DNA from: Kribbella catacumbae DSM 19601
Lineage (GTDB): Bacteria > Actinomycetota > Actinomycetes > Propionibacteriales > Kribbellaceae
NCBI RefSeq assembly: GCF_000372465.1
Contig: NZ_AQUZ01000005.1
Coordinates: forward strand, 124,001 to 188,000
Reading direction: 5' to 3'
DNA: 64,000 bases
The notes below the pieces were generated by a model. That model did not search any database and was not told where the DNA came from. It was given only the letters and a program-made list of their open reading frames with translations. Made by a program: the position numbers and the translations under genes. Below, one piece after another: positions 1 to 64,000 of this stretch. Every line of letters begins with the position of its first letter. The stretch's first letter is position 1.

Positions 1-398
1 CGCAACGCCTCTTGCCGGGCCGGGGTGATCGCGTGCATCGCCAGTGCCCGCAATCGGGAGTGTCCGGGCGGGTCGCTGTTCAGCACGTGCGCCGCCAACT
101 CGTCGTCGAAGCCCGGTTCGGCCTCGTCCTCCTCCGGTCCACCGGTATGCATCGGCGAGGCCAGTGTCGAGTGCCTGGCGTACATCTCGTTCAGACGGCG
201 GCCGTCCTTGCCGACCCTCGGGTCCAGGGCCAGTGCGCGGCAGTCGTCGTACCGCGGGACCAGCCAGACCTTGGCGCCGTGCGGAAAGATCACCTCGTGG
301 ACCCGTCCGTCGCCGCGGAATCTTCGCAGGTAGGCGGCCTGGTGCTGTACGAAGTCCTCGCCCAGCTCCTCGATCGCCTGCAATGCGTCATCCAACAT
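1..398 (-). CDS. Cytochrome P450, N-terminal part (cut by window edge)
   Basis: Haem-thiolate monooxygenase of the bacterial soluble P450 type. Only the first 132 codons are present; the gene runs off the left edge. The visible part holds the typical VWLVPRYDDCRALALDPRV stretch (beta-1 strands and the following helix) at about residues 37-56 and the C-helix motif SDPPGHSRLRALAMHAITPA near residues 107-126, which in P450s carries the haem-propionate-binding His and Arg. The ATG is preceded by a good purine-rich ribosome binding site (GGGGGAGGA about 7 nt upstream). The I-helix, ExxR and Cys-ligand regions lie outside, so substrate class cannot be judged. The next gene diverges from it, so the two could share the 180-bp promoter region. 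Confidence 0.88.
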   Translation of the reverse strand, partial: MLDDALQAIEELGEDFVQHQAAYLRRFRGDGRVHEVIFPHGAKVWLVPRYDDCRALALDPRVGKDGRRLNEMYARHSTLASPMHTGGPEEDEAEPGFDDELAAHVLNSDPPGHSRLRALAMHAITPARQEAL

Positions 399-581
399 AC
401 GTTTGTCCTCCCCCACTTTCGTGTTTCCCCTTGTCTGGAAGGAGTTGCAGGCCCTCGATCACTGATACACCCGAGCTGTATCACCAGCAGCGTCGCGGTT
501 CTCTAGTCAGTGACAGGACCAGTTGGGGGCCTGCCCTGGCGGCTGGGGCGGGGCGGGGCGCAGAAGCAGGGGGCTACACCG

Positions 582-1844
582 ATGAGTGGTGACGCGGCAG
601 ACGACGGGCCAGCGAAGGCGATCGCCCGTCCGGGAGTGTTCGAGACCTGGCGGCAGACCCCGCGCGAGGCCAAGGCGCTGCTGGCCGGAGTGTTCGTCAG
701 CAAACTGGCCGCATTCCTGCAGATCTTCCTCGTCCTGTTCCTGACCCATCGCGGGTTCTCGGCCGGTCAGGCCGGCTTCGCTCTCGGCGTGTACGGCGCG
801 GGCGCGGTGCTCGGTACCGCGCTCGGTGGCTGGCTCAGCGATCGGCTCAGTCCGCGCTCGGCGACGGTGATCTCGATGATGGGGTCCGCAGGCCTGATCG
901 CGTCGCTGATCTACATCAAGTACTACCCGCTGATCCTGCTGGCCGTCCTCCTGGTCAGCGCGGTCGGCCAGTTCTACCGGCCGGCGGCGCAGTCGATGAT
1001 CACTCAGCTCACCCCGCCCGACAAGCTGGTGATGGTGACCGCGATGTACATGCTGTGCGTGAACCTGGGCACCACGGTCGCGCCGCTGGTCGGGGTCGCG
1101 CTGGCCCAGATCTCGTACAACCTGCTCTTCTGGGCCGAGGCGCTCGCCGTGCTCGCCTTCGGTCTGATCGCGCTGGTCGCGCTGCCCAAACCGGATCGCA
1201 GCGCCCGCGCGGCCGCCAAGGCAGAGGCGGCCGAGCCGCCGATCCGCGGTCGCTACCTGGACGTGCTTCGCGACCGCCGGTACTCGCTGTTCATGCTCGC
1301 CTTCTTCCTCCAGGCGGTCGTCTACTGTCAGTACACCGCCGCTTTGCCGCTGGCGATCAAGGCGGCCGGGCAGAGCATCTGGTGGTACGGCGCACTGATC
1401 ACGATGAACGCGATCATCTGTGCGACCTGCCAGATGATCGCGACCAAATTCGTCCAGGGCTGGTCGATCCGGGTGGTGCAGCTGATCGGCTTCACCCTGG
1501 TGGCGATGGGCTACGCGATGTACGCGATCGAGATGCTGCCGGTGTTCCTGATCCTGGGCACACTGTTCTGGACCCTGTCGGAGATCATCGGCGTGCCGAC
1601 GATGTTCGCCTATCCGGGCATGATCGCGCCGCCGCACCTGCGTGGCCGGTACTTCGGGGCGATGCAGACCATGTTCGGCCTCGGGGCGACGGTCGGCCCG
1701 GTGCTCGGGGTGCTGTTGTTCCAGCACATCGGCCAGCGGGTCTGGCTGTGGATGACGCTGATCGAGGTGGTCGCCACGGTGATCGGCGCGATCGGCCTCC
1801 GCCGCCCCATCCCGGCCCAGCCGACGGCGCCCGCCGTCGCCTAG
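582..1844 (+). CDS. MFS transporter
   Basis: Membrane permease of the major facilitator superfamily, 420 residues with about 12 hydrophobic helices. The motif-A-like loop between TM2 and TM3 reads GGWLSDRLSPRSATV (a D-R-x-S variant), which supports the family. The ATG at 582 is chosen over a start 24 codons upstream because CAGGGGG lies 7 nt before it and the helices start shortly after a charged N-terminus. Substrate is not evident; the family includes drug and small-molecule exporters. The stop codon overlaps the convergent fxsA stop by four bases. It diverges from the P450 at the window edge, which would fit export of a P450 product, but that is only a guess from position. Confidence 0.85.
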   Translation: MSGDAADDGPAKAIARPGVFETWRQTPREAKALLAGVFVSKLAAFLQIFLVLFLTHRGFSAGQAGFALGVYGAGAVLGTALGGWLSDRLSPRSATVISMMGSAGLIASLIYIKYYPLILLAVLLVSAVGQFYRPAAQSMITQLTPPDKLVMVTAMYMLCVNLGTTVAPLVGVALAQISYNLLFWAEALAVLAFGLIALVALPKPDRSARAAAKAEAAEPPIRGRYLDVLRDRRYSLFMLAFFLQAVVYCQYTAALPLAIKAAGQSIWWYGALITMNAIICATCQMIATKFVQGWSIRVVQLIGFTLVAMGYAMYAIEMLPVFLILGTLFWTLSEIIGVPTMFAYPGMIAPPHLRGRYFGAMQTMFGLGATVGPVLGVLLFQHIGQRVWLWMTLIEVVATVIGAIGLRRPIPAQPTAPAVA

Positions 1845-2368
1845 CCCTGCGGCTTGTCCTGGGGGCGATCGGGATCGATGACCTCGCCCTGGACGATGTC
1901 GTCGGAGGCCGCGCGTTCGCGGTGCGCCCGGTCGGTGTCGTCCGCGGTGGGTGGCCGGAACGTGCCGGGCATGAAGCCGGTGATGGGGTTGCCGCCCAGT
2001 TGGGCGGCGATCCGGCGGCTGAGGAAGCTGGACAACACCTTGCGGGCCAGCGGCCGGGTGAACGGCAGGACGAAGAAGAACCCGAAGATGTCGGTGATGA
2101 ACCCCGGCGTCAGCAGCAACGTGCCGCCGACCAGGACGAGGGCCGCGTCGGCCAGCTCCTTGCCCGGCATCCGGGCCGTCCTGGTTGCCTCCTGCAGCGC
2201 GTTCCAGGCGCGCCGGCCTTCGCGCTTGATCAGCCACGCACCCAGCGCGCTCTCGAAGATCAGCAGCGCGACCGTGGGCCAGCCACCGATCACCTGGCCG
2301 ATCTGGATGATCACGTAGATCTCGATGATCGGGACGACCAGCAGCGCGACCGCGACGAACCAAGGCAT
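1841..2368 (-). CDS. fxsA: FxsA family membrane protein
   Basis: Small cytoplasmic-membrane protein, 175 residues, of the FxsA family (named for suppression of F-exclusion of phage T7 in E. coli; molecular role not settled). Visible features are an N-terminal helix with VVPIIEIYVIIQIG, the conserved stretch GGWPTVALLIFESALGAWLI and the second conserved block LVGGTLLLTPGFITDIFGF, followed by a basic C-terminal tail rich in Asp and Arg. The ATG at 2368 has AGAAGG 8 nt upstream; a GTG two codons earlier is too close to that site. It lies 31 bp downstream of lnt on the same strand and is probably co-transcribed. In several actinobacteria lnt, ppm1 and fxsA are neighbours, but no ppm1 gene sits between lnt and fxsA here. 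Confidence 0.85.
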   Translation of the reverse strand: MPWFVAVALLVVPIIEIYVIIQIGQVIGGWPTVALLIFESALGAWLIKREGRRAWNALQEATRTARMPGKELADAALVLVGGTLLLTPGFITDIFGFFFVLPFTRPLARKVLSSFLSRRIAAQLGGNPITGFMPGTFRPPTADDTDRAHRERAASDDIVQGEVIDPDRPQDKPQG

Positions 2369-2399
2369 GGTCACACCTTCTTACTGCTGAAGAGACTCA

Positions 2400-3959
2400 C
2401 TAGACAGGCACCTTTTCACGGTCGGGGGTCGTGGCCGGCGGGTTGTCCTCGGCGCGTGGCTTGCGCCTGGCCAGCAACGCCAGCACTGCTCCCAGGATGC
2501 CCAGGCCGGTCAAGATCCACTGCGGCCAGCCGCCGAGAGTGGTGGCCAGCGTCTTGCCGTCGCGGACCGGCACCTGCGCGATGTACACGTCCCGCACGAA
2601 CTCTCCGGTCTTGTGCTCGACCTTGCCGTTGGGGTTGATCACGCCCGAGATGCCGCTGGTCGACGCGATCAGGACCGTCCGCCCGGTCTCGATCGCCCGC
2701 ATCCGGGTGATGGCGAACTGCTGCTCCGGCTGCCCGGTCCCGCCGTACGTCGCGTTGTTGGTCTGCACGATGAGGATCTGGGCGCCGCCCTTGGCCACGT
2801 CGGACACCACGTTGTCGTAGGCGAGCTCGAAGCAGATCAGATCGCCGTACAGGACGCCGTTGATCGGCATGAGGCCCGGACCGATGCCGGGCGCGGTCTG
2901 CCGGCCGACCATCTCCAGCCGCTTGATGTACGGCAGGAGCTGTTCGCGGAACGGGATGTACTCACCGAACGGCACCGGATGACGCTTGGCGTACCGCTGG
3001 CCGGGGCCAGTGGCCGGATCCCAGACGATGCCGGTGGTCTGGCGTTCGTTCGGGCCGGGCCCCTCGGTCACCGCGCCGACCAGGATCGGGACGTTGACGG
3101 ACTGGACCGCGGTCTCGATGTCCCGCTTGGTCTCGGGATCCCTGTACGGGTCGATGTCGGTCGAGTTCTCCGGCCAGATCACCAGGTCGGGCTTGACCTG
3201 CGAACCGGCCTCGACCTCCTTCTGCAGGTCCAGCGTGGCGTTCAGGTGATTCTTGGTCACCGTCCGGGCCCGGCCGAGGAACTCCAGCCCCTTGCCCGGC
3301 ACGTTGCCCTGCACGATCGCCGCGGTGACGGTCTTGCCGTTCCCATCGGTCGACAGCGTGATCAGCGAGCTGCCGCCGACGATCGCGATCCCTGCGACCA
3401 GCGCCACCGCCCGCAGGCTCAGGGCGCTCCGGCGGCGCAGTACGGCGTACACGAGGACACCCAGCAGCGCCACGATGAAGCTGAGACCCGCGATCCCGAC
3501 CAGCGAGGCCAGCCTGCCGAGCGAGGAGTCCGCGAAGGCCCAGGCCAGCCTGCCCCAGGGGAATCCACCGAACGGAACAGAGCCGGTCGCATACTCCGTC
3601 GCGACCCATAGGCAGGGCACCCAGAGCATCCACAGTTTGTGCTTGAGCGTCTGGCTGGCCAGTGCGCCGAAGACCCCGTAGAAGAGGCCCTCGAGAATGG
3701 CGAGCGCGATCGCGGCGTCGCCACCGATCACAGTCAGCCAGGGCACCAGTACGGAGTAGAACGTGATGCCGAAGCCCGATCCGATCAGGAAGCCGGCCTT
3801 CATCGAGACGCCGTTCAGCGCGGCCAGCAAGAGCGGCACTGCAACCAGCACCAGCCATGGATGAGCATGAGGCTCGTAGATCAGCCCGAGCAGGGCACCG
3901 GCGCCCACCGCCACGACCACCCTCGGCAAGATGCGCCCCAACGCCTTCAGCCGCTCCAC
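2400..3959 (-). CDS. lnt: Apolipoprotein N-acyltransferase
   Basis: Integral membrane enzyme that adds the third acyl chain to the N-terminal Cys of lipoproteins. The 519-residue protein has about six N-terminal helices, then a periplasmic nitrilase-like domain. The three catalytic positions known for Lnt are present: Glu in VIWPENST (about residue 262), Lys in YAKRHPVPFGEY (about 324) and Cys in DLICFELAY (about 375). A last helix and a short basic tail close the protein. The open frame extends 86 codons further upstream into low-complexity, non-family sequence, so I place the start at GTG 3959, which has AAGGGG about 7 nt upstream. It probably forms a transcription unit with fxsA. A long hairpin lies 170 nt upstream in the leader. 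Confidence 0.92.
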   Translation of the reverse strand: MERLKALGRILPRVVVAVGAGALLGLIYEPHAHPWLVLVAVPLLLAALNGVSMKAGFLIGSGFGITFYSVLVPWLTVIGGDAAIALAILEGLFYGVFGALASQTLKHKLWMLWVPCLWVATEYATGSVPFGGFPWGRLAWAFADSSLGRLASLVGIAGLSFIVALLGVLVYAVLRRRSALSLRAVALVAGIAIVGGSSLITLSTDGNGKTVTAAIVQGNVPGKGLEFLGRARTVTKNHLNATLDLQKEVEAGSQVKPDLVIWPENSTDIDPYRDPETKRDIETAVQSVNVPILVGAVTEGPGPNERQTTGIVWDPATGPGQRYAKRHPVPFGEYIPFREQLLPYIKRLEMVGRQTAPGIGPGLMPINGVLYGDLICFELAYDNVVSDVAKGGAQILIVQTNNATYGGTGQPEQQFAITRMRAIETGRTVLIASTSGISGVINPNGKVEHKTGEFVRDVYIAQVPVRDGKTLATTLGGWPQWILTGLGILGAVLALLARRKPRAEDNPPATTPDREKVPV

Positions 3960-4522
3960 TCGGACACCCCTTCGCCTCACTACCGGCTGCTGCCGGTCGC
4001 ACGACGGTACAACGTCCGGTGGGCGCGGATATATCCGGTCAGTAACCGGAAGACGAACGGGTCCGGATGCGAGACCGCCGGGGGCCGGAAAGAGTGCCGA
4101 AAAAAAATGGGGGGGGGCCGGAAAAGGAAAGAGGCTCGGCGCTCCTTCGGACCAACCGCAGACCCGCTGGTTGCGAGCCCGTCGGCTGTTGTCTACTGGG
4201 CGCCGAGCCTCTTCCACCTCTGCCCCGCGGGGGGCTAACCACCGGCGATCTCAGCCCCCGTCGACTCAGGCCTGGCACTGGCCTGGTCAGCGTCGCGGGA
4301 TCATCCGGTGGCCGAACTTCTTTGAACCGTTGGATAAACGGGTAATGACGACTCCCAAAACGATGCTCGTTCGCAGCCGTGGTGTCAACCTTTCCGGCGG
4401 CTCCTTCAAGCCGTTGTAACACTTTTGACTGCCCTCACAGGACAAACGACCAACGGTCAACGGCGTCACGTTACAGAGCCGTCTCAGCACTCCACGTGAT
4501 CGTTACCCAGGGCAACCAATCG
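3960..4522. other. Structured intergenic region between kal and lnt
   Basis: This 563-bp stretch carries no convincing gene. It separates the end of the leftward lysine operon from lnt, also leftward. It contains a long inverted repeat (listed separately) and, 12 bp from it, an A8-T-G9 homopolymer pair at 4100-4117, which is unusual in DNA this rich in GC. The part around 4290-4450 is less GC-rich than its surroundings and is the likely site of an lnt promoter. Short frames there have no family resemblance. Confidence 0.5.
4129..4213 (-). terminator. 14-bp perfect hairpin, terminator or attenuator
   Basis: AAGAGGCTCGGCGC at 4129-4142 is repeated as its exact reverse complement at 4200-4213, with a 57-nt loop that can itself form a smaller CAACC/GGTTG hairpin. 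Read leftward, the 3' arm is followed by pyrimidine-rich TCCTTTTCC and, after a run of C, by eight T. This suits a terminator for the lysine operon or an attenuator in the lnt leader. It matches no riboswitch consensus that I recognise. Confidence 0.5.
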
Positions 4523-4924
4523 TCACGCGACCGGTACGACGACGGTCCCGGTTGCGCGCGTGATCACAAGCGGCTCGGCCAGTACTTCGGCCGCTGACTC
4601 CGACCGATCCGTGCGCCCGCGACAGACCACCGTGGCGACGAACTCGATCTCCCTGCTCCGGTTGCCGACCCGGGAGATCGTTGCCGTCGCCTCCACGACA
4701 TCGCCGGCCCGCAACGGCTGCAGGAACTGCACGTCGGAGTAAGAAGCGAAAAGTCCTTCATCTCCGTCGGCCTGGATGCACACCTCGGTCGCGACGTCGC
4801 CGAACAGGCCGAGCACGTAAGCGCCGTCGACCAGGTTGCCGGCGTAGTGCGCGTGGCTGTAGGGCACATAGCGGCGGTGGGTGACAGTCAGGCCGATTGT
4901 TGCCCGTGACACCAACATAGTCAT
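4523..4924 (-). CDS. kal: 3-aminobutyryl-CoA ammonia-lyase
   Basis: Hot-dog fold enzyme that removes ammonia from L-3-aminobutyryl-CoA to give crotonyl-CoA, the last dedicated step of lysine fermentation. The protein is 133 residues, the usual length for Kal, and includes [18 protein letters not shown] and [20 protein letters not shown], the latter typical of the hot-dog central strands. It is the promoter-distal gene of the leftward operon: its ATG overlaps the kamE stop in an ATGA, so translation is probably coupled. The family call rests on sequence resemblance plus the aminomutase context; alone it could be read as a generic hot-dog thioesterase-like protein. Confidence 0.85.
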
Positions 4925-5679
4925 GCAGTTCTCCGAACGGGTGCGTGCTTGCGACGGGTGACAAGAGCATCGACCAGGTAGCTGGCCACTTCGCCAGGCG
5001 TGGTGCCGCGGCCGAACACCCGGTCCACTCCGAGCTCGCCGGCCATCTGCTCGGTGAAACGGGGGCCTCCGGCAACCAACACGGGACGCGCGTCCTCGGC
5101 ATACGCCTCCCGGAAGGCGGCCGACATCTCCTTGGTGTTCAGCACGTGCGCCTCCCGCTGGGTGACCACCTGCGACACCAGGATCGCGTCCGCCTTCTCG
5201 GCCTTGGCCCGGCGAACCAGCTCCGGTACGGCGACCTGGGCACCGAGGTTGACCACCTTCAGCTCCCGGTAGTACTCCAGGCCCTTCTCCCCCGCGAACC
5301 CCTTGATGTTCATGATCGCGTCGATGCCGACGGTGTGCGCGTCGGTGCCGATGCAAGCGCCGACGATGGTCAGCCTGCGCCGCAGTCCCTTGCGGATGGC
5401 GAGGTTCGCGTCCTTCGGCGAAAGCAGCGGGTAGTCGCGCTCGATCACCTCGACCTTGTCGGTGTCGACCAGGTGGTTCACCGGTCCGTAGACGACGAAG
5501 AAGGTGAAGTCCGGACCCATCGGCTTGGCGTGCACGACCAGGGCCGGGTCCATCCCCATCTTGTTCGCGAGCTGGATCGCCGCGCCTTCGGCGCGCTTGT
5601 CATGCGGGATCGGCAGCGTGAACGACATCTGCACCATCCCGTCACCGGTGGTGTCCCCATAGGGCCGGATGATGGTCAC
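4921..5679 (-). CDS. kamE: Lysine 5,6-aminomutase, beta subunit (B12-binding)
   Basis: Smaller subunit of the adenosylcobalamin- and PLP-dependent mutase that moves the terminal amino group of beta-lysine (or D-lysine) from C6 to C5. The cobalamin-binding D-x-H-x-x-G motif is visible as [10 protein letters not shown], with the cobalt-ligand His at residue 115. Eleven residues on, in IMNIKGFAG, stands Lys126, at the spacing of the PLP-Schiff-base lysine in the clostridial enzyme. Length is 252 residues. The start is a GTG overlapping the kamD stop as GTGA; an ATG two codons in is an alternative. The C-terminal half has the Rossmann-like B12 domain ([19 protein letters not shown]). Confidence 0.95.
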
Positions 5680-7244
5680 TGCGCCTCCTCGAGCAGTTCG
5701 ATCGCCGGGTTGTAGTACTGCGAGGAGCGGCGGGCCACGCCGTCCAGGCCGCGGCCGGCGTCCTGCGGTCGCTTCATCAGCCCGAAGGTTCCGTCGCCGA
5801 TCGCGTTCAGCAGACCTTCGTCGACGATCCGTTCCAGCAGTTCCACCGACTCCCCCAGCACCTGCCGGGCGCGCTGGGCGATGAACCCGTCCGGTGCCGG
5901 ATGGAAGTCATCATGAAGGTTGCCTGCGGCCCCCATCACGTAGCGCACGTTCTGCAGCGCCAGGTCGCGGTCGGAGATCCACGGCGTCACCACGGCCTCG
6001 GTCATCATGCCGACCAGCAGAATGCCCTGACCGGTCATCGCGCCGACCAGGTTGAAGAAACCGTCCAGCAGATAGCCACGGAAGACATCGCCCGTCATGT
6101 GCCGGGTCGGCGGCATCCACTTCAGCGGCGCGTCGGGGAACAGTTGCCGGGCGAGCATCGCGTGCGCGAGCTCCATCCGGAACGAGTCCGGGATCTCCGG
6201 GGTGATCTCGAACGCGTGCCCCAGTCCGAGCTGCCAGTCCTCGAGCCCGGCCTCCTTGGCGAAGTACTCGTTCAGCAACTGCGAGACCGTCACCGTGTGC
6301 GCGGCGTCGACCGCGTCGGCCGTGGTCAGGTAGTTGTCCTCGCCGGTGTTGATGATGATCCCGGCGCGGGCGTGGATCTGCCGGCTGAACCGCTGGTCCA
6401 CGAAGGTCCGGATCGGGTTGATGTCGCGGAAGAGGATCCCGTACATCGAGTCGTTCAGCATCATGTCCAGCCGCTGCAGCCCGGCCAGCGTCGCGATCTC
6501 CGGCATGCACAGCCCGGACGCGTAGTTCGTCAGCCGGATGTAGCGCCCGAGCTCCCGCGACGACTCGTCGAGCGCCGCCCGCATCAGCCGGAAGTTCTCT
6601 TGCGTCGCATAGGTTCCGGCGAACCCTTCGCGGGTCGCGCCTTCCGGCACATAGTCCAGCAACGACTGCCCGGTCGACCGGATCACAGCGATGATGTCCG
6701 CGCCCGCGCGAGCCGCTGCCTGCGCCTGCGGAATGTCCTCGTAGATGTCGCCGGTGGCAACGATCAGATAGATCCACGGCCGCTGCTCGGGATCGCCGTG
6801 CTTCTTGATCATCCGGTCGCGCTCACGCCGCCGCCCGTCGACCTTCTTCATACCGGCTGCGGCAGCCTTCCGCGCGGCGGCCTGAGCCCGTACTGCGTCG
6901 CGCCCCTCCGGCAGCCGGAACGTCACCGACCCGGACGCGGCCTTCTGCGCAAGGACGGACAAGTCTTCCGCCTCGCCGCGCAGCAACGCGTCCCACACCG
7001 GCAACGCGAGCCCGTGCTCCAGGCCGACATCGGCCCGCACGGTGTCGGCGAGCCGGTTCACCCAGGGAATGCCCTCGGTGTCGGCGCCGGCCAGCCCCGC
7101 CAGGCGCAGTACGGCGCGCTCGACCGAGACCGTCGTGTGCTGCTTGGCGATGGTGACGATCGGCCGCCCGGCCTTGCGGGCCAGGCTGCGCACCTTGCGG
7201 ACGGTGACCGGATCGAGGTCCAGCTTCTTCACTGCACGGGTCAC
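5676..7244 (-). CDS. kamD: Lysine 5,6-aminomutase, alpha subunit
   Basis: Large subunit of the B12/PLP aminomutase; it provides the TIM-barrel in which adenosylcobalamin and PLP meet. The 522-residue protein is the expected size (clostridial KamD is just over 500) and reads through without gaps, including the conserved block IRLTNYASGLCMPEIATLAG, the metal- and substrate-side stretch VDQRFSRQIHARAGIIINTG, and TPEIPDSFRMELAHAMLARQ. The GTG at 7244 is chosen because it overlaps the upstream amidohydrolase stop (GTGA) and has GAAGG 9 nt upstream; an ATG three codons earlier sits directly on that site. The downstream kamE overlaps by four bases, so the two subunits are probably made in equal amounts. 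Confidence 0.95.
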   Translation of the reverse strand: MTRAVKKLDLDPVTVRKVRSLARKAGRPIVTIAKQHTTVSVERAVLRLAGLAGADTEGIPWVNRLADTVRADVGLEHGLALPVWDALLRGEAEDLSVLAQKAASGSVTFRLPEGRDAVRAQAAARKAAAAGMKKVDGRRRERDRMIKKHGDPEQRPWIYLIVATGDIYEDIPQAQAAARAGADIIAVIRSTGQSLLDYVPEGATREGFAGTYATQENFRLMRAALDESSRELGRYIRLTNYASGLCMPEIATLAGLQRLDMMLNDSMYGILFRDINPIRTFVDQRFSRQIHARAGIIINTGEDNYLTTADAVDAAHTVTVSQLLNEYFAKEAGLEDWQLGLGHAFEITPEIPDSFRMELAHAMLARQLFPDAPLKWMPPTRHMTGDVFRGYLLDGFFNLVGAMTGQGILLVGMMTEAVVTPWISDRDLALQNVRYVMGAAGNLHDDFHPAPDGFIAQRARQVLGESVELLERIVDEGLLNAIGDGTFGLMKRPQDAGRGLDGVARRSSQYYNPAIELLEEAQ

Positions 7245-8842
7245 GAGGACCATCCTTCAGAGTCGTACACGATGCGGCCGCCGACCACGGTCCGGCGACA
7301 GACAGGAACAGGTGCGTCATCACTCAGGTCGGGCAACACCGGCACGCCCGCCCGCGGATCGGTCGACCAGGCCGCGACCCGCTCGTCCGGGGTCTGTACG
7401 ACAAGGTCCGCGTCGCTCTCCCAGACCGCGTACGTCGCCGCGGTTCCTGGCGCGAGTACGCCGGAGTCGTCGATGCCGGCCGCCCGCCAGCCACCACGCG
7501 TATGCGCGGCAAAGGCGGCCCGGACGGTGATCCGCTGCCCGGCTTCGTGATGGAACGCGGCAGCCCGAACAGCCTCCCACGGACCGACCTCGGTCACGGG
7601 CGAGTCCGACCCGAAGGCCAGTACTACGCCCGCGCGGGCGAGCGAACCGAAGGGGTTCATCCCCTCCCAACGGTCGCCGACGCGTTCGGCGTACATGTCG
7701 CTCGGTCCACCCCAGAGCCGGTCGAACATGGGCTGCACGCTGGCGACGACGCCGCATTGCGCGAGGGTGGCGATCGCGTCGTCGTCGACCATTTCGACGT
7801 GCTCCAGCCGATGCCGCGCGGCCACGAGAGCCTCGACGCCGACGATCCCGGCGGCGATTTCGAAGCCGCGCGCGATGTTGTCGAGGGCGGCGTCACCGAT
7901 GCAGTGGAAGCCGGCCTGGACGTTCTTCTCCGTGCAGGCGATCACGTGCTCCGCGATCTGCTCAGCCGTGAGGTACGCATGACCGCAGTGATCACCCTTG
8001 TCCTCGTACGGCGCTCGCAGTGCGGCCGTCCGTGAGCCGAGAGCACCGTCAGCATTGAGATCGCCGGCCAGTCCCGCGAGGCCGTACTTCGTCACGTTGT
8101 CGAAGACGCCGGGCTCGCCCCAGTACAAGGTTGCCGACAGCCCCAATTCCTCGGCGGCCTGGCGGACCAGTGGCAACTCCCATAGCGGCCCGATGTGCGG
8201 TGCGGCCATCTCGTGGAAGGCGCCGATGCCACGCTCGGCCATGGCCCGGACGGCCGCACGAGCATCGGCAAGGCGCTGCTCGGGGCCGACCAACTCGCTC
8301 AACGCATCACGGACAGAGTGGTTTGCATCGCGCTCAACGCGGCCACTGACGCTGTACCCGACCTGAATGGTGAGGTCGGCGACAGCTGCCTTGAGGGCGG
8401 ACGAGATGACGCCGGAGTGGCCGTCGACGCGGGAGAGGTAGACGCGGCGGCCGTCAGCAGCGCGATCCAGCTCCTCGGACGTCGGCGGCCGGCCCTCGGG
8501 CCACTTGGTCTCGTCCCAGCCGGCGCCGTCGATCACGGCGTCGGCTGGCAGGTTGGCGGCGAAGGCCTTGAGCCGGTCGAGTGCCTCGGTGAGGTTCGCA
8601 GTACCGGCGAGGTCGAGGCCGGTCAGCAGGGCGCCGGTCTGTGCGGTGTGGATGTGTGCGTCGACGAACGCGGGCGCGACGAGCTTGCCCTGCAGATCGA
8701 TCACCTCGTCCGCACCGTTCGCGTACGAGGCCGCGCTGCTGTCGTCGCCGAGCCAGGTGACGACGCCGTCGTCGATGGCGATCGCTGTCGCGTGGGGGTC
8801 GGCGGGTGAGTAGACGGAACCGTTGGTCAGAAGTGTGCGCAC
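7241..8842 (-). CDS. Amidohydrolase 3 (YtcJ-like) family protein
   Basis: Metal-dependent hydrolase of the amidohydrolase superfamily, 533 residues. Metal-site elements are visible: DAHIHT (HxH) near residue 62, the HRLEHVEMVDDD stretch near the middle and a late FGSDSPV with the catalytic Asp. The N-terminal strand TLLTNGSVYSP and the DLQGKLVAPAFVD turn are typical of the YtcJ-type subgroup. The GTG start has GGAGG 9 nt upstream, formed by the last codons of kdd; the two genes are 4 bp apart, and the 3' end overlaps kamD. It therefore sits inside the lysine operon, although no amidohydrolase step is known in that pathway. Possible roles are release of lysine or beta-lysine from an N-acyl or lactam form. 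Substrate unknown. Confidence 0.85.
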   Translation of the reverse strand: MRTLLTNGSVYSPADPHATAIAIDDGVVTWLGDDSSAASYANGADEVIDLQGKLVAPAFVDAHIHTAQTGALLTGLDLAGTANLTEALDRLKAFAANLPADAVIDGAGWDETKWPEGRPPTSEELDRAADGRRVYLSRVDGHSGVISSALKAAVADLTIQVGYSVSGRVERDANHSVRDALSELVGPEQRLADARAAVRAMAERGIGAFHEMAAPHIGPLWELPLVRQAAEELGLSATLYWGEPGVFDNVTKYGLAGLAGDLNADGALGSRTAALRAPYEDKGDHCGHAYLTAEQIAEHVIACTEKNVQAGFHCIGDAALDNIARGFEIAAGIVGVEALVAARHRLEHVEMVDDDAIATLAQCGVVASVQPMFDRLWGGPSDMYAERVGDRWEGMNPFGSLARAGVVLAFGSDSPVTEVGPWEAVRAAAFHHEAGQRITVRAAFAAHTRGGWRAAGIDDSGVLAPGTAATYAVWESDADLVVQTPDERVAAWSTDPRAGVPVLPDLSDDAPVPVCRRTVVGGRIVYDSEGWSS

Positions 8843-8846
8843 GGAC

Positions 8847-9965
8847 CTAATCCTCCGCCAGCCTGCCCTCGAACAAACCACGGACACCCGGCTCGTCCCG
8901 CAACAGCTTCAGCGCGTACTCCGCATGGCCCGGCACGTAGCCGTTGCCGACCAGCATCGTCACGTCCGCCGCAAGCCCCTCGGCGCCGAGCGCGGCGGCG
9001 GAGAACGAGGTCGCCATCGAGAAGAAGATGACGGTGCCACCGGCCTTCGTGGACAGCACCGCACCGTGCTCACAGCCCGGAACATCGACACAGACGACCG
9101 TGATGTCGGCAGCCTCGCCGGCACCGCCTCTCCCGACCTGGCTGTCACCGGTTTGCTCCAGCGCGCCTGCCCCGGCTTCCTCCATTGCGCCCGCCACTGC
9201 ATTCGCGAGCGCGACCGGGTCGCGGGCGTCGGCGAGAGCGACAACGTCGGCGAGACCGGCCTTGTCGAGCTTGTCGGCCTCGGCCTGGAAAGGCACGATG
9301 CCGATCGTCCGAGCGGCGCCGGCATCACGCGCCGCGGCCAGGGAGAGCGACCCCGACTTACCTGCGCCGCCAATTACTGACACGACAGGCTTTGTGCCTT
9401 TGTCGACATACTCGCGCACCACGCGAGCGGTCAGGGCGGGTGCTCCGCAGACGTCCATCACGGCCAGCGAGAGCTCGGGAACGAGGTCGTCCGGGAGCTT
9501 CGCGACGATCGACCGGGCGAACAGAATCGCGTGCCCCTCGGCCGGCACCTGCTCACTGCGGCCGTCCCAGCGGGCGAGCCCGTCGGTGATCTGGAGTGGC
9601 GTCAGCGTCAGCGACACCAGCGTCGCGACCCGATCGCCCTTCCGTACTCCGAGCGGCGACTCCGGGCCGACCTCGTCGACCGTGCCGACGAGCATGCCGC
9701 CCGAGCCGGTGACCGGGTTCTGCATCTTGCCGCGCTCGCCGACGATTCGCAGTACCGCCTGCTTGACCGCCTCGCCGTCGCCGGCGTGCGCCTCGGCCAA
9801 CTGCCGGTACGACGCGGCGTCCAGGTTGAGCCGCTCGACCGAGATCCGGACCTCGTCGGGCCACAGTTCCGGCCTGGCGTCGAGCTGCTGGGCAGCCTGC
9901 GGCAACACGCCGGCAGGTGCGATCACGCGATGCAGTCCGACGGGCGAACCTGGGGTGTCCGGCAC
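8847..9965 (-). CDS. kdd: L-erythro-3,5-diaminohexanoate dehydrogenase
   Basis: NAD(P)-dependent oxidative deaminase that converts 3,5-diaminohexanoate to 5-amino-3-oxohexanoate. The 372-residue protein starts with the family-specific GSPVGLHRVIAPAGVLPQAA, continues with LNLDAASYRQL and the GSGGMLVGTV stretch, and has a dinucleotide fold marked by SVIGGAGKSGSLSLAAARDAGA. The GTG at 9965 has AAGGAGG four nt upstream; a TTG nine codons earlier has none. A stretch around residues 255-275 rich in Gly, Ala and Glu looks like a lineage-specific surface loop. It is the first gene of the leftward operon and diverges from kamA. Confidence 0.93.
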   Translation of the reverse strand: MPDTPGSPVGLHRVIAPAGVLPQAAQQLDARPELWPDEVRISVERLNLDAASYRQLAEAHAGDGEAVKQAVLRIVGERGKMQNPVTGSGGMLVGTVDEVGPESPLGVRKGDRVATLVSLTLTPLQITDGLARWDGRSEQVPAEGHAILFARSIVAKLPDDLVPELSLAVMDVCGAPALTARVVREYVDKGTKPVVSVIGGAGKSGSLSLAAARDAGAARTIGIVPFQAEADKLDKAGLADVVALADARDPVALANAVAGAMEEAGAGALEQTGDSQVGRGGAGEAADITVVCVDVPGCEHGAVLSTKAGGTVIFFSMATSFSAAALGAEGLAADVTMLVGNGYVPGHAEYALKLLRDEPGVRGLFEGRLAED

Positions 9966-10109
9966 GAGGCCTCCTTGGGTCAAGACGGGCAAAATACTAG
10001 TGTGGCGGTAGTACAGAGGAAATCTTGCGGTGATCTAATGGATCTACCATAAGTTCTATCGCTATCCTCACATGCGACCGACACCATCGTGGAGCCCCCA
10101 GGAGGACTC
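9966..10109. promoter_or_regulatory. Divergent promoter region kdd / kamA
   Basis: This 144-bp gap must hold the promoters of both halves of the lysine locus. A clear -10-like TAGTAT for the leftward operon lies at 9994-9999. The element TACTA (9995-9999) is repeated inverted as TAGTA (10009-10013), overlapping that -10, as an operator would. For kamA, TATCCT at 10063-10068 is a plausible -10. Both starts have strong Shine-Dalgarno sequences (AAGGAGG and AGGAGG). No -35 is convincing, which suggests activator control. Confidence 0.4.
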
Positions 10110-11570
10110 GTGACCGATCTGATCAGCCCGGAGCTTGCAGCTGCCGACCTGAACGAGCAGCCGTACGCGTACCGCCGGGCCGACCTCGTCGAGCCTGACT
10201 GGACCCGGATGCCCGGTTTCAAGGACGTCACCGCCGAGGAATGGCGCTCGGTGCAGTGGCAGCGGTCGCACTGCGTGAAGAACGTCAAGCAGTTGCGTGA
10301 CATGATGGGCGACCTGCTCGAGGAGCGGGTCTACGAGGACCTGACGCGGGACCAGGCCGAGCGCGCGACGATGTCGATGCTGCTGCCGCCCCAGATGCTC
10401 AACACGATCGTCCCGAACGGCTCGGACGACTACACCGAGGCGTTCTACGCGGACCCGGTCCGCCGCTACATGCTGCCGATGTTCTCCGACCGCCGCTCGG
10501 ACTGGCCGTCCCACCCGCACGCGACGCGGGACTCCCTGCACGAGCACGAGATGTGGGCCACGGAGGGGTTGACCCACCGCTACCCGACCAAGGTCCTGGC
10601 GGAGATCCTGCCGACGTGTCCGCAGTACTGCGGACACTGCACGCGGATGGACCTGGTCGGGAACTCGACCCCGGTGATCGACAAGCTGAAGTTCACGATC
10701 AAGCCGCAGCAGCGACTCGACGACATGCTCGACTACCTACGCCGCTCCCCCGGCGTCCGCGACGTCGTGGTGTCCGGTGGCGACGTGGCGAACATGCCCT
10801 GGCCCCGGCTGGAGGCGTTCCTGACCAGCCTGCTGGAGATCGAGAACATCCGCGACATCCGGCTGGCCACCAAGGCGCTGATGGGGATGCCGCAACACTG
10901 GCTGTCCGACGACGTCCGTTTTGGCGTGGAGCGGGTCGCCTCGATTGCCCGTAGCCGGGGCGTGATGGTTGCCATGCACACGCACGTGAACGCGGCGCAG
11001 TCGGTGACTCCGCTGGTGGCCGAGGCGACCAAGGCGATGTTCGAGGCCGGTCTGCGTGACGTCCGCAACCAGGGTGTGCTGATGCGCGGGGTCAACGACT
11101 CGGTGCCGGAGCTGCTCGACCTGTGCTTCGCGCTGCTCGACGGCGCCACCATCACGCCGTACTACTTCTACATGTGCGACATGATCCCGTTCTCCGAGCA
11201 CTGGCGGGTGTCGGTGAAGGACGCCCAGCACCTGCAGCACGGGATCTTGGGCTACCTGCCGGGCTTCGCGACCCCGCGCATCGTCTGCGACGTCCCGTAC
11301 GTCGGCAAGCGGTGGGTGCACCAGCTTTCGGAGTACGACGAGGTCCGTGGCATCTCGTACTGGAAGAAGAACTACCGGACCGGCATCGAGCACCAGGACC
11401 CGGAAGCACTGAACCGCACGTACGAGTACTACGACCCGATCGACACGCTGCCCGTCGAGGGCCAGAACTGGTGGAAGCAGCACGCCGGCGACTCGCTCGC
11501 CGAGGCCGAGAAGCGCGCCGCCGCGTCCCGTGATGCCGCCGAGGCGCAGAAGCTCCTCCAGATCAGCTGA
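10110..11570 (+). CDS. kamA: Lysine 2,3-aminomutase (radical SAM, divergent subfamily)
   Basis: PLP-dependent radical SAM enzyme that moves the alpha-amino group of L-lysine to the beta carbon. The iron-sulfur motif CxxxCxxC is present as CPQYCGHC (Cys170, 174, 177). VVSGGDVANMPWPRLE and MHTHVNAAQSVTP are typical of KamA. IVCDVPYVGKRW carries the likely PLP lysine (Lys400) with an Asp six residues before. The protein is 486 residues, longer than clostridial KamA (about 416), and lacks the C-terminal cysteine cluster and the GGGGK loop known there. The GTG start has AGGAGG five nt upstream. It diverges from kdd-kal and ends at a strong bidirectional terminator. The context argues for lysine, although related enzymes act on glutamate. 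Confidence 0.9.
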   Translation: MTDLISPELAAADLNEQPYAYRRADLVEPDWTRMPGFKDVTAEEWRSVQWQRSHCVKNVKQLRDMMGDLLEERVYEDLTRDQAERATMSMLLPPQMLNTIVPNGSDDYTEAFYADPVRRYMLPMFSDRRSDWPSHPHATRDSLHEHEMWATEGLTHRYPTKVLAEILPTCPQYCGHCTRMDLVGNSTPVIDKLKFTIKPQQRLDDMLDYLRRSPGVRDVVVSGGDVANMPWPRLEAFLTSLLEIENIRDIRLATKALMGMPQHWLSDDVRFGVERVASIARSRGVMVAMHTHVNAAQSVTPLVAEATKAMFEAGLRDVRNQGVLMRGVNDSVPELLDLCFALLDGATITPYYFYMCDMIPFSEHWRVSVKDAQHLQHGILGYLPGFATPRIVCDVPYVGKRWVHQLSEYDEVRGISYWKKNYRTGIEHQDPEALNRTYEYYDPIDTLPVEGQNWWKQHAGDSLAEAEKRAAASRDAAEAQKLLQIS

Positions 11571-11583
11571 CCACTGGTGAGTG

Positions 11584-11620
11584 CGCTGGTGCCGTCGAAC
11601 AGAGGATGACGGCACCAGCG
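11584..11620. terminator. Bidirectional terminator after kamA
   Basis: Perfect 13-bp inverted repeat CGCTGGTGCCGTC / GACGGCACCAGCG (11584-11596 and 11608-11620) with an 11-nt loop. It lies 14 bp after the kamA stop and 16 bp after the end of the convergent oxidoreductase gene, so it can serve both. No T-tract follows on either strand, as is common in actinobacteria. Confidence 0.8.
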
Positions 11621-11636
11621 GGCCTCCTTCCGGCGT

Positions 11637-12662
11637 TCAGTCGTTCGACGAAGCGTGGCTGATGATCACCCGCCCGAAGAACTGGCCGCGACGGTAGTAG
11701 GCCAGCGCCTCGGGAACCTCGTCGAACCCGAACGTGCGGTCGATCACCGGCTTCAGGCCACTCACGCCGACGGACCGATTCATTTCCAGGAACTGCCTGC
11801 GGCTGCCGACGGCCAGCGGGCGAATGGTCGCGCCCGTGCGGAAGATCGTTGCTGCTGACAACGGTTCGGCCTTTGCAGCGCCGCCCTGGCTGACACCGAC
11901 CAGGGTCACCTCGCCGCCGAGCGCGGCCGCCCGGACCGACTGGTCGAGTACGCCGGCGACGTCGATCACGTGGTCGGCACCGCGCTGGCCGGTCAGAGCG
12001 CGTACTTCCTCGTACCAGTGCGGATTCTTGCTGTAGTCGACGACCGCACTCGCGCCGAGGTCCTTCAGGCGATCGGCCTTCGCCGGGCTCGACGAGGTCG
12101 CGATCACCTCGGCGCCGGCCAGCTTCTCGAACTGCAGGGCGAACAGGCTGACCCCGCCCGAGCCCAGCGTCAGAACGGTCTCCCCCGGTTGGAGTCCGTG
12201 GCCGCCAGTGAGTGCGTTCCAGGCGGTCAGGCCGATCAACGGGAAGGCGGCGGCTTCGTCGTACGAGAGGTGCTCGGGGATCGGTACGACGCCGGACTCG
12301 GGCAGTACGGCGTACTCGGTGAGGAGGCCGTCGAGCGAACTACCGAGCTGGGCGGCGTAGTCGAAGCAGAACGAGCCGTCGATCCAGTGCGGGAAGACGG
12401 TGGCGGCTACGCGTTCGCCTACCTTCACCTGGTGGACCGCAGCTCCGATCGCGACGACCTCACCGACTCCTTCGCACCCGGCCACCACGCCGGGCGTGAT
12501 CTGCAGCGGATAGTCGCCCTCGAGGACCAGCAGCTCGCGGAGGCTGAGCGCGTTCGCACGGATCCGGACCAGCACCTGGCCTGCGCCTGGTTCGGGCACG
12601 GGCCGCTGCCTGGTCTCGAGTTCGCCGAGGCCCTGGCCCGCGGTCACGTGATAGCTCTTCAT
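11637..12662 (-). CDS. Zinc-independent NAD(P)-dependent alcohol dehydrogenase / quinone reductase (MDR)
   Basis: Medium-chain dehydrogenase/reductase, 341 residues. The N-terminal GroES-like domain (RIRANALSLRELLVLEGDYP, then GCEGVGEVVAIG) is followed by a Rossmann fold with VLTLGSGGVSLFALQFEKLAGAEVI. The structural-zinc cysteines of classical alcohol dehydrogenases are absent and the early His-Glu metal ligands are not seen, which fits the quinone-oxidoreductase-like branch. The ATG at 12662 matches the family N-terminus (MKSYHVTAGQGL); the frame opens 35 codons earlier in non-family sequence. It converges on kamA but has its own promoter, so a role in lysine breakdown is not implied. Substrate unknown. 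Confidence 0.85.
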   Translation of the reverse strand: MKSYHVTAGQGLGELETRQRPVPEPGAGQVLVRIRANALSLRELLVLEGDYPLQITPGVVAGCEGVGEVVAIGAAVHQVKVGERVAATVFPHWIDGSFCFDYAAQLGSSLDGLLTEYAVLPESGVVPIPEHLSYDEAAAFPLIGLTAWNALTGGHGLQPGETVLTLGSGGVSLFALQFEKLAGAEVIATSSSPAKADRLKDLGASAVVDYSKNPHWYEEVRALTGQRGADHVIDVAGVLDQSVRAAALGGEVTLVGVSQGGAAKAEPLSAATIFRTGATIRPLAVGSRRQFLEMNRSVGVSGLKPVIDRTFGFDEVPEALAYYRRGQFFGRVIISHASSND

Positions 12663-12781
12663 CGTTTCGTCCAAGTCTGGTTGGCGGTTCGGTGAGAGCA
12701 ATCGTTCGGTCTGCCGGATAGTGCGGCAATTCCCGGCGAGGAATCGCCCCCGGCGCGCTACTGTCATCAGACAGGGGAAGC

Positions 12782-13147
12782 ATGGGGGTGGGTTCGATGG
12801 GCTGGTACAGCGTGCGGTGCATCTTCCAGCTGAACGGGATCCGTGCGGACGATTCGCCGTACGAGGAACGCATCACGCTGTGGCGGGCCGAGGACTTCGA
12901 CTCGGCGATCGAGCTGGCGGAAAACGATGCGCTCGACTACATCGAGGACACCGACTGGGCGTACCTGGGCCTGGCTCAGTGCTTCTACCTCGGCGACGAC
13001 GTCAACCAGATCCTCCAGGGCACCGAGGTCTACTCGCTGATCCGCAGCAGCCCGCTCGCGCCCGACCAGTACCTCGACACGTTCTTCGACACGGGTACGG
13101 AGCACCAGCGCAGTACGGACGATCTTCCTGGTCCCTCGACTCGCTAA
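12782..13147 (+). CDS. DUF4288 domain protein
   Basis: Small soluble protein of 121 residues of the DUF4288 family, which has no assigned function. The family core is clear: WYSVRCIFQLNG at the start, YEERITLWRAEDFDSAIELA, and the C-terminal EVYSLIRSSPLAPDQYLDTFF followed by DTGTEHQ. I use the ATG at 12782 with AGGGGA about 5 nt upstream; an ATG five codons on (GWYSV directly after) is also possible. The methyltransferase gene follows after 10 bp on the same strand and may be co-transcribed. Confidence 0.8.
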   Translation: MGVGSMGWYSVRCIFQLNGIRADDSPYEERITLWRAEDFDSAIELAENDALDYIEDTDWAYLGLAQCFYLGDDVNQILQGTEVYSLIRSSPLAPDQYLDTFFDTGTEHQRSTDDLPGPSTR

Positions 13148-13157
13148 CCTCCTGGGC

Positions 13158-13787
13158 GTGACCGACCACCTTGCCGCAACCAGGGCGTCGTACGACGCCG
13201 TCGCCGACAACTACACCGAGTTCGTGGCTGGGCTGCTGGAGGGCAACCCGATGATGCGGGCGGTGCTGGGGGCGTTTGCCGAGCTGGTGGAAGGGCCAGT
13301 TGTCGAGGTGGGATGCGGGCCTGGGAACATCACCAGTCACCTGGCTTCGCTCGGGGTGTCGGTGCATGGTGTCGATCTGGCGCCGCGGATGGTGGAGATC
13401 GCGCGGGCGGCGTACCCGGGGCTGCGGTTCGAGGTCGGCTCGATGACCGACCTCGGGCTGCCTGATGGTTCGTTGGGCGGGGTGATTGCGTGGTACTCGA
13501 TTTTCCATCTGCCGCCGGATGAGCTGCCGGGCGTGTTCGCGGGCTTTCATCGGGTGCTGTCGGCGGGTGGGCGGCTGCTCATCGGGACACATGTCGGTGG
13601 TGATGAGCATGTGCGGCCGTCGGAGGCGTATGGCGGCGTGAAGGTGTCCTACGAGGCGTACTTCGTGCCGGTGGACCGGATCGTGGAGTTGGTCCGGGCT
13701 GCGGGTTTCACGATCACCGCGCAACTCGTTGAGCCCGGCAACAAGCCGGGCCGGTCGTACCTATCGCTCTTCGCCCAGAAGGACTAG
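13158..13787 (+). CDS. Class I SAM-dependent methyltransferase
   Basis: Methyltransferase of the class I Rossmann-fold type, 209 residues. Motif I reads VVEVGCGPGNITSHLASLG (about residues 47-65), with the acidic residue of motif II in HGVDLAPRMVEIA and a motif-IV region GSLGGVIAWYSIFHLPPDE. The N-terminal ASYDAVADNYTEFVAG is typical of UbiE/methyltransf_11-like small-molecule methyltransferases. The start is a GTG 10 bp after the DUF4288 gene. No neighbour suggests the substrate. Confidence 0.85.
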   Translation: MTDHLAATRASYDAVADNYTEFVAGLLEGNPMMRAVLGAFAELVEGPVVEVGCGPGNITSHLASLGVSVHGVDLAPRMVEIARAAYPGLRFEVGSMTDLGLPDGSLGGVIAWYSIFHLPPDELPGVFAGFHRVLSAGGRLLIGTHVGGDEHVRPSEAYGGVKVSYEAYFVPVDRIVELVRAAGFTITAQLVEPGNKPGRSYLSLFAQKD

Positions 13788-13834
13788 AGCGCGGCCCGGG
13801 CGACTTACCTGCCAGGCACCCATCCGGCGCTCCA

Positions 13835-13945
13835 GCGACTGACCGGTGCTCAAGGTTGGGGGCACCCGCGGCAAGGGCTCGACTTTGAGCACCCGCCAGG
13901 CATCCGCTTGGCGATCCGGCGACTGGCCGGTGCTCAAGGTCGGGG
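13835..13945. repeat. Dispersed intergenic repeat with GGTGCTCAAGGT core
   Basis: Two imperfect direct copies of a roughly 27-bp sequence with the core CCGGTGCTCAAGGT lie at 13835-13862 and 13919-13945, with an inverted partial copy (CTTTGAGCACCC) between them that could pair with either. Related copies occur in the intergenic region at 38.77-38.86 kb. It lies between the ends of convergent genes (methyltransferase and Lrp). Confidence 0.6.
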
Positions 13946-14386
13946 TTAGAGCGCGGGTGGGCGGCGCTCGTACGGCGTACTGAGGACGATCGTGGTTGTG
14001 GTGGAGACGTTGGCGCGGGCGCGGATCACGGCGAGCAGGTTCTCCAGCGCGGCCGGCGTGGCGACCCGGACGATCAGGACGTAGCTTGAGTCGCCAGCCA
14101 CCGAGTAGCAGGACTCGATCTCGCGTACGTCCCGCAACCGCTCCGGCGAATCGTCCGGCTGGGACGGATCGATCGGCCGGATCGAGATCAGCGCCGTCAA
14201 CGGCAGATCGAGCGCGGTGTGGTCGATCGTCGCCGCGTAGCCCAGGATGATCCCCCGCTGCTCCAGCCGCTTCACCCGCTGATGCACCGCCGACGTCGAC
14301 AGCCCGGTCGCCTTCCCCAGGTCGGTGAAGCTCATCCGCCCATCAGACGCGAGCAACGCCACAATCTTGCGATCCAGGTCCTCCAT
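13946..14386 (-). CDS. Lrp/AsnC family transcriptional regulator
   Basis: Feast/famine regulator of 146 residues. The N-terminal winged helix-turn-helix is MEDLDRKIVALLASDGRMSF followed by TDLGKATGLSTSAVHQRVKR; the C-terminal RAM effector-binding domain starts near residue 65 and contains VAGDSSYVLIVRV and the ending LENLLAVIRARANVSTTTT. Members sense amino acids. It stands alone, transcribed towards the convergent methyltransferase. The lysine locus is only 2.4 kb away, which makes it a candidate regulator, but nothing in the sequence ties the two. Confidence 0.92.
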   Translation of the reverse strand: MEDLDRKIVALLASDGRMSFTDLGKATGLSTSAVHQRVKRLEQRGIILGYAATIDHTALDLPLTALISIRPIDPSQPDDSPERLRDVREIESCYSVAGDSSYVLIVRVATPAALENLLAVIRARANVSTTTTIVLSTPYERRPPAL

Positions 14387-14860
14387 GCGCAGACCTTACT
14401 CTGGGGAACCGTTCCCGAGCATCTGTGCGCGCGGGGGTGGACGGAGTGGCTAGCTGCCTGCGCTTGCTCCTGCGTCGCATGCTCCAGCGATGTGACGGGC
14501 GTTGTGCTCACTCCTGCGTCGCATGCTCCGGCGAGGTAGCTCCTGCGTGCGCGGACCGCCACCACTCATGAACCTCCTGCTCCCGTCACCCGCCAGGCTC
14601 AGCCAAGGCTGCGTCGCGGGCTTCGCCGGAGGTTTATGAGTGCTGGCGGTCCGGGGCCTCACCTGCCTACCGCTCGGAGTGGCCACACCCACGACCCGCC
14701 CGACTGCGTCGCAGGTGGGATGGCCGGCGGCCTGCGCCACCCCTCCCCGACTTTGTGCACGACGTGAGCATTGGCCAAGCCCGCCAGAAGACTCACGCCG
14801 AGCACAAGGTCGAGGCAGACCGGCGTGGGCAGACCCAAGGGATGTGAAAGCATCACCCGC
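14387..14860. other. Repeat-rich intergenic region
   Basis: No gene is seen in these 474 bp between the divergent Lrp regulator and the exonuclease gene. The left part has two copies of a 24-bp direct repeat (core CTCCTGCGTCGCATGCTCC) near 14467 and 14511. The middle is a long palindrome, listed separately. The right part, up to the exonuclease start, looks like ordinary leader sequence. Confidence 0.6.
14552..14653. repeat. Long palindromic element, copy 1
   Basis: A 26-bp arm beginning CGGACCGCCACCACTCATGA (14552-14577) is repeated inverted at 14628-14653 with two mismatches, around a 50-nt loop. The outer part of the arm, CGGACCGCCACCACT, is the same as in a second palindrome at 38426-38516, so the two are copies of one dispersed element. 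It could act as a transcription terminator or be a small non-autonomous repeat. Confidence 0.75.
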
Positions 14861-15802
14861 ATGGCTCAGAGGCTCATGTTGCTGGATACCGCGTCGCTCT
14901 ACTTCCGTGCGTTCTTCGGGGTGCCTGACACGATGAAGGCTGCCGACGGTACGCCGACCAACGCGATCCGTGGGCTGCTCGACTTCATCGCGCGGCTGGT
15001 CGAGAACCATCAGCCGACTCACCTCGTCGCCTGCTGGGACGACAACTGGCGGCCGTCGTGGCGGGTTGCGCTGATTCCGTCGTACAAGGCTCAGCGGGTC
15101 GAGTTCGTCACCGCCGGCGGCGACCAGGTCGAGGACGTGCCCGACCGTCTCGAGCTGCAGGTGCCCTACATCCGCGCCTGCCTGGAGGCGCTCGGGATCG
15201 CCATCGTCGGCGCCCCCGACCACGAGGCCGATGACGTGATCGGCACCCTGTCCCACCGGGCGACGATGCCGGTCGACGTGGTCACCGGCGACCGGGACCT
15301 ATTCCAGTTGATCGACGACGCGCGCGGCATCCGGATCATCTACACCGCCGCCAAGGGCGTGGGCCGCGCCGACGTGTACGACGAGAAGGCGCTGCTCGCG
15401 AAGTACGAGATCCCCGCCAGCCGGTACGCCGACTACGCCACGCTGCGCGGCGACGCGTCGGACGGGCTGCCTGGCGTCAAGGGAGTCGGCGACAAGACGG
15501 CCTCGTCGCTCATCACGGCGTACGGCGGCCTCGACGAGATCCGCGCGGCCGCCGCCGACCCGGGTACGCCGATGTCGCCCTCGGTCAAGCGGAAGATCCT
15601 CGACTCGAGCGACTACCTCGACGTCGCGCCCAAGGTGGTCGCGGTGGCCAAGGACGCACCCGTCGGCAGCTTCGATCCGGCGATGCCGACCGAGGTGCAC
15701 GACCCCGAGCGCTGGCTCGACCTGGTCGAACTGCTCGAACTCGGTGGCAGCGCCCAGCGCGTGATGTCCGCTCTCAAACTCGGCCCGAAGGGAACTGCAT
15801 GA
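14861..15802 (+). CDS. 5'-3' exonuclease (DNA polymerase I-like N-terminal domain family)
   Basis: Structure-specific 5' nuclease of the FEN/PolI-exonuclease family, 313 residues, made as a separate protein. The acidic metal-binding positions are visible in LLDTASLYFRAFFG (start), DHEADDVIGTLSHRA, and VVTGDRDLFQLIDD. The H3TH DNA-binding motif follows as DYATLRGDASDGLPGVKGVG. It lacks any polymerase domain. Likely role is removal of RNA primers or flaps, or repair, in parallel with PolA. The ATG at 14861 begins the family sequence; the frame opens 30 codons upstream in unrelated sequence. The downstream M20 gene overlaps its stop codon (ATGA). Confidence 0.93.
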   Translation: MAQRLMLLDTASLYFRAFFGVPDTMKAADGTPTNAIRGLLDFIARLVENHQPTHLVACWDDNWRPSWRVALIPSYKAQRVEFVTAGGDQVEDVPDRLELQVPYIRACLEALGIAIVGAPDHEADDVIGTLSHRATMPVDVVTGDRDLFQLIDDARGIRIIYTAAKGVGRADVYDEKALLAKYEIPASRYADYATLRGDASDGLPGVKGVGDKTASSLITAYGGLDEIRAAAADPGTPMSPSVKRKILDSSDYLDVAPKVVAVAKDAPVGSFDPAMPTEVHDPERWLDLVELLELGGSAQRVMSALKLGPKGTA

Positions 15803-16998
15803 CCACCACGCTCGAGCTCGCCGGCCGGTACGCCGAAAGCATCGTCACCCTGCGCCGGGCCCTGCACCAAGTACCGGAGTACGACCTCGATCTGCCGAAG
15901 ACCCAAGCCCTGATCCTGGAGGCACTCGAAGGCCTCGACCTGGAGATCACCCTGGGCAAGGAGCTCTCCTCAGTCACCGCCGTACTGCGTGGTGGCGCCG
16001 GCCCCGGTCCTGTCGTGTTGCTGCGTGGCGACATGGACGCGCTGCCGGTCACTGAGCGAGTGGACCTGCCGTACAAGTCGACGCATCCCGGGCTGATGCA
16101 TGCCTGCGGCCACGATCTGCACGTCGCCGGTCTGGTCGGCGCGGTGAAGATCCTGCACGACCTGCGTGACCAGCTGGCGGGCGATGTGGTGTTCATGTTC
16201 CAGCCGGGTGAAGAGACCACCGGCGGGGCGCCGATCATGATCCGCGAGGGACTCCTGAAGATCGCCGGGCGGCGCGTCGATTCGGCGTACTGTCTGCACG
16301 TCCAGTCGGCGGGAGATCCGCTCGGGGTGTGGAACAGCAAGGCGGGGCCGTTCATGGCGGCCGCGGACCAGCTGAGCGTCCGCGTGGTCGGCGAGGGCGC
16401 GCACGGCTCCGAGCCGTACCGCGGCAAGGACCCGATTCCCGTGCTCTGCGAGATGGTGGTCGCGCTGCAGACGATGGTGACGCGGCAGTTCGACGTGTTC
16501 GACCCGGTGGTGCTCACGGTCGGGCGGATCGCCGGCGGGACCAAGGAGAACATCATCCCCGACGATGCCTACTTCGACGCGACCATCCGCACCTTCTCGG
16601 CCGAGAGCCAGCTCAAGGTCCAGGAGGCGAGCGTCCGCCTGGTCGAGCACCTGGCCGCCGCCCACGGGCTGACCGTCGAGGCCGACTACCGGGTCGGGTA
16701 TCCGGTCACGGTCAACGACGAGCAGGAGTACCAGTTCGCGCGGCAGACGATCGTCGACCTGTTCGGTCCTGCCCGTTTCCGCGAACGCGCTCACGCCGAG
16801 TGCGGCGCCGAAGACATGTCGTTCGTCCTCAACGAGGTCCCCGGCGCCTACGTCAACCTCAGCGCCTGCGGAGCCCCCGACCCCGACCGCGCCGCCGACA
16901 ACCACTCCCCCCTCGCCGACTTCGACGACTCGGTCCTCCCCGACGCCGCCGCCCTCCTCTCCGAACTAGCAGTACGCCGCCTCGCCCGCGGCCACTGA
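15799..16998 (+). CDS. M20 family amidohydrolase (N-acyl-amino acid hydrolase type)
   Basis: Zinc-dependent metallohydrolase, 399 residues, of the M20D group that removes acyl groups from amino acids or cleaves related amides. Metal-site segments are LLRGDMDALPVTE, HACGHDLHVAGLVGAVKIL, FMFQPGEETTGGAP (with the catalytic Glu pair) and CGAEDMSFVLNEVPG. The lid/dimerisation domain lies about residues 190-300. ATG overlaps the exonuclease stop in ATGA, so it is co-translated with it, although no functional link is evident. It ends before a hairpin shared with the convergent ABC gene. Confidence 0.88.
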   Translation: MTTTLELAGRYAESIVTLRRALHQVPEYDLDLPKTQALILEALEGLDLEITLGKELSSVTAVLRGGAGPGPVVLLRGDMDALPVTERVDLPYKSTHPGLMHACGHDLHVAGLVGAVKILHDLRDQLAGDVVFMFQPGEETTGGAPIMIREGLLKIAGRRVDSAYCLHVQSAGDPLGVWNSKAGPFMAAADQLSVRVVGEGAHGSEPYRGKDPIPVLCEMVVALQTMVTRQFDVFDPVVLTVGRIAGGTKENIIPDDAYFDATIRTFSAESQLKVQEASVRLVEHLAAAHGLTVEADYRVGYPVTVNDEQEYQFARQTIVDLFGPARFRERAHAECGAEDMSFVLNEVPGAYVNLSACGAPDPDRAADNHSPLADFDDSVLPDAAALLSELAVRRLARGH

Positions 16999-17006
16999 CA
17001 GCCGGC

Positions 17007-17046
17007 CGGCGACCTCGAACAGGTCATGCCTTGTCCGAGGTCGCCG
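17007..17046. terminator. Bidirectional terminator
   Basis: Perfect 11-bp inverted repeat CGGCGACCTCG / CGAGGTCGCCG (17007-17017, 17036-17046) with an 18-nt loop, placed between the convergent M20 and ABC transporter genes. No T-tract. Confidence 0.7.
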
Positions 17047-17068
17047 CGTGGTGTTGAGGTTGCCGGGG

Positions 17069-19114
17069 TCAGCGCGCTGGCGGACCTGCCGGTACTGCGG
17101 GGGCTGCGGCAAGTTCCTCGTCGATGTCGACGATTGCGCCGCTGAACTGGGCGTTGTAGAGGCGGGCGTAGGCGCCGTCTGCTGCTAGTAGTTGCTGGTG
17201 GCTGCCTTGTTCGACGATGGAGCCGTCTTCCATGACCAGGATCAGGTCCGCGTCGCGGATCGTGGACAAGCGGTGCGCGATCACGAAGCTTGTCCGGTCT
17301 GAACGCAGGGCTGCCATTGCTCGTTGGACCAGTACTTCGGTTCGGGTGTCGACCGAGCTGGTGGCCTCGTCGAGGATCAGCAGTTGCGGGTCGGACAGGA
17401 AGGCGCGCGCGATGGTGAGCAACTGCTTCTCGCCGGCGCTGACGTTGCTGCCCTCTTCGTCGATCACCGTGTCGTACCCGTCCGGCAGGCTGTGCACGAA
17501 GCGATCCACGTACGTCGCCTTGGCGGCGGCGAGCATGTCCTCCTCGGTCGCCTTCAGGTTGCCGTACAGGATGTTGTCGCGGATCGTCCCGCCGAACAGC
17601 CAGGTGTCCTGCAGCACCATCCCGATCCGCCGGCGCAGGTCGTGCCGGGTCAGCTCGGTGATGTCCACGCCGTCCAGCGTGATCCGGCCGCCGTTCAGCT
17701 CGTAGAACCGCATGACCAGGTTGACCAGTGTCGTCTTGCCGGCTCCCGTCGGACCGACGATCGCGACCGTGTGCCCTGGTTCGGCGACCAGGCTCAGGTC
17801 GGTGATCAGCGGCTTGTCCGGGCTGTACGAGAACGACACGTGCTCGAACTCGACCCGCCCATGCGACTCGGCCAGCTTGGTCGGTGCCGCCTCGTCCGGG
17901 ACCTGCTCAGTGGCATCCAGTACTTCGAACACCCGCTCGGCCGAGGCCACTCCGGACTGCAACAGGTTCGCCATCGACGCCACCTGGGTGAGCGGCTGGG
18001 TGAACTGGCGGGAGTACTGGATGAACGCCTGCACGTCACCCAGCGACATCGTGCCGGAGGCGACCCGCAGACCGCCGATCACCGCGATCACCACATAGTT
18101 CAGGTTCCCGATGAACATCATCGACGGCATGATCAGCCCGGAGATGAACTGCGCGCCGAAGGAGGCCTGATAGAGCTCCTCGTTCTTCTTCGCGAAACTC
18201 GCCTCGATCTCCTTCTGCCGGCCGAACACCTTGACCAGCTCGTGGCCGGTGAAGGCCTCCTCGATCTGGCCGTTCAGCGCGCCGGTGTGCCGCCACTGGT
18301 CGACGAAGCGAGTCTGCGAACGCTTCGCGATCATCGCCGTCAGCACCATCGAGATCGGGATCGTGACCAGCGCGATCAGCGCCAGCACCGGCGAGATCAC
18401 GAACATCAACGTGACCACACCGATCACCGTCAGCAGCGAGGTGAGCAGCTGGCTCAGCGTCTGCTGCAGGCTGGTCGAGATGTTGTCGATGTCGTTGGTG
18501 ACCCGGCTCAGCAGCTCACCGCGTGGCGCGCCGTCGAAGTAGCTCAGCGGCAGCCGGTTGAGCTTGTCCTCCACCTCGGACCGCAGCTCGAACATCGTCC
18601 GCTGGACCACCCCGTTCAGGATGTAGCCCTGCATCCAGGAGAGCAGGAACGACCCGACGTACAGGGCCAGGACCAGCAGCAACACGTTGCGCAGGGCATC
18701 GAAGTCGATACCGACGCCCGGGATCAGGTCGATCCCGCCGAGCAGGTCGGCGAACCGTCCGTTGCCGGAGGCCCGGGCCTGTTCGATCACCTGCTGCTTG
18801 GTCAGGTCCTTCGGCAGGTCCTTGCCGATGGCACCTTCGAAGATGATGTCGGTCGCCCGGCCGAGGATCTTCGGCCCGAGCACCGACAGCCCGACGCTGG
18901 CGATCGCGAGCAGGATCACCCCGAACACGTGCATCCGGTGCGGGCGCAGCCGCCGGAGCAGCCGCTTGGCGGACGGGACGAAGTTCATCGACTTGTCCCC
19001 CGGGATGCCGCCGGGCGGCCCGAAGGCGCGCCCCGTGGTCGGGCGGTCGGTCGCCTTGACCGTCTCGGCCGGCTGGTCTTCGCCGGCTACTTCTTCCAGC
19101 TTCTGATCCGTCAT
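17069..19114 (-). CDS. ABC exporter, subunit with canonical Walker site
   Basis: Half-transporter of 681 residues: an N-terminal six-helix membrane domain (about 60-390) fused to an ATPase domain. Walker A is GPTGAGKTT, Walker B LLILDEATSSVD with the catalytic Glu, and the H-loop FVIAHRLSTI. The signature motif is altered, NVSAGEKQLL instead of LSGGQ. An N-terminal cytoplasmic extension of some 55 residues is rich in charged and Gly/Pro residues. The start overlaps the preceding ABC gene by four bases (ATGA). With that partner it forms a heterodimeric exporter of the BmrCD/TM287-288 type; the TetR gene upstream suggests a drug or toxic metabolite as substrate. Confidence 0.92.
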   Translation of the reverse strand: MTDQKLEEVAGEDQPAETVKATDRPTTGRAFGPPGGIPGDKSMNFVPSAKRLLRRLRPHRMHVFGVILLAIASVGLSVLGPKILGRATDIIFEGAIGKDLPKDLTKQQVIEQARASGNGRFADLLGGIDLIPGVGIDFDALRNVLLLVLALYVGSFLLSWMQGYILNGVVQRTMFELRSEVEDKLNRLPLSYFDGAPRGELLSRVTNDIDNISTSLQQTLSQLLTSLLTVIGVVTLMFVISPVLALIALVTIPISMVLTAMIAKRSQTRFVDQWRHTGALNGQIEEAFTGHELVKVFGRQKEIEASFAKKNEELYQASFGAQFISGLIMPSMMFIGNLNYVVIAVIGGLRVASGTMSLGDVQAFIQYSRQFTQPLTQVASMANLLQSGVASAERVFEVLDATEQVPDEAAPTKLAESHGRVEFEHVSFSYSPDKPLITDLSLVAEPGHTVAIVGPTGAGKTTLVNLVMRFYELNGGRITLDGVDITELTRHDLRRRIGMVLQDTWLFGGTIRDNILYGNLKATEEDMLAAAKATYVDRFVHSLPDGYDTVIDEEGSNVSAGEKQLLTIARAFLSDPQLLILDEATSSVDTRTEVLVQRAMAALRSDRTSFVIAHRLSTIRDADLILVMEDGSIVEQGSHQQLLAADGAYARLYNAQFSGAIVDIDEELAAAPAVPAGPPAR

Positions 19115-20844
19115 GCTGCTTCCTCCGCGGACCGCTGGGACGCCACGATCTCGACGTACGTCGGACAGGTCTCGAGTAGTTCGCCATGGTTGCCCTTGCC
19201 AACGACCTCGCCGTCCTCGACAACGACGATCTGGTCGGCGTCGATGATCGTGGACACCCGCTGGGCGACGATCACGACGCAGGCCTCGACGGTCACCGGC
19301 GCCAGCGCGGCGCGCAGCCTTGCGTCAGTGGACAGGTCAAGCGCGGAGAACGAGTCGTCGAACAAGTAGATCTCCGGCTTGCGGACCAGCGCCCGGGCGA
19401 TCGCCAGCCGCTGCCGCTGACCACCCGACACGTTGGTGCCGCCCTGCGAGATCGGCGCCTCCAGCCCGAGGGCCATTCCCTCGACAAAGTCCTTGCCCTG
19501 CGCAATCTCCAGTGCCTCCCACAGCTCCTCGTCGGTGGCGTCGGGATTGCCGTAGCGCAGGTTGCTCGCCACCGTTCCGGAGAACAGGTACGGGCGCTGT
19601 GGGACCAGACCGATCCGCTCCCACAACATGTCGGGCTCGATCTCCCGTACGTCGACGCCGTCCACGAGGACCCGTCCTCCGGTGGCGTCGAACAGTCGTG
19701 GCACGAGCGACAGCAGAGTCGTCTTGCCCGCACCGGTACTACCGATGATGGCTGTCGTCTGACCACGCGACGCGGTGAAGCTGACGTCCCGCAGTACGGG
19801 CTCGGCCGCGCCGGGGTACTGGAAGGTGGCGTGCTCGAAGACCAGTTCTCCGGTACCGGCGAACTGCCTGATCGGGGTGACCGGCGGGCGGACCGAGGAC
19901 TCGGTGCTCAGTACCTCGCTGATCCGGTCCGCGCAGACCGCGGCGCGCGGCACCATGATCATCACGAAGGTCGCCATCATCACCGAGAACAGGATCTGGA
20001 TCAGGTAGCTGATGAACGCGGTCAGCGCACCGACCTGCATCGCGCCGCTGTCCACCCGGGAGGCGCCGAACCACAGCACCGCGACGGTGGACAGGTTCAG
20101 GATCAGCATCACCACCGGGAAGACCAGCGCCATCAGCCGGCCGGCCGAGATCGCGGTGTTGGTGACGTTCGTGTTCGCCTCGCCGAAGCGCTCCGTCTCG
20201 TGCGGCTCGCGGACGAAGGCCCGGACCACCCGGATGCCGGTGATCTGCTCGCGCAGTACCCGGTTGACCCCGTCGATGTTGACCTGCATCTTGCGGAACT
20301 GCGGCACCATCCGGCTGGCGATCAGCCCGATCGATGCCGCCAGCAACGGGACGGCGACGGCCACCAGCCAGGACAGCCCGACATCCTCGCGGACCGCCAT
20401 GAAGATGCCACCGACCATCGTGATCGGCGCGGCGACGAGCATCGTGCAGGTCGTCACGACCAGCATCTGCACCTGGGTGACGTCGTTCGTACTGCGGGAG
20501 ATCAGCGTCGGCGCGCCGAACTGGTTGACCTCGCGGGCCGAGAACTCCCCGACCCGGTGGAACACCGCGGCACGCACGTCGCGGCCGAACAGTGCGGCGG
20601 TCTTCGCACCGAAGTACACGGCCGCCACGGTGCAGACGATCTGCACCACGCTGATGCCCAGCATCCAGCCGCCGTTCTCGAGGATGTAGCCGGTATCGCC
20701 CTTGGCGACGCCGTTGTCGATGATGGCGCCGTTCAGGCTGGGCAGGTAGAGGGAGGCGATCGTCCCGATCAGTTGCAGGACGACCACCATGGACAGGTTG
20801 CCGGCGTACGGGCGTAGGTGCGTACGCAGCAGGCGAAGTAGCAT
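19111..20844 (-). CDS. ABC exporter, subunit with degenerate Walker site
   Basis: Partner half-transporter, 577 residues, six helices then an ATPase domain. Walker A is GSTGAGKTT and the signature NVSGGQRQRLAIARAL is good, but Walker B reads YLFDDSFSALD (Asp in place of catalytic Glu) and the H-loop has Gln (VIVAQRVSTI). This is the complementary pattern to the other subunit, so one composite ATP site is fully active and the other degenerate, as known for asymmetric ABC exporters. Its ATG shares one base with the TetR stop (TGATG), so it is translated directly after the regulator. Confidence 0.92.
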   Translation of the reverse strand: MLLRLLRTHLRPYAGNLSMVVVLQLIGTIASLYLPSLNGAIIDNGVAKGDTGYILENGGWMLGISVVQIVCTVAAVYFGAKTAALFGRDVRAAVFHRVGEFSAREVNQFGAPTLISRSTNDVTQVQMLVVTTCTMLVAAPITMVGGIFMAVREDVGLSWLVAVAVPLLAASIGLIASRMVPQFRKMQVNIDGVNRVLREQITGIRVVRAFVREPHETERFGEANTNVTNTAISAGRLMALVFPVVMLILNLSTVAVLWFGASRVDSGAMQVGALTAFISYLIQILFSVMMATFVMIMVPRAAVCADRISEVLSTESSVRPPVTPIRQFAGTGELVFEHATFQYPGAAEPVLRDVSFTASRGQTTAIIGSTGAGKTTLLSLVPRLFDATGGRVLVDGVDVREIEPDMLWERIGLVPQRPYLFSGTVASNLRYGNPDATDEELWEALEIAQGKDFVEGMALGLEAPISQGGTNVSGGQRQRLAIARALVRKPEIYLFDDSFSALDLSTDARLRAALAPVTVEACVVIVAQRVSTIIDADQIVVVEDGEVVGKGNHGELLETCPTYVEIVASQRSAEEAA

Positions 20845-21446
20845 CAGCGATCCCCGGAGTCGTGGATTCGGACACCGTCGAGCGCGAAGTCGACGATCTC
20901 CTCGGCGGTCAGAATCCGACCGGCCGAAATCATTGGGTGGGAGGCGGAGAAGATGATCAGCCGCATCCGGTGACAGACCTCTTCCGGCGTCAGCCGCAAC
21001 TGATCGGCGTCCGGCCGGATGAGGTCGGTGAAGACCTCGTCGGCGCGGGCGTTGTCGGCTTTGACCCGGGCCTGCTCCTCGGGCGTGCCCTCGAAGTCCG
21101 GCCGCCGGTTCATCCGCAGCGCGAAGAAGAGCTTGAAGACCTTGCTCAGCCGGGTCTGGGAGATGTCGACCGCGGCGATCAGCCGCTCCCGCAACGGCAG
21201 CAGCGGGTCGACCTTGCTCAGCGCCTCGATCAGCGGCTCTACGTCGAACGCGGTCTTGAAGGTGGCTTTGATCAAGGCATCCTTGCTGCCGAAGGCGCGG
21301 AAGATCGTGCCCTCGGCGACGCCGGCCGCCTCGGCGATCTGCCGGCTGCTCACCTCGACGCCGTACTTCTCCAGCAACGGCAGGGTCGCCTGGACCAGCG
21401 CGGCGCGGCGCTCGTCAGGTGGCATGGGTGTCGCTCGTGGGCTCAC
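20844..21446 (-). CDS. TetR family regulator of the heterodimeric ABC exporter
   Basis: Repressor-type regulator, 200 residues. The helix-turn-helix reads EVSSRQIAEAAGVAEGTIFR followed by AFGSKDALIKATF (about residues 33-65); the C-terminal ligand domain is not typed further. Start codon is uncertain: GTG at 21446 gives a short Arg/Pro-rich leader, and ATG at 21425 would begin MPPDERR; neither has a good ribosome binding site, so the transcript may be leaderless. It is the first gene of an operon with the two ABC genes, and an 18-bp palindrome lies just upstream, which points to autoregulation and control of the exporter. Confidence 0.9.
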   Translation of the reverse strand: MSPRATPMPPDERRAALVQATLPLLEKYGVEVSSRQIAEAAGVAEGTIFRAFGSKDALIKATFKTAFDVEPLIEALSKVDPLLPLRERLIAAVDISQTRLSKVFKLFFALRMNRRPDFEGTPEEQARVKADNARADEVFTDLIRPDADQLRLTPEEVCHRMRLIIFSASHPMISAGRILTAEEIVDFALDGVRIHDSGDR

Positions 21447-21461
21447 CCGATCGAGGCTAAC

Positions 21462-21479
21462 TGAGTGAGCACTCACTCA
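21462..21479. promoter_or_regulatory. Candidate TetR operator (TGAGTGAG-CA-CTCACTCA)
   Basis: Perfect 8-bp inverted repeat with a two-base spacer, 16 bp upstream of the TetR start and 10 bp after the end of the next TetR gene. Half-sites of the type TGAGTGAG are common among TetR family operators. It is placed to repress the tetR-ABC-ABC operon. Confidence 0.65.
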
Positions 21480-21488
21480 CAACAGCAT

Positions 21489-22244
21489 TTATCGATTTCC
21501 CAGAAGTGTCGCGATTCCGTCCACGACCCGCGCGAGGCCGAACTCGAAGCCGTGGTCCGAGTTGTACGGCGCGTCGAACTCCTGCCCGACCGTGGTCCCG
21601 ACCCGGGACGCCAGCGGGAACTTCGTCGCATCGCCGATCTTCTGCAGCAACGGCTCGTGGGCGAACCACCACTCCTTGTCCGTGATCCCAGAACGCTGAA
21701 TCACCGACGCGGCCTCCACCGCACTCCGTACTGCGCCGTGCACGTACCCGTTGACCAGGGCGACCGCCGCATCCATCTCTACGTCGGTCAGACCGATCCC
21801 CTCGACCGCACTCAGTTCGTACTCGTACTTCACCATCACCCCGGGACCCAGCGGCGGCCGGCTCACCGCGACGTGCAGCAGCCACGGGTGCGCCAGGTAC
21901 ATCTCGCGGTTCTCGCGGGCGACCTCGTCGAGCCGGGCCCGCCAGTCGCCGGGCACCTCGCGCCGCGGCAGTTCGCCGTACACGGTGTCGACCATCAGGT
22001 CGAGCAACTCCCCCTTGCCCGGCACGTAGCGGTACAGCGTCATCGCGCCGACGCCCAACTCGTCCGCGACCCGGCGGATCGACATCGCCGCGAGCCCCTC
22101 GGCGTCCGCGATCTTGATCGCCGCGGTCACGATCTTGTCGACGCTGAGCGCAGGCTTGGGCCCGCGGGTCGGCTTCGATTGAAGACCCCACAGCAGTTCT
22201 AGGCTCTTGGCGGGGTCGCCGCTACCGCTGTACTCCTGATTCAT
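21489..22244 (-). CDS. TetR/AcrR family regulator with TetR_C-type domain
   Basis: Regulator of 251 residues. An N-terminal tail of about 30 residues precedes the helix-turn-helix, AAMSIRRVADELGVGAMTLY followed by RYVPGKGELLDLMVD. The C-terminal domain (LPRREVPGDWRARLDEVARENREMYLAHPW) is the tetracycline-repressor-like domain typical of actinobacterial drug-responsive regulators. It is divergent from the single ABC exporter at 22411, with a 25-bp palindrome between them, and ends just before the operator of the other tetR. ATG at 22244. Confidence 0.9.
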   Translation of the reverse strand: MNQEYSGSGDPAKSLELLWGLQSKPTRGPKPALSVDKIVTAAIKIADAEGLAAMSIRRVADELGVGAMTLYRYVPGKGELLDLMVDTVYGELPRREVPGDWRARLDEVARENREMYLAHPWLLHVAVSRPPLGPGVMVKYEYELSAVEGIGLTDVEMDAAVALVNGYVHGAVRSAVEAASVIQRSGITDKEWWFAHEPLLQKIGDATKFPLASRVGTTVGQEFDAPYNSDHGFEFGLARVVDGIATLLGNR

Positions 22245-22280
22245 GTGCGCGATCTTCTCCGATTGGCTACACTCTCGCAG

Positions 22281-22305
22281 TTACCTCGTACAGCGTACTC
22301 AGTAA
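22281..22305. promoter_or_regulatory. Candidate TetR operator with four phased half-sites
   Basis: The 25-bp sequence has the symmetric skeleton TTAC-N3-GTAC-N3-GTAC-N3-GTAA, an inverted repeat in which every half-site is 7 bp from the next. It lies in the 166-bp gap between the divergent tetR (22244) and ABC exporter (22411) genes. TTGACC at 22316-22321 with TTCTAC at 22338-22343 may be the -35/-10 of the exporter, just downstream of the palindrome. Confidence 0.65.
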
Positions 22306-22410
22306 GGGTGGGAGCTTGACCTCTAGTTTTGTTGAGGTTCTACGGTCGGAAACTGTCGGTGGTCAAGAGGATCATCGGCCTTCCCTTGTCCTCGACACCG
22401 GAGCGACGTC

Positions 22411-24306
22411 GTGAGTATGGAAATGACCGCGTGGACTTCGATGTACCACGCGATGCACAGGCAGGACGAGAAGCGTCCGTTCTCGAAGGAGACGCTGCTG
22501 CGGATCCTGGCATTCGCACGGCCGCACCGGCGTCAACTGATCCTCTTCCTGGTACTGAGCGTCGGCGGCGCCATCCTCGCCGTCGCCACGCCGGTGCTGG
22601 CCGGCCGCGTGGTGGACGCGATCGTCAAGGAGAAGCCTCTCAGCACCCTGCTCTGGCTGGCCGGCGTGATCGCCCTGATCGCCGTCGTGGAGGCCGGGCT
22701 CGGGCTGCTCACCCGCTGGCTGAGCGCGGGGATCGGTGAGGGCCTGATCCTCGATCTGCGGACCGCCGTGTTCGACCACATCCAGAAGATGCCGATCGCG
22801 TTCTTCACCCGGACCCGGACGGGTGCGCTCGTCTCCCGGCTGAACAACGACGTGATCGGCGCCCAGCGGGCGTTCAGCGACACACTGTCCGGCGTGGTGA
22901 GCAACCTGGTGATGCTGGTGCTCACCCTGTTCGTGATGCTGCGGATGTCCTGGCAGATCACCCTGCTCGCGCTGGTGATCCTGCCGGTCTTCGTGATCCC
23001 GGCCCGCCGGATCGGCAACCGGCTGGCCTCGCTGGAGCGAGAAGCGGCCAACTACAACGCGACCATGAGCACCCAGATGACCGAGCGGTTCTCGGCACCG
23101 GGCGCGACGCTGGTCAAGCTCTTCGGGCGGCCGGTGCGCGAGTCGCACGAGTTCGCCGTCCGGGCCCGGCGGGTGCGCGACATCGGCGTCCGGACCGCGA
23201 TGGTGCAGTGGGTGTTCGTCACCTCGCTGACACTCGTCTCGGCCTTGGCGCTGGCGGTCGTCTATGGGCTGGGCGGCTTCTATGCACTGCGCGATCAGCT
23301 CGACGCGGGAACGGTCGTGGCGATGGCTCTGCTGCTGACGCGGCTCTACTCCCCGCTGACCGCACTGGCGAGCGCTCGGCTCGAGGTGATGACCGCGCTG
23401 GTCAGCTTCGAGCGGGTCTTCGAGATCCTCGATCTCAAGCCGCTGATCAAGGACAAGCCGGATGCCGGGGTGGTGCCGCCCGGGCCGGTGTCGGTCGAGT
23501 TCAAGAACGTGCAGTTCGCCTATCCGTCGGCGGACAAGGTGTCGCTGGCCTCGCTGGAAGAGGTGGCCAAGCTCGACACGCGCGGCGGCGTCGAAGTACT
23601 GCATGAGATCTCTTTCAAGGCCGAGGCCGGACAGATGGTCGCGCTGGTCGGATCCTCCGGAGCCGGCAAGTCGACGATCGCGCAACTGATCCCCCGCCTG
23701 TACGACGTGGACTCGGGGTCGGTGCAGCTGGCCGGGGTCGACGTGCGGGACGTGTCGGCGGAGTCGCTGCGGGACACGCTGGGCATGGTGACCCAGGACG
23801 GGCACCTGTTCCACGACTCGATCCGGGAGAATCTGCTGCTCGCGCGGCCCGAGGCGACCGAGGCCGATCTGTGGGAAGCCCTGACGCGGGCGCGACTCGG
23901 CGACTTGATCCGTTCGCTGCCCGATCAGCTGGAGACGGTCGTCGGTGAGCGCGGGTACCGGCTGTCCGGTGGTGAGCGGCAGCGGTTGACGATCGCGCGC
24001 TTGCTGCTCTCTCAGCCGCGGGTCGTGCTCCTGGACGAGGCCACGGCGGCTCTCGACTCGACATCGGAGGCGGCTGTGCAGGCCGCGTTGGCCGAGGCGC
24101 TGGACGGCCGGACGGCCGTGGTGATCGCGCACCGGCTCTCCACCATCCGGGCCGCCGACCAGATCCTGGTGATCGAAGACGGGCGGATCGTCGAGCAGGG
24201 CACGCACACGGAGTTGCTCGCCGCCGCCGGTCGGTACGAGGAGCTTCACCGCACGCAGTTCGAACAGGCGGGCGCAACCGGAGACGTTCCGGTCGCCGCG
24301 GTCTGA
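22411..24306 (+). CDS. ABC exporter (homodimer type)
   Basis: Half-transporter of 631 residues with an N-terminal six-helix domain (about 45-340) and an ATPase domain. All ATPase motifs are canonical: Walker A LVGSSGAGKST, signature LSGGERQRLTIARLL, Walker B VVLLDEATAALD, H-loop VIAHRLSTI, so it can work as a homodimer. An insertion between the first strand of the ATPase domain and Walker A (PSADKVSLASLEEVAKLD) is longer than usual. The start is GTG 22411 or the ATG two codons on. It diverges from a tetR gene whose likely operator lies between. Family knowledge points to lipid or drug export. Confidence 0.92.
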   Translation: MSMEMTAWTSMYHAMHRQDEKRPFSKETLLRILAFARPHRRQLILFLVLSVGGAILAVATPVLAGRVVDAIVKEKPLSTLLWLAGVIALIAVVEAGLGLLTRWLSAGIGEGLILDLRTAVFDHIQKMPIAFFTRTRTGALVSRLNNDVIGAQRAFSDTLSGVVSNLVMLVLTLFVMLRMSWQITLLALVILPVFVIPARRIGNRLASLEREAANYNATMSTQMTERFSAPGATLVKLFGRPVRESHEFAVRARRVRDIGVRTAMVQWVFVTSLTLVSALALAVVYGLGGFYALRDQLDAGTVVAMALLLTRLYSPLTALASARLEVMTALVSFERVFEILDLKPLIKDKPDAGVVPPGPVSVEFKNVQFAYPSADKVSLASLEEVAKLDTRGGVEVLHEISFKAEAGQMVALVGSSGAGKSTIAQLIPRLYDVDSGSVQLAGVDVRDVSAESLRDTLGMVTQDGHLFHDSIRENLLLARPEATEADLWEALTRARLGDLIRSLPDQLETVVGERGYRLSGGERQRLTIARLLLSQPRVVLLDEATAALDSTSEAAVQAALAEALDGRTAVVIAHRLSTIRAADQILVIEDGRIVEQGTHTELLAAAGRYEELHRTQFEQAGATGDVPVAAV

Positions 24307-24323
24307 GCTCGTTCGAGACAAAG

Positions 24324-24490
24324 TTCCGTTCAAGACTGGGCGCCACTGAAGACAGGGCGCCACGCAAGGCGGGGTTCCGTTCAAGACAGGACCCCGTGCA
24401 AGGCGGGTTCCGTTCAAGACGGGACACCATGCAAGGCGGGGTTCCGTTCAAGACGGGACGCCGTGCAAGGCAGGGTTTCGTTCAAGGCTG
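24324..24490. repeat. 34-bp tandem repeat upstream of the SNF2 gene
   Basis: Copies of a unit beginning TTCCGTTCAAGAC and ending GCAAGGCGGG start at 24324, 24375, 24408, 24442 and 24476 (periods 51, 33, 34, 34). The first unit has an internal insertion and the last is truncated. The array fills the gap between the ABC exporter stop and the SNF2 gene. Conserved TTCAAGAC and GCAAGGC blocks are separated by variable bases, but there are no unique spacers as in CRISPR. Confidence 0.8.
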
Positions 24491-24512
24491 GGAGTTCGGG
24501 TTGGCTGGGAAT

Positions 24513-27413
24513 GTGCAAGCGGGGGCGCTGGCCGGGTTGGCGGCGGTGTTTGTTCCCTCCGATCCACCACGCGACGGGCGCGTCGCCTTCTGGGATCCCT
24601 CAGGAGGCGACCTGCCGCTCGGAGTAGGTGAGCAGGCGTCGCTGGAGCTGGCAGTGAAGGACGGCGACGGCTTGGTCACCCGCGCGGTTCGCGTGATCGA
24701 GCTACCGATCGACCAGGCGGTGCCTGTCCTCGGCCGTGCCAGAACGCATCCCCAGGCACACCCCGCGGCAGCCTTCTGGGGAGCCGTCGCCCTGATCGGT
24801 CTCCAACTGGCCGCCCGCGGTCGTCTGCTCCCCGGCGTCTCCCCCGCAGGCCACGACTCCTGGCGGGTAGGCCCCCTGGACGCAGGCGACGTCGACCGCG
24901 TCCTACTACTAGCCGAAGCCATCCCATTCGAAGCAAGATGCCGCCCCCTCCCCTCCACTCACCCGGCAGGCGCCTCGCCTCCCCCGCCGGCCGCCTCTGG
25001 CCCACCGGGGGCCCTGGCGACACCCCACCCCTCCACTCACCCGGCTGGCGCCTTTGCTGCGGGTTCGCCGGAGGGGCAGGTGGAGTTGCGGGTGCCGGTT
25101 GGGGAGGAGCTGGTGCGCCAGTTCCTTGATGCGGTGGCGGATGGGATGCCTCGGTCGCCTGGTGCGGTGAAGGCTCATGGGACTGCTCTGTTCGCGGCGA
25201 AGGCGCCTCAGCAGGCTTCGCGTCTGCGGTCGTGGGCCGACGAAGTCTCCGCCGGTCTCGACACCGGCGTCCGGATCTCGCTCCGGATCGACTTGCCTGA
25301 ATCTCTCGGGTTCCGCGCCGTGGTGCAGTTGCACAGCCTGAAGGACCCCACACTCGTGCGCGACGCCTCCGACGTCTGGTCCGAGGACGTGAGCGGCTTC
25401 GGCCCGCGCGCTCGCATCGACGCCACGCTCGCGATCCGCCGCGCGGCACGCGTTTGGTTGCCCTTGGCCCGCTTGCTCGACTCCGCAGTACCGGATCGGC
25501 TGGAGCTGACAGACGAAGAGGTCGCCGGCCTGCTGGCCGGTGGGGCGCAGCGGTTGTCCGCCGCCGGCGTCGAGCTGCACTGGCCGCGGAGTCTCGGCCG
25601 CGAGCTGACTGCCCGCGCGGCGATCACCTCCGCCGACGGCCCACCATCGGACATGCCGAGCTTCTTCGGCGGCGACAACACCCTCGACTTCAGCTGGCAG
25701 GTTGCCCTCGGCAACGACCCGCTGACCGAGGCCGAGCTGGACCAGCTCGCCGAGGCGACCCGCCCGGTCGTCCGGCTCCGCGACCAATGGATGCTCGTCG
25801 ACCCCGAACTGGCTCGCAAGGCCCGCGAACGCATCCTCAAACCGGTCACCGCGATCGACGCCCTGAGCGCCGCCCTCACCGGCACCACTGAGGTCGACGG
25901 TCGGCAGATCGCCGTCACCCCGACCCGCTGGCTCGACGAGTTGCGCGCGAAGATCGCCGATCCCGAGCACTCACAAGAGCCGATCGAGCCACCGGCGCAG
26001 CTCCAAGCGACCCTCCGCGACTACCAGCTGCGCGGACTCCGCTGGCTCGTCCGGATGACCTCGCTCGGCCTCGGCGGCTGTCTCGCCGACGACATGGGTC
26101 TCGGCAAGACCATCACTCTCATCTCACTGCACCTGCACCGCCAGCTCGCCGACGACACCGCCGGCCCGACGCTCGTGGTCTGCCCCGCCTCGCTGCTCGG
26201 CAACTGGGAGCGCGAAGTCCAGCGATTCGCACCAGGCACCCCGGTACTGCGCTTCCATGGTTCCGGCCGCTCGCTCGAAGGCGCCGAGAGCGGGTTCGTG
26301 CTCACGACGTACGGGACTCTGCGTCGCGACGCCGCCAAACTGGCAGGGCACCGCTGGGCGCTGCTCGTCGCCGACGAGGCCCAGCACGTCAAGAACCCAA
26401 CCTCCGGTACGGCGAAGGCGCTGCGCACAGTGCCCGCTCTTGCCCGCGTCGCCCTCACCGGTACTCCGGTGGAGAACAACCTCTCCGAGCTCTGGGCGAT
26501 TCTCGACTGGACGACGCCCGGGCTGCTCGGCCGGTTGAGCACCTTCCGCAACCAATGGGCGACGCCGATCGAGGCGGACAAGGACGAGGAGGTCGCCGAG
26601 CGGCTCGCGAAGCTGGTCAAACCGTTCCTGCTCCGCCGCCGCAAGTCCGACCCTGGAATCGCACCCGAGCTCCCACCGAAGACGGAGACCGACCAGGCCG
26701 TCTCGCTGACCCGCGAGCAGGTCGTGCTCTACGAGGCGACCGTGCGGGAGCTGCTCGGCGCGGTGGCCGCGAGCGATCAGATGGCCCGACGCGGGTTGAT
26801 CGTGAAGCTGCTGACCGGGCTGAAGCAGATCTGCAACCACCCAGTGCAGTACCTGAAGGAGGCAGACGACGCCCGCCTCGCGGGCCGCTCCGGCAAGCTC
26901 GAACTGCTCGACGAACTACTCGCGACGATCATCGCCGAGGACGGCGCGGTGCTCGTCTTCACCCAGTACGTCGCGATGGCCCGCCTACTGGAGCGCCATC
27001 TCGCCGACCGCGGCATCGCCAGCCAACTCCTCCACGGCGGTACGCCGGTACGCAAACGCGAGGAACTGGTCGAGCGATTCCAGGCAGGCGAGGTGCCCGT
27101 GTTCCTGCTGTCGCTCAAGGCAGCCGGCACCGGGCTCAACCTCACCCGGGCCGATCACGTCGTGCACTACGACCGCTGGTGGAACCCCGCCGTCGAGGAC
27201 CAGGCGACCGACCGGGCGTACCGGATCGGTCAGACGAGGCCGGTGCAGGTGCACCGATTGATTGCCGAGGGAACCATCGAGGCCCGGATCGCCGCGATGC
27301 TGCAGAGCAAGCGCGCGCTCGCGGACGCAGTACTGACAGCTGGAGAGGCCGCCCTGACTGAATTGACCGACACCGAACTGGCCGACCTGGTGGAACTGCG
27401 AGGTGCCCGATGA
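24513..27413 (+). CDS. SNF2-family DNA-dependent ATPase (DEAD/H helicase-like)
   Basis: Large Swi2/Snf2-type ATPase. An N-terminal domain of about 500 residues has the bacterial SNF2_assoc character, then the motor: Walker A LADDMGLGKTITL, DEAQ box LLVADEAQHVKNP, ALTGTPVENNLSELW, and motifs V-VI in GTGLNLTRADHVVHYDRWWN and DRAYRIGQTRPVQVHRLIAEG. The start is uncertain. The frame is open from 24396 inside a tandem repeat; I use GTG 24513, where family-like sequence begins (966 residues). Residues about 146-187 are a Pro/Ala-rich insert built from a repeated 26-bp sequence. Its stop overlaps the SWIM gene start (ATGA), the usual bacterial pairing. Likely role is remodelling DNA-protein complexes in repair or transcription. 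Confidence 0.9.
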   Translation: MQAGALAGLAAVFVPSDPPRDGRVAFWDPSGGDLPLGVGEQASLELAVKDGDGLVTRAVRVIELPIDQAVPVLGRARTHPQAHPAAAFWGAVALIGLQLAARGRLLPGVSPAGHDSWRVGPLDAGDVDRVLLLAEAIPFEARCRPLPSTHPAGASPPPPAASGPPGALATPHPSTHPAGAFAAGSPEGQVELRVPVGEELVRQFLDAVADGMPRSPGAVKAHGTALFAAKAPQQASRLRSWADEVSAGLDTGVRISLRIDLPESLGFRAVVQLHSLKDPTLVRDASDVWSEDVSGFGPRARIDATLAIRRAARVWLPLARLLDSAVPDRLELTDEEVAGLLAGGAQRLSAAGVELHWPRSLGRELTARAAITSADGPPSDMPSFFGGDNTLDFSWQVALGNDPLTEAELDQLAEATRPVVRLRDQWMLVDPELARKARERILKPVTAIDALSAALTGTTEVDGRQIAVTPTRWLDELRAKIADPEHSQEPIEPPAQLQATLRDYQLRGLRWLVRMTSLGLGGCLADDMGLGKTITLISLHLHRQLADDTAGPTLVVCPASLLGNWEREVQRFAPGTPVLRFHGSGRSLEGAESGFVLTTYGTLRRDAAKLAGHRWALLVADEAQHVKNPTSGTAKALRTVPALARVALTGTPVENNLSELWAILDWTTPGLLGRLSTFRNQWATPIEADKDEEVAERLAKLVKPFLLRRRKSDPGIAPELPPKTETDQAVSLTREQVVLYEATVRELLGAVAASDQMARRGLIVKLLTGLKQICNHPVQYLKEADDARLAGRSGKLELLDELLATIIAEDGAVLVFTQYVAMARLLERHLADRGIASQLLHGGTPVRKREELVERFQAGEVPVFLLSLKAAGTGLNLTRADHVVHYDRWWNPAVEDQATDRAYRIGQTRPVQVHRLIAEGTIEARIAAMLQSKRALADAVLTAGEAALTELTDTELADLVELRGAR

Positions 27414-28624
27414 GCGGCGAACAGGCTCGTGGATTCCCGGCCTTCCCGGCGCAGGGTGGACGCCGCAGTACGAGCGGGAAGTCGTGGTGGGCACGCGCCT
27501 GGGTGCAGGCGTTGGAGGACACCTCGCTCGACAACGACCAGCTGCGCAAAGGCCGCCGTACTGCGAACTCCAGGCAGGTCGGCACGATCACCATCAGCCC
27601 TGGGCGGCTCGCCGCCACCGTGTATGCGCCCGACGACGTCTACGAAGCGGCCGTGCAGATCGACCGGCTCGACGATGACGAGTGGGGTCGCTTCCTCGAC
27701 CAGGTAGCTGCCCGCGCGGGTCACATCGCGGCCTTGCTCGACGGCGAGATGCCCCACGACCTGGTCGAGGCTGCCGCCGATGCGGGCGTCCCGCTGCTGC
27801 CAGGAATCGGCGACCTCGACCCGTCCTGTACGTGCGACGGCTGGGAACTGCCCTGCCAGCACGCCGCCGGTCTCACCTACCAAGTCGGCTGGCTCCTCGA
27901 CGAAGACCCCTTCGTTCTGCTGCTGCTCCGCGGGCGCTCGCGGGAAACCCTCCTGGAGGATCTGCAGCGCCGATCGTCAACCACCGAGGACGTAGCCGAA
28001 GTACTGGAAGGCGTTCCGGCATCCGCCGCGACTGGAGCTGCCGGCGATCTCCCGGAGCTGCCCACTCTCCCACCCAAGATCGCCATCGACGACCTGGTCG
28101 TCAGCGGCACGCAACCTCTACCGGAGCTAGAGCCGACGACTCTGCCGTTGCTGGTGCTCGATGCCGCCAGGCGAGCGCGCGCACAGCTCAACGCGTTGCT
28201 ATCGGGCGACGCGGACCCATGGGTGCTCGACGAATGGCAGGACAGCGTCCGGCTAGCTGCCGACTACCCCGTACTGCGCGACCGGGTGGCCGCGGCTTGG
28301 GACCGACCCGCCGCACTCGCCCTCGGAGTGCAGGCTTGGTCGTACGGCGGTGCGCCGGGCCTCGACGTGCTGGAAAGCCAGTGGACTCCCGATCCAGGAG
28401 AGCTTGCTCGCGCCCGCACCGAGTTGCTCGCAGCGGCTGACGGCGACCTCGATCTCTCGGTCGACAACAACCGCATCACCACCACCGGAAGCGTCCGCTG
28501 CCAAACCCGCCTCGACCGCACCGGCCGCTGGCACCCGTACCGCCTGGTCGACGACGAGTGGCACCCAGCAGGCCCACCCGACCGCGACCCCACAGCCGCC
28601 CTCGCAACACCGGACAACTGGTAA
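27410..28624 (+). CDS. SWIM zinc-finger protein, partner of the SNF2 ATPase
   Basis: Protein of 404 residues with a SWIM zinc finger, CxCx6CxH, seen as SCTCDGWELPCQHA near residues 139-152. The N-terminal part has the conserved ARAWVQALEDTSLDNDQLRKGRRTANSRQ pattern of this family (in parts), read as a nucleic-acid or protein-binding surface. The C-terminal half contains the WHPYRLVDDEWHPAGPPD ending. SWIM fingers occur next to SNF2 ATPases in many bacteria, and here the start codon overlaps the SNF2 stop. No biochemical role is established to my knowledge. The ATG start is fixed by the ATGA overlap. Confidence 0.88.
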   Translation: MSGEQARGFPAFPAQGGRRSTSGKSWWARAWVQALEDTSLDNDQLRKGRRTANSRQVGTITISPGRLAATVYAPDDVYEAAVQIDRLDDDEWGRFLDQVAARAGHIAALLDGEMPHDLVEAAADAGVPLLPGIGDLDPSCTCDGWELPCQHAAGLTYQVGWLLDEDPFVLLLLRGRSRETLLEDLQRRSSTTEDVAEVLEGVPASAATGAAGDLPELPTLPPKIAIDDLVVSGTQPLPELEPTTLPLLVLDAARRARAQLNALLSGDADPWVLDEWQDSVRLAADYPVLRDRVAAAWDRPAALALGVQAWSYGGAPGLDVLESQWTPDPGELARARTELLAAADGDLDLSVDNNRITTTGSVRCQTRLDRTGRWHPYRLVDDEWHPAGPPDRDPTAALATPDNW

Positions 28625-28690
28625 ATCAGCTGCGGCCGGTGGGCTCGCCTGGCTAGAGTGCCCAGCAGATCAGGGAAGGGAGATGAGTTG

Positions 28691-28756
28691 ATGACCGCGA
28701 TCGCGGCTGCTGCCGTGGGCAGCGCCCTGCACCGATTCGGTCACTCCCATCTCTGA
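28691..28756 (+). CDS. Small ORF upstream of a GNAT gene, possible leader peptide
   Basis: A 21-codon frame starting ATG with AAGGGAG 11 nt upstream, ending 13 bp before the TTG start of the acetyltransferase gene. It encodes MTAIAAAAVGSALHRFGHSH plus Leu, with three His in the last seven residues. Because it has its own ribosome binding site and ends so close to the next gene, it may control translation of that gene. It may equally be chance. A two-codon frame ATGAGTTGA lies just before it. Confidence 0.3.
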   Translation: MTAIAAAAVGSALHRFGHSHL

Positions 28757-28769
28757 AAGGTACTTCCCG

Positions 28770-29273
28770 TTGTCTTCTTCCTGGATCACTCGTGCGGAGA
28801 CCGCTGCCGACGTGGCGGCCATCCGCGAGGTCAATCTGCAGGCGTTCGGCAAGACGTACGAACCGAATCTCGTCGAGGCATTGCGCGCCGATCCGAGTGC
28901 CTGGCTGCCTGGGCTCTCGATCGTGGCCACCACCGGTGACGGCGAGGTGGTCGGTCACGTGCTCCTCAGCCGATGCCACATCGGCGAGACTCCGGTCTTG
29001 TCGCTCGGGCCGGTCGCTGTCTTGCCGGCGTACCAAGGACGGGGTGTCGGCAGCGCCGTCATCCGGGCCGGGTTGGCGGAGGCCCGTACGCAGGGTGAGC
29101 AGCTGGTCATCCTGCTGGGGCATCTCGACTACTACCCGCGCTTCGGATTCCGGCCGGCGGCGGACTTCGGCATCGACGGACCGATCAGCGGTCCGCACCT
29201 GATGGTCCTCCCGCTCGACGACCAGCCCGTGCCGGCGGGCACCATCAGTTATCCGGTCACCTGGGATCTGTGA
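28770..29273 (+). CDS. GNAT N-acetyltransferase (YhbS-like)
   Basis: Acetyl-CoA-dependent N-acetyltransferase, 167 residues. The acetyl-CoA-binding motif A is VAVLPAYQGRGVGSAVIRAG (R/Q-x-x-G-x-G/A), followed by ILLGHLDYYPRFGFRPAADFGI, typical of the YhbS branch. The start is most likely TTG at 28770 (leading SSSWITRAETAADVAAIREV), with GAAAGG 9 nt upstream; no ATG or GTG precedes the domain in this frame. Acceptor substrate unknown. A 21-codon ORF lies directly upstream. Confidence 0.85.
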   Translation: MSSSWITRAETAADVAAIREVNLQAFGKTYEPNLVEALRADPSAWLPGLSIVATTGDGEVVGHVLLSRCHIGETPVLSLGPVAVLPAYQGRGVGSAVIRAGLAEARTQGEQLVILLGHLDYYPRFGFRPAADFGIDGPISGPHLMVLPLDDQPVPAGTISYPVTWDL

Positions 29274-29324
29274 CTGGCGGTAAAAGGTTTCAGCAAACTC
29301 GCCGAATCACTTGCGCGAGGGCCT

Positions 29325-29332
29325 TGTATACA
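29325..29332. promoter_or_regulatory. Candidate GntR operator TGTATACA
   Basis: The perfect palindrome TGTATACA, within TTGTATACAT, lies 40 bp before the first gene of the peptide-importer operon. FadR-type GntR regulators of the FCD group commonly bind TNGTNNNACNA or TTGTATACAA-like sites, and such a regulator ends this gene cluster (36729-37400). The surrounding stretch is AT-rich for this genome and is the likely promoter. Confidence 0.5.
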
Positions 29333-29371
29333 TGAAACAGTCGACGGGACCACTCCTACCAGGAGGACGAA

Positions 29372-31102
29372 ATGCCCCGTCGAACTCCGCCGTTGCTAAA
29401 CCGCTCCAGCTGGCTGCCCCGCCGCCTCGATGACGCGCTGCGAACGCCACTCCGCCACGCCTCACGCTCAGTACGCAGTACCGGAGCCGTGGTCGGGGTG
29501 GTGGCGCTCGCGATCATCGGCGCGGCCTGTTCGCCGGTCGAGCCGGCCGGCGAACAGTCGGGTGAGCAGCCCTCCTCGGGGCAGGATGTCTTCGGCGACG
29601 CCGCCGATCCGGCGGCGGTGAAGAACGGCGGCACCCTGACCGTCGCGCTGTCGGCCGACCCGGACAAGCTCGACCCGACCCTGTCGCGCAGCCTGTACTC
29701 GCGCTACGTGTTCCACACCATGTGCGAGAAGCTCTACGACCTCGGACCGGACGCCAAGATCAAGCCGCAACTGGCGACCGCGCTGCCGGACATCTCCCCC
29801 GACGGTCTCAGCCTCACCATCCCGCTGCGCGAAGGGGTGAAGTTCGCCGACGGCGGCACGCTCGACTCGGCCGCGGTGAAGGTGTCCATCAACCGCGGCC
29901 TGACGCTGGCCGGTTCCGGTCGCAAGAGCGAACTCGGTCCGATCAGCTCGATCGAGACGCCCGACCCGAAGACCGTCGTGATCAAGCTGTCCAAGCCGTT
30001 CGCCCCGCTCACCGCGGCCCTCGCCGACCGGGCCGGCATGATCCTCAGCCCCGCCGCCGTCGAGAAGCTCGGCGCCAACTTCTCCACCGCGCCGGTCTGC
30101 GCCGGACCGTTCAAGTTCGCCAACCGGGTCGCGCAGAACTCCATCAAGGTGGTCAAGGATCCCCTGTACTACGACGCCGCGAAGGTGCACCTGGACGCGA
30201 TCGAGTACCGGATCATCACCGACTCCAGCATCCGTTCGGCCAACCTCCGCTCGGGTGACGCCCAGGTCGCCGACTCGCTGTCCTCCCAGGACGCGCCGAC
30301 GCTCCAGAAGGACAGCAGCCTGACCGTGCTGCAGTCCCAGTCGCTCGGGTATCAGGGGCTGACGATCAACATCGGCAACGCGAGCGGGATCGGCAACCCG
30401 ACCAAGCAGCTCGACACCCCGATCGCCAAGGACGCCCGGATCCGGCAGGCGCTGGAGGCGTCGATCGACCGCGAGGCGCTGGTCAAGTCGATCTTCAACG
30501 GACTGAACACGGTCGCCTGCTCGCCGATCTCACCGAAGAGCGAGTTCAGCTCGGACGCCGCGCAGGCCTGTCCGGCGCACGATCCGGCGAAGGCGAAGGA
30601 GCTGCTCGGCCAGGCGGGTGTCAGTACGCCGTACAAGGTCACGATGATCACCTCGAACAATCCCGATAGCCTGCGGCTGGCTCAGGCGTTGCAGGCGATG
30701 GTGAAGGAGGGCGGGTTCGAGCTGATCATCAAGCCGGTCGAGTACGCGTCGCTGCTGGACCAGCAGGACCGTGGGGATTTCGAGCTGCTCCAGCTGGGCT
30801 GGTCGGGCCGGGTCGACCCGGACGCGAACATCTTCAACTTCGTCGGCTCCGAGGGCAGCCAGAACGTTGCCGGGTACAACAGTCCGGAGGTCGACAAGCT
30901 GCTGACCGACGCGCGGCAGTCGAAGGACAAGGCGCAGCGCGTGCAGCTCTACGGCCAGGTGGTGGCCAAGCTGCAGCAGGACGACCCGCTGATCTACCTG
31001 TACCGGCAGCGCAACCTGACCGGCGTGACGAAGAAGGTGCTCGGCGTCCAGACCTACCCGGACGGAGTCATCCGGACCGCGTTCGCGGGCTACGCGAAGT
31101 GA
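29372..31102 (+). CDS. Peptide ABC importer, substrate-binding lipoprotein
   Basis: Extracytoplasmic binding protein of the family 5 (DppA/OppA) type, 576 residues. The N-terminus is long and basic (about 38 residues), then a hydrophobic stretch VVGVVALAIIGAAC whose Cys52 fits a lipobox, so it should be processed and lipidated. The mature protein starts with an acidic Ser/Gly/Glu linker, then GGTLTVALSADPDKLDPTLS, the usual opening of the family, and DPDANIFNFVGSEG near the C-terminus. The ATG has AGGAGG five nt upstream. First gene of a six-gene operon. The ligand is presumably a short peptide; the downstream gamma-glutamyltransferase suggests gamma-glutamyl compounds. Confidence 0.92.
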   Translation: MPRRTPPLLNRSSWLPRRLDDALRTPLRHASRSVRSTGAVVGVVALAIIGAACSPVEPAGEQSGEQPSSGQDVFGDAADPAAVKNGGTLTVALSADPDKLDPTLSRSLYSRYVFHTMCEKLYDLGPDAKIKPQLATALPDISPDGLSLTIPLREGVKFADGGTLDSAAVKVSINRGLTLAGSGRKSELGPISSIETPDPKTVVIKLSKPFAPLTAALADRAGMILSPAAVEKLGANFSTAPVCAGPFKFANRVAQNSIKVVKDPLYYDAAKVHLDAIEYRIITDSSIRSANLRSGDAQVADSLSSQDAPTLQKDSSLTVLQSQSLGYQGLTINIGNASGIGNPTKQLDTPIAKDARIRQALEASIDREALVKSIFNGLNTVACSPISPKSEFSSDAAQACPAHDPAKAKELLGQAGVSTPYKVTMITSNNPDSLRLAQALQAMVKEGGFELIIKPVEYASLLDQQDRGDFELLQLGWSGRVDPDANIFNFVGSEGSQNVAGYNSPEVDKLLTDARQSKDKAQRVQLYGQVVAKLQQDDPLIYLYRQRNLTGVTKKVLGVQTYPDGVIRTAFAGYAK

Positions 31103-31121
31103 GTAGCCAAGGACTGCCGGC

Positions 31122-32075
31122 ATGAAGCGCTATCTGCTCGGCCGGCTCTGGCAGTCGCTCGTCACCTTGCTGTTGGCAACGATCGTCGTGTTCCTCGGCG
31201 TCCGCGCGCTGCCCGGCGATCCGGCGCTCGCGCTCGCCGGGGAGGACCGCGATCCGGAGTCCTTGCGCGCGATCCGCGAGCAGTACGGGCTCGACGACTC
31301 GCTGCTCGTGCAGTTCTGGCAGTTCGTCAGCCACGCCGCCCGGGGTGATCTGGGCAGCTCGATCCGGACCGGAGAGAGCGTTGTCTCCATGCTCTCGAGC
31401 GCGCTCCCGGTCACGATCGAGCTGTCCGCGCTGGCGATCCTCGTCGCCGCCGTCCTCGGTGTCGGCGCCGGCGTGATCGCCGCCGTACGGCGAGGGCGCC
31501 CGGCCGAGTGGGCCGCCAATGCCCTTGCCCTGTTGGGGTTGTCGGTGCCCAACTTCTGGCTCGGCCTGATGGCGATCCTCTATCTCTCGGTCGCCCTCGG
31601 CCTGTTCCCGGCCTCAGGGTTCGTGCCGTTCTTCAGCGACCCGATCGGCAATCTCCACCACTTGGTGCTCCCGGCACTCATCCTCGGTACCGGCCTGGCC
31701 GCGGTGATCATGCGCCAGACCCGCTCCTCGATGCTGGACGCGCTCTCTGCCGACTACATCCGCACCGCCGAGGCGAAAGGCCTGCCGCCGCGCGCGGTGA
31801 TCGGCCGGCACGCGCTGCGCAACAGCCTGATCGTCGTCATCACGATCGTCGGCCTGCAACTCGGCGCGCTGATCTCCGGTGCCGTCGTGACCGAGCGGAT
31901 CTTCGCCTTGCCCGGCTTCGGCAAACTTACCGTCGACGCCGTTTTCCAGCGCGACTACCCCGTGATCCAGGCCGTCGTGCTGGTCACCGCGACGGCGTAC
32001 ATCGTGATCAACCTGCTCGTCGACCTGCTGTACTCCGTGATCGATCCGCGCATCCGCGTACGAGGTGAGGCGTGA
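31122..32075 (+). CDS. Peptide ABC importer permease (DppB type)
   Basis: First permease of the importer, 317 residues and about six helices. The N-terminal YLLGRLWQSLVTLLLATIVV and the DPALALAGEDRDPESLRAIR loop are typical of DppB/OppB. The EAA motif that contacts the ATPase is YIRTAEAKGLPPRAVIGRHA. It follows the binding-protein gene after 19 bp, and its stop overlaps the start of the next permease. It acts in the cytoplasmic membrane with the 32075 permease. Confidence 0.93.
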   Translation: MKRYLLGRLWQSLVTLLLATIVVFLGVRALPGDPALALAGEDRDPESLRAIREQYGLDDSLLVQFWQFVSHAARGDLGSSIRTGESVVSMLSSALPVTIELSALAILVAAVLGVGAGVIAAVRRGRPAEWAANALALLGLSVPNFWLGLMAILYLSVALGLFPASGFVPFFSDPIGNLHHLVLPALILGTGLAAVIMRQTRSSMLDALSADYIRTAEAKGLPPRAVIGRHALRNSLIVVITIVGLQLGALISGAVVTERIFALPGFGKLTVDAVFQRDYPVIQAVVLVTATAYIVINLLVDLLYSVIDPRIRVRGEA

Positions 32076-32959
32076 TGGCTGTCGCCGATCTCAGCACCAT
32101 CCCGTCTGCCCCGGTGACGTCCCGCGGCCGCAAGGTGGTCCGCCGGATGCTCCGCAATCCGCTGGCGATCGCGGGAATCGTCGTCCTCGCCATCGCCACC
32201 GCGGCGGCCGTCTTCGCGCCGTGGTTGTCGCCACACGAACCGACCCTGACCCACCTGGATCGGGCCTTCGCACCGCCCGGTACTGCGGGCCATGTGCTCG
32301 GCAGCGATGACCTTGGCCGGGACGTGCTGTCCCGGATAATGTTCGGCTTGCGCGCATCCCTCCACGTCGGGCTGCTCGCGGTCGCGACGTCGCTCGTGGT
32401 CGGCGTACCGCTCGGGCTGATGGCGGGCTACTTCCGCGCCATCGACGCGCTGATCTCGCGCTTCACCGATCTCGTGCTCGCGTTCCCGTTCCTGATCCTT
32501 GCGGTCGGCCTGGCCGCCATCCGCGGCGCGAGCCTGGGCAACGCGGCGATCGCGATCGGCATCGCGCAGATCCCCGGCGTGATCCGGATCGTCCGGTCGG
32601 AGACGCTGCGGCTGAAGTCACTCGACTTCGTCGCCGCCGCGATCGTCGACGGCGCGGGCGACGCCTGGGTGCTCGGCCGGCATATCCTGCCGAACGCCGC
32701 CTCGGTCATCATCGTGCAGGCCACGGTGGCGATCCCCGCGGCGATCCTGGGTGAGGCCGTGCTGTCGTTCCTCGGTCTCGGCATCCAGCCGCCGGCACCG
32801 AGCCTGGGCACGATGTTGTCGGATGCGCAGCAGTTCGCATCGCGCGCACCATGGGCCGCAGTGATGCCCGGTGTCGCGATCATGCTGCTGACGCTGGCGT
32901 TCAACATCGTCGGCGACAGCCTCCGCGACGCACTCGACCCGAAGGCGAGCCGCCGATGA
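32075..32959 (+). CDS. Peptide ABC importer permease (DppC type)
   Basis: Second permease, 294 residues and about six helices. The N-terminal cytoplasmic tail (SRGRKVVRRMLRNPLAIAGI) is the OppC_N feature, followed by HVLGSDDLGRDVLSRIMFGL, the DppC signature, and the EAA loop LDFVAAAIVDGAGDAWVLGR. I use ATG 32075, which shares one base with the previous stop; a GTG one codon earlier would also work. The downstream ATPase overlaps by four bases. Confidence 0.93.
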   Translation: MAVADLSTIPSAPVTSRGRKVVRRMLRNPLAIAGIVVLAIATAAAVFAPWLSPHEPTLTHLDRAFAPPGTAGHVLGSDDLGRDVLSRIMFGLRASLHVGLLAVATSLVVGVPLGLMAGYFRAIDALISRFTDLVLAFPFLILAVGLAAIRGASLGNAAIAIGIAQIPGVIRIVRSETLRLKSLDFVAAAIVDGAGDAWVLGRHILPNAASVIIVQATVAIPAAILGEAVLSFLGLGIQPPAPSLGTMLSDAQQFASRAPWAAVMPGVAIMLLTLAFNIVGDSLRDALDPKASRR

Positions 32960-33915
32960 CTGGCTCAGTACTCGAAGTCAAAGACCTGTCCGTCACCTTC
33001 CGGACCGAGGACGGCCCACTGTCGGCCGTCGATCGGGTCAGCCTGCAGGTCACCGATGGCGAAGTACTGGCCATCGTCGGCGAGTCCGGCTGCGGCAAGA
33101 GCGTGACCGCGATGAGCCTGGCCGGTCTGCTCCCCCGCACCGCGACCGTCGAAGGCTCGGTGATGCTGGACGGCGTCGAACTGATCGGCGCGGACAAGCG
33201 GACGCTCCGCTCGATCCGCGGCCGCGAGGTGGCCTACATCTTCCAGGAGCCGATGACCTCGCTGAACCCCGTCTTCACCGTCGGCTACCAGATCAGCGAA
33301 GTACTGCGCGTCCACAACGGCCTGTCCCGGCAAGCTGCCCGCAAGCGCGCCGTCGAACTGCTCAAGCTGGTCGGCATCCCGTCGGCAGAGCGCCGGGTCG
33401 GCGACTACCCGCATCAACTCTCCGGCGGGATGCGACAGCGCGTGATGATCGCGATGGCCGTGGCCTGCGACCCCAAGGTGCTCATCGCCGACGAGCCGAC
33501 CACTGCGCTCGACGTGACGATCCAGGCCGGCATCCTCGACGTACTGCGAGCGCTGCGCGAGCGGCTCGGCACCAGCGTCGTACTGATCACCCACGACCTC
33601 GGTGTGGTCGCCGACCTCGCGGACCGAGTAGCAGTCATGTACGCCGGACGCGTGGTCGAGACAGCCGAAGTCCACGAGCTGTTCGCCAGGCCTCAACACC
33701 CCTACACAGCAGGACTCCTGGGTGCCTCGCCATCAGCAGGCCGTCATGCCGGGACTCACCGGCTCAACGAGATCCCCGGTCTCGTGCCGGTCCTGGCCCA
33801 GCAGCCAGACGCCTGCACCTTCGCCGACCGCTGCCCTCGAGCAATCGACATCTGTACGACGAAACAGCCCGTCCTCGCCGCCGGTGTCGCGTGCTGGAAC
33901 CCGGAGGGCCGATGA
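32956..33915 (+). CDS. Peptide ABC importer ATPase (DppD type)
   Basis: ATP-hydrolysing subunit, 319 residues. Walker [11 protein letters not shown], signature [20 protein letters not shown], Walker [16 protein letters not shown] and switch His in [10 protein letters not shown] are all intact. The C-terminal oligopeptide domain has the four-Cys-type region ([20 protein letters not shown], then a later Cys) that in DppD-like proteins binds an iron-sulfur cluster. ATGA overlaps mark both ends, so stoichiometry with its neighbours is translationally coupled. Confidence 0.94.
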
Positions 33916-34931
33916 CCGAGTACGCGCTGGAGCTCGAGAACCTCGTCATGCACTTCGGACCCGTCCGTGCCGTCGACGGTGTCTCGTTACGCATCCCCAA
34001 GGGCTCAGTTGTCGCATTGGTCGGCGAGAGCGGCTCGGGCAAGTCCACAGTCGGTCGCTGCATCGTGCGGTTGCTGGAGCCGACCGAGGGCACGGTCCGG
34101 CTCGCCGATGCCGACATCACGCATCTCAACCGCCGGAAGCTCAGGCCGCATCGGCGTGACGTGTCGATCGTCTTCCAGGACCCCGCTGGCTCACTGGACC
34201 CGCGCCTGTCGGTCGGCGACATCGTCGGCGAACCACTGCGGCTGATGCGACGTCGTGGAGCCCTACCGGCCGAGCAGCGGAACATCCCTTCCGCAGTGGC
34301 TGATGCGCTTCGTCGGGTCGGGTTGCGCCCAGAGGTAGCCCAACGGTCTCCGCATGAGCTGTCTGGTGGCCAGCGGCAACGAGTCAGCATCGCCCGGGCG
34401 CTGATCTCATCGCCCCGGCTGCTGGTCGCCGACGAGCCGACCAGCGCGCTCGACGTGTCCGTCCAGGCGTCAGTACTGAACCTACTGGCCGACCTGCAGC
34501 GGGATCTCGGGTTCGCCTGCCTGTTCATCACCCACGACCTGTCGGCAGTCGAGTACCTGGCCGATGAGGTAGCGGTGATGTATCTCGGCCAACTCGTCGA
34601 GCAGGGGCCGCGGGAGCGCATCTTCGGAGTACCGGCTCATCCCTACACGCAGGCGTTACTGTCGGCGGCGCCGGTGCCGGATCCGTCCACGCAGCGGGCG
34701 CGGCGGCCGGTACTGCTTGGGGATGACCTACCGTCGGCCATAGACCCGCCGCCCGGGTGCAGGTTCCACACCCGATGCCCGGTGGCCATCGACAAGTGCC
34801 GGACCGTCGTACCGGAGTCCAGGGTGATCGGCGAGGGTGGACACCAGGTCGCCTGCCACCTGGTCAACGACGACGGCACTGGACCCGACGTACGCGATCA
34901 GGCAGACACCACAGGAGGAGTTGCTCGATGA
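33912..34931 (+). CDS. Peptide ABC importer ATPase (DppF type)
   Basis: Second ATPase, 339 residues. Walker A GESGSGKSTV, signature LSGGQRQRVSIARALISSPR, Walker B LVADEPTSALDVSVQ and LFITHDLSAVEYLADEVAVM are intact. The C-terminal oligopeptide domain contains PPGCRFHTRCPVAIDKC, again the Cys-rich pattern. It overlaps the previous ATPase start-stop by four bases and the gamma-glutamyltransferase gene in the same way. With the 32956 protein it would form the heterodimeric motor of the importer. Confidence 0.94.
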   Translation: MTEYALELENLVMHFGPVRAVDGVSLRIPKGSVVALVGESGSGKSTVGRCIVRLLEPTEGTVRLADADITHLNRRKLRPHRRDVSIVFQDPAGSLDPRLSVGDIVGEPLRLMRRRGALPAEQRNIPSAVADALRRVGLRPEVAQRSPHELSGGQRQRVSIARALISSPRLLVADEPTSALDVSVQASVLNLLADLQRDLGFACLFITHDLSAVEYLADEVAVMYLGQLVEQGPRERIFGVPAHPYTQALLSAAPVPDPSTQRARRPVLLGDDLPSAIDPPPGCRFHTRCPVAIDKCRTVVPESRVIGEGGHQVACHLVNDDGTGPDVRDQADTTGGVAR

Positions 34932-36703
34932 CCTTCACCACCCGGCCCACTCTGCGCGGCACGTTCGGGATGGTCTCGTCCACGCACTGGCTCGCCTCCC
35001 AGTCGGCGATGCGCATCCTCGAACTCGGCGGCAACGCGTTCGACGCGGGCGCCTGCGCGGGTTTCGTGCTGCATGTGGTGGAGCCGCATCTGAACGGGCC
35101 GGGTGGCGAGGTGCCGGCGATCATCGCGACGGCTGCCGATCCAACGCCACGAGTGCTGTGCGGGCAAGGGGTTGCGCCCGCCGGTGCGACCATCGAGCAC
35201 TTCCGGGCGCTGGGGCTGGAGTTGATCCCGGGTTCCGGCCCGCTGGCGGCCGCAGTACCGGGGGCAGTTGATGCGTGGTTGCTGCTGCTCCGCGATCACG
35301 GCAGCCTGCCTCTGCGCGCAGTACTGGAACCGGCGATCGGCTATGCGCGCAACGGTCATCCGCTCGTCGCGCGAGTCGGCGAAACGGTTGCGACCGTGCA
35401 GGACCTGTTCAGCGACCACTGGCCGACCTCTGCCTCCGTCTGGCTCGCGGATGGACGACCGCCGCGCGCCAACTCGCTCTTCAAGAATTCCGCGTACGCC
35501 GACACGCTCGAGCGGCTGCTCACCACGGCCGAGGGAGCCGGGTCGGATCGCGTGGCGCAGGTGGAGCGGGCCCGACTGACCTGGCGTGAGGGCTTCATCG
35601 CTGAGGCGATCGGCGACTTCTCCCGGCGGCCGCATCGGGATTCGAGCGGTGAGGATCACGCCGGCCTGATCACCGCTGACGATGTCGCGGGGTTCGAGGC
35701 CAGTTGGGAGGAGCCGGCCACGCTCGACTGGCACGGTCACACCGTCGCCAAGACCGGCGCTTGGGGGCAAGGGCCGGCGTTGCTGCAGTCGCTTGCGGTA
35801 CTGGCCGAGCTCGGCGATCCGGCGGATCTGGATCTGGCGAGTGCTGACGCGGTGCACACCACTGTCGAAGTACAGAAGCTCTCGTATGCCGACCGCGAGG
35901 CCTACTACGGCGATGGCGCGGATACGCCGCTCAAGACGCTGCTCTCCCCCGCATACGCCGCGTCGCGCGCTGCCTTGGTCGGCGCGGAGGCGTCGCTTGA
36001 GTTGCGGCCGGGCAGTCCAGACGGGCGTACTCCGGTGCTGCCGTCCATTGCTGCTGGCAATGATCTCGTGACGGACGCGACGGTTGGTGAGCCGACCGTC
36101 TCCTCCGATGGGGTCACTCGCGGCGACACCTGTCACGTCGACGTGATGGACCAGTGGGGCAACGTCATCTCCGCGACGCCTAGTGGTGGCTGGCTGCAGT
36201 CGTCGCCGACGATTCCTTCACTCGGGTTCTGCCTTGGCAGCCGTCTGCAGATGTTCTGGCTGGAGGAAGGGCTGGCGTCTTCGCTCGCTCCGGGTCGGCG
36301 ACCGAGGACCACGCTCACGCCGACGCTCGTACTGCGCGACGGCGTACCGGTACTGGCGTGCGGTTCGCCCGGTGGTGATCAGCAGGACCAGTGGCAGCTC
36401 TTGTTCCTGCTCAGGCACTTGGCGGGCGGACAGGATCTGCAGGAGGCGGTCGATGCGCCGGCATGGCACACCACGGGCTTCCCGTCGTCGTTCTACCCGC
36501 GCGCTTCGGAGCCGGGCGGGCTGGTCATCGAGAGTCGGCTGGGTGCTGCGGTGCGCGATGAGTTGGCCCGACGCGGCCACGCCGTGACGGAGTCTGACGC
36601 GTGGAGCTTGGGTCGGCTGTGCGCGGTGTCGCGGGAGGCCGACGGGGTACTCGCCGCGGCGGCCAACCCGCGGGGAATGCAGGGCTACGCCGTCGGACGC
36701 TAG
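34928..36703 (+). CDS. Gamma-glutamyltransferase family protein (cytosolic)
   Basis: Ntn-hydrolase of the GGT family, 591 residues, which cleaves gamma-glutamyl bonds after autoprocessing. The nucleophile is Thr401 in RGDTCHVDVMDQWGNVISAT, where the chain would be cut into large and small subunits; later GSPGGDQQDQWQL matches the family GSPGG substrate loop. The N-terminus (GMVSSTHWLASQSAMRILEL, then GGNAFDAGACAGF) starts directly in the catalytic fold and has no signal peptide, so cleavage should follow uptake. ATGA overlap with the DppF gene puts it in the importer operon. The close relatives include cephalosporin-acylase-like enzymes, so the true amide substrate remains open. Confidence 0.9.
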   Translation: MTFTTRPTLRGTFGMVSSTHWLASQSAMRILELGGNAFDAGACAGFVLHVVEPHLNGPGGEVPAIIATAADPTPRVLCGQGVAPAGATIEHFRALGLELIPGSGPLAAAVPGAVDAWLLLLRDHGSLPLRAVLEPAIGYARNGHPLVARVGETVATVQDLFSDHWPTSASVWLADGRPPRANSLFKNSAYADTLERLLTTAEGAGSDRVAQVERARLTWREGFIAEAIGDFSRRPHRDSSGEDHAGLITADDVAGFEASWEEPATLDWHGHTVAKTGAWGQGPALLQSLAVLAELGDPADLDLASADAVHTTVEVQKLSYADREAYYGDGADTPLKTLLSPAYAASRAALVGAEASLELRPGSPDGRTPVLPSIAAGNDLVTDATVGEPTVSSDGVTRGDTCHVDVMDQWGNVISATPSGGWLQSSPTIPSLGFCLGSRLQMFWLEEGLASSLAPGRRPRTTLTPTLVLRDGVPVLACGSPGGDQQDQWQLLFLLRHLAGGQDLQEAVDAPAWHTTGFPSSFYPRASEPGGLVIESRLGAAVRDELARRGHAVTESDAWSLGRLCAVSREADGVLAAAANPRGMQGYAVGR

Positions 36704-36728
36704 GGCGGCTTGAGCGCAGCCTCGGGCG

Positions 36729-37400
36729 TTAGGCGGGCGGCTTGAGTGCGGCGTCGGCTGCGGCTTCTACGTGCTCCCGTGCCGCCGCAGTCGCTGCGGC
36801 ACGGTCACCGGCGGCGATAGCGTCCACCACGCGGATGTGTTCTTTCCAGGAGTGCGGAGCGCGCTGCGCCGCGCCGAGGCGGAAGACCCAATGGACGTGG
36901 TGGTACATGGCCGCCGACAGCGACGCCAGCCAGCGGTTGCCGCTGATCTCGGTGACTGCGAGGTGCAACGCACTGTTCAGTTCGGCGACTTGATCGAAGT
37001 CCTGAGCCTCAGTGGCGGCACTCGCGTCCTCAAGCAGCTGCCGCAACCGCGCAACATCCTCCTCGGTCGCCCGCTCGGCAGCCAGCCCAGCAGCGAGCGT
37101 CTCAAGCCTCTCCCGTACTGCGAACAGATCCCGGATCGCCGTCTCGTCAAGCGTCGCCACGACCGCACCACGGCGGGGCAGGATCTGCACGAACCCTTCG
37201 GCCTCGACCACCCGCAACGCCTCCCGGACCGGGTTGCGCGACACTCCGAAGTCGTCGGCCAGCCTGTTCTCGGTCAGCCGCTCGCCCTGCGCGTAGTCAC
37301 CGTCGACGATCCGCCGGCGCAGCTCGGCCAGCACCTGGTCCCTGAGCGCGAGATGGTCACCGCCGATTGTCCGCGCGTGATCCCCGTACCGCTGATCCAC
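36729..37400 (-). CDS. GntR family regulator, FCD (FadR) subgroup
   Basis: Regulator of 223 residues. The winged helix is RIVDGDYAQGERLTENRLAD plus DFGVSRNPVREALRVVEAEG (about 30-70). The all-helical FCD ligand domain follows, with metal-ligand candidates in the ELNSALHLAVTEISGN helix and in MYHHVHWVF and the HIRVVDAI/HVEAAADAAL region. It is convergent with the importer operon, 25 bp from the Ggt gene. Such regulators usually control the neighbouring catabolic operon; the TGTATACA palindrome upstream of the operon is a likely target. The start is GTG 37400; an ATG start is not available nearby. Confidence 0.9.
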   Translation of the reverse strand: MDQRYGDHARTIGGDHLALRDQVLAELRRRIVDGDYAQGERLTENRLADDFGVSRNPVREALRVVEAEGFVQILPRRGAVVATLDETAIRDLFAVRERLETLAAGLAAERATEEDVARLRQLLEDASAATEAQDFDQVAELNSALHLAVTEISGNRWLASLSAAMYHHVHWVFRLGAAQRAPHSWKEHIRVVDAIAAGDRAAATAAAREHVEAAADAALKPPA

Positions 37401-37526
37401 CCCGAGCTCCCCTCATGGCCTGCCATGGTTCCGCAGCACCCTACCCGCCACGTGGGCTCCAGGGCCGCAACCAGACCGCTGGGAAGTCAGTTGCCCGGAT
37501 GGATCGGGGTTGGTTACCTTGCTGCC

Positions 37527-38408
37527 TTGTCTACAACAATCACGGCCCTGGCCGATCCCGACTACCGCCCGTTCAGCCGCAGGCTCGCCTGGCTGGCGTC
37601 CGACGCGGACGGCAACCCCTCCGGATCGGCGTACCTGACGCTGCACAACAAGCCGAGTCAGGCGGATCTGGCCGAGCTCGAGCTCGCGGTTCACCCGGCC
37701 GAGCGGCGCCAGGGCATCGGCTCGCGGCTTCTCGCTGAGGTCGCGGACGCGGCTCGCGCCAACGAGGCCCGGGTCCTGCTGGCCGATGCACGAGTCGGCT
37801 CCCCTGGCGATCACTTCCTGGCGCAGCGCGGTTTCACCGTAGGCCTCACGTTGGTCTTCACCAGGTTGCCGCTCGCGGAGGTCGACAGCGCAGTACTGGC
37901 TGCAGTGGTGGAGGCCGAGCATCCTGGCTACCGGCTGGTGTCGTGGCGAGGCGTGGTGCCGGATGAGTTCGGGCAGACGTTTACCGATGCACGGTCCGCG
38001 ATGGATGACGCGCCGGTCGGCGAGATCGACTACGGGCCCGATGTGTGGGATCTCGACCGCACGAAGGCCGCTGCCCTGCGGATCGAGCAGCGCGGCGAGC
38101 ACCTCATGACGATCGCCGCGGTCGATGACGCCAATGGACGCATCGTCGGGTTCACCGAACTCGTCGTACCGGCCGACGGCAAAGGCGACGCCCAGCACTT
38201 CGGCACGGCCGTCCTCAAGGACCACCGCGGCCACGGCCTGGCCCGCTGGCTGAAGGCCGAGTCGATCCGCCAGGCCCACGACCGCTTCCCGGACCTAGGC
38301 GGCCTCCTCACCGACATGGTCGACACCAACACCGCCATGCGCCACGTGAACACCAGCATCGGCTACCACCCCACCCACGAAACCCGCCGCTACAAGCTCA
38401 CCCTCTGA
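37527..38408 (+). CDS. Tandem GNAT acetyltransferase
   Basis: Protein of about 293 residues with two GNAT domains in a row, as in mycothiol synthase-like enzymes. In the first domain motif A is LELAVHPAERRQGIGSRLLA; in the second GTAVLKDHRGHGLARWLKAE, followed by NTAMRHVNTSIGYHPTHETR, the usual C-terminal strand-helix ending. The start is unsure: I use TTG 37527, the only start codon near the beginning of domain 1 without crossing into the divergent GntR promoter. It is a paralogue-type match to MshD, but the residues are not close enough to name it so. Substrate unknown. Confidence 0.75.
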   Translation: MSTTITALADPDYRPFSRRLAWLASDADGNPSGSAYLTLHNKPSQADLAELELAVHPAERRQGIGSRLLAEVADAARANEARVLLADARVGSPGDHFLAQRGFTVGLTLVFTRLPLAEVDSAVLAAVVEAEHPGYRLVSWRGVVPDEFGQTFTDARSAMDDAPVGEIDYGPDVWDLDRTKAAALRIEQRGEHLMTIAAVDDANGRIVGFTELVVPADGKGDAQHFGTAVLKDHRGHGLARWLKAESIRQAHDRFPDLGGLLTDMVDTNTAMRHVNTSIGYHPTHETRRYKLTL

Positions 38409-38425
38409 GCCATCCCGCGATGTTG

Positions 38426-38516
38426 CGGACCGCCACCACTATCAAACCTCGCCGGGAACCGATTGCCGCCGGCGTGTCGGGGTCCTGGCGCGGGGTTTGA
38501 TAGTGGTGGCGGTCCG
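38426..38516. repeat. Long palindromic element, copy 2
   Basis: A perfect 23-bp inverted repeat (38426-38448 and 38494-38516) around a 45-nt loop, starting CGGACCGCCACCACTATCAA. It is the second copy of the element at 14552-14653; the outer 15 bp of the arm are identical in both. It lies 18 bp after the acetyltransferase stop and just before the trmH remnant, where it can act as a terminator. Confidence 0.8.
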
Positions 38517-38523
38517 GCCAGCC

Positions 38524-38690
38524 TCAGATCAGACCGGCCAGGCGGTAGAGCACCAGTGAGCCCGCGACCGCGACGTTGAGGCTTGCCCCGCTGCCCAGCA
38601 TCGGGATCTCCACCACGACGTCGAGCTGGTCGATCGCCTCCGGCGGGATGCCGGTGCGCTCGTGACCCATTACTGCGATCGTCCGGTTCC
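38524..38690 (-). pseudogene. Remnant of an RNA 2'-O-methyltransferase (TrmH/SpoU) gene
   Basis: Only the C-terminal third of a SPOUT methyltransferase is left. Motif 2 is seen in IAVMGHERTGIPPEAIDQLD and motif 3 in VEIPMLGSGASLNVAVAGSL, ending VLYRLAGLI. Upstream of about 38690 the homologous sequence stops abruptly at a 32-bp repeat, and the N-terminal part with motif 1 is not found in the following 300 bp in any frame. The frame stays open for another 15 codons into the repeat, so a roughly 70-residue product could be made but would lack half of the SAM-binding knot. Confidence 0.75.
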
Positions 38691-38925
38691 GCTCGGGTTG
38701 GTGAGAGGCGTGGGCCGGTCGCTCGACCTTGGGCACGGGCCAGGCATCTCAAGGCGGGTTGGGTGCCTGGCCGGTGCACAAGGTGGCTGAGGCGGGCGAC
38801 CTTGGGCACGGTCTGGGCGCGGTCCAGCGGGTTGGGTGGCTGGGCGGTGCTCAAGGTCGGCGGGTGCGAGTACGCCGTACGCGGGCGCCTGCGGCTCGGG
38901 TTGGTGAGAGGCGTGGGCCGGTCGC
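38691..38925. repeat. Intergenic repeat cluster bounded by 32-bp direct repeats
   Basis: A 32-bp sequence with the core GGTTGGTGAGAGGCGTGGGC occurs at 38691-38722 and identically at 38894-38925. Between them are further degenerate repeats, among them GACCTTGGGCACGG (twice) and GGTGCACAAGGT / GGTGCTCAAGGT, the latter shared with the repeat at 13.8 kb. The left copy marks the point where the trmH remnant ends. Confidence 0.7.
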
Positions 38926-38929
38926 CTGA

Positions 38930-38974
38930 CGCGTGAAGGAAATTGGTCATGGAGCGGCAAATTTCCTTCACGCG
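38930..38974 (-). terminator. Terminator of the M1 aminopeptidase gene
   Basis: Perfect 15-bp inverted repeat CGCGTGAAGGAAATT / AATTTCCTTCACGCG (38930-38944, 38960-38974) with a 15-nt loop, 16 bp past the aminopeptidase stop. The AT-rich inner half of the stem is unusual for this DNA. Confidence 0.75.
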
Positions 38975-38990
38975 ATGGGGTTGACAGCCC

Positions 38991-40766
38991 TCAGCTCCCG
39001 AGGATCTTGAGTACTGCGGCGGTGGTGATGGGGTGGTAGCCGGGGCGGGCTTTGCTGAAGAGGTGGGTGGCGAAGTCATGGCCGGGTTGGGTGGTCGCCA
39101 GGGCCTTGTAGACGGGGAGGATCAATTTCATGCGGCCCACTCGGGTCAGGAAGTCAGCCAGTTCCTCGTACGCCGGGGTGTAGGCGCTGGCGGCAACTAT
39201 CGAGTACCAGCGACGGGCGATCTCGCCGTTCGCGGTACCGGTGAGGGCGTACTCGCGATCCAGTTGCTGCAGCTGGGCAGCGGTCAATACGTCGGGCGCG
39301 GCGTCCAGGAAGCGGAGCCACTCCTGCGTCGTCCAGTGCTTGGCGCCGTCGGGCAGCTCGCCGGTGGTCAGCCAGCGCTCGCGCAACTCGTCGACGACCT
39401 CGAAGCGAGCAGAGACCGCTCTCTCGGCGAAGGCGGGGATGCCTGGTTCGGCCAGCCAGGCAGCGACCTCCGCCTCCGTGACCGTGCCCGGGTGCTTGTC
39501 CAGCAACTGCTCCTGCAGGTGCCGGACGAAGTCTTCCGAGTTGATGCTCCGGAACGCGAACCGGTCGAAGTACCCGCGCAGGAAGGGATCGAAGGTCTCG
39601 CGCGTGAACCGCTCCTCCAGCCACGACAGAAACCAAGCGCCCTTGAGCGGCCCCAGCCCACTCGTGCCGTGGTACTGCGACCGGTGGTTGAGTCCAGGCA
39701 ACTCGACCGCCTGCTCAGCCGGCGAGAGCGGGTCCAGTTTGATCACAGTCGCGTGCTGCTTGATCGCGGTCTCCATCACGGCCAGTTCGTTGCCGTAGAC
39801 AGCTTCCACGATCCGGTTCTCGACGTACGACGTGAAGCCCTCGTTGAGCCAGATGTCGTCCCAGCTGTCCTGCGTGACAAGGTTTCCGGACCAGCTGTGC
39901 GCCAACTCGTGCGCCACGACGCTGACCAGCGACTTGTCGCCGATCACCACGGTCGGGGTGGCGAACGTCATCCGCGGGTTCTCCATCCCGCCGTACGGGA
40001 AGGACGGCGGCAGCACGAGGATGTCGTAGCGCCCCCACCGGTACGGACCGAAGAGCGCCTCGGTGACCCGCATCATCTCCTCGGTGTCGCAGAACTCGGT
40101 CGCGGCGCGCTTGGCCATCTCCGGCTCGGCCCAGACACCCGAGTGCTCCCCGATCGGCTCGAACACCAGGTCGCCGGCCGCGATGGCCAGCAGGTAGGAC
40201 GGAATCGGCTCCGGCATCACCACGTCGAATGAACCCGTACGGCGGGACGCGGTGCCGTTGTCGGCGCTCATCAGCACCATCAGCTCGGGCGGAGCCGTCA
40301 CGTGCGCGGCGTAGCTGAACCGCACGCCAGGGGTGTCCTGCACGGGGACCCAGCTCCGGGCGTGGATCGCCTGGGACTGGCTGAACATGAACGGCATCAT
40401 GCCGCCGGCGGTCATCGACGGCTCGAGCCACTGCAGCCCGGTCGCCGTCGGAGCGGTCCGGTAGCTCACCCGCACCCGCTCGTGCCCCCTGGTCCGCACG
40501 GTCAGCGCCGAGCCCAGCTCGTTGTCGGACACCGCAAGGCTGTACTCCAGCGGCACCCACTCGTCGCCGTCGGCCGCGCCCTCCACGGCCAGGATCGTCA
40601 GATCCCGCGTATCGAGCACCAACCGGTCGCCGGGGCCACTCCAGGCGAGCGTGTGGGTGGCCGTCCCGGCCAGCACTTTGGCGTCGAAATCCAGGTCGAG
40701 CGCCAGCTCGAGATGGGTGGTGCGGACCAACGCCGGTTCGGCGTAGGAGTGGCGGTCGTGGCTCAC
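38991..40766 (-). CDS. M1 family metallo-aminopeptidase
   Basis: Zinc aminopeptidase of the gluzincin M1 family, 591 residues. The exopeptidase motif is PYGGMENPRMTFATP; the zinc site is HELAHSWSGNLVTQDSWDDI followed by WLNEGFTSYVE (HExxH-x18-E, first His about residue 286). The Tyr that stabilises the transition state is probably in the RSQYHGTSG region. The C-terminal helical domain with the ILPVYKALATTQPGHDFATH ending is the leukotriene-A4-hydrolase-type domain, which makes this an LTA4H/AP-like rather than PepN-like member. GTG 40766 is taken as start with GGGAG about 6 nt upstream. No signal peptide, so cytosolic peptide degradation is likely. Confidence 0.92.
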   Translation of the reverse strand: MSHDRHSYAEPALVRTTHLELALDLDFDAKVLAGTATHTLAWSGPGDRLVLDTRDLTILAVEGAADGDEWVPLEYSLAVSDNELGSALTVRTRGHERVRVSYRTAPTATGLQWLEPSMTAGGMMPFMFSQSQAIHARSWVPVQDTPGVRFSYAAHVTAPPELMVLMSADNGTASRRTGSFDVVMPEPIPSYLLAIAAGDLVFEPIGEHSGVWAEPEMAKRAATEFCDTEEMMRVTEALFGPYRWGRYDILVLPPSFPYGGMENPRMTFATPTVVIGDKSLVSVVAHELAHSWSGNLVTQDSWDDIWLNEGFTSYVENRIVEAVYGNELAVMETAIKQHATVIKLDPLSPAEQAVELPGLNHRSQYHGTSGLGPLKGAWFLSWLEERFTRETFDPFLRGYFDRFAFRSINSEDFVRHLQEQLLDKHPGTVTEAEVAAWLAEPGIPAFAERAVSARFEVVDELRERWLTTGELPDGAKHWTTQEWLRFLDAAPDVLTAAQLQQLDREYALTGTANGEIARRWYSIVAASAYTPAYEELADFLTRVGRMKLILPVYKALATTQPGHDFATHLFSKARPGYHPITTAAVLKILGS

Positions 40767-40887
40767 AGAGGCTCCCGAGGCAGAATGTCGTTCGCAGGAC
40801 AGTACCCATGCAATGGCACGATGACGCGGCCAATTAGGGCCACGGGCAGCACCGTGCCAAAACCGGCACAGGCAGTAAGGCTGCCCT

Positions 40888-42465
40888 ATGAACCAGCAGA
40901 CTGGGGGCGTGATGCAGCAGGGACGACCGGAGCTGGCACTGCAGCGCAGGCCGTTCGGATCGTGGCTGCTCGGCCCGGCCGACCAGGGCCCGCGGCAGCT
41001 GCGGATCCGCACTCAGCTACTGCTCACCTTCTTCTCGGTCGGCACGAACATCATCGGCGCGTCGGTCGTCTTCGTGCTCACCGTGTTCGTGCTGCCTGGC
41101 CCGCCGTCCAACCACGAGCTCCAGTTGGTCCGGACGATCGTCTTCCCAGGCTACTTCCTGCTGGCGGTGCTGGTCGGCGCGGTCTGGAGCACCCGGTACG
41201 CCGTCCGCAAGTTGGCCTGGATGCTCGAGGACCGGCCGACCACGCGCAAGGAGCAGATCGTCACGCTGCGACTTCCGTTGCGGTTGACAATGATCGAGAT
41301 GTTCCTCTGGCTGCTGGCGACCGTGCTGTTCGGCGTGCTCGCCTTGATCTTCCAGCCGGACAACCTGCTCCGGATCCTGATCACCACCTTCGACGGCGGC
41401 GTCGTCACCTGTACGGCGTCGTACCTGTTGACCGAGTTCGCGCTCCGGCCGATCGCCGCCAGAGCGCTTGCTGACCAGGCACCACCCAAGCGGTTGCTGG
41501 CGGCCGGGTTGAAGGCGCGGACGGTGTTCTTCTGGGCGGTGGGTTCGGCCGTGCCTGTCGTCGGTCTGATGCTGACCGCCACCCTCGCCCTGATCGAGAA
41601 GGACGTCTCAGCGACCCGGCTGTCGGTGATCATCCTTGCCCTAGGCACCGTTGTGCTCGTGTGCGGCTGGATTCTGACGGTGTTGTCGGCGAAGTCGGTG
41701 GTGGCGCCGGTTCGCTCGGTGCGCAACGCGCTCGCGGTGATCGGCGACGGGGAGCTGAACGTCAGGATCCCGGTCTTCGACGGCACCGAGCTGGGCTCGC
41801 TCCAGTCCGGCTTCAACCGGATGGCCGCCGGATTGCGCGAGCGGGAGCGGATCCGCGACCTGTTCGGCCGGTACGTCGGTCCTGACGTCGTCCGGGAGGC
41901 CTTGGCCAGCGACTCTCTCGGCGGCGAGGAACGGTTCGTCGCGGTGCTCTTCGTCGATCTCGTCGGGTCCACCGAGCTGGCCGCGGTTCGGCCGCCGACC
42001 GAGGTCGTTCAGTTGCTGAACAGGTTCTTCGAACTCGTCGTCGACGAGGTGGATCGCCATGGCGGCTTCGTGAACAAGTTCGCCGGCGACGCCGTACTGG
42101 CCGTCTTCGGCGCACCAGCCGAACTGCCCGATCCAGCAGGGAGCGCTCTCCAGGCAGGCCGGGCGCTGGCCCGCCGGCTGGCCGATGAGTTGCCCGAGGC
42201 AACGGCTGGCATCGGAGTCACCGCCGGTACGGTCGTTGCGGGCACGGTCGGAGACATCCGCCGGCACGAGTACACCGTGATCGGCGACCCGGTGAACGAG
42301 GCGGCCCGGCTGACCGAGCTCGCCAAAGCCGTCCCGGGCAGGCTTCTCGCCTCGATGACCGCCGTCGGCGAGTCCGCCCCCGCCGAAGCCTCGCACTGGA
42401 AGGCGGGCGAAGAGGTCACCGTCCGGGGACGCAACCGCCCCACCCAGCTAGCGATTCCCGCCTAG
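40888..42465 (+). CDS. Membrane-anchored class III adenylate/guanylate cyclase with HAMP
   Basis: Signalling enzyme of 525 residues. About six helices occupy residues 45-270, then a HAMP segment (APVRSVRNALAVIGDGELNV plus the following helix) and a catalytic domain from about residue 345. Metal-binding Asp residues lie in VAVLFVDLVGSTELA and NKFAGDAVLAVFGAP; the adenine-side region is TVIGDPVNEAARLTELA. The architecture matches the mycobacterial Rv1318c-Rv1320c group. It should make cAMP, but the substrate-specifying residues were not aligned. It is divergent from the aminopeptidase and ends 18 nt inside the convergent MerR-like gene. Confidence 0.92.
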   Translation: MNQQTGGVMQQGRPELALQRRPFGSWLLGPADQGPRQLRIRTQLLLTFFSVGTNIIGASVVFVLTVFVLPGPPSNHELQLVRTIVFPGYFLLAVLVGAVWSTRYAVRKLAWMLEDRPTTRKEQIVTLRLPLRLTMIEMFLWLLATVLFGVLALIFQPDNLLRILITTFDGGVVTCTASYLLTEFALRPIAARALADQAPPKRLLAAGLKARTVFFWAVGSAVPVVGLMLTATLALIEKDVSATRLSVIILALGTVVLVCGWILTVLSAKSVVAPVRSVRNALAVIGDGELNVRIPVFDGTELGSLQSGFNRMAAGLRERERIRDLFGRYVGPDVVREALASDSLGGEERFVAVLFVDLVGSTELAAVRPPTEVVQLLNRFFELVVDEVDRHGGFVNKFAGDAVLAVFGAPAELPDPAGSALQAGRALARRLADELPEATAGIGVTAGTVVAGTVGDIRRHEYTVIGDPVNEAARLTELAKAVPGRLLASMTAVGESAPAEASHWKAGEEVTVRGRNRPTQLAIPA

Positions 42466-43152
42466 ATAGTCGTGCAGTTTCGCCGAGCCGTCGATCATGG
42501 CCCGGGTTCGGCGGTCATGCGCCGCACGTCTTTCTGCGACAGCAGCCTTCAACGCCTCAGCACTGCCGGTCTGGCGCAGTCCGTCCAGCACCGGCCGGAT
42601 CTGGTCGAACCCGTACCGCCCGCGCCGCAGCATGGCGATGATCCGCGCATCCCGCACCTGCACAGGCCCATACCGCCGGTACTTCGTCCCTTGCTCGCGC
42701 AACGGCATGAGCAATTCCGCCGACTCCCAAACCCGCAGCGTCGACGTCCGTACGCCGAGCTGGGCCGCCAACTCCCCCACCAGCAAAGGCGGGCCACTCA
42801 ACGCCGGCACACCATCGAGGAACTCCTCAGCCGCCGCACCCAGCGCCTCGCTCGCGGCATCCGTGGCCAGCCGCTGCTCGTGCAACTCCGCGTGGCTGGC
42901 ATCGATCAGCCGGAACGCCAGCGCGTCGTCGCCGTCGTGCACAGCACACATGATCGAGGTCGCGGTCTCCCGGCCAAATCCGGGCGCCAGCGTGCGATAT
43001 GTGAGCAACGCCTGCAGGTGCACCTCGGCGTACTGCCGATAGCCCGACTCGGACCGCGGTACTTCGGGCAGGATGCCGACATCCTCGTAGTTGCGGACCA
43101 ACTGGGTCGAGATGCCCGCCCGCCTGGCCAGGTCGACCGGTCGCAATCCCAC
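42448..43152 (-). CDS. MerR-type regulator with two DNA-binding domains
   Basis: Regulator of 234 residues with a MerR-like winged helix at each half. The first is RPVDLARRAGISTQLVRNYE followed by DVGILPEVPRSESGYRQY; the second is LLVGELAAQLGVRTSTLRVW followed by ESAELLMPLREQGTKYRRYG. Between them is a helical stretch with VHDGDDALAFRLIDASHAEL. The layout resembles TioE-like regulators from antibiotic clusters. The GTG start lies 11 bp after the SDR stop on the same strand, so the SDR and the regulator form a unit. The 3' end overlaps the cyclase gene by 18 bp, antisense. Confidence 0.85.
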   Translation of the reverse strand: MGLRPVDLARRAGISTQLVRNYEDVGILPEVPRSESGYRQYAEVHLQALLTYRTLAPGFGRETATSIMCAVHDGDDALAFRLIDASHAELHEQRLATDAASEALGAAAEEFLDGVPALSGPPLLVGELAAQLGVRTSTLRVWESAELLMPLREQGTKYRRYGPVQVRDARIIAMLRRGRYGFDQIRPVLDGLRQTGSAEALKAAVAERRAAHDRRTRAMIDGSAKLHDYLGGNR

Positions 43153-43163
43153 GGTCGGCGCTT

Positions 43164-43916
43164 TCAGCGGCCGCCGGCGACGTCGACCATCGAGCCGGTC
43201 ATGTAGGACGAACGCTCCGAGGCGAGGAAGACGATCAGCTCGGCGACCTCGTCCGCCTTGCCCGGGCGACCCAGTGGCGGCGTACCGCCGATCCGCTCGA
43301 GCCGGCCCTCCTCGTGGATGTCGGTCTCGATCAGGCCGGGCCTGATGCCGAGCACCCGGATGCCTTCCTTGGCGACCTCGTTCGCCAGGCCGATCGTCAT
43401 CGTGTCGACGGCCGCCTTGCTGCTCGCGTAGTCGACGTACTCGTTGGCCGAACCGAGCACAGCGCCCCGCGAGGACACGTTGATGATGACTCCCCCGCTG
43501 CCGCCGGACGCGGTCGACATCCGCCGGACCGCGGCACCCGCGACCAGGAACGCGCCGATCGTGTTGATCCGGAACACCCGCTCCAGCCGCGCCAGGTCGT
43601 AGTCGGCGACGCGGCCCGATGGCGTGACGATGCCGGCATTGTTGACCACGGCACCGATCGTCCCGAGCTCGGCGGTCACCGCGTCGAAGAGCCGCTCGAT
43701 CTGGTCGGGCTCAGCGACATCGGCCTGGACGGCGTACGCCCGCCGGCCGAGCTTCTCGCACGTGGCGACCACCTGGTCAGCCTCGTCCGATCGGGTGCGG
43801 TAGCTGACTCCGACATCCCAGCCGTCCGTCGCCAGCGCAACCGCTGCCGCCGCGCCGATCCCGCGGCTTCCACCAGTGACCAAGGCGGTTCCCCGCCGAT
43901 CTTCGTGCTTCGTCAT
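43164..43916 (-). CDS. Short-chain dehydrogenase/reductase
   Basis: Classical SDR, 250 residues. Coenzyme motif TGGSRGIGAAAAVALATDGW, the NNAGIV motif in AVVNNAGIVTPSG, and the catalytic Ser in INVSSRGAV with Tyr and Lys in VDYASSKAAVDTM are intact. The C-terminal PGLIETDIHEEG and SYMTGSMVDVAGGR ending are as in FabG-like oxidoreductases. It sits between a GNAT gene (12 bp upstream) and the double MerR gene (11 bp downstream), all leftward. Substrate unknown. Confidence 0.9.
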   Translation of the reverse strand: MTKHEDRRGTALVTGGSRGIGAAAAVALATDGWDVGVSYRTRSDEADQVVATCEKLGRRAYAVQADVAEPDQIERLFDAVTAELGTIGAVVNNAGIVTPSGRVADYDLARLERVFRINTIGAFLVAGAAVRRMSTASGGSGGVIINVSSRGAVLGSANEYVDYASSKAAVDTMTIGLANEVAKEGIRVLGIRPGLIETDIHEEGRLERIGGTPPLGRPGKADEVAELIVFLASERSSYMTGSMVDVAGGR

Positions 43917-43928
43917 GAGGCCAGCCTT

Positions 43929-44732
43929 TCACGCTTTGGCGGGAGGCCTCGAGACGAACAGCTGGACCTCGTTGTCGCCGAACCCCAGCGAGCGATAGAT
44001 CCGGATCGCGAGATAGTCAGGATCGGCGACCATCACCAGCGTGTGCGCCCCGAGCTCATCGAACCCGTACCGCGAAGCGCGGTGCACGAGCGTGCTCGCG
44101 ATTCCCCGGCCGCGGTCGTCCGGATGCGTCTGCACGGTCTGGAAGCGCGCGACCCCCGAGCCATCCGAGGCGAGCCCGAGCGACGCCTGCAGCCGATCCC
44201 CGTCGAAGGCACCGAACCACTTCGCGTCGCCGGCTTCGCAGAGCGCCCGCTCCGCTTCGACGCGGCGCCGGTTGAACTCGCGATACCCGTCGTCGACCTC
44301 CATCGTTGCCGACGTCAACGTCAGGTCGACCAGCTGCTCCCAATCGCCGTCACTGGTCAGGAACCGGTACTGCGAGGTGTCGTTCGGCCGGGCCGGTTCA
44401 TGGACCTCGGTCGCCGTCATCACCGTGCTGCGCTCGACCTCGAGACTGGCCGCCTTGAGCTCGTCCTCACTGCCGGCCAGGCCGTCTGTCGTGTCGAGGC
44501 CCATTGAGCGATGAGCCGCGTCGGGGAACTCGCGACGGAAGATCTCCTCTCGCGCCACGGCGTCACCCGGCGCGAATGGCGTACGGAACAGCAGGTAGTT
44601 GCCCCACCAGAAGGTCGGGTTGGACGGAGTACGAACGACGACGTACTCCCCCTGGTCGGTCAGCTCGCTGCCGCTCATCTCGAGCAACATCAGATCCGTC
44701 CGGTAACCGAGGCTGGTGATGGCGATGTCCAC
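43929..44732 (-). CDS. GNAT family acetyltransferase
   Basis: Protein of 267 residues with a GNAT domain in the C-terminal half: motif A VQTHPDDRGRGIASTLVHRA, then LVMVADPDYLAIRIYRSLGF. The N-terminal half (TSNPTFWWGNYLLFRTPFAP in part, an SNPTFWWGN block) is a degenerate second domain seen in other actinobacterial members. ATG 44732. First gene of the leftward GNAT-SDR-MerR set. Acceptor unknown. Confidence 0.82.
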   Translation of the reverse strand: MDIAITSLGYRTDLMLLEMSGSELTDQGEYVVVRTPSNPTFWWGNYLLFRTPFAPGDAVAREEIFRREFPDAAHRSMGLDTTDGLAGSEDELKAASLEVERSTVMTATEVHEPARPNDTSQYRFLTSDGDWEQLVDLTLTSATMEVDDGYREFNRRRVEAERALCEAGDAKWFGAFDGDRLQASLGLASDGSGVARFQTVQTHPDDRGRGIASTLVHRASRYGFDELGAHTLVMVADPDYLAIRIYRSLGFGDNEVQLFVSRPPAKA

Positions 44733-44859
44733 CTCACCATCCTCGCCGGGCCGTCAAGACGATTTGCTGGTCCGACACGGCGCACTAGTGCCCGGGCACT
44801 AGGCAGGTCAGGCCGCTGGCTCTAGGTGGCGGTCTTCGCGGATCCCTAGCGTCGATGGT

Positions 44860-46296
44860 GTGCCCCTTCCGAAGGTTGTCCGCTGGTCGTCGGCCCTCCT
44901 CGCCATGCTCGTTCTCGCGCTGGTGCCGGCCGCGCAGGCGCAGGCGCATGGCGTCAGCGCGACTGCGGACCTGCAGCTCGCGCAGACGTTTGCTGGCAAC
45001 GAGCTCACGGTCGTCATCCGCCGGACTCCCGAGGTACCAGGCCCGCTGCTGGTGGACGTGATCGCGCACGCCCCGGTGAGAGCGCGCTCTCTGGAGCTCG
45101 GCGTCCGCAGTGTCGAGCTGGGTGCGTTGTCGGCGGGTGAGATCGCGCTCTCCGACGCTGGGATTCAGTCCGCGCAACTCCGGGTGACTGCCGCCGGGAT
45201 ACACGAGCTGACACTTCGGACCGGCTCAGAGCAGGCACTGATTCCCTTCCGCGTGCTCGTGCCGAAGCCCGCGGGTTGGGAGTTCTTCATCTATGGCGCC
45301 TTCGGCGTCGCGGGCCTGCTGATCCTGACGGGAATCGCCTCTACAACGATCGGCGTACTGCGGCCGTTCGCCGTGCCGCAGGCACTGCTCGTCCTGGTCG
45401 CGTTGGTGGCCGCCTCGACGACCGCGATGCTTTCCAAGGATCTTCCGCCCTCCACACCCGAGGGTGCGCCTGAGGTAGGCAGCGCTCGGGGCGACCCGAC
45501 GGACGGATCAGCGCCCGGCGGCCGGCCCTATGCCAACCTCACGCTGCGGACCGAGCCTGCGAAGCCAGTCACCGGCAAGCCCGTGACCATCACCCTGCTG
45601 CTGACCGACGGCAACACCGGGCGACCGGTCGACGATCTCGTCGCCCATCACGCGGCACTGCTGCACACCGTCATCACCGGCGAGGCAGGCAAGGACTTCC
45701 ATCACGTGCACCCGGTTCGGACCGGCCCTGGCCTGTACCGGCTGCAACTCACAATGCGCTCGCCAGGTCGTCATCTCCTGTACGCCGAGTTCGAGCGCGC
45801 CGACAGCGGCGCCCAACTCGTCACCGGCTCCTTCGTCGTCGATCGCGCGCCAACTGGCCAGCCGAGGCGTGCCGCAGCGGCTCGGCGCGGCACCGGCCCG
45901 GCGCTGTCGGCTCCCGAGTACGGCACTGGGTCTATCCAGCTCTCACCGGGCAAGCCGGTCGCAGGCCGCCCAGTCACGATCGCCGCCCACGTCACCGCGG
46001 ACGGGCGGCCGGCCACCGATCTCCAGCCGTGGCTCGGAATGGCCGGCCACCTGATCGTCCGCGATCCAGAGAGCGCTTTCTTCGGCCACGTCCACGAACT
46101 GACCTCGATGGCCGCACAGTCGAGGTCGCCGGACCAGCCACCGCCTGACGAGACCGTCGCCGCCGAAGGCCCGGAGCTCCGCTTCACCTTCACCTTCCCG
46201 GCCGCCGGCCGCTACCTGGTGTGGATCCAGTACGCCCGCGGCTTCCGGATCTACACCGTGCCGACCACCGTCACCGTGTCGAAAGGACAACCATGA
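44860..46296 (+). CDS. Secreted/membrane protein with duplicated His-rich YtkA-like modules
   Basis: Protein of 478 residues, not characterised to my knowledge. A signal peptide ends near AQAQA-HG (about residue 29). A beta-rich periplasmic part follows, then two helices (FIYGAFGVAGLLILTGIAST and AVPQALLVLVALVAAS). The C-terminal extracellular part has two related modules: both start KPVtGkPVTI and share a His motif, HTVITGEAGKDFHHVHPV in the first and HLIVRDPESAFFGHVHEL in the second, and end G-R-x-L-x-x-F/W. Such His pairs on a YtkA/CopC-like sandwich suggest metal, perhaps copper, binding. GTG start. It opens a six-gene unit; its stop overlaps the next start in ATGA. Confidence 0.7.
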   Translation: MPLPKVVRWSSALLAMLVLALVPAAQAQAHGVSATADLQLAQTFAGNELTVVIRRTPEVPGPLLVDVIAHAPVRARSLELGVRSVELGALSAGEIALSDAGIQSAQLRVTAAGIHELTLRTGSEQALIPFRVLVPKPAGWEFFIYGAFGVAGLLILTGIASTTIGVLRPFAVPQALLVLVALVAASTTAMLSKDLPPSTPEGAPEVGSARGDPTDGSAPGGRPYANLTLRTEPAKPVTGKPVTITLLLTDGNTGRPVDDLVAHHAALLHTVITGEAGKDFHHVHPVRTGPGLYRLQLTMRSPGRHLLYAEFERADSGAQLVTGSFVVDRAPTGQPRRAAAARRGTGPALSAPEYGTGSIQLSPGKPVAGRPVTIAAHVTADGRPATDLQPWLGMAGHLIVRDPESAFFGHVHELTSMAAQSRSPDQPPPDETVAAEGPELRFTFTFPAAGRYLVWIQYARGFRIYTVPTTVTVSKGQP

Positions 46297-46733
46297 CCAG
46301 CAAAACCACAGCACCGCCACGCCGCCGTACGACGCTGCTGGTGCCGGGCCTCGCCCTGGCGGCGGTGGTTGCTGCCGGCATCTTCTTCGTCAACCGGGAC
46401 AGGGCCGCCGAACCAGCCGTTCTCAGGGCCGGCTCGGCCGCGCACCAGGTCGAGGTGCATCTGGCCGAGCCGCGGACCGGCCAGCTCGATCTCGAGCTCA
46501 CCGTCGCCGCGACCGGTGGTGACACGGCCGGAATCACCGGCGTGAGTGTCGAGGCAGCGATGCCCAGCATGGGCCATGCGACCTCGGAGCTCCCCGGGAC
46601 GGCCGTCGGTTCCGGCCGCTACCGGTTCCACGGCGAGCTGTTCCCGATGACCGGCCAGTGGGACCTGACCGTGCACGTCGCCTCAGTCGGCGGTCCCGAC
46701 CAGATCACCCTCCCCGTCACCGTGACGCGATGA
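46293..46733 (+). CDS. YtkA/FixH-like membrane-anchored protein
   Basis: Protein of 146 residues: a short basic cytoplasmic tail, one helix (LLVPGLALAAVVAAGIFFV, about 16-34), then an extracytoplasmic YtkA-like beta domain. The characteristic part is GVSVEAAMPSMGHATSELPG followed by GRYRFHGELFPMTGQWDLTV. In FixH/YtkA families the MPSMGH-type Met and His residues are thought to bind copper. ATG overlaps the previous stop (ATGA), fixing the start. The gene fits a role together with the larger protein encoded upstream. Confidence 0.78.
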   Translation: MTSKTTAPPRRRTTLLVPGLALAAVVAAGIFFVNRDRAAEPAVLRAGSAAHQVEVHLAEPRTGQLDLELTVAATGGDTAGITGVSVEAAMPSMGHATSELPGTAVGSGRYRFHGELFPMTGQWDLTVHVASVGGPDQITLPVTVTR

Positions 46734-46744
46734 AAGGACCTTCC

Positions 46745-47866
46745 ATGACCCGGACCTCAGCCAGCTCGTCGCGTGTACTGCCCAGGCGCGAACAGCTCGG
46801 CGCCTGGTTCCTCCTGACCGGCACAGCCCTTAGCGGCCTCGGCCTGGTCTGGGACGTGCAATGGCATTCCGACGTCGGCCCGGACACGTTCTTCACCGCT
46901 CCCCATCTGGTGATGTACCTCGGTGGAGCGCTCTCCGGCATCACCTCGCTCATCGTCGTGCTGCTCGGGACGCGAGCCGCGCAGCGTCCGCAGTACGTGG
47001 ACGGCGCTCCGGCGCTCACCGTGCTCGGGACGTTCCGGGCGCCGCTGCCGTTTCTCGTCTGCGGGACCGCGGGCGCCATCGGACTGCTCTACGGCCTCAC
47101 CGACCTGTGGTGGCACGAGGTCTTCGGCTTCGACGTCACGCCGACCTCGCCACCGCACGTCGCGATGGCGCTGATGTCGCTGTTCGACACCTTCGGCCTG
47201 GTGATGGCGTTCGTCATGCTGCGTTCGAGCCAGGCCGGGCGGATCGGCCTGATCTGCTCGGCCGCTGTCGCCCTCCCCAACCTGCTCTTCCTGTCCTACT
47301 CGACGCCGCCGATCCGAGGCATCAACATGTTCGTCCTCGCGCTCGTCGCCTTCGGCGTCCTGCTCGTCACGGCTGTGGCCGGTGCGCTGCGGCGCCCGTC
47401 CGCGGTGGCCTGGATCGCGCTCAGCACCTCGGCCGTCACGGCGGTGATGTGGTACTTCGGGCCGGTGGCGACCAACGTCTACGCTGACGCGCTCGGTCTG
47501 GGAATGCGCGACTACGCGGCGGGCTATCCGGCGATGGCGATCACCATGCCCTTCGCACTGCCCGTTGCAGCCCTCGTCCTCGCGGTCGGCTTCCGGTACG
47601 CCGCCGCCCGCAACTACCGGCCACAGGTGGTGCTCCCCGCGCTCGGTGCGGCAGCCGGTGTCTTGGTTGCCCTTGGCTACGTACTGATCCCCGTTCTGGA
47701 CACTCCTCCGGCAACGCTGGCGCCGGCGGCTCTGGTCGGAGCGCTGGCGGCCTGGATCGGCTGGCAGCTCGGATCTCTCGGACGAGAGATCAGCGCAGAC
47801 GTCACCCTGCCATCCGGTACCTCGGCGCCCCAGCCCACTCCCCACCTACTCGGCACGGAGGTCTGA
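46745..47866 (+). CDS. Polytopic membrane protein with duplicated D-x-x-W-H motif
   Basis: Uncharacterised integral membrane protein of 373 residues with about ten predicted helices. Two similar segments stand near the N-terminus, VWDVQWHSDVGPDTFFTAPH and LTDLWWHEVFGFDVTPTSPPH, each Asp-x-x-Trp-His, Gly-x-Asp, and Pro-(Pro)-His before a helix. Repeated His at the same membrane face suggests a metal or haem site, or a channel. I use ATG 46745 with AAAGGA 7 nt upstream; an ATG at 46730 overlapping the previous stop is possible. It follows the YtkA-like gene after 11 bp and precedes another secreted protein gene after 3 bp. I recognise no named family. Confidence 0.7.
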   Translation: MTRTSASSSRVLPRREQLGAWFLLTGTALSGLGLVWDVQWHSDVGPDTFFTAPHLVMYLGGALSGITSLIVVLLGTRAAQRPQYVDGAPALTVLGTFRAPLPFLVCGTAGAIGLLYGLTDLWWHEVFGFDVTPTSPPHVAMALMSLFDTFGLVMAFVMLRSSQAGRIGLICSAAVALPNLLFLSYSTPPIRGINMFVLALVAFGVLLVTAVAGALRRPSAVAWIALSTSAVTAVMWYFGPVATNVYADALGLGMRDYAAGYPAMAITMPFALPVAALVLAVGFRYAAARNYRPQVVLPALGAAAGVLVALGYVLIPVLDTPPATLAPAALVGALAAWIGWQLGSLGREISADVTLPSGTSAPQPTPHLLGTEV

Positions 47867-47869
47867 CCG

Positions 47870-48442
47870 ATGCCCAAAGCAACCATTCTGGCCGTCGCGG
47901 CGCTCGCTCTGCTCTTCGGCGTTTCCACCGCTCCGGCCGCGGCCGCGGCACCGAAGCCTGTTGCCGTGGTGCACTCCGAGGTGATCCAGGTCGGTCCCTA
48001 CACGCTGCGGACCTCCTTCAGCGAATGGCCTCTGCGAGCCGACCGTTCACTCGACTTCCTGTTCGAGCCGGCCAACGGCATCACCTCGATGACGGGCACG
48101 GTCCGCCCGCTCTCACCGGCCGGCAAGGTGTTCCAGCCGCAGGCTCAGTCGACCTCGGAGGGCACGGACCTCGCTCGCCACCCGCGCGACCTGGCCAGCT
48201 GGGGCTTCGACATCGTGGCCTTGACTGCCCCCGGGACCTGGCGGTTCGAGTTCACCCTCGACGGGCCCGACGGGCGCGGTACCGGCGTACTCGAGATCCC
48301 TGTGGGCGAACGGCCTGGACCGCCTGGCGCACTAGCCTGGTCGGTAGCCCTGCTGCCACTGGCGGCCGTCGTACCGATCGGGGGTTATCTGTGGTGGAGG
48401 ACCAGGCCAGGGCGCCGGCGCGAGACCTGGACATGGGCCTGA
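47870..48442 (+). CDS. Secreted protein with C-terminal membrane anchor
   Basis: Protein of 190 residues: signal peptide with a cleavage site near AAAAAPKP (about residue 26), a beta-rich domain (QVGPYTLRTSFSEWPLRADR and GTWRFEFTLDGPDGRGTGVL), a C-terminal helix (ALAWSVALLPLAAVVPIGGY) and a basic Trp/Arg tail that would stay in the cytoplasm. It resembles the other YtkA/CopC-like proteins of this locus in layout but lacks their His pairs. It begins 3 bp after the membrane gene, and its end overlaps the sensor kinase gene by 10 bp. It could be the extracellular input for that kinase. Confidence 0.65.
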   Translation: MPKATILAVAALALLFGVSTAPAAAAAPKPVAVVHSEVIQVGPYTLRTSFSEWPLRADRSLDFLFEPANGITSMTGTVRPLSPAGKVFQPQAQSTSEGTDLARHPRDLASWGFDIVALTAPGTWRFEFTLDGPDGRGTGVLEIPVGERPGPPGALAWSVALLPLAAVVPIGGYLWWRTRPGRRRETWTWA

Positions 48443-49593
48443 TCCAACGCCTCGCCGCGCGAATCCGGGCGGGCATCCTGCCGGTGGACCAGGGCAACCA
48501 CCTGGTGACCGCCTCCCTCCCGCTGCTGATCGCGGTGACGCTGTTCCAGAGCACGGACGGCAATGGCTGGGTCGGCCTCGGCTCGGGGATCGCCCAGAGC
48601 CTGGCGCTCAGCTGGGGCCGGCGTCAGCCCGTACCGACCGTGCTGGCCGTCATCCTGATCGACCTGGCGGGACTCGCCCTGGGTGCGGAGCTGCTCGGCT
48701 TCGGCGTGATCATCTCCGGGTACTACGCGGCCGCCTGGGGCAACCGGTGGGAACGCAAGACAGCGCTCTCTCTCGGACTGGCCTTCGCCTTGTATGTCGG
48801 CCTTTTCGCACCTGGGCACGCTCTCTCGATCGGGGCGATCCTAGGCGCCGGGTTCCTCGCCTTCTGGGTCAGCGGCCGCTTCGAGGCCACTCAGCGCGGG
48901 CGGATCAGCGAGCTCAGCGAGCAGACCGACCGGCTCGCCGAGGAACGTGCCGCCGCAGAGCAACGCGCCGCGGACCGGGAGCGCGCTCTCCTGGCTCGCG
49001 AGCTGCACGACATCCTCAACCACTCCGTCACCGGGATGGTGCTTGATGCCGAAGCGGGCGCGGAGACTGGGACTGAGGCCGACGCCCGGGAGACGCTGCA
49101 CCGGGTCGCCGACACCGGCCGCGACTCCCTGGCCGAGCTCCGCCGGCTTCTCGGCGTACTGCGAACCAGTGCTCCCGACGAGCTCCGCCCACCCCCGAGC
49201 CTGGAGCAGGTGGATGAGCTGGTGGCCCAGATTCCCTCCGGCGGGCCGACCGTGACCGTTGACCGGCACGGGGTGGTCCGGCCGGGCGACACGAGCATCG
49301 AGCTTGCGGCGTACCGGGTCGTGCAGGAGTCACTGACCAACGTCGCGAAGCACGCGGGCGCAGTACCGGCGACCGTCCGGTTGACCTACCTCGCTGACAG
49401 TCTGGAGATCGTTGTGACCAACGAGTTGCCACGGTCGAACCGTCGAAGTGCGGTCGTGCATGGTACCGGTCTGGTCGGGCTGCGGGAACGGGTCGAACTG
49501 CTCGGCGGCAGCCTGCACGCCGGTACGTCGGAAGCCGGCGGATTCACCGTGTACGCCATGCTGCCGCTGCGTCCGAGGTCCTTGGATGACTGA
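48433..49593 (+). CDS. Sensor histidine kinase (NarL-partner type, HisKA_3)
   Basis: Membrane sensor of 386 residues. About five helices fill residues 20-140, with very short loops, so it has no large extracellular domain of its own. A coiled-coil linker (EQTDRLAEERAAAEQRAADR) leads to the dimerisation/phosphoacceptor helix with His192 in LARELHDILNHSVTGM. The ATPase domain has N-box YRVVQESLTNVAKHAGAV and G-box GTGLVGLRERVELLGG. The start ATG 48433 overlaps the upstream gene; the stop overlaps the response regulator by 8 bp. Together they form one two-component system devoted to the 44.9-48.4 kb genes or to a target elsewhere. Confidence 0.9.
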   Translation: MGLIQRLAARIRAGILPVDQGNHLVTASLPLLIAVTLFQSTDGNGWVGLGSGIAQSLALSWGRRQPVPTVLAVILIDLAGLALGAELLGFGVIISGYYAAAWGNRWERKTALSLGLAFALYVGLFAPGHALSIGAILGAGFLAFWVSGRFEATQRGRISELSEQTDRLAEERAAAEQRAADRERALLARELHDILNHSVTGMVLDAEAGAETGTEADARETLHRVADTGRDSLAELRRLLGVLRTSAPDELRPPPSLEQVDELVAQIPSGGPTVTVDRHGVVRPGDTSIELAAYRVVQESLTNVAKHAGAVPATVRLTYLADSLEIVVTNELPRSNRRSAVVHGTGLVGLRERVELLGGSLHAGTSEAGGFTVYAMLPLRPRSLDD

Positions 49594-50260
49594 GGGTTTT
49601 GGCCGGACGGTGCGCGTCGTCGTCTGCGACGACGAGCAGCTCTTGCGCGAGGCACTGAGCCGGCTGGTCGACGTGGCGCCGGACCTGACCGTCGTCGGGC
49701 TGGCGGGAAACGGCGCAGAGGCCCTGGAGGCTGTCGCGCGACATTCGCCGGACGTCGTCCTGATGGATATCCGGATGCCGGTCCTCGACGGCATCGAGGC
49801 GACCAGGCGGATCGTCCGCGGCCACCCCCGGACGCGCATCCTGATCCTGACCACCTACGACCTCGACAGCTACGTGTACGCCGCGCTGCAGGCCGGCGCC
49901 AGCGGTTTCCTGCTGAAGGACGCACCGAGCGAGCGGCTCCGTGACGGCATCCGCATCGTTGCTGCCGGCAACTCTGTACTGGCGCCCGAGGCAACGGCCC
50001 GGATGATCGAGGCGCTCCGCCCCGACCTGCCCGACGAGGCCGACCGGGTCCTGCTCACCGCGATCACCAACCTGACCGGCCGCGAGCGCGAGGTCTTCGA
50101 TCTGGTCGCCACCGGCCTGTCCAACCAGCAGATTGCCGAACGGCTCACCATCAGCCGCTACACCGTCAAGGTCCACGTCTCCAGCATGCTGGCCAAGCTC
50201 GGCCTGCCGGACCGGATCCAGGCTGTTCTCGCGCTCTCCCGCCTTCGTCCACACCTGTAG
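49586..50260 (+). CDS. Response regulator, NarL/FixJ family
   Basis: DNA-binding response regulator, 224 residues. Receiver domain with the acidic pair in VVVCDDEQLLREALS, phosphorylation site Asp61 in VVLMDIRMPVLDG, Thr in LILTTYDLDSY and Lys in GFLLKDAPSERL. The LuxR-type helix-turn-helix is LTGREREVFDLVATGLSNQQ followed by IAERLTISRYTVKVHVSSML. It overlaps the kinase gene by 8 bp. Its last nine codons are the first unit of a small tandem repeat that continues past the stop. Confidence 0.94.
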   Translation: MTEGFGRTVRVVVCDDEQLLREALSRLVDVAPDLTVVGLAGNGAEALEAVARHSPDVVLMDIRMPVLDGIEATRRIVRGHPRTRILILTTYDLDSYVYAALQAGASGFLLKDAPSERLRDGIRIVAAGNSVLAPEATARMIEALRPDLPDEADRVLLTAITNLTGREREVFDLVATGLSNQQIAERLTISRYTVKVHVSSMLAKLGLPDRIQAVLALSRLRPHL

Positions 50261-50308
50261 CTCTCCCCCGCCTTCGTCCACACCTGTAGCTTTCCCCGCC
50301 TTCGTCGG
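50234..50308. repeat. Tandem repeat of the response regulator 3' end
   Basis: CCGCCTTCGTCCACACCTGTAG, preceded by CTCTCC, occurs at 50234-50260 (including the stop codon TAG) and again at 50261-50289, with a third truncated unit to 50308. Units are 27 and 29 bp. The second copy also ends in TAG. It looks like local duplication by slippage at the gene end. Confidence 0.75.
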
Positions 50309-50320
50309 CACGTGGATTGA

Positions 50321-50371
50321 CATGCAGCTAATCGGCTGCCTATGGTCATTAGGTAGCCAAATGGCTGCATG
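50321..50371. promoter_or_regulatory. 51-bp imperfect palindrome, candidate ArsR operator
   Basis: The sequence begins CATGCAGC and ends GCTGCATG, with an inner GGCTGCCTA / TAGGTAGCC pair; the right half holds a compact AGCCA-AA-TGGCT palindrome. The element ends 12 bp before the start of the ArsR-SRPBCC gene, so it is well placed for autorepression. Confidence 0.65.
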
Positions 50372-50383
50372 AACGGAGCGGTG

Positions 50384-51187
50384 ATGGATGACGAGGTGTT
50401 CCGGGCGCTGGCCGACCCGAGTCGCCGGCAGCTGCTGGACAGCTTGAACCGGCGCAACGGTCAGACGCTGAGTGAGCTGTGCGAGGGGCTCGACATGGCC
50501 CGGCAGTCGGTCAGCAAGCACCTGGCCGTCCTCGAGGGCGCCAACCTCGTCACCACGGTCCGGCGCGGCAGGGAGAAGTTGCACCACCTGAACGCCGAGC
50601 CGATCAACGCCATCGCCGATCGCTGGATCAACCAATACGACCGCCGGCGGGTGCAGTTGTTCGCCGACCTGAAGACAGCATTGGAGACCGAACCCGTGAG
50701 CGACAACGACTTCGTCTACACGACCTACATCAAGACCACGCCCGAGCGGCTGTGGCAGGCACTCACCGACCCCACTTTCACCAAGCAGTACTGGGGTGTG
50801 CAGTTCGAAACCGACTGGAAGGTCGGCTCACCGATCGACTGGGTGATGGGCGACGTCACCATGTCCGGGCCCGGCCAGGAGGTGCTCGAGTACGACCCGT
50901 ACCGCCGGCTCGCGTTCACCTGGCACCACATCACCCCGGAGTTCGCCAAGGCGGTCGAGATGACTCCCGAAATCCAGGCCAAGACCGCTGCCGAACCGCT
51001 CTCGCGGGCGAGCTTCGACCTCGAGCCGGCCGGCGACCAGGTGAAGCTGACCGTGATCCACACCGGGTTCGAGCCCGGCAGCGAGCTCCGCGCAATGGTC
51101 GGCGAAGGCTGGATCAGCCTGATCTCCGACCTCAAGTCCTTCGCGGAGTCCGCCCCAGAGCTGAACCCAGCCGAGAAGGTCAGCTAG
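50384..51187 (+). CDS. ArsR-type HTH fused to SRPBCC (AHSA1-like) domain
   Basis: Fusion protein of 267 residues. Residues 1-95 are an ArsR-like winged helix (VFRALADPSRRQLLDSLNRR, then ELCEGLDMARQSVSKHLAVL). Residues about 105-262 are a START/SRPBCC hydrophobic-cavity domain of the AHSA1 type, with IKTTPERLWQALTDPTFTKQ and the ending GEGWISLISDLKSF. In other genomes these are often two adjacent genes, so this is a one-protein ligand-responsive repressor. I use ATG 50384 with GGAG 5 nt upstream; an ATG at 50369 lies inside the palindrome. No metal-binding Cys pair of classical ArsR is seen. Confidence 0.88.
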   Translation: MDDEVFRALADPSRRQLLDSLNRRNGQTLSELCEGLDMARQSVSKHLAVLEGANLVTTVRRGREKLHHLNAEPINAIADRWINQYDRRRVQLFADLKTALETEPVSDNDFVYTTYIKTTPERLWQALTDPTFTKQYWGVQFETDWKVGSPIDWVMGDVTMSGPGQEVLEYDPYRRLAFTWHHITPEFAKAVEMTPEIQAKTAAEPLSRASFDLEPAGDQVKLTVIHTGFEPGSELRAMVGEGWISLISDLKSFAESAPELNPAEKVS

Positions 51188-51194
51188 CTTGCGG

Positions 51195-53309
51195 TCAGGG
51201 TCGTCGGTGGATAAGTAGTGGCAGTACCGCGGCCGCGCCGGACTCCCGGAGCTTGGCGCTGGCCACGGTGATCGGCCACTGGGAAGACGACGCGTCGACT
51301 ACCAGCAATACTGACCGTTCGGTGATCGCCTGGGCGGTCGCCGGGTCGACGGAGACGCCCTCTCGCCAGACTTTGGCTTCCTCTGCCGAGGAGAGGTCGT
51401 CGGTGAAGGCGGAGCCGTCGACCGTCAGCTCGGCTCGCTCCAGCCGGCCGATCTCGGCCAGGTGGTTGGCCACCTCGGCCACCAGTTGGCGGTGACCGGC
51501 GGCCGGGAGGGTCACCACGACCTCGGGGCGGCGAGACCACGCGTCGCGCCAGCGGGAGAGCGCGGCGACGCACCCCACCTTCAAGGTGTCGAGGGCGGCT
51601 GGGTCCGGATCGGAGCTGAACACCGACCGGATGACCTCGCGCCACTCAGGTGCGTCCGCATAGACGATGCTGCGGCCCGGCTCGGCCATCAGGCCCGGTG
51701 GGATGCGGCCCTTCGCACCGAAGGCGCCGCCCGGCCACATCTTGCGGGGCTCCAGGACATGGGTCTCTCCACGCAGCAACCGCGTGATCGCCTGCACGGT
51801 TTCCGGATCGGGCCTCGCGGTCAACGGATCGGGCAACAGGCCCAGGCAGACCGAGCACCGGCCGCACCGCTCGGCGGACGGGTCGTCCAGAGACTCCTGG
51901 AGAAGTTGCATGAGGCAACGTTCGCCGCGGGTGTAAGCGCGCATGATGTCGGCCTCGCGCCGCCGTACCGCGACGATGCCGTCGTAGTGGGCCGCGTCGA
52001 AGCTCCAGTCCGTGGCGGTTCGCACCCAGCCGCGCTCCACTCGCTCGACGGCACCGTCGACCGCGAGCTGCTTGAGCATCAGCTCGACGCGGCCCCGACG
52101 CAGACCGGTCTCCGCCTCCAGCGATGGCACGGTCGCCGGCTCGTCCGGGCCGTAGGCCTCCAGCCCGCGCAGCAACCGGTTCACCTGGTCAGGCACCGGG
52201 ATCGTGGCGGTGGCGAAGTAGTCCCACACGCCGGCATCCGCATCGGACGGCAGCAGGGCCACCACCGCATGGTCGATGCCACGCCCGGCACGACCGACCT
52301 GCTGGTAGTACGACACCGGCGACGGCGGCGAGCCGACGTGCACGACGAATCCGAGGTCAGGCTTGTCGTATCCCATCCCGAGAGCCGACGTCGCGACCAA
52401 TGCCTTCAACTCGTTGCCCCGCAGGGCGTCCTCGAGCCGCTCGCGCTCCCCCGCCTCTAGACCACCCGTGTACGCCGCGACTGGGACCGCCGCGCCATGA
52501 ACCTCTTGAATCGCCGCGGCCAGCCGCTGCGCATCAGACACAGTCAACGTGTAGACGATGCCCGAGCCCGGCAACTTCGGCAGCTGGTCGACCACCCAAG
52601 CGAATCGGTCCAACGGCGACAACGCGTCGACCACGGACAGCTGCAGACTCGACCGGGCCAGCGGACCACGCAGTACCAGCGTGGACTCGCCCAGCTGGTG
52701 CGCCACGTCATCGGTCACTCGCGCGTTCGCCGTCGCGGTCGTCGCGAGCACGGGCGTCTGTGGGTTGAGCTTCTGCAGTACGTCGGACACGCGACGGTAG
52801 TCCGGCCGGAAGTCGTGACCCCAGTCCGAGACGGCATGCGCCTCGTCGATCACCAGCAGACCGATCTGCCCGGCCAGTCCATCCAGCACTCGCCGGCCGA
52901 AGCCCGGGTTGGCCAGCCGCTCCGGGGACACCAGTAGTACGTCGATCGCGCCCGAGCGCAAGTCGCTCTCGATCCCTGACCAGGCATCGACATTCGACGA
53001 GTTCAGTGTCGCCGCCCGCAGACCGGCCCGGGCGGCGGCGGCCACCTGGTCGCGCATCAACGACAGCAAGGGTGAGACCACCAACGTCGGCCCGGCGCCT
53101 TCGGATCTACGAATCGCAGTCGCCGCCCAGTAGACAGCCGACTTGCCCCAGCCGGTCGCCTGGACAACCAGCACTCGCGCATTCGGCTCGCACAGCGCCG
53201 CGACCGCAGTCTCCTGGTCGCCCCGCAGCCGCGCGCCATCGCCGGCGATCGCGCGAATCACTCCCGCGGCAGTCGTCGCCCGATCATCCGAAAGCTCGAT
53301 GTCACCCAT
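51195..53309 (-). CDS. recQ: RecQ family ATP-dependent DNA helicase
   Basis: Superfamily 2 helicase of 704 residues. Motif I is VVQATGWGKSAVYW, motif II LLVIDEAHAVSDWGHDFRPD, motif III ATTATANARV, and motifs V-VI include ATSALGMGYDKPDLGFVVHV and QQVGRAGRGIDHAVVAL. The zinc-binding region follows (RGERCLMQLLQESLDDPSAE, then RCGRCSVCLG). Instead of an HRDC domain the C-terminus carries a further domain of about 200 residues (SIVYADAPEWREVIRSVFSS and the ending SGAAAVLPLLIHRR) that looks like a phosphoribosyltransferase-type fold common in actinobacterial RecQ-like proteins. ATG 53309 is taken as start; the ribosome binding site is weak. It converges on the ArsR fusion gene with 7 bp between. 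Confidence 0.9.
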   Translation of the reverse strand: MGDIELSDDRATTAAGVIRAIAGDGARLRGDQETAVAALCEPNARVLVVQATGWGKSAVYWAATAIRRSEGAGPTLVVSPLLSLMRDQVAAAARAGLRAATLNSSNVDAWSGIESDLRSGAIDVLLVSPERLANPGFGRRVLDGLAGQIGLLVIDEAHAVSDWGHDFRPDYRRVSDVLQKLNPQTPVLATTATANARVTDDVAHQLGESTLVLRGPLARSSLQLSVVDALSPLDRFAWVVDQLPKLPGSGIVYTLTVSDAQRLAAAIQEVHGAAVPVAAYTGGLEAGERERLEDALRGNELKALVATSALGMGYDKPDLGFVVHVGSPPSPVSYYQQVGRAGRGIDHAVVALLPSDADAGVWDYFATATIPVPDQVNRLLRGLEAYGPDEPATVPSLEAETGLRRGRVELMLKQLAVDGAVERVERGWVRTATDWSFDAAHYDGIVAVRRREADIMRAYTRGERCLMQLLQESLDDPSAERCGRCSVCLGLLPDPLTARPDPETVQAITRLLRGETHVLEPRKMWPGGAFGAKGRIPPGLMAEPGRSIVYADAPEWREVIRSVFSSDPDPAALDTLKVGCVAALSRWRDAWSRRPEVVVTLPAAGHRQLVAEVANHLAEIGRLERAELTVDGSAFTDDLSSAEEAKVWREGVSVDPATAQAITERSVLLVVDASSSQWPITVASAKLRESGAAAVLPLLIHRRP

Positions 53310-53457
53310 ACCAACGACCCTAGTCGCCAGCACCCCCACTCCGTTCGCCCCCACACACAACCTGTGGACAACTCACCCCTCCCACCCCGCGCAGTTCAGC
53401 AATCCCCCCACCGTGCACTCCGCTCCGCCGCCGTAGGGGTTCACCCCTCATGCCGGG

Positions 53458-53666
53458 CTTCGCCCTTCGTACGGGGCTTCGCCCTTCGTGCCGGGCTTCG
53501 CCCTTCGTGCCGGGCTTCGCCCTTCGTGCCGGGCTTCGCCCTTCGTGCCGGGCTTCGCCCTTCGTGCCGGGCTTCGCCCTTCGTGCGGGGCTTCGCCCTT
53601 CGTGCGGGGCTTCGCCCTTCGTGCGGGGCTTCGCCCTTCGTGCGGGGCTTCGCCCTTCGTGCGGGG
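53458..53666. repeat. 19-bp tandem array, 11 copies
   Basis: Eleven head-to-tail copies of CTTCGCCCTTCGTGCSGGG start every 19 bp from 53458, with partial copies on both sides. Copy 1 has TACGGGG, copies 2-6 GCCGGG and copies 7-11 GCGGGG, so two homogeneous blocks are visible. Each junction makes the small palindrome GGGCTTCGCCC. Because 19 is not a multiple of three the array reads in all frames. This is a candidate variable-number repeat. Confidence 0.92.
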
Positions 53667-53690
53667 CTTCGCCCCCTGCCCCACCAACAG

Positions 53691-54015
53691 GCGAACCCCA
53701 CAAGGAGGAGCCAACCCCACGGCCGAGACGCGAAGCACGCACAGCCGCGACGCCAGCCAAACTCGTGGCCGAGGCACCCCAGCGTGTACTTCGCCCCTCC
53801 TACGGGGCTTCGCCCTTTGTCAAAACAGGGGGCGAACCCCACAAGGAGGAGCTAACCCCACGGCCGAGACGCGAAGCACGCACAGCCGCGACGCCAGCCG
53901 AACTCGTGGTCGAGGCACCCCAGAGCGTGTACTTCGCCCCTCTTGTGGGGCTTCGCCCATTGTCAGAACAGGGGGCTAACCCCTGCAGGAGGGGCGAACC
54001 CCACGGAGGAGATGC
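53691..54015. repeat. 142-bp tandem duplication
   Basis: A unit beginning GCGAACCCCACAAGGAGGAG and running through ACGCGAAGCACGCACAGCCG to a GGGGCTTCGCCC segment starts at 53691, again at 53832 (period 141) and, degenerate and truncated, at about 53975. The two full copies differ at only a few positions. The embedded TTCGCCC is the same as in the 19-bp array, so both probably grew from one sequence. Confidence 0.85.
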
Positions 54016-54092
54016 GGAGTACGCACATTGCGAGCGCGGGCGGTGCGGAAGTGGGTGGGTGTGTGTGTGGGTGGCGCAGGGTGGGTGCCGGG

Positions 54093-54572
54093 TTAGCGGC
54101 AGTTGCCCGGGTGGCAGGGGTTGCCGGCGGGGTCTACCAGGCGTTGGGGGCCGGGGCCTTTGGTTGCGAGGACGTCGTACGGGTTGGCTAGGCCGCAGCG
54201 GTCGAGGGAGAGGCAGCCGCAGCCGACGCAGTCCTTGAAGTCGTCGCGGAGCTGCTCCAGTTGCACGATCCGCCGGTCGAGCTCGGTCTGCCAGCACTGC
54301 GAGATGTGTTCCCAGTCCTGTCTGGTCGGCGTCCGGTTGTCCGGCAGCAGGGCGAGGATCGCGGCCACCTCGCCGAGCGGGATGCCGACCCGCTGCGCGA
54401 TCCGGATCATCGCTACCCGGCGCAGGGTGTCGCGCTTGTACCGGCGCTGGTTGCCCGACGTACGGCGGCTGATGATCAGGTTCTGCCGCTCGTAGAAGTG
54501 CAGCGCCGAGATCGCCACCCCGCTGCGCTCGGCCAGTTGCCCGACCGTCAGTTCGCCCGGTTCGATGTCCAC
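54093..54572 (-). CDS. soxR: Redox-sensing regulator SoxR
   Basis: MerR-family regulator of 159 residues that senses redox-cycling compounds through a [2Fe-2S] cluster. The helix-turn-helix is LTVGQLAERSGVAISALHFY with ERQNLIISRRTSGNQRRYKR. The four cluster cysteines are all present, Cys115, 118, 120 and 126, in DCVGCGCLSLDRCGLANPYD. In actinobacteria SoxR mostly controls genes for quinone- or pigment-modifying enzymes and exporters. The gene follows the MFS gene (51 bp) on the same strand, so the MFS protein may be its target or partner. The C-terminus has an extra Cys pair (NPCHPGNCR). Confidence 0.95.
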   Translation of the reverse strand: MDIEPGELTVGQLAERSGVAISALHFYERQNLIISRRTSGNQRRYKRDTLRRVAMIRIAQRVGIPLGEVAAILALLPDNRTPTRQDWEHISQCWQTELDRRIVQLEQLRDDFKDCVGCGCLSLDRCGLANPYDVLATKGPGPQRLVDPAGNPCHPGNCR

Positions 54573-54623
54573 TCGTCGTCCTCCCGCTCGAACCTCAACT
54601 AATGTCGAGGCTAGCCGAAGGAT

Positions 54624-55895
54624 TCACGCCACAGGGACCCGGCGCCCGATACTCGCCGACATCAACGCAGCGCCCGCGCACAGTCCACCCGCGAGGTACC
54701 AGGCCAGGTTGTAACTCCCCTGGGCATCCCGGATCACTCCGGCGCCGGTGGCCGCAATCGCAGCGCCGATTTGGTGGGAAGCGAAGACCCAACCGAACAC
54801 GATCGGCCCATCCACTCCGAACCACTCCCGGCACAGCGCCACCGTCGGCGGCACCGTCGCCACCCAGTCGAGCCCGTAGAAGATGATGAACACCCAGACG
54901 CTCGGCTCCGCGGTCGGGCCGAGCAGCGAGGGCAGTACAAGCAGTGACAGCCCCCGCAGCGAGTAGTACGCGATCAGCAGGTACCGCGGATCCCAGCGAT
55001 CCGTCAGCCATCCCGACAGGATCGTGCCCGCCACGTCGAAGATCCCTACCAGAGCAAGCAGCGACGCCGCAGTCGTCGGCGGCATCCCGTGGTCGTGCGC
55101 GGCCGTCACGAAGTGCGTGCCAATCAACCCGTTCGTGGACGCACCACAGATCGCGAATCCCCCGGCCAGCAACCAGAACACAGGCTGATGCATTGCCGAC
55201 CACAACGCAGTCAGAGCCCGTACTGCGCTGTTGCCGGTCGCCTCGACCCGCTGTCCCGCAGTACTCCCCTCGGGAGCGCCATAAGCCCTGAGCCCGACAT
55301 CACTGGGGTAGTCGCGCAGGAACAGCAGCACCAGCGGTACTACGGCCAGCGCGGCGCCAGCCGCAACCAGCGCCGGCACCCGCCACCCGTACGACGTCGC
55401 CAGCCGAGCGATCAACGGCAAGAAGATCAGCTGCCCAGTCGCGCCGGCGGCGGTCAGGATGCCGGTGACCAGTCCACGGCGCTCCACGAACCAGCGTCCA
55501 GTGATCGTTGCGACGAACGTCATCGACATCGACCCGGTGCCGACGCCGACGAGCAGCCCCCAGCAGAGCAGCAGCTCCCAGGCCGAGTCCATGAAGACGG
55601 TGAGACCGCTGCCGAGCGCGATCAGGACCAGCGCGCCGCCGACGACTTTGCGCAGTCCGAGACGGTCCATCAGCGCCGCCGCGAACGGCGAGATCAGGCC
55701 GTACAGCAGCAGGTTGATCGACACCGCCGACGAGATCGTCGCGTGCGACCAGCCGAACTCCTCGTGCAGCGGATCGATCAGCACGCTCGGTACGGACCGG
55801 AAGCCCGCCGCGCCGATCAAGGTGATGAAACCGACGGCAGCGACGGGCCAGGCGCGATGCCAGCGGACCGTCTTCTTCTCCAGAATCTGTGTCAC
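54624..55895 (-). CDS. MFS transporter
   Basis: Permease of the major facilitator superfamily, 423 residues, twelve helices. Motif-A-like loops are AALMDRLGLRKVVGG between TM2 and TM3 and GWLTDRWDPRYLLIA at the equivalent point of the second half. It has the monocarboxylate-transporter-like (OFA/MCT) feel in RSVPSVLIDPLHEEFGWSHA. GTG 55895 is used as start; the frame continues 18 codons upstream into the divergent regulator's promoter. It precedes soxR on the same strand and diverges from the GlxA-type regulator; either could control it. Confidence 0.85.
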   Translation of the reverse strand: MTQILEKKTVRWHRAWPVAAVGFITLIGAAGFRSVPSVLIDPLHEEFGWSHATISSAVSINLLLYGLISPFAAALMDRLGLRKVVGGALVLIALGSGLTVFMDSAWELLLCWGLLVGVGTGSMSMTFVATITGRWFVERRGLVTGILTAAGATGQLIFLPLIARLATSYGWRVPALVAAGAALAVVPLVLLFLRDYPSDVGLRAYGAPEGSTAGQRVEATGNSAVRALTALWSAMHQPVFWLLAGGFAICGASTNGLIGTHFVTAAHDHGMPPTTAASLLALVGIFDVAGTILSGWLTDRWDPRYLLIAYYSLRGLSLLVLPSLLGPTAEPSVWVFIIFYGLDWVATVPPTVALCREWFGVDGPIVFGWVFASHQIGAAIAATGAGVIRDAQGSYNLAWYLAGGLCAGAALMSASIGRRVPVA

Positions 55896-55965
55896 CAGGC
55901 GAGTTTGCCGGAGCTCCTGCCGACGAAACAGTGGCCAGACCGCCACCATGTGTCAAGATGTGGCC

Positions 55966-56940
55966 ATGGCTCACCAAATCACCCCACACCGGGTCGCGGT
56001 GCTGGCCCTGGAGCCCGTCGTCGGCTTCGACCTCACCATCCCGCCGACCGTGCTCGGCGAAGCGACCACAGCGGACGGCACACGTCTGTACGACGTACGG
56101 ATCTGTGGACTGCAGACAGCCCCGATCCGGGCCGGCCTGGGGTTCAGCTTGATCCCCGACCACGGCGTGGAGGCACTCGCGGAGGCCGACACGGTGATCA
56201 TCCCGGGGACGTACATCAAGCAGCCGCGGTACGAAGGTAAGCTGCCGGACGACCTGGCCGCGGCACTCGCCACGATCCGGCCGGGCACCAGGATCGCGTC
56301 GATCTGCACCGGCGCCTTCGTGCTCGCCGCGGCCGGACTGCTCGACGGCCGGCCGGCGACGACACACTGGAAGCGTGCCGACATGTTCCGCGCGCTCTAC
56401 CCGAAGGTCCAGCTCGACGAAGACCTGCTCTTCATCGACGATGGTGACATCATCACCTCGGCCGGGCTCGCGGCCGGCGTGGACCTCTGCCTGCACCTGA
56501 TCCGCCGCGACTTCGGCAGCGAGGTCGCCAACCGCGCGGCCCGGCACTGCGTAGTACCGCCGTGGCGCGACGGTGGGCAGTCACAGTTCATCGAACGGGT
56601 CGTGCCGGACGAAGGCACCGAGGGCACCGCACCAACGCGGGCCTGGGCGCTCGAACGCCTGGAGCAGGAGATCACCCTCGGCGCGATGGCCGCGCGGTCC
56701 AGAATGAGCGTCCGGACCTTCAGCCGCCGCTTCAAAGCAGAGACCGGCCAGTCACCCGGCAACTGGCTCCTGCAGCAACGCGTCCGGCACGCTTGTCACC
56801 TGCTGGAGACGACCGGCCTCTCGATCGATCGCGTCGCCGAAGCGTCCGGCCTCGGCACGGCCGCCTCGCTGCGCCACCATCTCCGCAGCGAGGTCGGCAT
56901 CCCTCCCCTTGCCTATCGCAAAACCTTCCGCAGCGCCTGA
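55966..56940 (+). CDS. GlxA family transcriptional regulator (DJ-1/PfpI + AraC)
   Basis: AraC-family activator, 324 residues. The N-terminal DJ-1/PfpI-like amidotransferase domain covers about 1-180 with the conserved Cys in IASICTGAFVLAAAGLLDGR and THWKRADMF. The C-terminal AraC helix-turn-helix pair is LGAMAARSRMSVRTFSRRFK and LSIDRVAEASGLGTAASLRH. The ATG at 55966 begins family-like sequence; ATG 55948 is in frame and possible. It diverges from the MFS gene with a 70-bp gap, a common arrangement for regulator and target. Confidence 0.92.
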   Translation: MAHQITPHRVAVLALEPVVGFDLTIPPTVLGEATTADGTRLYDVRICGLQTAPIRAGLGFSLIPDHGVEALAEADTVIIPGTYIKQPRYEGKLPDDLAAALATIRPGTRIASICTGAFVLAAAGLLDGRPATTHWKRADMFRALYPKVQLDEDLLFIDDGDIITSAGLAAGVDLCLHLIRRDFGSEVANRAARHCVVPPWRDGGQSQFIERVVPDEGTEGTAPTRAWALERLEQEITLGAMAARSRMSVRTFSRRFKAETGQSPGNWLLQQRVRHACHLLETTGLSIDRVAEASGLGTAASLRHHLRSEVGIPPLAYRKTFRSA

Positions 56941-56959
56941 AGCATCAGACACTGAATCA

Positions 56960-58087
56960 TCAAACAATGGCCAGCTCGTGCGGACGCTGGTTGAGCGACT
57001 CCACTCCGTCCTCGGTGACGACGACGATGTCCTCGATCCGGGCACCCCAGCGGCCCGGCTGGTAGATGCCCGGTTCGATGCTGAACGCCATGCCTGGCTC
57101 GAGAATCAGCTCGTTCCCGCCAACAATGTACGGCTCTTCGTGCACGTCGAGGCCGATCCCGTGTCCGGTCCTGTGGATAAAGAACTCACCGAAGCCTGCA
57201 GCCGCGATCACCTCGCGCGCCGCCGCGTCGATCGACTCCGCGCTGACGCCTGGCCGCACGGCGTCGACCGCTGCCTGCTGGGCCAATCGCAGTACCTCGT
57301 ACGTCACCGCCACGTCGGCGTCGCGCGGTTCCCCGACGGCGTACGTCCTGGTGGAGTCCGAGTTGTAGCCCTCGGCGATCGGGCCGCCGATGTCGACCAC
57401 CACCACGTCGCCTGACTCGATCACGCGGTCCGACAACGAGTGATGCGGACTGGCACCGTTCGGGCCACTGGCGACGATCACGAAGGCCGCTTCCGTATGT
57501 CCCTCCTCGACGATGGCCGCGGCGATATCCGCGCCGACCTCCGCCTCAGTCCGCCCGGCCCGCAGCCACTCTCCGACGCGCGCGTGCACCCGGTCGATCG
57601 CGGCCCCCGCCTTGCGCAGGGCATCGACCTCTGCCGCGTCCTTGCGCATCCGCAGCTCCCGCAGGATCGGTCCGGCGAGTACCTGCTCGGCCGCAGGCAA
57701 GGCCGCCCGCAGCGCGAGCACGTGCAGCGCCGGGGTGAAGTCGCTGACCGCGACGCGATCGGGTTTGCCGAGCCGCTCGGCGGCCACGGCGTACGGGTCG
57801 TCGCCGTCGGCCCAGGTGAGCACCTCGATGCCGAGCTCGCTGGTCGGTACGTCGGCGAATCCGGGCGCTTCGAGCTTGGGCACCACCAGCGCAGGCGGGC
57901 CGTCGGCGGGGATGACGAGGGTGGTCAGGCGCTCGAACGAACCGCCTTCGCGGCCGAGCAGAAAGCGCAGGTCGGAGCCCGGCGCGATCAGCAGGCCGGT
58001 ACCGGCGGCGGCTTCCTTGGCGCGCGCCAACCGGGCACGCAGTACGGCGGAATCGGGCGCTGGCTGGTGCGAGGATCGACGTGACAT
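56960..58087 (-). CDS. M24 family metallopeptidase (Xaa-Pro aminopeptidase type)
   Basis: Creatinase/prolidase-fold peptidase, 375 residues. The N-terminal domain (about 1-140) is followed by the pita-bread catalytic domain. The five metal ligands are visible: Asp in VVVDIGGPIAEG, Asp in NSDSTRTYAVG, His in HRTGHGIGLDVHEEP, Glu in FSIEPGIYQPG and Glu in ARIEDIVVV. It would release N-terminal residues before proline or hydrolyse dipeptides with C-terminal proline. It stands alone, converging on the GlxA-type regulator gene and divergent from the hydrolase operon. ATG 58087. Confidence 0.93.
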   Translation of the reverse strand: MSRRSSHQPAPDSAVLRARLARAKEAAAGTGLLIAPGSDLRFLLGREGGSFERLTTLVIPADGPPALVVPKLEAPGFADVPTSELGIEVLTWADGDDPYAVAAERLGKPDRVAVSDFTPALHVLALRAALPAAEQVLAGPILRELRMRKDAAEVDALRKAGAAIDRVHARVGEWLRAGRTEAEVGADIAAAIVEEGHTEAAFVIVASGPNGASPHHSLSDRVIESGDVVVVDIGGPIAEGYNSDSTRTYAVGEPRDADVAVTYEVLRLAQQAAVDAVRPGVSAESIDAAAREVIAAAGFGEFFIHRTGHGIGLDVHEEPYIVGGNELILEPGMAFSIEPGIYQPGRWGARIEDIVVVTEDGVESLNQRPHELAIV

Positions 58088-58208
58088 GGGTCCGACTCTA
58101 GGTCAGTTTCAGAGACCGGGGTGGTGGGGTGGGGAAGGAATCAGAAACTGTCCGAGGCACTTGTTAGAACTGTGCCCTGCTGGATCGGCACTGCGAAAGG
58201 GCACCACG

Positions 58209-59048
58209 ATGACGCTCCACCACGTCACTCACGGCGAGGGCACTCCGGTGCTCGCGTTGCACGGCTGGACTCCCGATCACCGCCTGATGACCGGCTGCCT
58301 CGAGCCGATCTTCGCGGCCCGCCCCGGGTACCGACGGCTCTACCCGGACCTGCCAGGGATGGGCCAGAGCCCAGCCGGAACGATCGACAGCTCGGACGGC
58401 ATCATGGCCGCCCTCCGGGAGTACATCGATGCCGAGATCGGTGCGGAGCCCTTCGTCCTGATCGGTGAATCGTACGGCGGCTATCTGGCCCGCGGCCTGG
58501 TCGCCGAGCGGCCGGACCAGATCCTCGGCCTCGGACTGATCTGCCCGATCGGGCAGGCCCTGGATCATGCCGACCGGACCGTGCCCGACCACGTCGTGCT
58601 GGAGTCCGATCCAGCCGTGATCGCGACCCTGACGCCAGAGCAGGTCGAAGACTTCACCGGGATCGCCGTGCTGCAGACGGCGGAGATCCTCCGGCAGTAC
58701 CAGGAGGACATCGAGCCGGGCCTGAACGCGGCAGATGTCGAGGCGATGGCCAGGATCCGCAAGAACTGGGCGCTCACGATCGCGCCGGAGAGTGGTCCGA
58801 CCTACACCAGACCCTCCCTGATCCTCTGCGGCCGGCAGGATTCGAGCACCGGCTTCGAGGATCAGTACCCGCTGCTCCCGCATTACCCGCGCGCCTCGTA
58901 CGTCGTACTGGACCGTGCCGGGCACAACCTCCAGCTCGAGCAACCCGCGCTGCTCGCGGCGCTGATCGGCGACTGGCTCACGCGGATCGCCCGGGAGACC
59001 GGACGAGACTCCCCAGAAACTCTGCCCAGTGCGGCTACCAGCCGGTAA
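58209..59048 (+). CDS. Alpha/beta hydrolase
   Basis: Alpha/beta-hydrolase of 279 residues. The oxyanion region is LALHGWTPDHR, the nucleophile elbow GESYGGYLARG (Ser in G-E-S-Y-G), the acid is probably Asp in CGRQDSSTG and the His in DRAGHNLQLEQP. These make it a complete catalytic triad of the proline-iminopeptidase/esterase-like group. ATG 58209 starts with the first beta strand. The SDR gene follows after 9 bp and an acyl-CoA synthetase after that, so the three probably form an operon for breakdown or modification of a lipid-like ester. Confidence 0.88.
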   Translation: MTLHHVTHGEGTPVLALHGWTPDHRLMTGCLEPIFAARPGYRRLYPDLPGMGQSPAGTIDSSDGIMAALREYIDAEIGAEPFVLIGESYGGYLARGLVAERPDQILGLGLICPIGQALDHADRTVPDHVVLESDPAVIATLTPEQVEDFTGIAVLQTAEILRQYQEDIEPGLNAADVEAMARIRKNWALTIAPESGPTYTRPSLILCGRQDSSTGFEDQYPLLPHYPRASYVVLDRAGHNLQLEQPALLAALIGDWLTRIARETGRDSPETLPSAATSR

Positions 59049-59057
59049 TGTCGAGGT

Positions 59058-59942
59058 ATGGAGACTGGGAAGCGCCCGATCGGCTGGCCACTACTCGTCG
59101 CGTTGACCAACGGGCGGACCAGGATTCCTGACGACCGGCTGGCCGCTTTGGTGCGCGGCAAGGTCGTACTGGTGACGGGTTCGTCGTACGGGATCGGCGA
59201 GGCGACGGCCAAGCGGCTGGCGCGGGCCGGTGCGACGGTGCTGTTGCTGGCGCGGACCGCCGATCAGCTGGAGATCGTCGCCGAGGAGATCCGGGCCGAC
59301 GGCGGGAAGGCGTTCACCTACCCGGCGAACCTGGCCGAGCCGGACTCGATCGAAGCTGTCGTCGCGAAGGTGCTGGCCGAGCACGGGCACGTCGACGTGC
59401 TGGTCAGCAACGCGGGCAAGTCGATCCGGCGGTCCATCGCGGACTCCTACCAGCGGTTCCACGACATCGAGCGGACGAACTCGGTGAACTACCTCGGCCC
59501 GGCCAAGCTCGTTCTCGAGCTGCTGCCGTCGATGCGCGAGCGCGGCTCCGGGCACATCGTGAACGTGTCGACGGCCGGAGTGCGGACTCCGCCGCTGGCG
59601 CGCTGGTCGGCGTACCTGGCATCGAAGACCGCCTTCGACATGTGGTTGAGGTGTGTCTCGCAAGAGGTACGCGACGACGGGGTGACGACCTCGACGGTCT
59701 ACATGGGGCTGGTCCACACCCGGATGAGTTCGCCGACGCCAGAGCTGACCCGGATGCCCGGGTTGAGCCCGGAGCAGGCCGCCGATCAGGTCTGTGCGGC
59801 AGTGGCCGGCAAACCGCACAACATCACGCCACCACTGGTCCGGCCGGCCGATGCCTTGGGCAACCTTTTCCGGGTGCCGACCGACCGGCTGTTCGAGCAG
59901 TACTACCGGATGACGAACCGGCCGCGCAAGGATGACCAGTGA
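59058..59942 (+). CDS. Short-chain dehydrogenase/reductase, fatty-acyl type
   Basis: SDR of 294 residues with a 33-residue N-terminal extension before the coenzyme fold. Coenzyme motif VTGSSYGIGEATAKRLARAG; VLVSNAGKSIRRS; catalytic Ser in NVSTAGVRTPPL and Tyr/Lys in SAYLASKTAFDMW. The hydrophobic C-terminal tail after VYMGLVHTRMSSPT is typical of membrane-associated mycobacterial-type SDRs next to acyl-CoA synthetases. Middle gene of the hydrolase-SDR-synthetase operon. Confidence 0.9.
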   Translation: METGKRPIGWPLLVALTNGRTRIPDDRLAALVRGKVVLVTGSSYGIGEATAKRLARAGATVLLLARTADQLEIVAEEIRADGGKAFTYPANLAEPDSIEAVVAKVLAEHGHVDVLVSNAGKSIRRSIADSYQRFHDIERTNSVNYLGPAKLVLELLPSMRERGSGHIVNVSTAGVRTPPLARWSAYLASKTAFDMWLRCVSQEVRDDGVTTSTVYMGLVHTRMSSPTPELTRMPGLSPEQAADQVCAAVAGKPHNITPPLVRPADALGNLFRVPTDRLFEQYYRMTNRPRKDDQ

Positions 59943-59964
59943 TGACCGCGGCGGAAGCCGGCCG

Positions 59965-61623
59965 ATGAGGCCACGGCGGCTGAGACCACGACCGATCGGG
60001 CCGATGCGACCGCCCGAGTGGCTGGTGCATGCCGCCGGTGAGGTCAGCGGAGTTTCCGTCGCATTGATCAAGTCGGGCGTCTGGCGCTCCGCGCGGCCGA
60101 CCCACCTGGTTCCGATCGAGCGTGCGCTGCGGCAGTGGGGTCAGTCGATGGCAGCGCTCGGTGCGATCGCCGCGATTCGGTTCCCCGACCAGCCGGCGGT
60201 GATCGACGAGCGCGGCACGATCACGTACCAAGACCTGGATCGGCGGTGTTCGCGTGAAGCGGCCGGGTTGCATGCGCAGTACGGGATTGTTGCCGGGAGC
60301 AAGGTCGCGGTGCTGTGCCGGAACCACCGAGGGTTCCTGGAGGCGACGCTGGCGGCTTCACGGCTCGGAGCTGATGTGCTGTTCGTCAACACCGAGTTCG
60401 CTCTGCCCCAGCTCAAGGCCGTGCTGGAGCGACATCGACCAGACTTGCTGATCCATGACTCCGAGTTCGCTGAGGCAGCCGGAGAGATCCCCGCTGTGAT
60501 TGCTTGGCCGGACGCGGACGGTGGTGCGGTGACGCTTGATCAGCTGGCCGAGAGTGAGGATCCGGAGGCGCCGCTGCCTGACAAACCCGGGCACATCACG
60601 ATTCTCACGTCGGGGACCACGGGCGCTCCGAAGGCGGCGCCGCGCGCGCCGACCGCGTGGGGACTGGCCGGGCTGACCGCGAGCACGCTCAACCGGATCG
60701 GCTTGCGGGCCGGCGAGCCAATGGTGATCTGCCCGCCGCTGTTCCACGGCCTGGGGTTGCTCAACTCGATGCTCGCGCTGTTCCTCGGCTCGCCACTGGT
60801 GCTGGCCCGCTGGTACGACGCGGCGGCAGTGCTCGCCTCGGTCGACACCCATCGCGCCGGCTCGATCGTCGCAGTACCGGTCATGTTGCAGCGGTTGCTC
60901 GATGTCGGTCCGGCCGCGATTGCCGACCACGAGCTGCGCTCGCTCCGGGCGGTGATCTCCGGTGCCTCCGCGTTGGGGCCTGCGTTGGCGGAGCGGTTCA
61001 TCGCCCAGTTCGGTCCGGTGCTTTGCGATGCCTACGGGTCCAGCGAGATCGGCATCGCGACCATCGCCACCTCCGCTGACCTGATCGCGGCACCTGGCAC
61101 CGTCGGGCGGCCTTGTCTCGGATCCTCGGTTCGGATCCTTGGTGATGACGACCAACCCGTCGCGACCGGTGTCACCGGCCGAATCTTCGCGGGCGGCGGC
61201 CTCGTCTTCGGCGGCTACTCGGACGGCAGCAGCAAGACCACGGTCGATGGCCGGATGAGCACCGGCGACCTCGGGCACCTCGACGCGGCCGGCCGCCTGT
61301 TCGTCGACGGCCGCGAGGACGACATGATCGTGTCGGGTGGCGAAAACGTGTACCCGGTCGAGGTCGAGGACTGCTTGATGAGCCACCCGGGCGTCGTCGA
61401 GGCAGTGGTGGTCGGCGTACCGGACGAGGAATTCGGTCAGCGGCTGGTCGCATACGTAGTACCGGCCGGCCCTGCTCCAGGCACAGTCACCGAGGACGAG
61501 CTGATCGAGCACGTCCGCACCAACCTCGCCCGCTACAAGACCCCACGCAAGATAGTCCTGGTGCAGGACCTCCCCCGCAACGCCACCGGAAAAGTCCTCC
61601 GCTCCAAACTCACCAACCCCTGA
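59965..61623 (+). CDS. AMP-dependent acyl-CoA synthetase (FadD-like)
   Basis: Adenylate-forming ligase of 552 residues that activates a carboxylic acid to its CoA thioester through an acyl-AMP. P-loop motif ITILTSGTTGAPKAAPRAP, A4-A5 region LCDAYGSSEIGIATIA, hinge and A7-A8 motifs STGDLGHLDAAGRLFVDGRE and DDMIVSGGENVYPVEVE, and the catalytic Lys in NATGKVLRSKL. An N-terminal stretch (about 1-50, basic and hydrophobic) may attach it to the membrane. ATG 59965 has GGAAG 7 nt upstream; ATG 59932 overlapping the SDR gene is an alternative. Third gene of the operon; it probably activates a fatty acid freed by the hydrolase. Confidence 0.92.
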   Translation: MRPRRLRPRPIGPMRPPEWLVHAAGEVSGVSVALIKSGVWRSARPTHLVPIERALRQWGQSMAALGAIAAIRFPDQPAVIDERGTITYQDLDRRCSREAAGLHAQYGIVAGSKVAVLCRNHRGFLEATLAASRLGADVLFVNTEFALPQLKAVLERHRPDLLIHDSEFAEAAGEIPAVIAWPDADGGAVTLDQLAESEDPEAPLPDKPGHITILTSGTTGAPKAAPRAPTAWGLAGLTASTLNRIGLRAGEPMVICPPLFHGLGLLNSMLALFLGSPLVLARWYDAAAVLASVDTHRAGSIVAVPVMLQRLLDVGPAAIADHELRSLRAVISGASALGPALAERFIAQFGPVLCDAYGSSEIGIATIATSADLIAAPGTVGRPCLGSSVRILGDDDQPVATGVTGRIFAGGGLVFGGYSDGSSKTTVDGRMSTGDLGHLDAAGRLFVDGREDDMIVSGGENVYPVEVEDCLMSHPGVVEAVVVGVPDEEFGQRLVAYVVPAGPAPGTVTEDELIEHVRTNLARYKTPRKIVLVQDLPRNATGKVLRSKLTNP

Positions 61624-61662
61624 CTCCCCCACCACGACGCCTACCTCGGCAACCGAACTCCT

Positions 61663-61750
61663 CTGATCATTCGCCCCCTCTTGACCCTCTGTGGACAAAG
61701 TCCGGTGTCGCGGGGTCGGCGGCGAGGGTCAAAAGGGGGCGAATGATCAG
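61663..61750. repeat. 27-bp inverted repeat, likely bidirectional terminator
   Basis: Arms at 61663-61689 and 61724-61750, starting CTGATCATTCGCCCCCTC, with a single mismatch and a 34-nt loop. The position, 40 bp after the synthetase stop between convergent genes, suits a terminator. The arms are long for one, which may instead mark a small mobile palindrome. Confidence 0.7.
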
Positions 61751-61760
61751 GTGCTTTGGT

Positions 61761-61840
61761 CCGGTCGGCCGACCGGACGGTCGGCCGACCGGACGGTCGG
61801 CCGACCGGACGGTCGGCCGGTCGGCCGGTCGGCCGGTCGG
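61761..61840. repeat. 16-bp tandem palindromic repeat
   Basis: CCGACCGGACGGTCGG recurs three times with a period of 16 bp and then decays into CGGTCGGC units of 8 bp. Each unit is itself a palindrome (CCGACCG-GA-CGGTCGG), so this stretch can form multiple alternative hairpins. Confidence 0.8.
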
Positions 61841-61937
61841 GCTCGCGCGGGCGGTTGGGAACCGGCTAGTCGATGGTGGTCTTGTCGGCCGGCATCTGGT
61901 CATTCTCCATCGGTGCCCGCCCGGAACCGGTGAATCT

Positions 61938-62780
61938 TCAGCACGGCCCCGGGCGCGGCGGCTCTGGGCGCGGCGGTACGGCGCGGGGCGGCACGCCGGT
62001 GTACGTCGCGGGGATGCTCCTCGGCAGCGGGCCTTTGATCCGGGTGGGATCCAGTTGCTGTTCGCGGGCGTGGGCGAGCAGGCCGACCGATCGCGACAGG
62101 ACGAAGAGACCGCGGGCCAGCTCGGGAGCCAGGCCGAGTTCGGCGTAGATGGTCGCGGTGGCGCCGTCGACGTTCATCGGGATCGGCTTCGACCCCTCGG
62201 CCAGTACCGACTCCAGCGCCAGGGCGACCTCCAGGTAATAGCCCTCGACGATGCCGTCGCGCGCGGCACGCTCGATCGCGTGCATCAGCGGATCGCGCCG
62301 CGGGTCGACCGGGTGGAACCGGTGGCCGAAGCCGGGGATGAACGCCTTCCGCGCCTTGTAGTCCGTGACGAGCGCGCGGGCTGCCGCGGTTGGCGACTCG
62401 CCCGCATCGACCGCAGTCTTCAGCTCGTGGAGGACCTCCATGCATTGCTGGCCGGCGCCGCCGTGGACGTCACCGAGGAGATTCACGCCGGTCGCCATCG
62501 CGTTGTTGAGGGCGAGGCCGCAGGAGGCTGCCATCCGGGCGGCGGCGATCGAAGGCGCATGCGGGCCGTGGTCGACGGCTGCGACGAGGGTGAGTTCGAG
62601 AAGCTTGGCTTCGTCCTCGGTGGGTAGGTCACCGGAGACCATCAACCACACCATCTGCGGGAAGTTGACGCCGCCGATGAGGTCCTCGATCGCGTAGCCG
62701 CGCAGACGGATCGAGCCGGGCTGGATGTCGGTGATCGAGGTCGACCACCAGTCCGCCGCTTCTTGGGCCTTGTCGGTCAT
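61938..62780 (-). CDS. Citrate synthase-fold protein, probable citryl-CoA lyase
   Basis: Citrate-synthase superfamily protein of 280 residues, clearly shorter than citrate synthase (about 370-430). The three catalytic positions are recognisable: His in NLLGDVHGGAGQQCME, His in PGFGHRFHPVDP and Asp in PIPMNVDGATATIYAE. The missing N-terminal part and the R-G-Y-x-I-E-D-L-I-G start match proteins annotated as citryl-CoA lyase, which split citryl-CoA to acetyl-CoA and oxaloacetate. The C-terminus ends in a Pro/Arg-rich tail (PPRAVPPRPEPPRPGPC) unlike the family. ATG overlaps the CoA-transferase stop (ATGA), supporting joint function. Confidence 0.85.
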   Translation of the reverse strand: MTDKAQEAADWWSTSITDIQPGSIRLRGYAIEDLIGGVNFPQMVWLMVSGDLPTEDEAKLLELTLVAAVDHGPHAPSIAAARMAASCGLALNNAMATGVNLLGDVHGGAGQQCMEVLHELKTAVDAGESPTAAARALVTDYKARKAFIPGFGHRFHPVDPRRDPLMHAIERAARDGIVEGYYLEVALALESVLAEGSKPIPMNVDGATATIYAELGLAPELARGLFVLSRSVGLLAHAREQQLDPTRIKGPLPRSIPATYTGVPPRAVPPRPEPPRPGPC

Positions 62781-64000
62781 ACGGCTCCCTGGTCGTGAAG
62801 GGCGGCGATCTCGCCGGCGCTGTAGCCGAGCTCCGCGAGAATCTCGTCAGTGTGCTCACTCAACCCCGGCGGCCGCACCTTGGGCCCAACCGACGCGCCA
62901 TCAACATGAACACTGCTCCCCACCACCCGCAGAGAACGCTCCCCACCGACTCCACCCTCCGCACTGCCCCCGCCGTCTTTGTCCCCGGCGCTACCCCCGC
63001 CGCGCACGCCATCCCCATCCCCCGCGCCGCACAGGCCATCCCCATCCCCTGCACTCCCACCACCAGCAGCACCCTCCGCACAGGCCCGGCCGCGCACGCC
63101 CTCCCTCTCCACCGCCGCCGGCGCCGTAGGCGCTGGCGGCGGCATGGTGACTTCGTGGAGCAGGCCGCGTTCCGCCACCTGCTCCAGGGACAGCGCCTGC
63201 TCGACGGTCAGCACCGGTGCGACCGGGACTCCGCTGTCCGCGAGCAGTTCGTCCCACTCGGCGGCAGAGCGCTCTCTGAGCGTCTTCTCCAACTCCTGCT
63301 TGAGTTCAGACCGATGCTGCTTGCGCGCTTCCCGCGTGGCGAACCGCGCATCGTCGATCAACTCGGGCCGACCGAGCACGACACAGAGCTCGACGTACTG
63401 TTCCTGCTTGTTGGCCGCGATGTTCAGCGCACCCGACGCCGTCTCGAACGTGCCCGACGGAGCCGAGGTGACATTCTCGTTGCCCATGGCAAGCGGTTCG
63501 CGGCCGCCGATGACGAAGTCGGACACAACCCAGCCCATCGCCGCGATCGCAGTCTCCAGCATCGAGACATCGAGAAAGCTTCCGGCGCCGGTGCGAGAGC
63601 GCTTCACCAGCGCCGCCGAGATCGCGAAGGCAGCCGCGTAGCCACCGAGGGTGTCGGCGATCGGGAAGCCCGTCCGCGTCGGCGCGGTCTCCGGCATCCC
63701 GGTCACGCTCATGATGCCGGACAGCCCCTGAATGATCTGGTCGTACGCCGGTCGCCCGCGCATCGGTCCGGTCTGCCCGAAGCCAGAGACCGCGCAATAC
63801 ACCAGCCCCGGGTTGAGCGCCTGCAGCACCTCCCAGGAGAAGCCGAGTCGCTCGAGCACACCCGGGCGGAAGTTCTCCAGCAGGACATCGGCATCCCGAA
63901 CCAGCCGCTCGAAAACCTCCTTACTGGCGGCCGATTTCAGATCCAGCGTCAGAGAGCGCTTCCCCGCGTTCTGCGCCAGGAACGAGATCCCCAACCCGGC
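62777..64000 (-). CDS. Family III CoA-transferase (CaiB/BaiF), N-terminus cut by window edge
   Basis: CoA-transferase of family III; at least 407 codons are present, and the gene runs off the right edge. Typical segments are NAGKRSLTLDLKSAASKEVF, LLENFRPGVLERLG, CAVSGFGQTGPMRGRPAYDQ and the catalytic Asp in GAGSFLDVSMLETAIAAMG. Near the C-terminus a Gly/Ala/Asp-rich insert of some 45 residues interrupts the family sequence between TMPPPAPTAP and the RPPGLSEHTDEILAELGYSA ending. Co-translated with the citryl-CoA-lyase-like gene, so it may make the CoA ester which that enzyme cleaves, with succinyl-CoA or acetyl-CoA as donor. Confidence 0.92.
   Translation of the reverse strand, partial: AGLGISFLAQNAGKRSLTLDLKSAASKEVFERLVRDADVLLENFRPGVLERLGFSWEVLQALNPGLVYCAVSGFGQTGPMRGRPAYDQIIQGLSGIMSVTGMPETAPTRTGFPIADTLGGYAAAFAISAALVKRSRTGAGSFLDVSMLETAIAAMGWVVSDFVIGGREPLAMGNENVTSAPSGTFETASGALNIAANKQEQYVELCVVLGRPELIDDARFATREARKQHRSELKQELEKTLRERSAAEWDELLADSGVPVAPVLTVEQALSLEQVAERGLLHEVTMPPPAPTAPAAVEREGVRGRACAEGAAGGGSAGDGDGLCGAGDGDGVRGGGSAGDKDGGGSAEGGVGGERSLRVVGSSVHVDGASVGPKVRPPGLSEHTDEILAELGYSAGEIAALHDQGAV

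Follow-up and report, generated by a model that had tools for sequence, protein, structure and literature searches.

What does a compact six-gene locus of the soil actinobacterium Kribbella catacumbae DSM 19601 do, and which of its genes belong together? We addressed this in a 64,000-nucleotide stretch of the genome (the window), where positions 44860–50260 hold six co-oriented, tightly packed open reading frames, g1 to g6 (Table 1), joined by a 4-bp overlap, gaps of 11 and 3 bp, and overlaps of 10 and 8 bp. The first-pass annotation, a reading of the letters alone, had given the same genes and junctions, all of which the open reading frame coordinates confirm, and the six genes are probably read from one transcript.

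A conserved cassette with a separable two-component system

All six genes recur in the same order in three related genomes, and in 80 of the 84 loci that carry g3 the set g1–g4 is whole and collinear, so the arrangement exceeds chance; g1–g4 constitute a widespread actinobacterial cassette. The exceptions are one locus lacking g1 near a contig end (L033), two lacking both g1 and g2 (L063 and L017) and one with g1–g2 on the opposite strand (L018). These loci derive mainly from a scan of genome contigs that returned 191 relatives, 80 of which were kept; together with the window, L008 and L011–L013 they make 85 counted loci, L009 and L010 having been dropped because their contigs are those of L014 and L015. 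L013, which carries a divergent fusion only, stands outside the 84, and one locus present in duplicate (L038 and L040) is counted both times. In each alignment the window was joined by hand-picked scan loci: for g3, 55 of the 80 (56 rows); for g1, 47; for g2, 46; and for g4, 47.

The two-component pair g5/g6 is separable from this cassette, and the six-gene set is one subtype. Directly downstream of the cassette in only 9 of the 84 loci, the pair lies upstream in 37 and on both sides in 2, is incomplete in 2 and was not found in 34, positions being counted by matched stretch. Co-occurrence of the genes, on which the first-pass annotation had staked its reading of the locus, holds for g1–g4; a kinase and regulator placed immediately behind them mark the subtype. 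The cassette neighbours are mainly genus-specific clusters, and copper genes were absent in the 20 selected neighbours scanned.

A HisKA_3 kinase and a Response_reg–GerE regulator make g5/g6 a two-component system of the NarL type, and Pfam agrees with the earlier assignment of a sensor kinase without an extracellular domain next to a NarL regulator. Resemblances of g5 to MctS-, MadS- and LiaS-type kinases all fall far below the cut-offs, and PADLOC returned two weak CARF-model matches for g6, confined to its C-terminal part. These kinase likenesses, the missing extracellular sensor domain and the many loci where the pair is absent or elsewhere would suit an operon that answers envelope stress or antibiotics through g5/g6, with a structural metal and a system not about copper; the conserved ligand sets and the metal-island setting of relatives (below) argue against such an operon, which we consider improbable.

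Upstream of g1 we observed a perfect 18-bp palindrome (Table 1), overlooked in the first-pass annotation and conserved in all four Kribbella-group loci aligned. Genome-wide, its sole perfect match is the site before g1; allowing up to one mismatch, it is present in 8 of the 9 downstream-pair loci versus 0 of the 72 others. In the downstream-pair subtype, g5/g6 would control the operon through this single site, with g6 as the presumed binding protein and g5 as the presumed receiver of the signal, which may be the state of the membrane or secreted proteins, as the first-pass annotation proposed.

Table 1. Coordinates of the genes, candidate metal sites and upstream elements, in window positions.
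Feature	Coordinates	Strand	Remarks
Perfect 18-bp palindrome CTAGTGCCCGGGCACTAG, proposed g6 operator	44785..44802	.	precedes g1
Promoter-like block, TCAG ... CCGCT ... CTAGGT (putative function)	44808..44827	+	invariant columns in four Kribbella-group loci
g1: signal peptide, beta-sandwich, two helices (139-164, 168-194), two His-rich YtkA-like modules	44860..46296	+	GTG start
g1 module A, residues 225-328	45532..45843	+	H269, H282, H284 invariant in 48 rows
g1 module B, residues 358-474	45931..46281	+	M394, H397, H410, H412 invariant in 48 rows
g2: YtkA/FixH-like protein	46293..46733	+	M90, M93, H95, M119 conserved in 0.89-0.94 of 47 rows
g3: ten-helix membrane protein, undescribed superfamily	46745..47866	+	in-frame ATG also at 46730
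g3 site 1, residues 37-54, D-x3-H-x5-D-x6-H, CuC-like	46853..46906	+	56/56 rows
g3 site 2, residues 120-138, D-x3-H-x5-D-x7-H, CuD-like with Asp for Asn	47102..47158	+	56/56 rows
g4: secreted, C-terminally anchored protein	47870..48442	+	weak YtkA-like match, hhalign probability 81 with g2
g5: histidine kinase with membrane DUF7134 domain	48433..49593	+	HisKA_3, HATPase_c
g6: NarL-type response regulator	49586..50260	+	Response_reg, GerE

Extracellular proteins and their metal context

The first-pass annotation had described g1 as two related modules, each bearing a D/E-x-x-F-x-H-V-H type motif. F-x-H-V-H indeed occurs in both C-terminal modules (FHHVH at 280–284, FGHVH at 408–412), with the D/E-x-x prefix inexact in both. 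In addition, g1 contains two helices in its central part and, missed in that annotation, a third beta-sandwich at the N terminus. Module A matches the g2 profile with an hhalign probability of 92, and a fold search with g1 gave generic Ig-like folds among the matches listed. The succession of a beta-sandwich, two helices and beta-sandwiches with an H-x-H made a PmoB-like protein a tempting candidate, which we rejected on profile comparison (P = 0.021, probability 2.3). As recognized earlier, g2 is YtkA/FixH-like and contains MPSMGH; its YtkA match scores 27.5 bits against a Pfam cut-off of 25.9. The product of g4 matches no Pfam family and has a signal peptide and a C-terminal helix, both judged by eye, in agreement with its description as a secreted and anchored protein. 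When the profiles of g1, g3 and g4 were searched against the sequences of solved structures, no useful match emerged.

In all six annotated plasmid regions opened, a relative of the g1 modules adjoins genes for P-type ATPases, for metal-sensitive regulators or for RND efflux. Proteins of the g3 type lie amid copper or heavy-metal genes in three of the five plasmid regions opened, one of the other two being without metal genes and the other ambiguous; in L105, a g3-type protein with a FixH-like C terminus directly follows a CopC gene. Because ligand-type residues are invariant in g1 and g3 and near-invariant in g2, and because relatives reside in metal islands, copper handling at the cell surface is, judged by sequence, the probable role of the cluster. 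The handling of copper suggested in the first-pass annotation is to that extent well supported by inference, through the conserved His, Met and Asp residues of g1–g3 and the metal-island relatives. That annotation had weighed its reading against folds devoid of clustered ligands and against scattered genes; what we find are ligands conserved in sets and g1–g4 occurring together.

Our belief and our doubt are about equal that g1–g4 form an actinobacterial envelope copper-handling module whose operon, in this subtype, g5/g6 control via the palindrome. In such a module, g3 would hold two copper sites of the PmoC/AmoC kind, CuC-like at the outer ends of helices 1–2 and CuD-like at those of helices 3–4; g1, g2 and g4 would be extracytoplasmic copper binders that pass the metal to or from g3. 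Both copper as the metal and the direction of its transfer are what we infer here.

The membrane protein g3 and the C subunit of copper monooxygenases

A confident structure model predicts ten helices for g3 and D-x-x-W-H occurs twice, so the earlier picture of a roughly ten-helix protein with a repeated Asp-Trp-His stands. No Pfam family matches g3, AmoC (PF04896) included. The fold search listed no PDB match at E ≤ 0.001 among 50 of its 347 matches, and BFVD yielded none at the same threshold; PmoC is not among the matches listed, and the best VIA result (Z 7.2, rmsd 5.0, 228 aligned) lies within the range that the tool gives as common for helical bundles. A CopD homologue was considered and rejected for want of a Pfam match; a CopD profile gave a probability of 0.1, and since the CopD/CopC comparison alignments were built from automatically chosen open reading frames, several of them too short, the rejection is based on Pfam.

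Two invariant motifs of g3, D-x3-H-x12-H and D-x3-H-x13-H, equal in spacing the CuC and CuD sites of PmoC, given as D156/H160/H173 in excerpts of PMC7584546 and as N227/H231/H245 in excerpts of PMC12576850. The CuC pattern is kept in 56 of 56 g3 rows; in the CuD pattern, Asn-x3-His-x13-His, the spacing and both His are kept and Asn is replaced by Asp. Both motifs lie on the outer side, judged from loop charges, and Y246, R255 and D256 are likewise invariant in the g3 alignment. This PmoC-type double motif had been overlooked in the first-pass annotation.

Sequence comparison places g3 within a larger superfamily. A superfamily profile (all 30 superfamily loci fetched plus P0007, P0009 and P0010) matches the AmoC profile at P = 1.6e-5 with a probability of 79, against 0.083 for the best of 69 decoys; g3 alone gives P = 0.002 and a probability of 13.8. 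Masking weakens the match (P = 0.051 for site 1, 0.011 for the six ligands, 0.62 for both sites), which indicates that it rests mainly on the sites. The loss of the match when both sites are masked, together with ten helices and no fold match, is what one would expect if g3 were unrelated to PmoC and the D/H likeness convergent, its motifs binding copper or else zinc, iron or manganese. The equal order and spacing at both sites, the similarity of non-ligand residues at site 1 (D-T-x-F-T, W, G) and a profile match far above the decoys argue against convergence, which we judge unlikely. Shared ancestry we hold tentatively, with rather more confidence than that: g3 would found a large undescribed actinobacterial superfamily related by descent to the methane/ammonia monooxygenase C subunit, with the CuC/CuD sites in a stand-alone membrane protein that either carries a fused FixH-like domain or has YtkA-type proteins encoded alongside. 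It may represent a copper-binding stock from or alongside which the enzymes arose, and within the cassette it might serve as a minimal copper-dependent membrane oxidase.

Could catalysis reside in g3 itself, as a pared-down copper membrane oxidase or oxygenase working through its CuD-like site, with g1, g2 and g4 as copper-loading or accessory proteins? Excerpts of PMC12576850 term CuD the putative active site of pMMO, and both site patterns, in every g3 row and in the wider superfamily, as well as the invariant Y246, R255 and D256, are consistent with such a role. We nevertheless regard it as distinctly unlikely, given the Asp in place of the CuD Asn, the lack of consistent metabolic genes adjoining the cassette and the absence of any PmoA- or PmoB-like match: the six products have no Pfam match to A or B subunits, and comparisons with AmoA and AmoB profiles reached probabilities of only 0.2–3.6. 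Because neither an A nor a B subunit was found and Asp replaces the CuD Asn, g3 is not a methane or ammonia monooxygenase. An HmoC scan of viral contigs gave zero relatives.

Relation to known systems

In our view, CuC and CuD are hard to study within the intact methane monooxygenase. If our reading of g3 is true, a membrane protein that is encoded by one gene, carries both site patterns and occurs in culturable actinobacteria would open these sites to study without the A and B subunits, and g3 would be informative about how the C subunit arose; the sole perfect copy of the proposed operator would provide a clean reporter of what g5 senses. According to excerpts of PMC12576850, where the active site of particulate methane monooxygenase lies has been disputed for decades.

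Among the listings of our open-access PMC searches, no system with these genes is described, in agreement with the first-pass annotation. With PmoC, AmoC and HmoC (PF04896), g3 shares the two motifs, D-x3-H-x12-H then N/D-x3-H-x13-H, together with their order and their spacing. Each motif has an acidic residue at +10, and the distance between them is similar (71–73 residues in 8 C subunits, 70–83 in g3 and relatives). It departs from them in its ten helices, the Asp for the CuD Asn and the missing Pfam AmoC match, and in having g1, g2 and g4 beside it instead of an A or B subunit.

Excerpts of PMC6189053 give PmoD a signal peptide, an extracytoplasmic domain and a C-terminal helix, a layout shared by g4 as judged by eye, and two strictly conserved Cys; a PmoD/AmoD-like identity was rejected for g4, whose rows lack conserved Cys and average 0.25 Cys. 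Of the two-module YtkA/heavy-metal-binding proteins of metal islands, 40 plasmid rows were listed from 110 records, and 39 of these align with g1 residues ~196–478. Those rows have neither the N-terminal beta-sandwich nor the two-helix anchor of g1, and g2–g4 are absent from the six annotated regions opened. By Pfam, the six products and the aligned relatives have no CopC or CopD domain, unlike the CopC–CopD–YtkA protein YcnJ of Bacillus subtilis (PMC13344008), and the Kribbella host encodes CopC and CopD as separate genes on other contigs. What g1–g4 share with YcnJ is that a YtkA domain and a polytopic membrane protein are combined in one unit with an extracellular module of copper type, and g1–g4 may capture or deliver copper in a role like that of YcnJ.

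Gene content and spread of the cassette

A check of ORFs and junctions agreed with the genes, strands and junctions given for the six-gene locus in the first-pass annotation, and the overlaps suggest that the six are likely carried on one transcript. They encode a His-rich secreted protein (g1), a YtkA/FixH-like protein (g2), a ten-helix membrane protein (g3), a secreted anchored protein (g4), a histidine kinase (g5) and a NarL-type response regulator (g6); we refer to g1–g4 as the cassette.

Among 38 genomes sampled from the family (one genus, host included), seven have a g3 match at E ≤ 0.001: the host and three more with the six genes in unchanged order, two in which g1–g4 are accompanied by a kinase/regulator pair positioned differently, and one whose only match is a distant fusion protein (L013). 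The nearest named relatives, K. sandramycini and K. albertanoniae, carry loci in which g3 is 64% identical. With each species represented by a single genome, a scan returned 191 g3 relatives, the best 80 of which were retained and are labelled actinomycetes or actinobacterial MAGs. The cassette is complete and collinear in 80 of the 84 loci with g3. The kinase and regulator follow it on its own strand in 9 loci, precede it in 37 (30 divergent, 7 co-directional) and are found on both sides in 2; a lone kinase or lone regulator occurs in 2, and neither was found within 3.5 kb in 34 (3 of them short of sequence on one side). Among 394 genomes sampled from the class, strong g4 hits (E < 1e-20) come from 4 genomes, which are also the ones with strong g3 hits (E < 1e-18). 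The distribution of the cassette is patchy, yet the gene set stays together. Two Lentzea sp. NEAU-D7 contigs (L038, L040) are identical across the cassette region, which may reflect either a duplication or an artefact of assembly.

The C-terminal part of g1 comprises two YtkA-like modules, A and B, to which a D/E-x-x-F-x-H-V-H type motif had been ascribed; the F-x-HVH core is present in both, and the D/E-x-x prefix is not exact. In the AlphaFold2 model (mean pLDDT 86.2), g1 also has one more beta-sandwich, its third, and a central pair of helices. Pfam identifies g2 as a YtkA protein, and its profile is matched by module A (probability 92) and weakly by g4 (probability 81). Residues H269, H282, H284, M394, H397, H410 and H412 of g1 are invariant in 48 rows, and M90, M93, H95 and M119 of g2 are conserved in 0.89–0.94 of 47. 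A plasmid search matched g1 in 110 records; among the best 40 of these rows, 39 span only residues ~196–478, the two C-terminal modules. Seven such regions were inspected, one lacking annotation; in each of the six annotated (Mycolicibacterium, two Hymenobacter, Rhodococcus, Brasilonema and Streptomyces) the match is close to metal genes: a heavy-metal P-type ATPase is encoded in four regions, a metal-sensitive regulator and RND efflux genes in three each.

Coordinates of the features discussed
Feature	Location	Strand	Remark
Window	C5:124001-188000		Contig of a 9.6-Mb genome
D-lysine 5,6-aminomutase alpha subunit	window 5676-7253	minus	Unexpected for an aerobic actinobacterium
Palindrome CTAGTGCCCGGGCACTAG	window 44785-44802		Perfect; 5' of g1
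g1–g6	window 44860-50260		
ArsR-type HTH fused to AHSA1 domain	window 50369-51187	as g6	Immediately 3' of g6
DEAD/Helicase_C protein	window 51195-53360	minus	RecQ-like by eye
Second g3-superfamily member of the host (L171)	C9:64525-65217		Motifs DIAVHIDSGRDTGPFGTPAH, DDVWHRLFGEDVTLWGPTH
CopC gene, then g3-type protein with FixH-like C-terminus	L105:7057-9818		Mycolicibacterium vanbaalenii plasmid; FixH by eye
Monooxygenase-like flavoprotein, 439-aa membrane protein, then g3-type fusion	L013:3513-7863		Family genome G017; flavoprotein by eye; membrane protein without Pfam family at E < 0.1

Likeness of g3 to PmoC and AmoC

No family in Pfam or NCBIfam covers g3. Its AlphaFold2 model has ten helices (mean pLDDT 90.3), and because Lys and Arg number 8 in the presumed inside loops and 2 in those outside, we place the N-terminus on the inner and both motifs on the outer side. 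The two motifs, D37, H41, H54 (site 1) and D120, H124, H138 (site 2), are present in 56 of 56 rows. The CuC ligands are Asp156, His160 and His173 in pMMO and Asp136, His140 and His153 in AMO (PMC7584546), and CuD, termed the putative active site, comprises Asn227, His231 and His245 (PMC12576850). Both spacings in g3 are identical to those of PmoC, CuC-like then CuD-like in conserved order; the likeness extends to non-ligand residues, as between g3 (DVQWHSDVGPDTFFTAPH) and HmoC (DATWHQILTRDTAFTPSH). All eight C subunits compared (Mycolicibacterium, Mycobacterium, two Rhodococcus, Nitrosomonas, Methylomagnum and two Methylocystis) carry both motifs, each with an acidic residue at +10. Site 1 is longer by one or two residues in part of the superfamily (g3 plus distant relatives).

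Alone, g3 matched the AmoC profile with probability 13.8 (P=0.002), and the combined superfamily did so with probability 79.2 (P=1.6e-5), the two sites being aligned in register; there was no match with AmoA or AmoB. Across 69 decoy families (AmoA, AmoB and CopD included; 10 with at least three predicted helices), the best P was 0.083 for the superfamily profile, 0.033 for AmoC and 0.048 for g3. Against 1281 proteins, the superfamily HMM ranked one family member (L013) and then three AmoC (E 7e-5, 9e-5, 1.6e-4), after which came four further AmoC, the last at 0.07, with an unrelated protein (0.03) among them; the eighth AmoC fell outside the first 15. The first 15 non-AmoC hits of the reciprocal AmoC HMM all belong to the superfamily, with 5 unrelated proteins within the first 60. 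The superfamily–AmoC P rose to 0.051 once site 1 was masked, to 0.011 with the six ligands masked and to 0.62 with neither site left, and was still 3.6e-5 when only site 2 was masked; the evidence therefore comes mostly from site 1. Foldseek returned no relative of g3 at E ≤ 0.001. We consider shared ancestry with AmoC/PmoC somewhat likelier than convergence, and not proven.

The palindrome upstream of g1

The pattern CTAGTNCNCNGGNACTAG has its sole perfect genome match at the palindrome 5' of g1 and one further site with one mismatch; one-mismatch hits are uninformative, since reversing the pattern as a control yielded 2 and 4 hits. The palindrome is kept in four Kribbella-group loci, adjoining a promoter-like block. 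Across loci, a CTAGT-N8-ACTAG site (≤1 mismatch, near the g1 start) occurs in 8 of the 9 with a downstream kinase/regulator pair, and in the ninth, Rhodococcus L030, GTAGT-N8-ACTAC stands at an unchanged offset. None of the 72 other loci with g1, a number that counts one locus twice, has a CTAGT-N8-ACTAG site there, and such a site is absent from the remaining 1,554,755 bp of loci searched. Relative to the g1 start chosen, six of the nine sites begin at −76 and one at −75; those of L008 and L015 lie at −55 and −40, and in these two loci the start may have been misplaced. The simplest reading of this pattern would make the palindrome a putative dedicated operator of g6.

Proposed function and known systems

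The most economical reading of these sequences is that g1, g2 and g4 would capture copper and exchange it with the two sites of g3, an exchange that may serve uptake, delivery to an oxidase or detoxification. The main rival is that g3 is itself catalytic. Both predict copper in g3, and because convergence is compatible with a copper function, our confidences in the preferred and the rival readings overlap.

Seven records of actinobacterial plasmids hold longer, distant g3 relatives; of five regions inspected, copper or heavy-metal genes are clear in three, one is ambiguous and one is without such genes. Queried with the plasmid relative P0009, 48 of 394 genomes, the host among them, gave matches at E ≤ 1e-5. 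On plasmid pMYCCH.01 of Mycolicibacterium chubuense NBB4 (L108, L157), a gene of the g3 superfamily coexists with an operon for subunits C, A and B of a true hydrocarbon monooxygenase.

Among the open-access PMC titles and abstract openings covered, neither the g1–g6 gene set nor PmoC-like proteins of the g3 kind are described; lone pmoC genes are mentioned in PMC6189053. Pfam finds no family in the L013 relative of the M. vanbaalenii g3-type fusion. The M. vanbaalenii pair of CopC and g3-type/FixH-like protein resembles the CopC-CopD-YtkA arrangement of YcnJ (PMC13344008).
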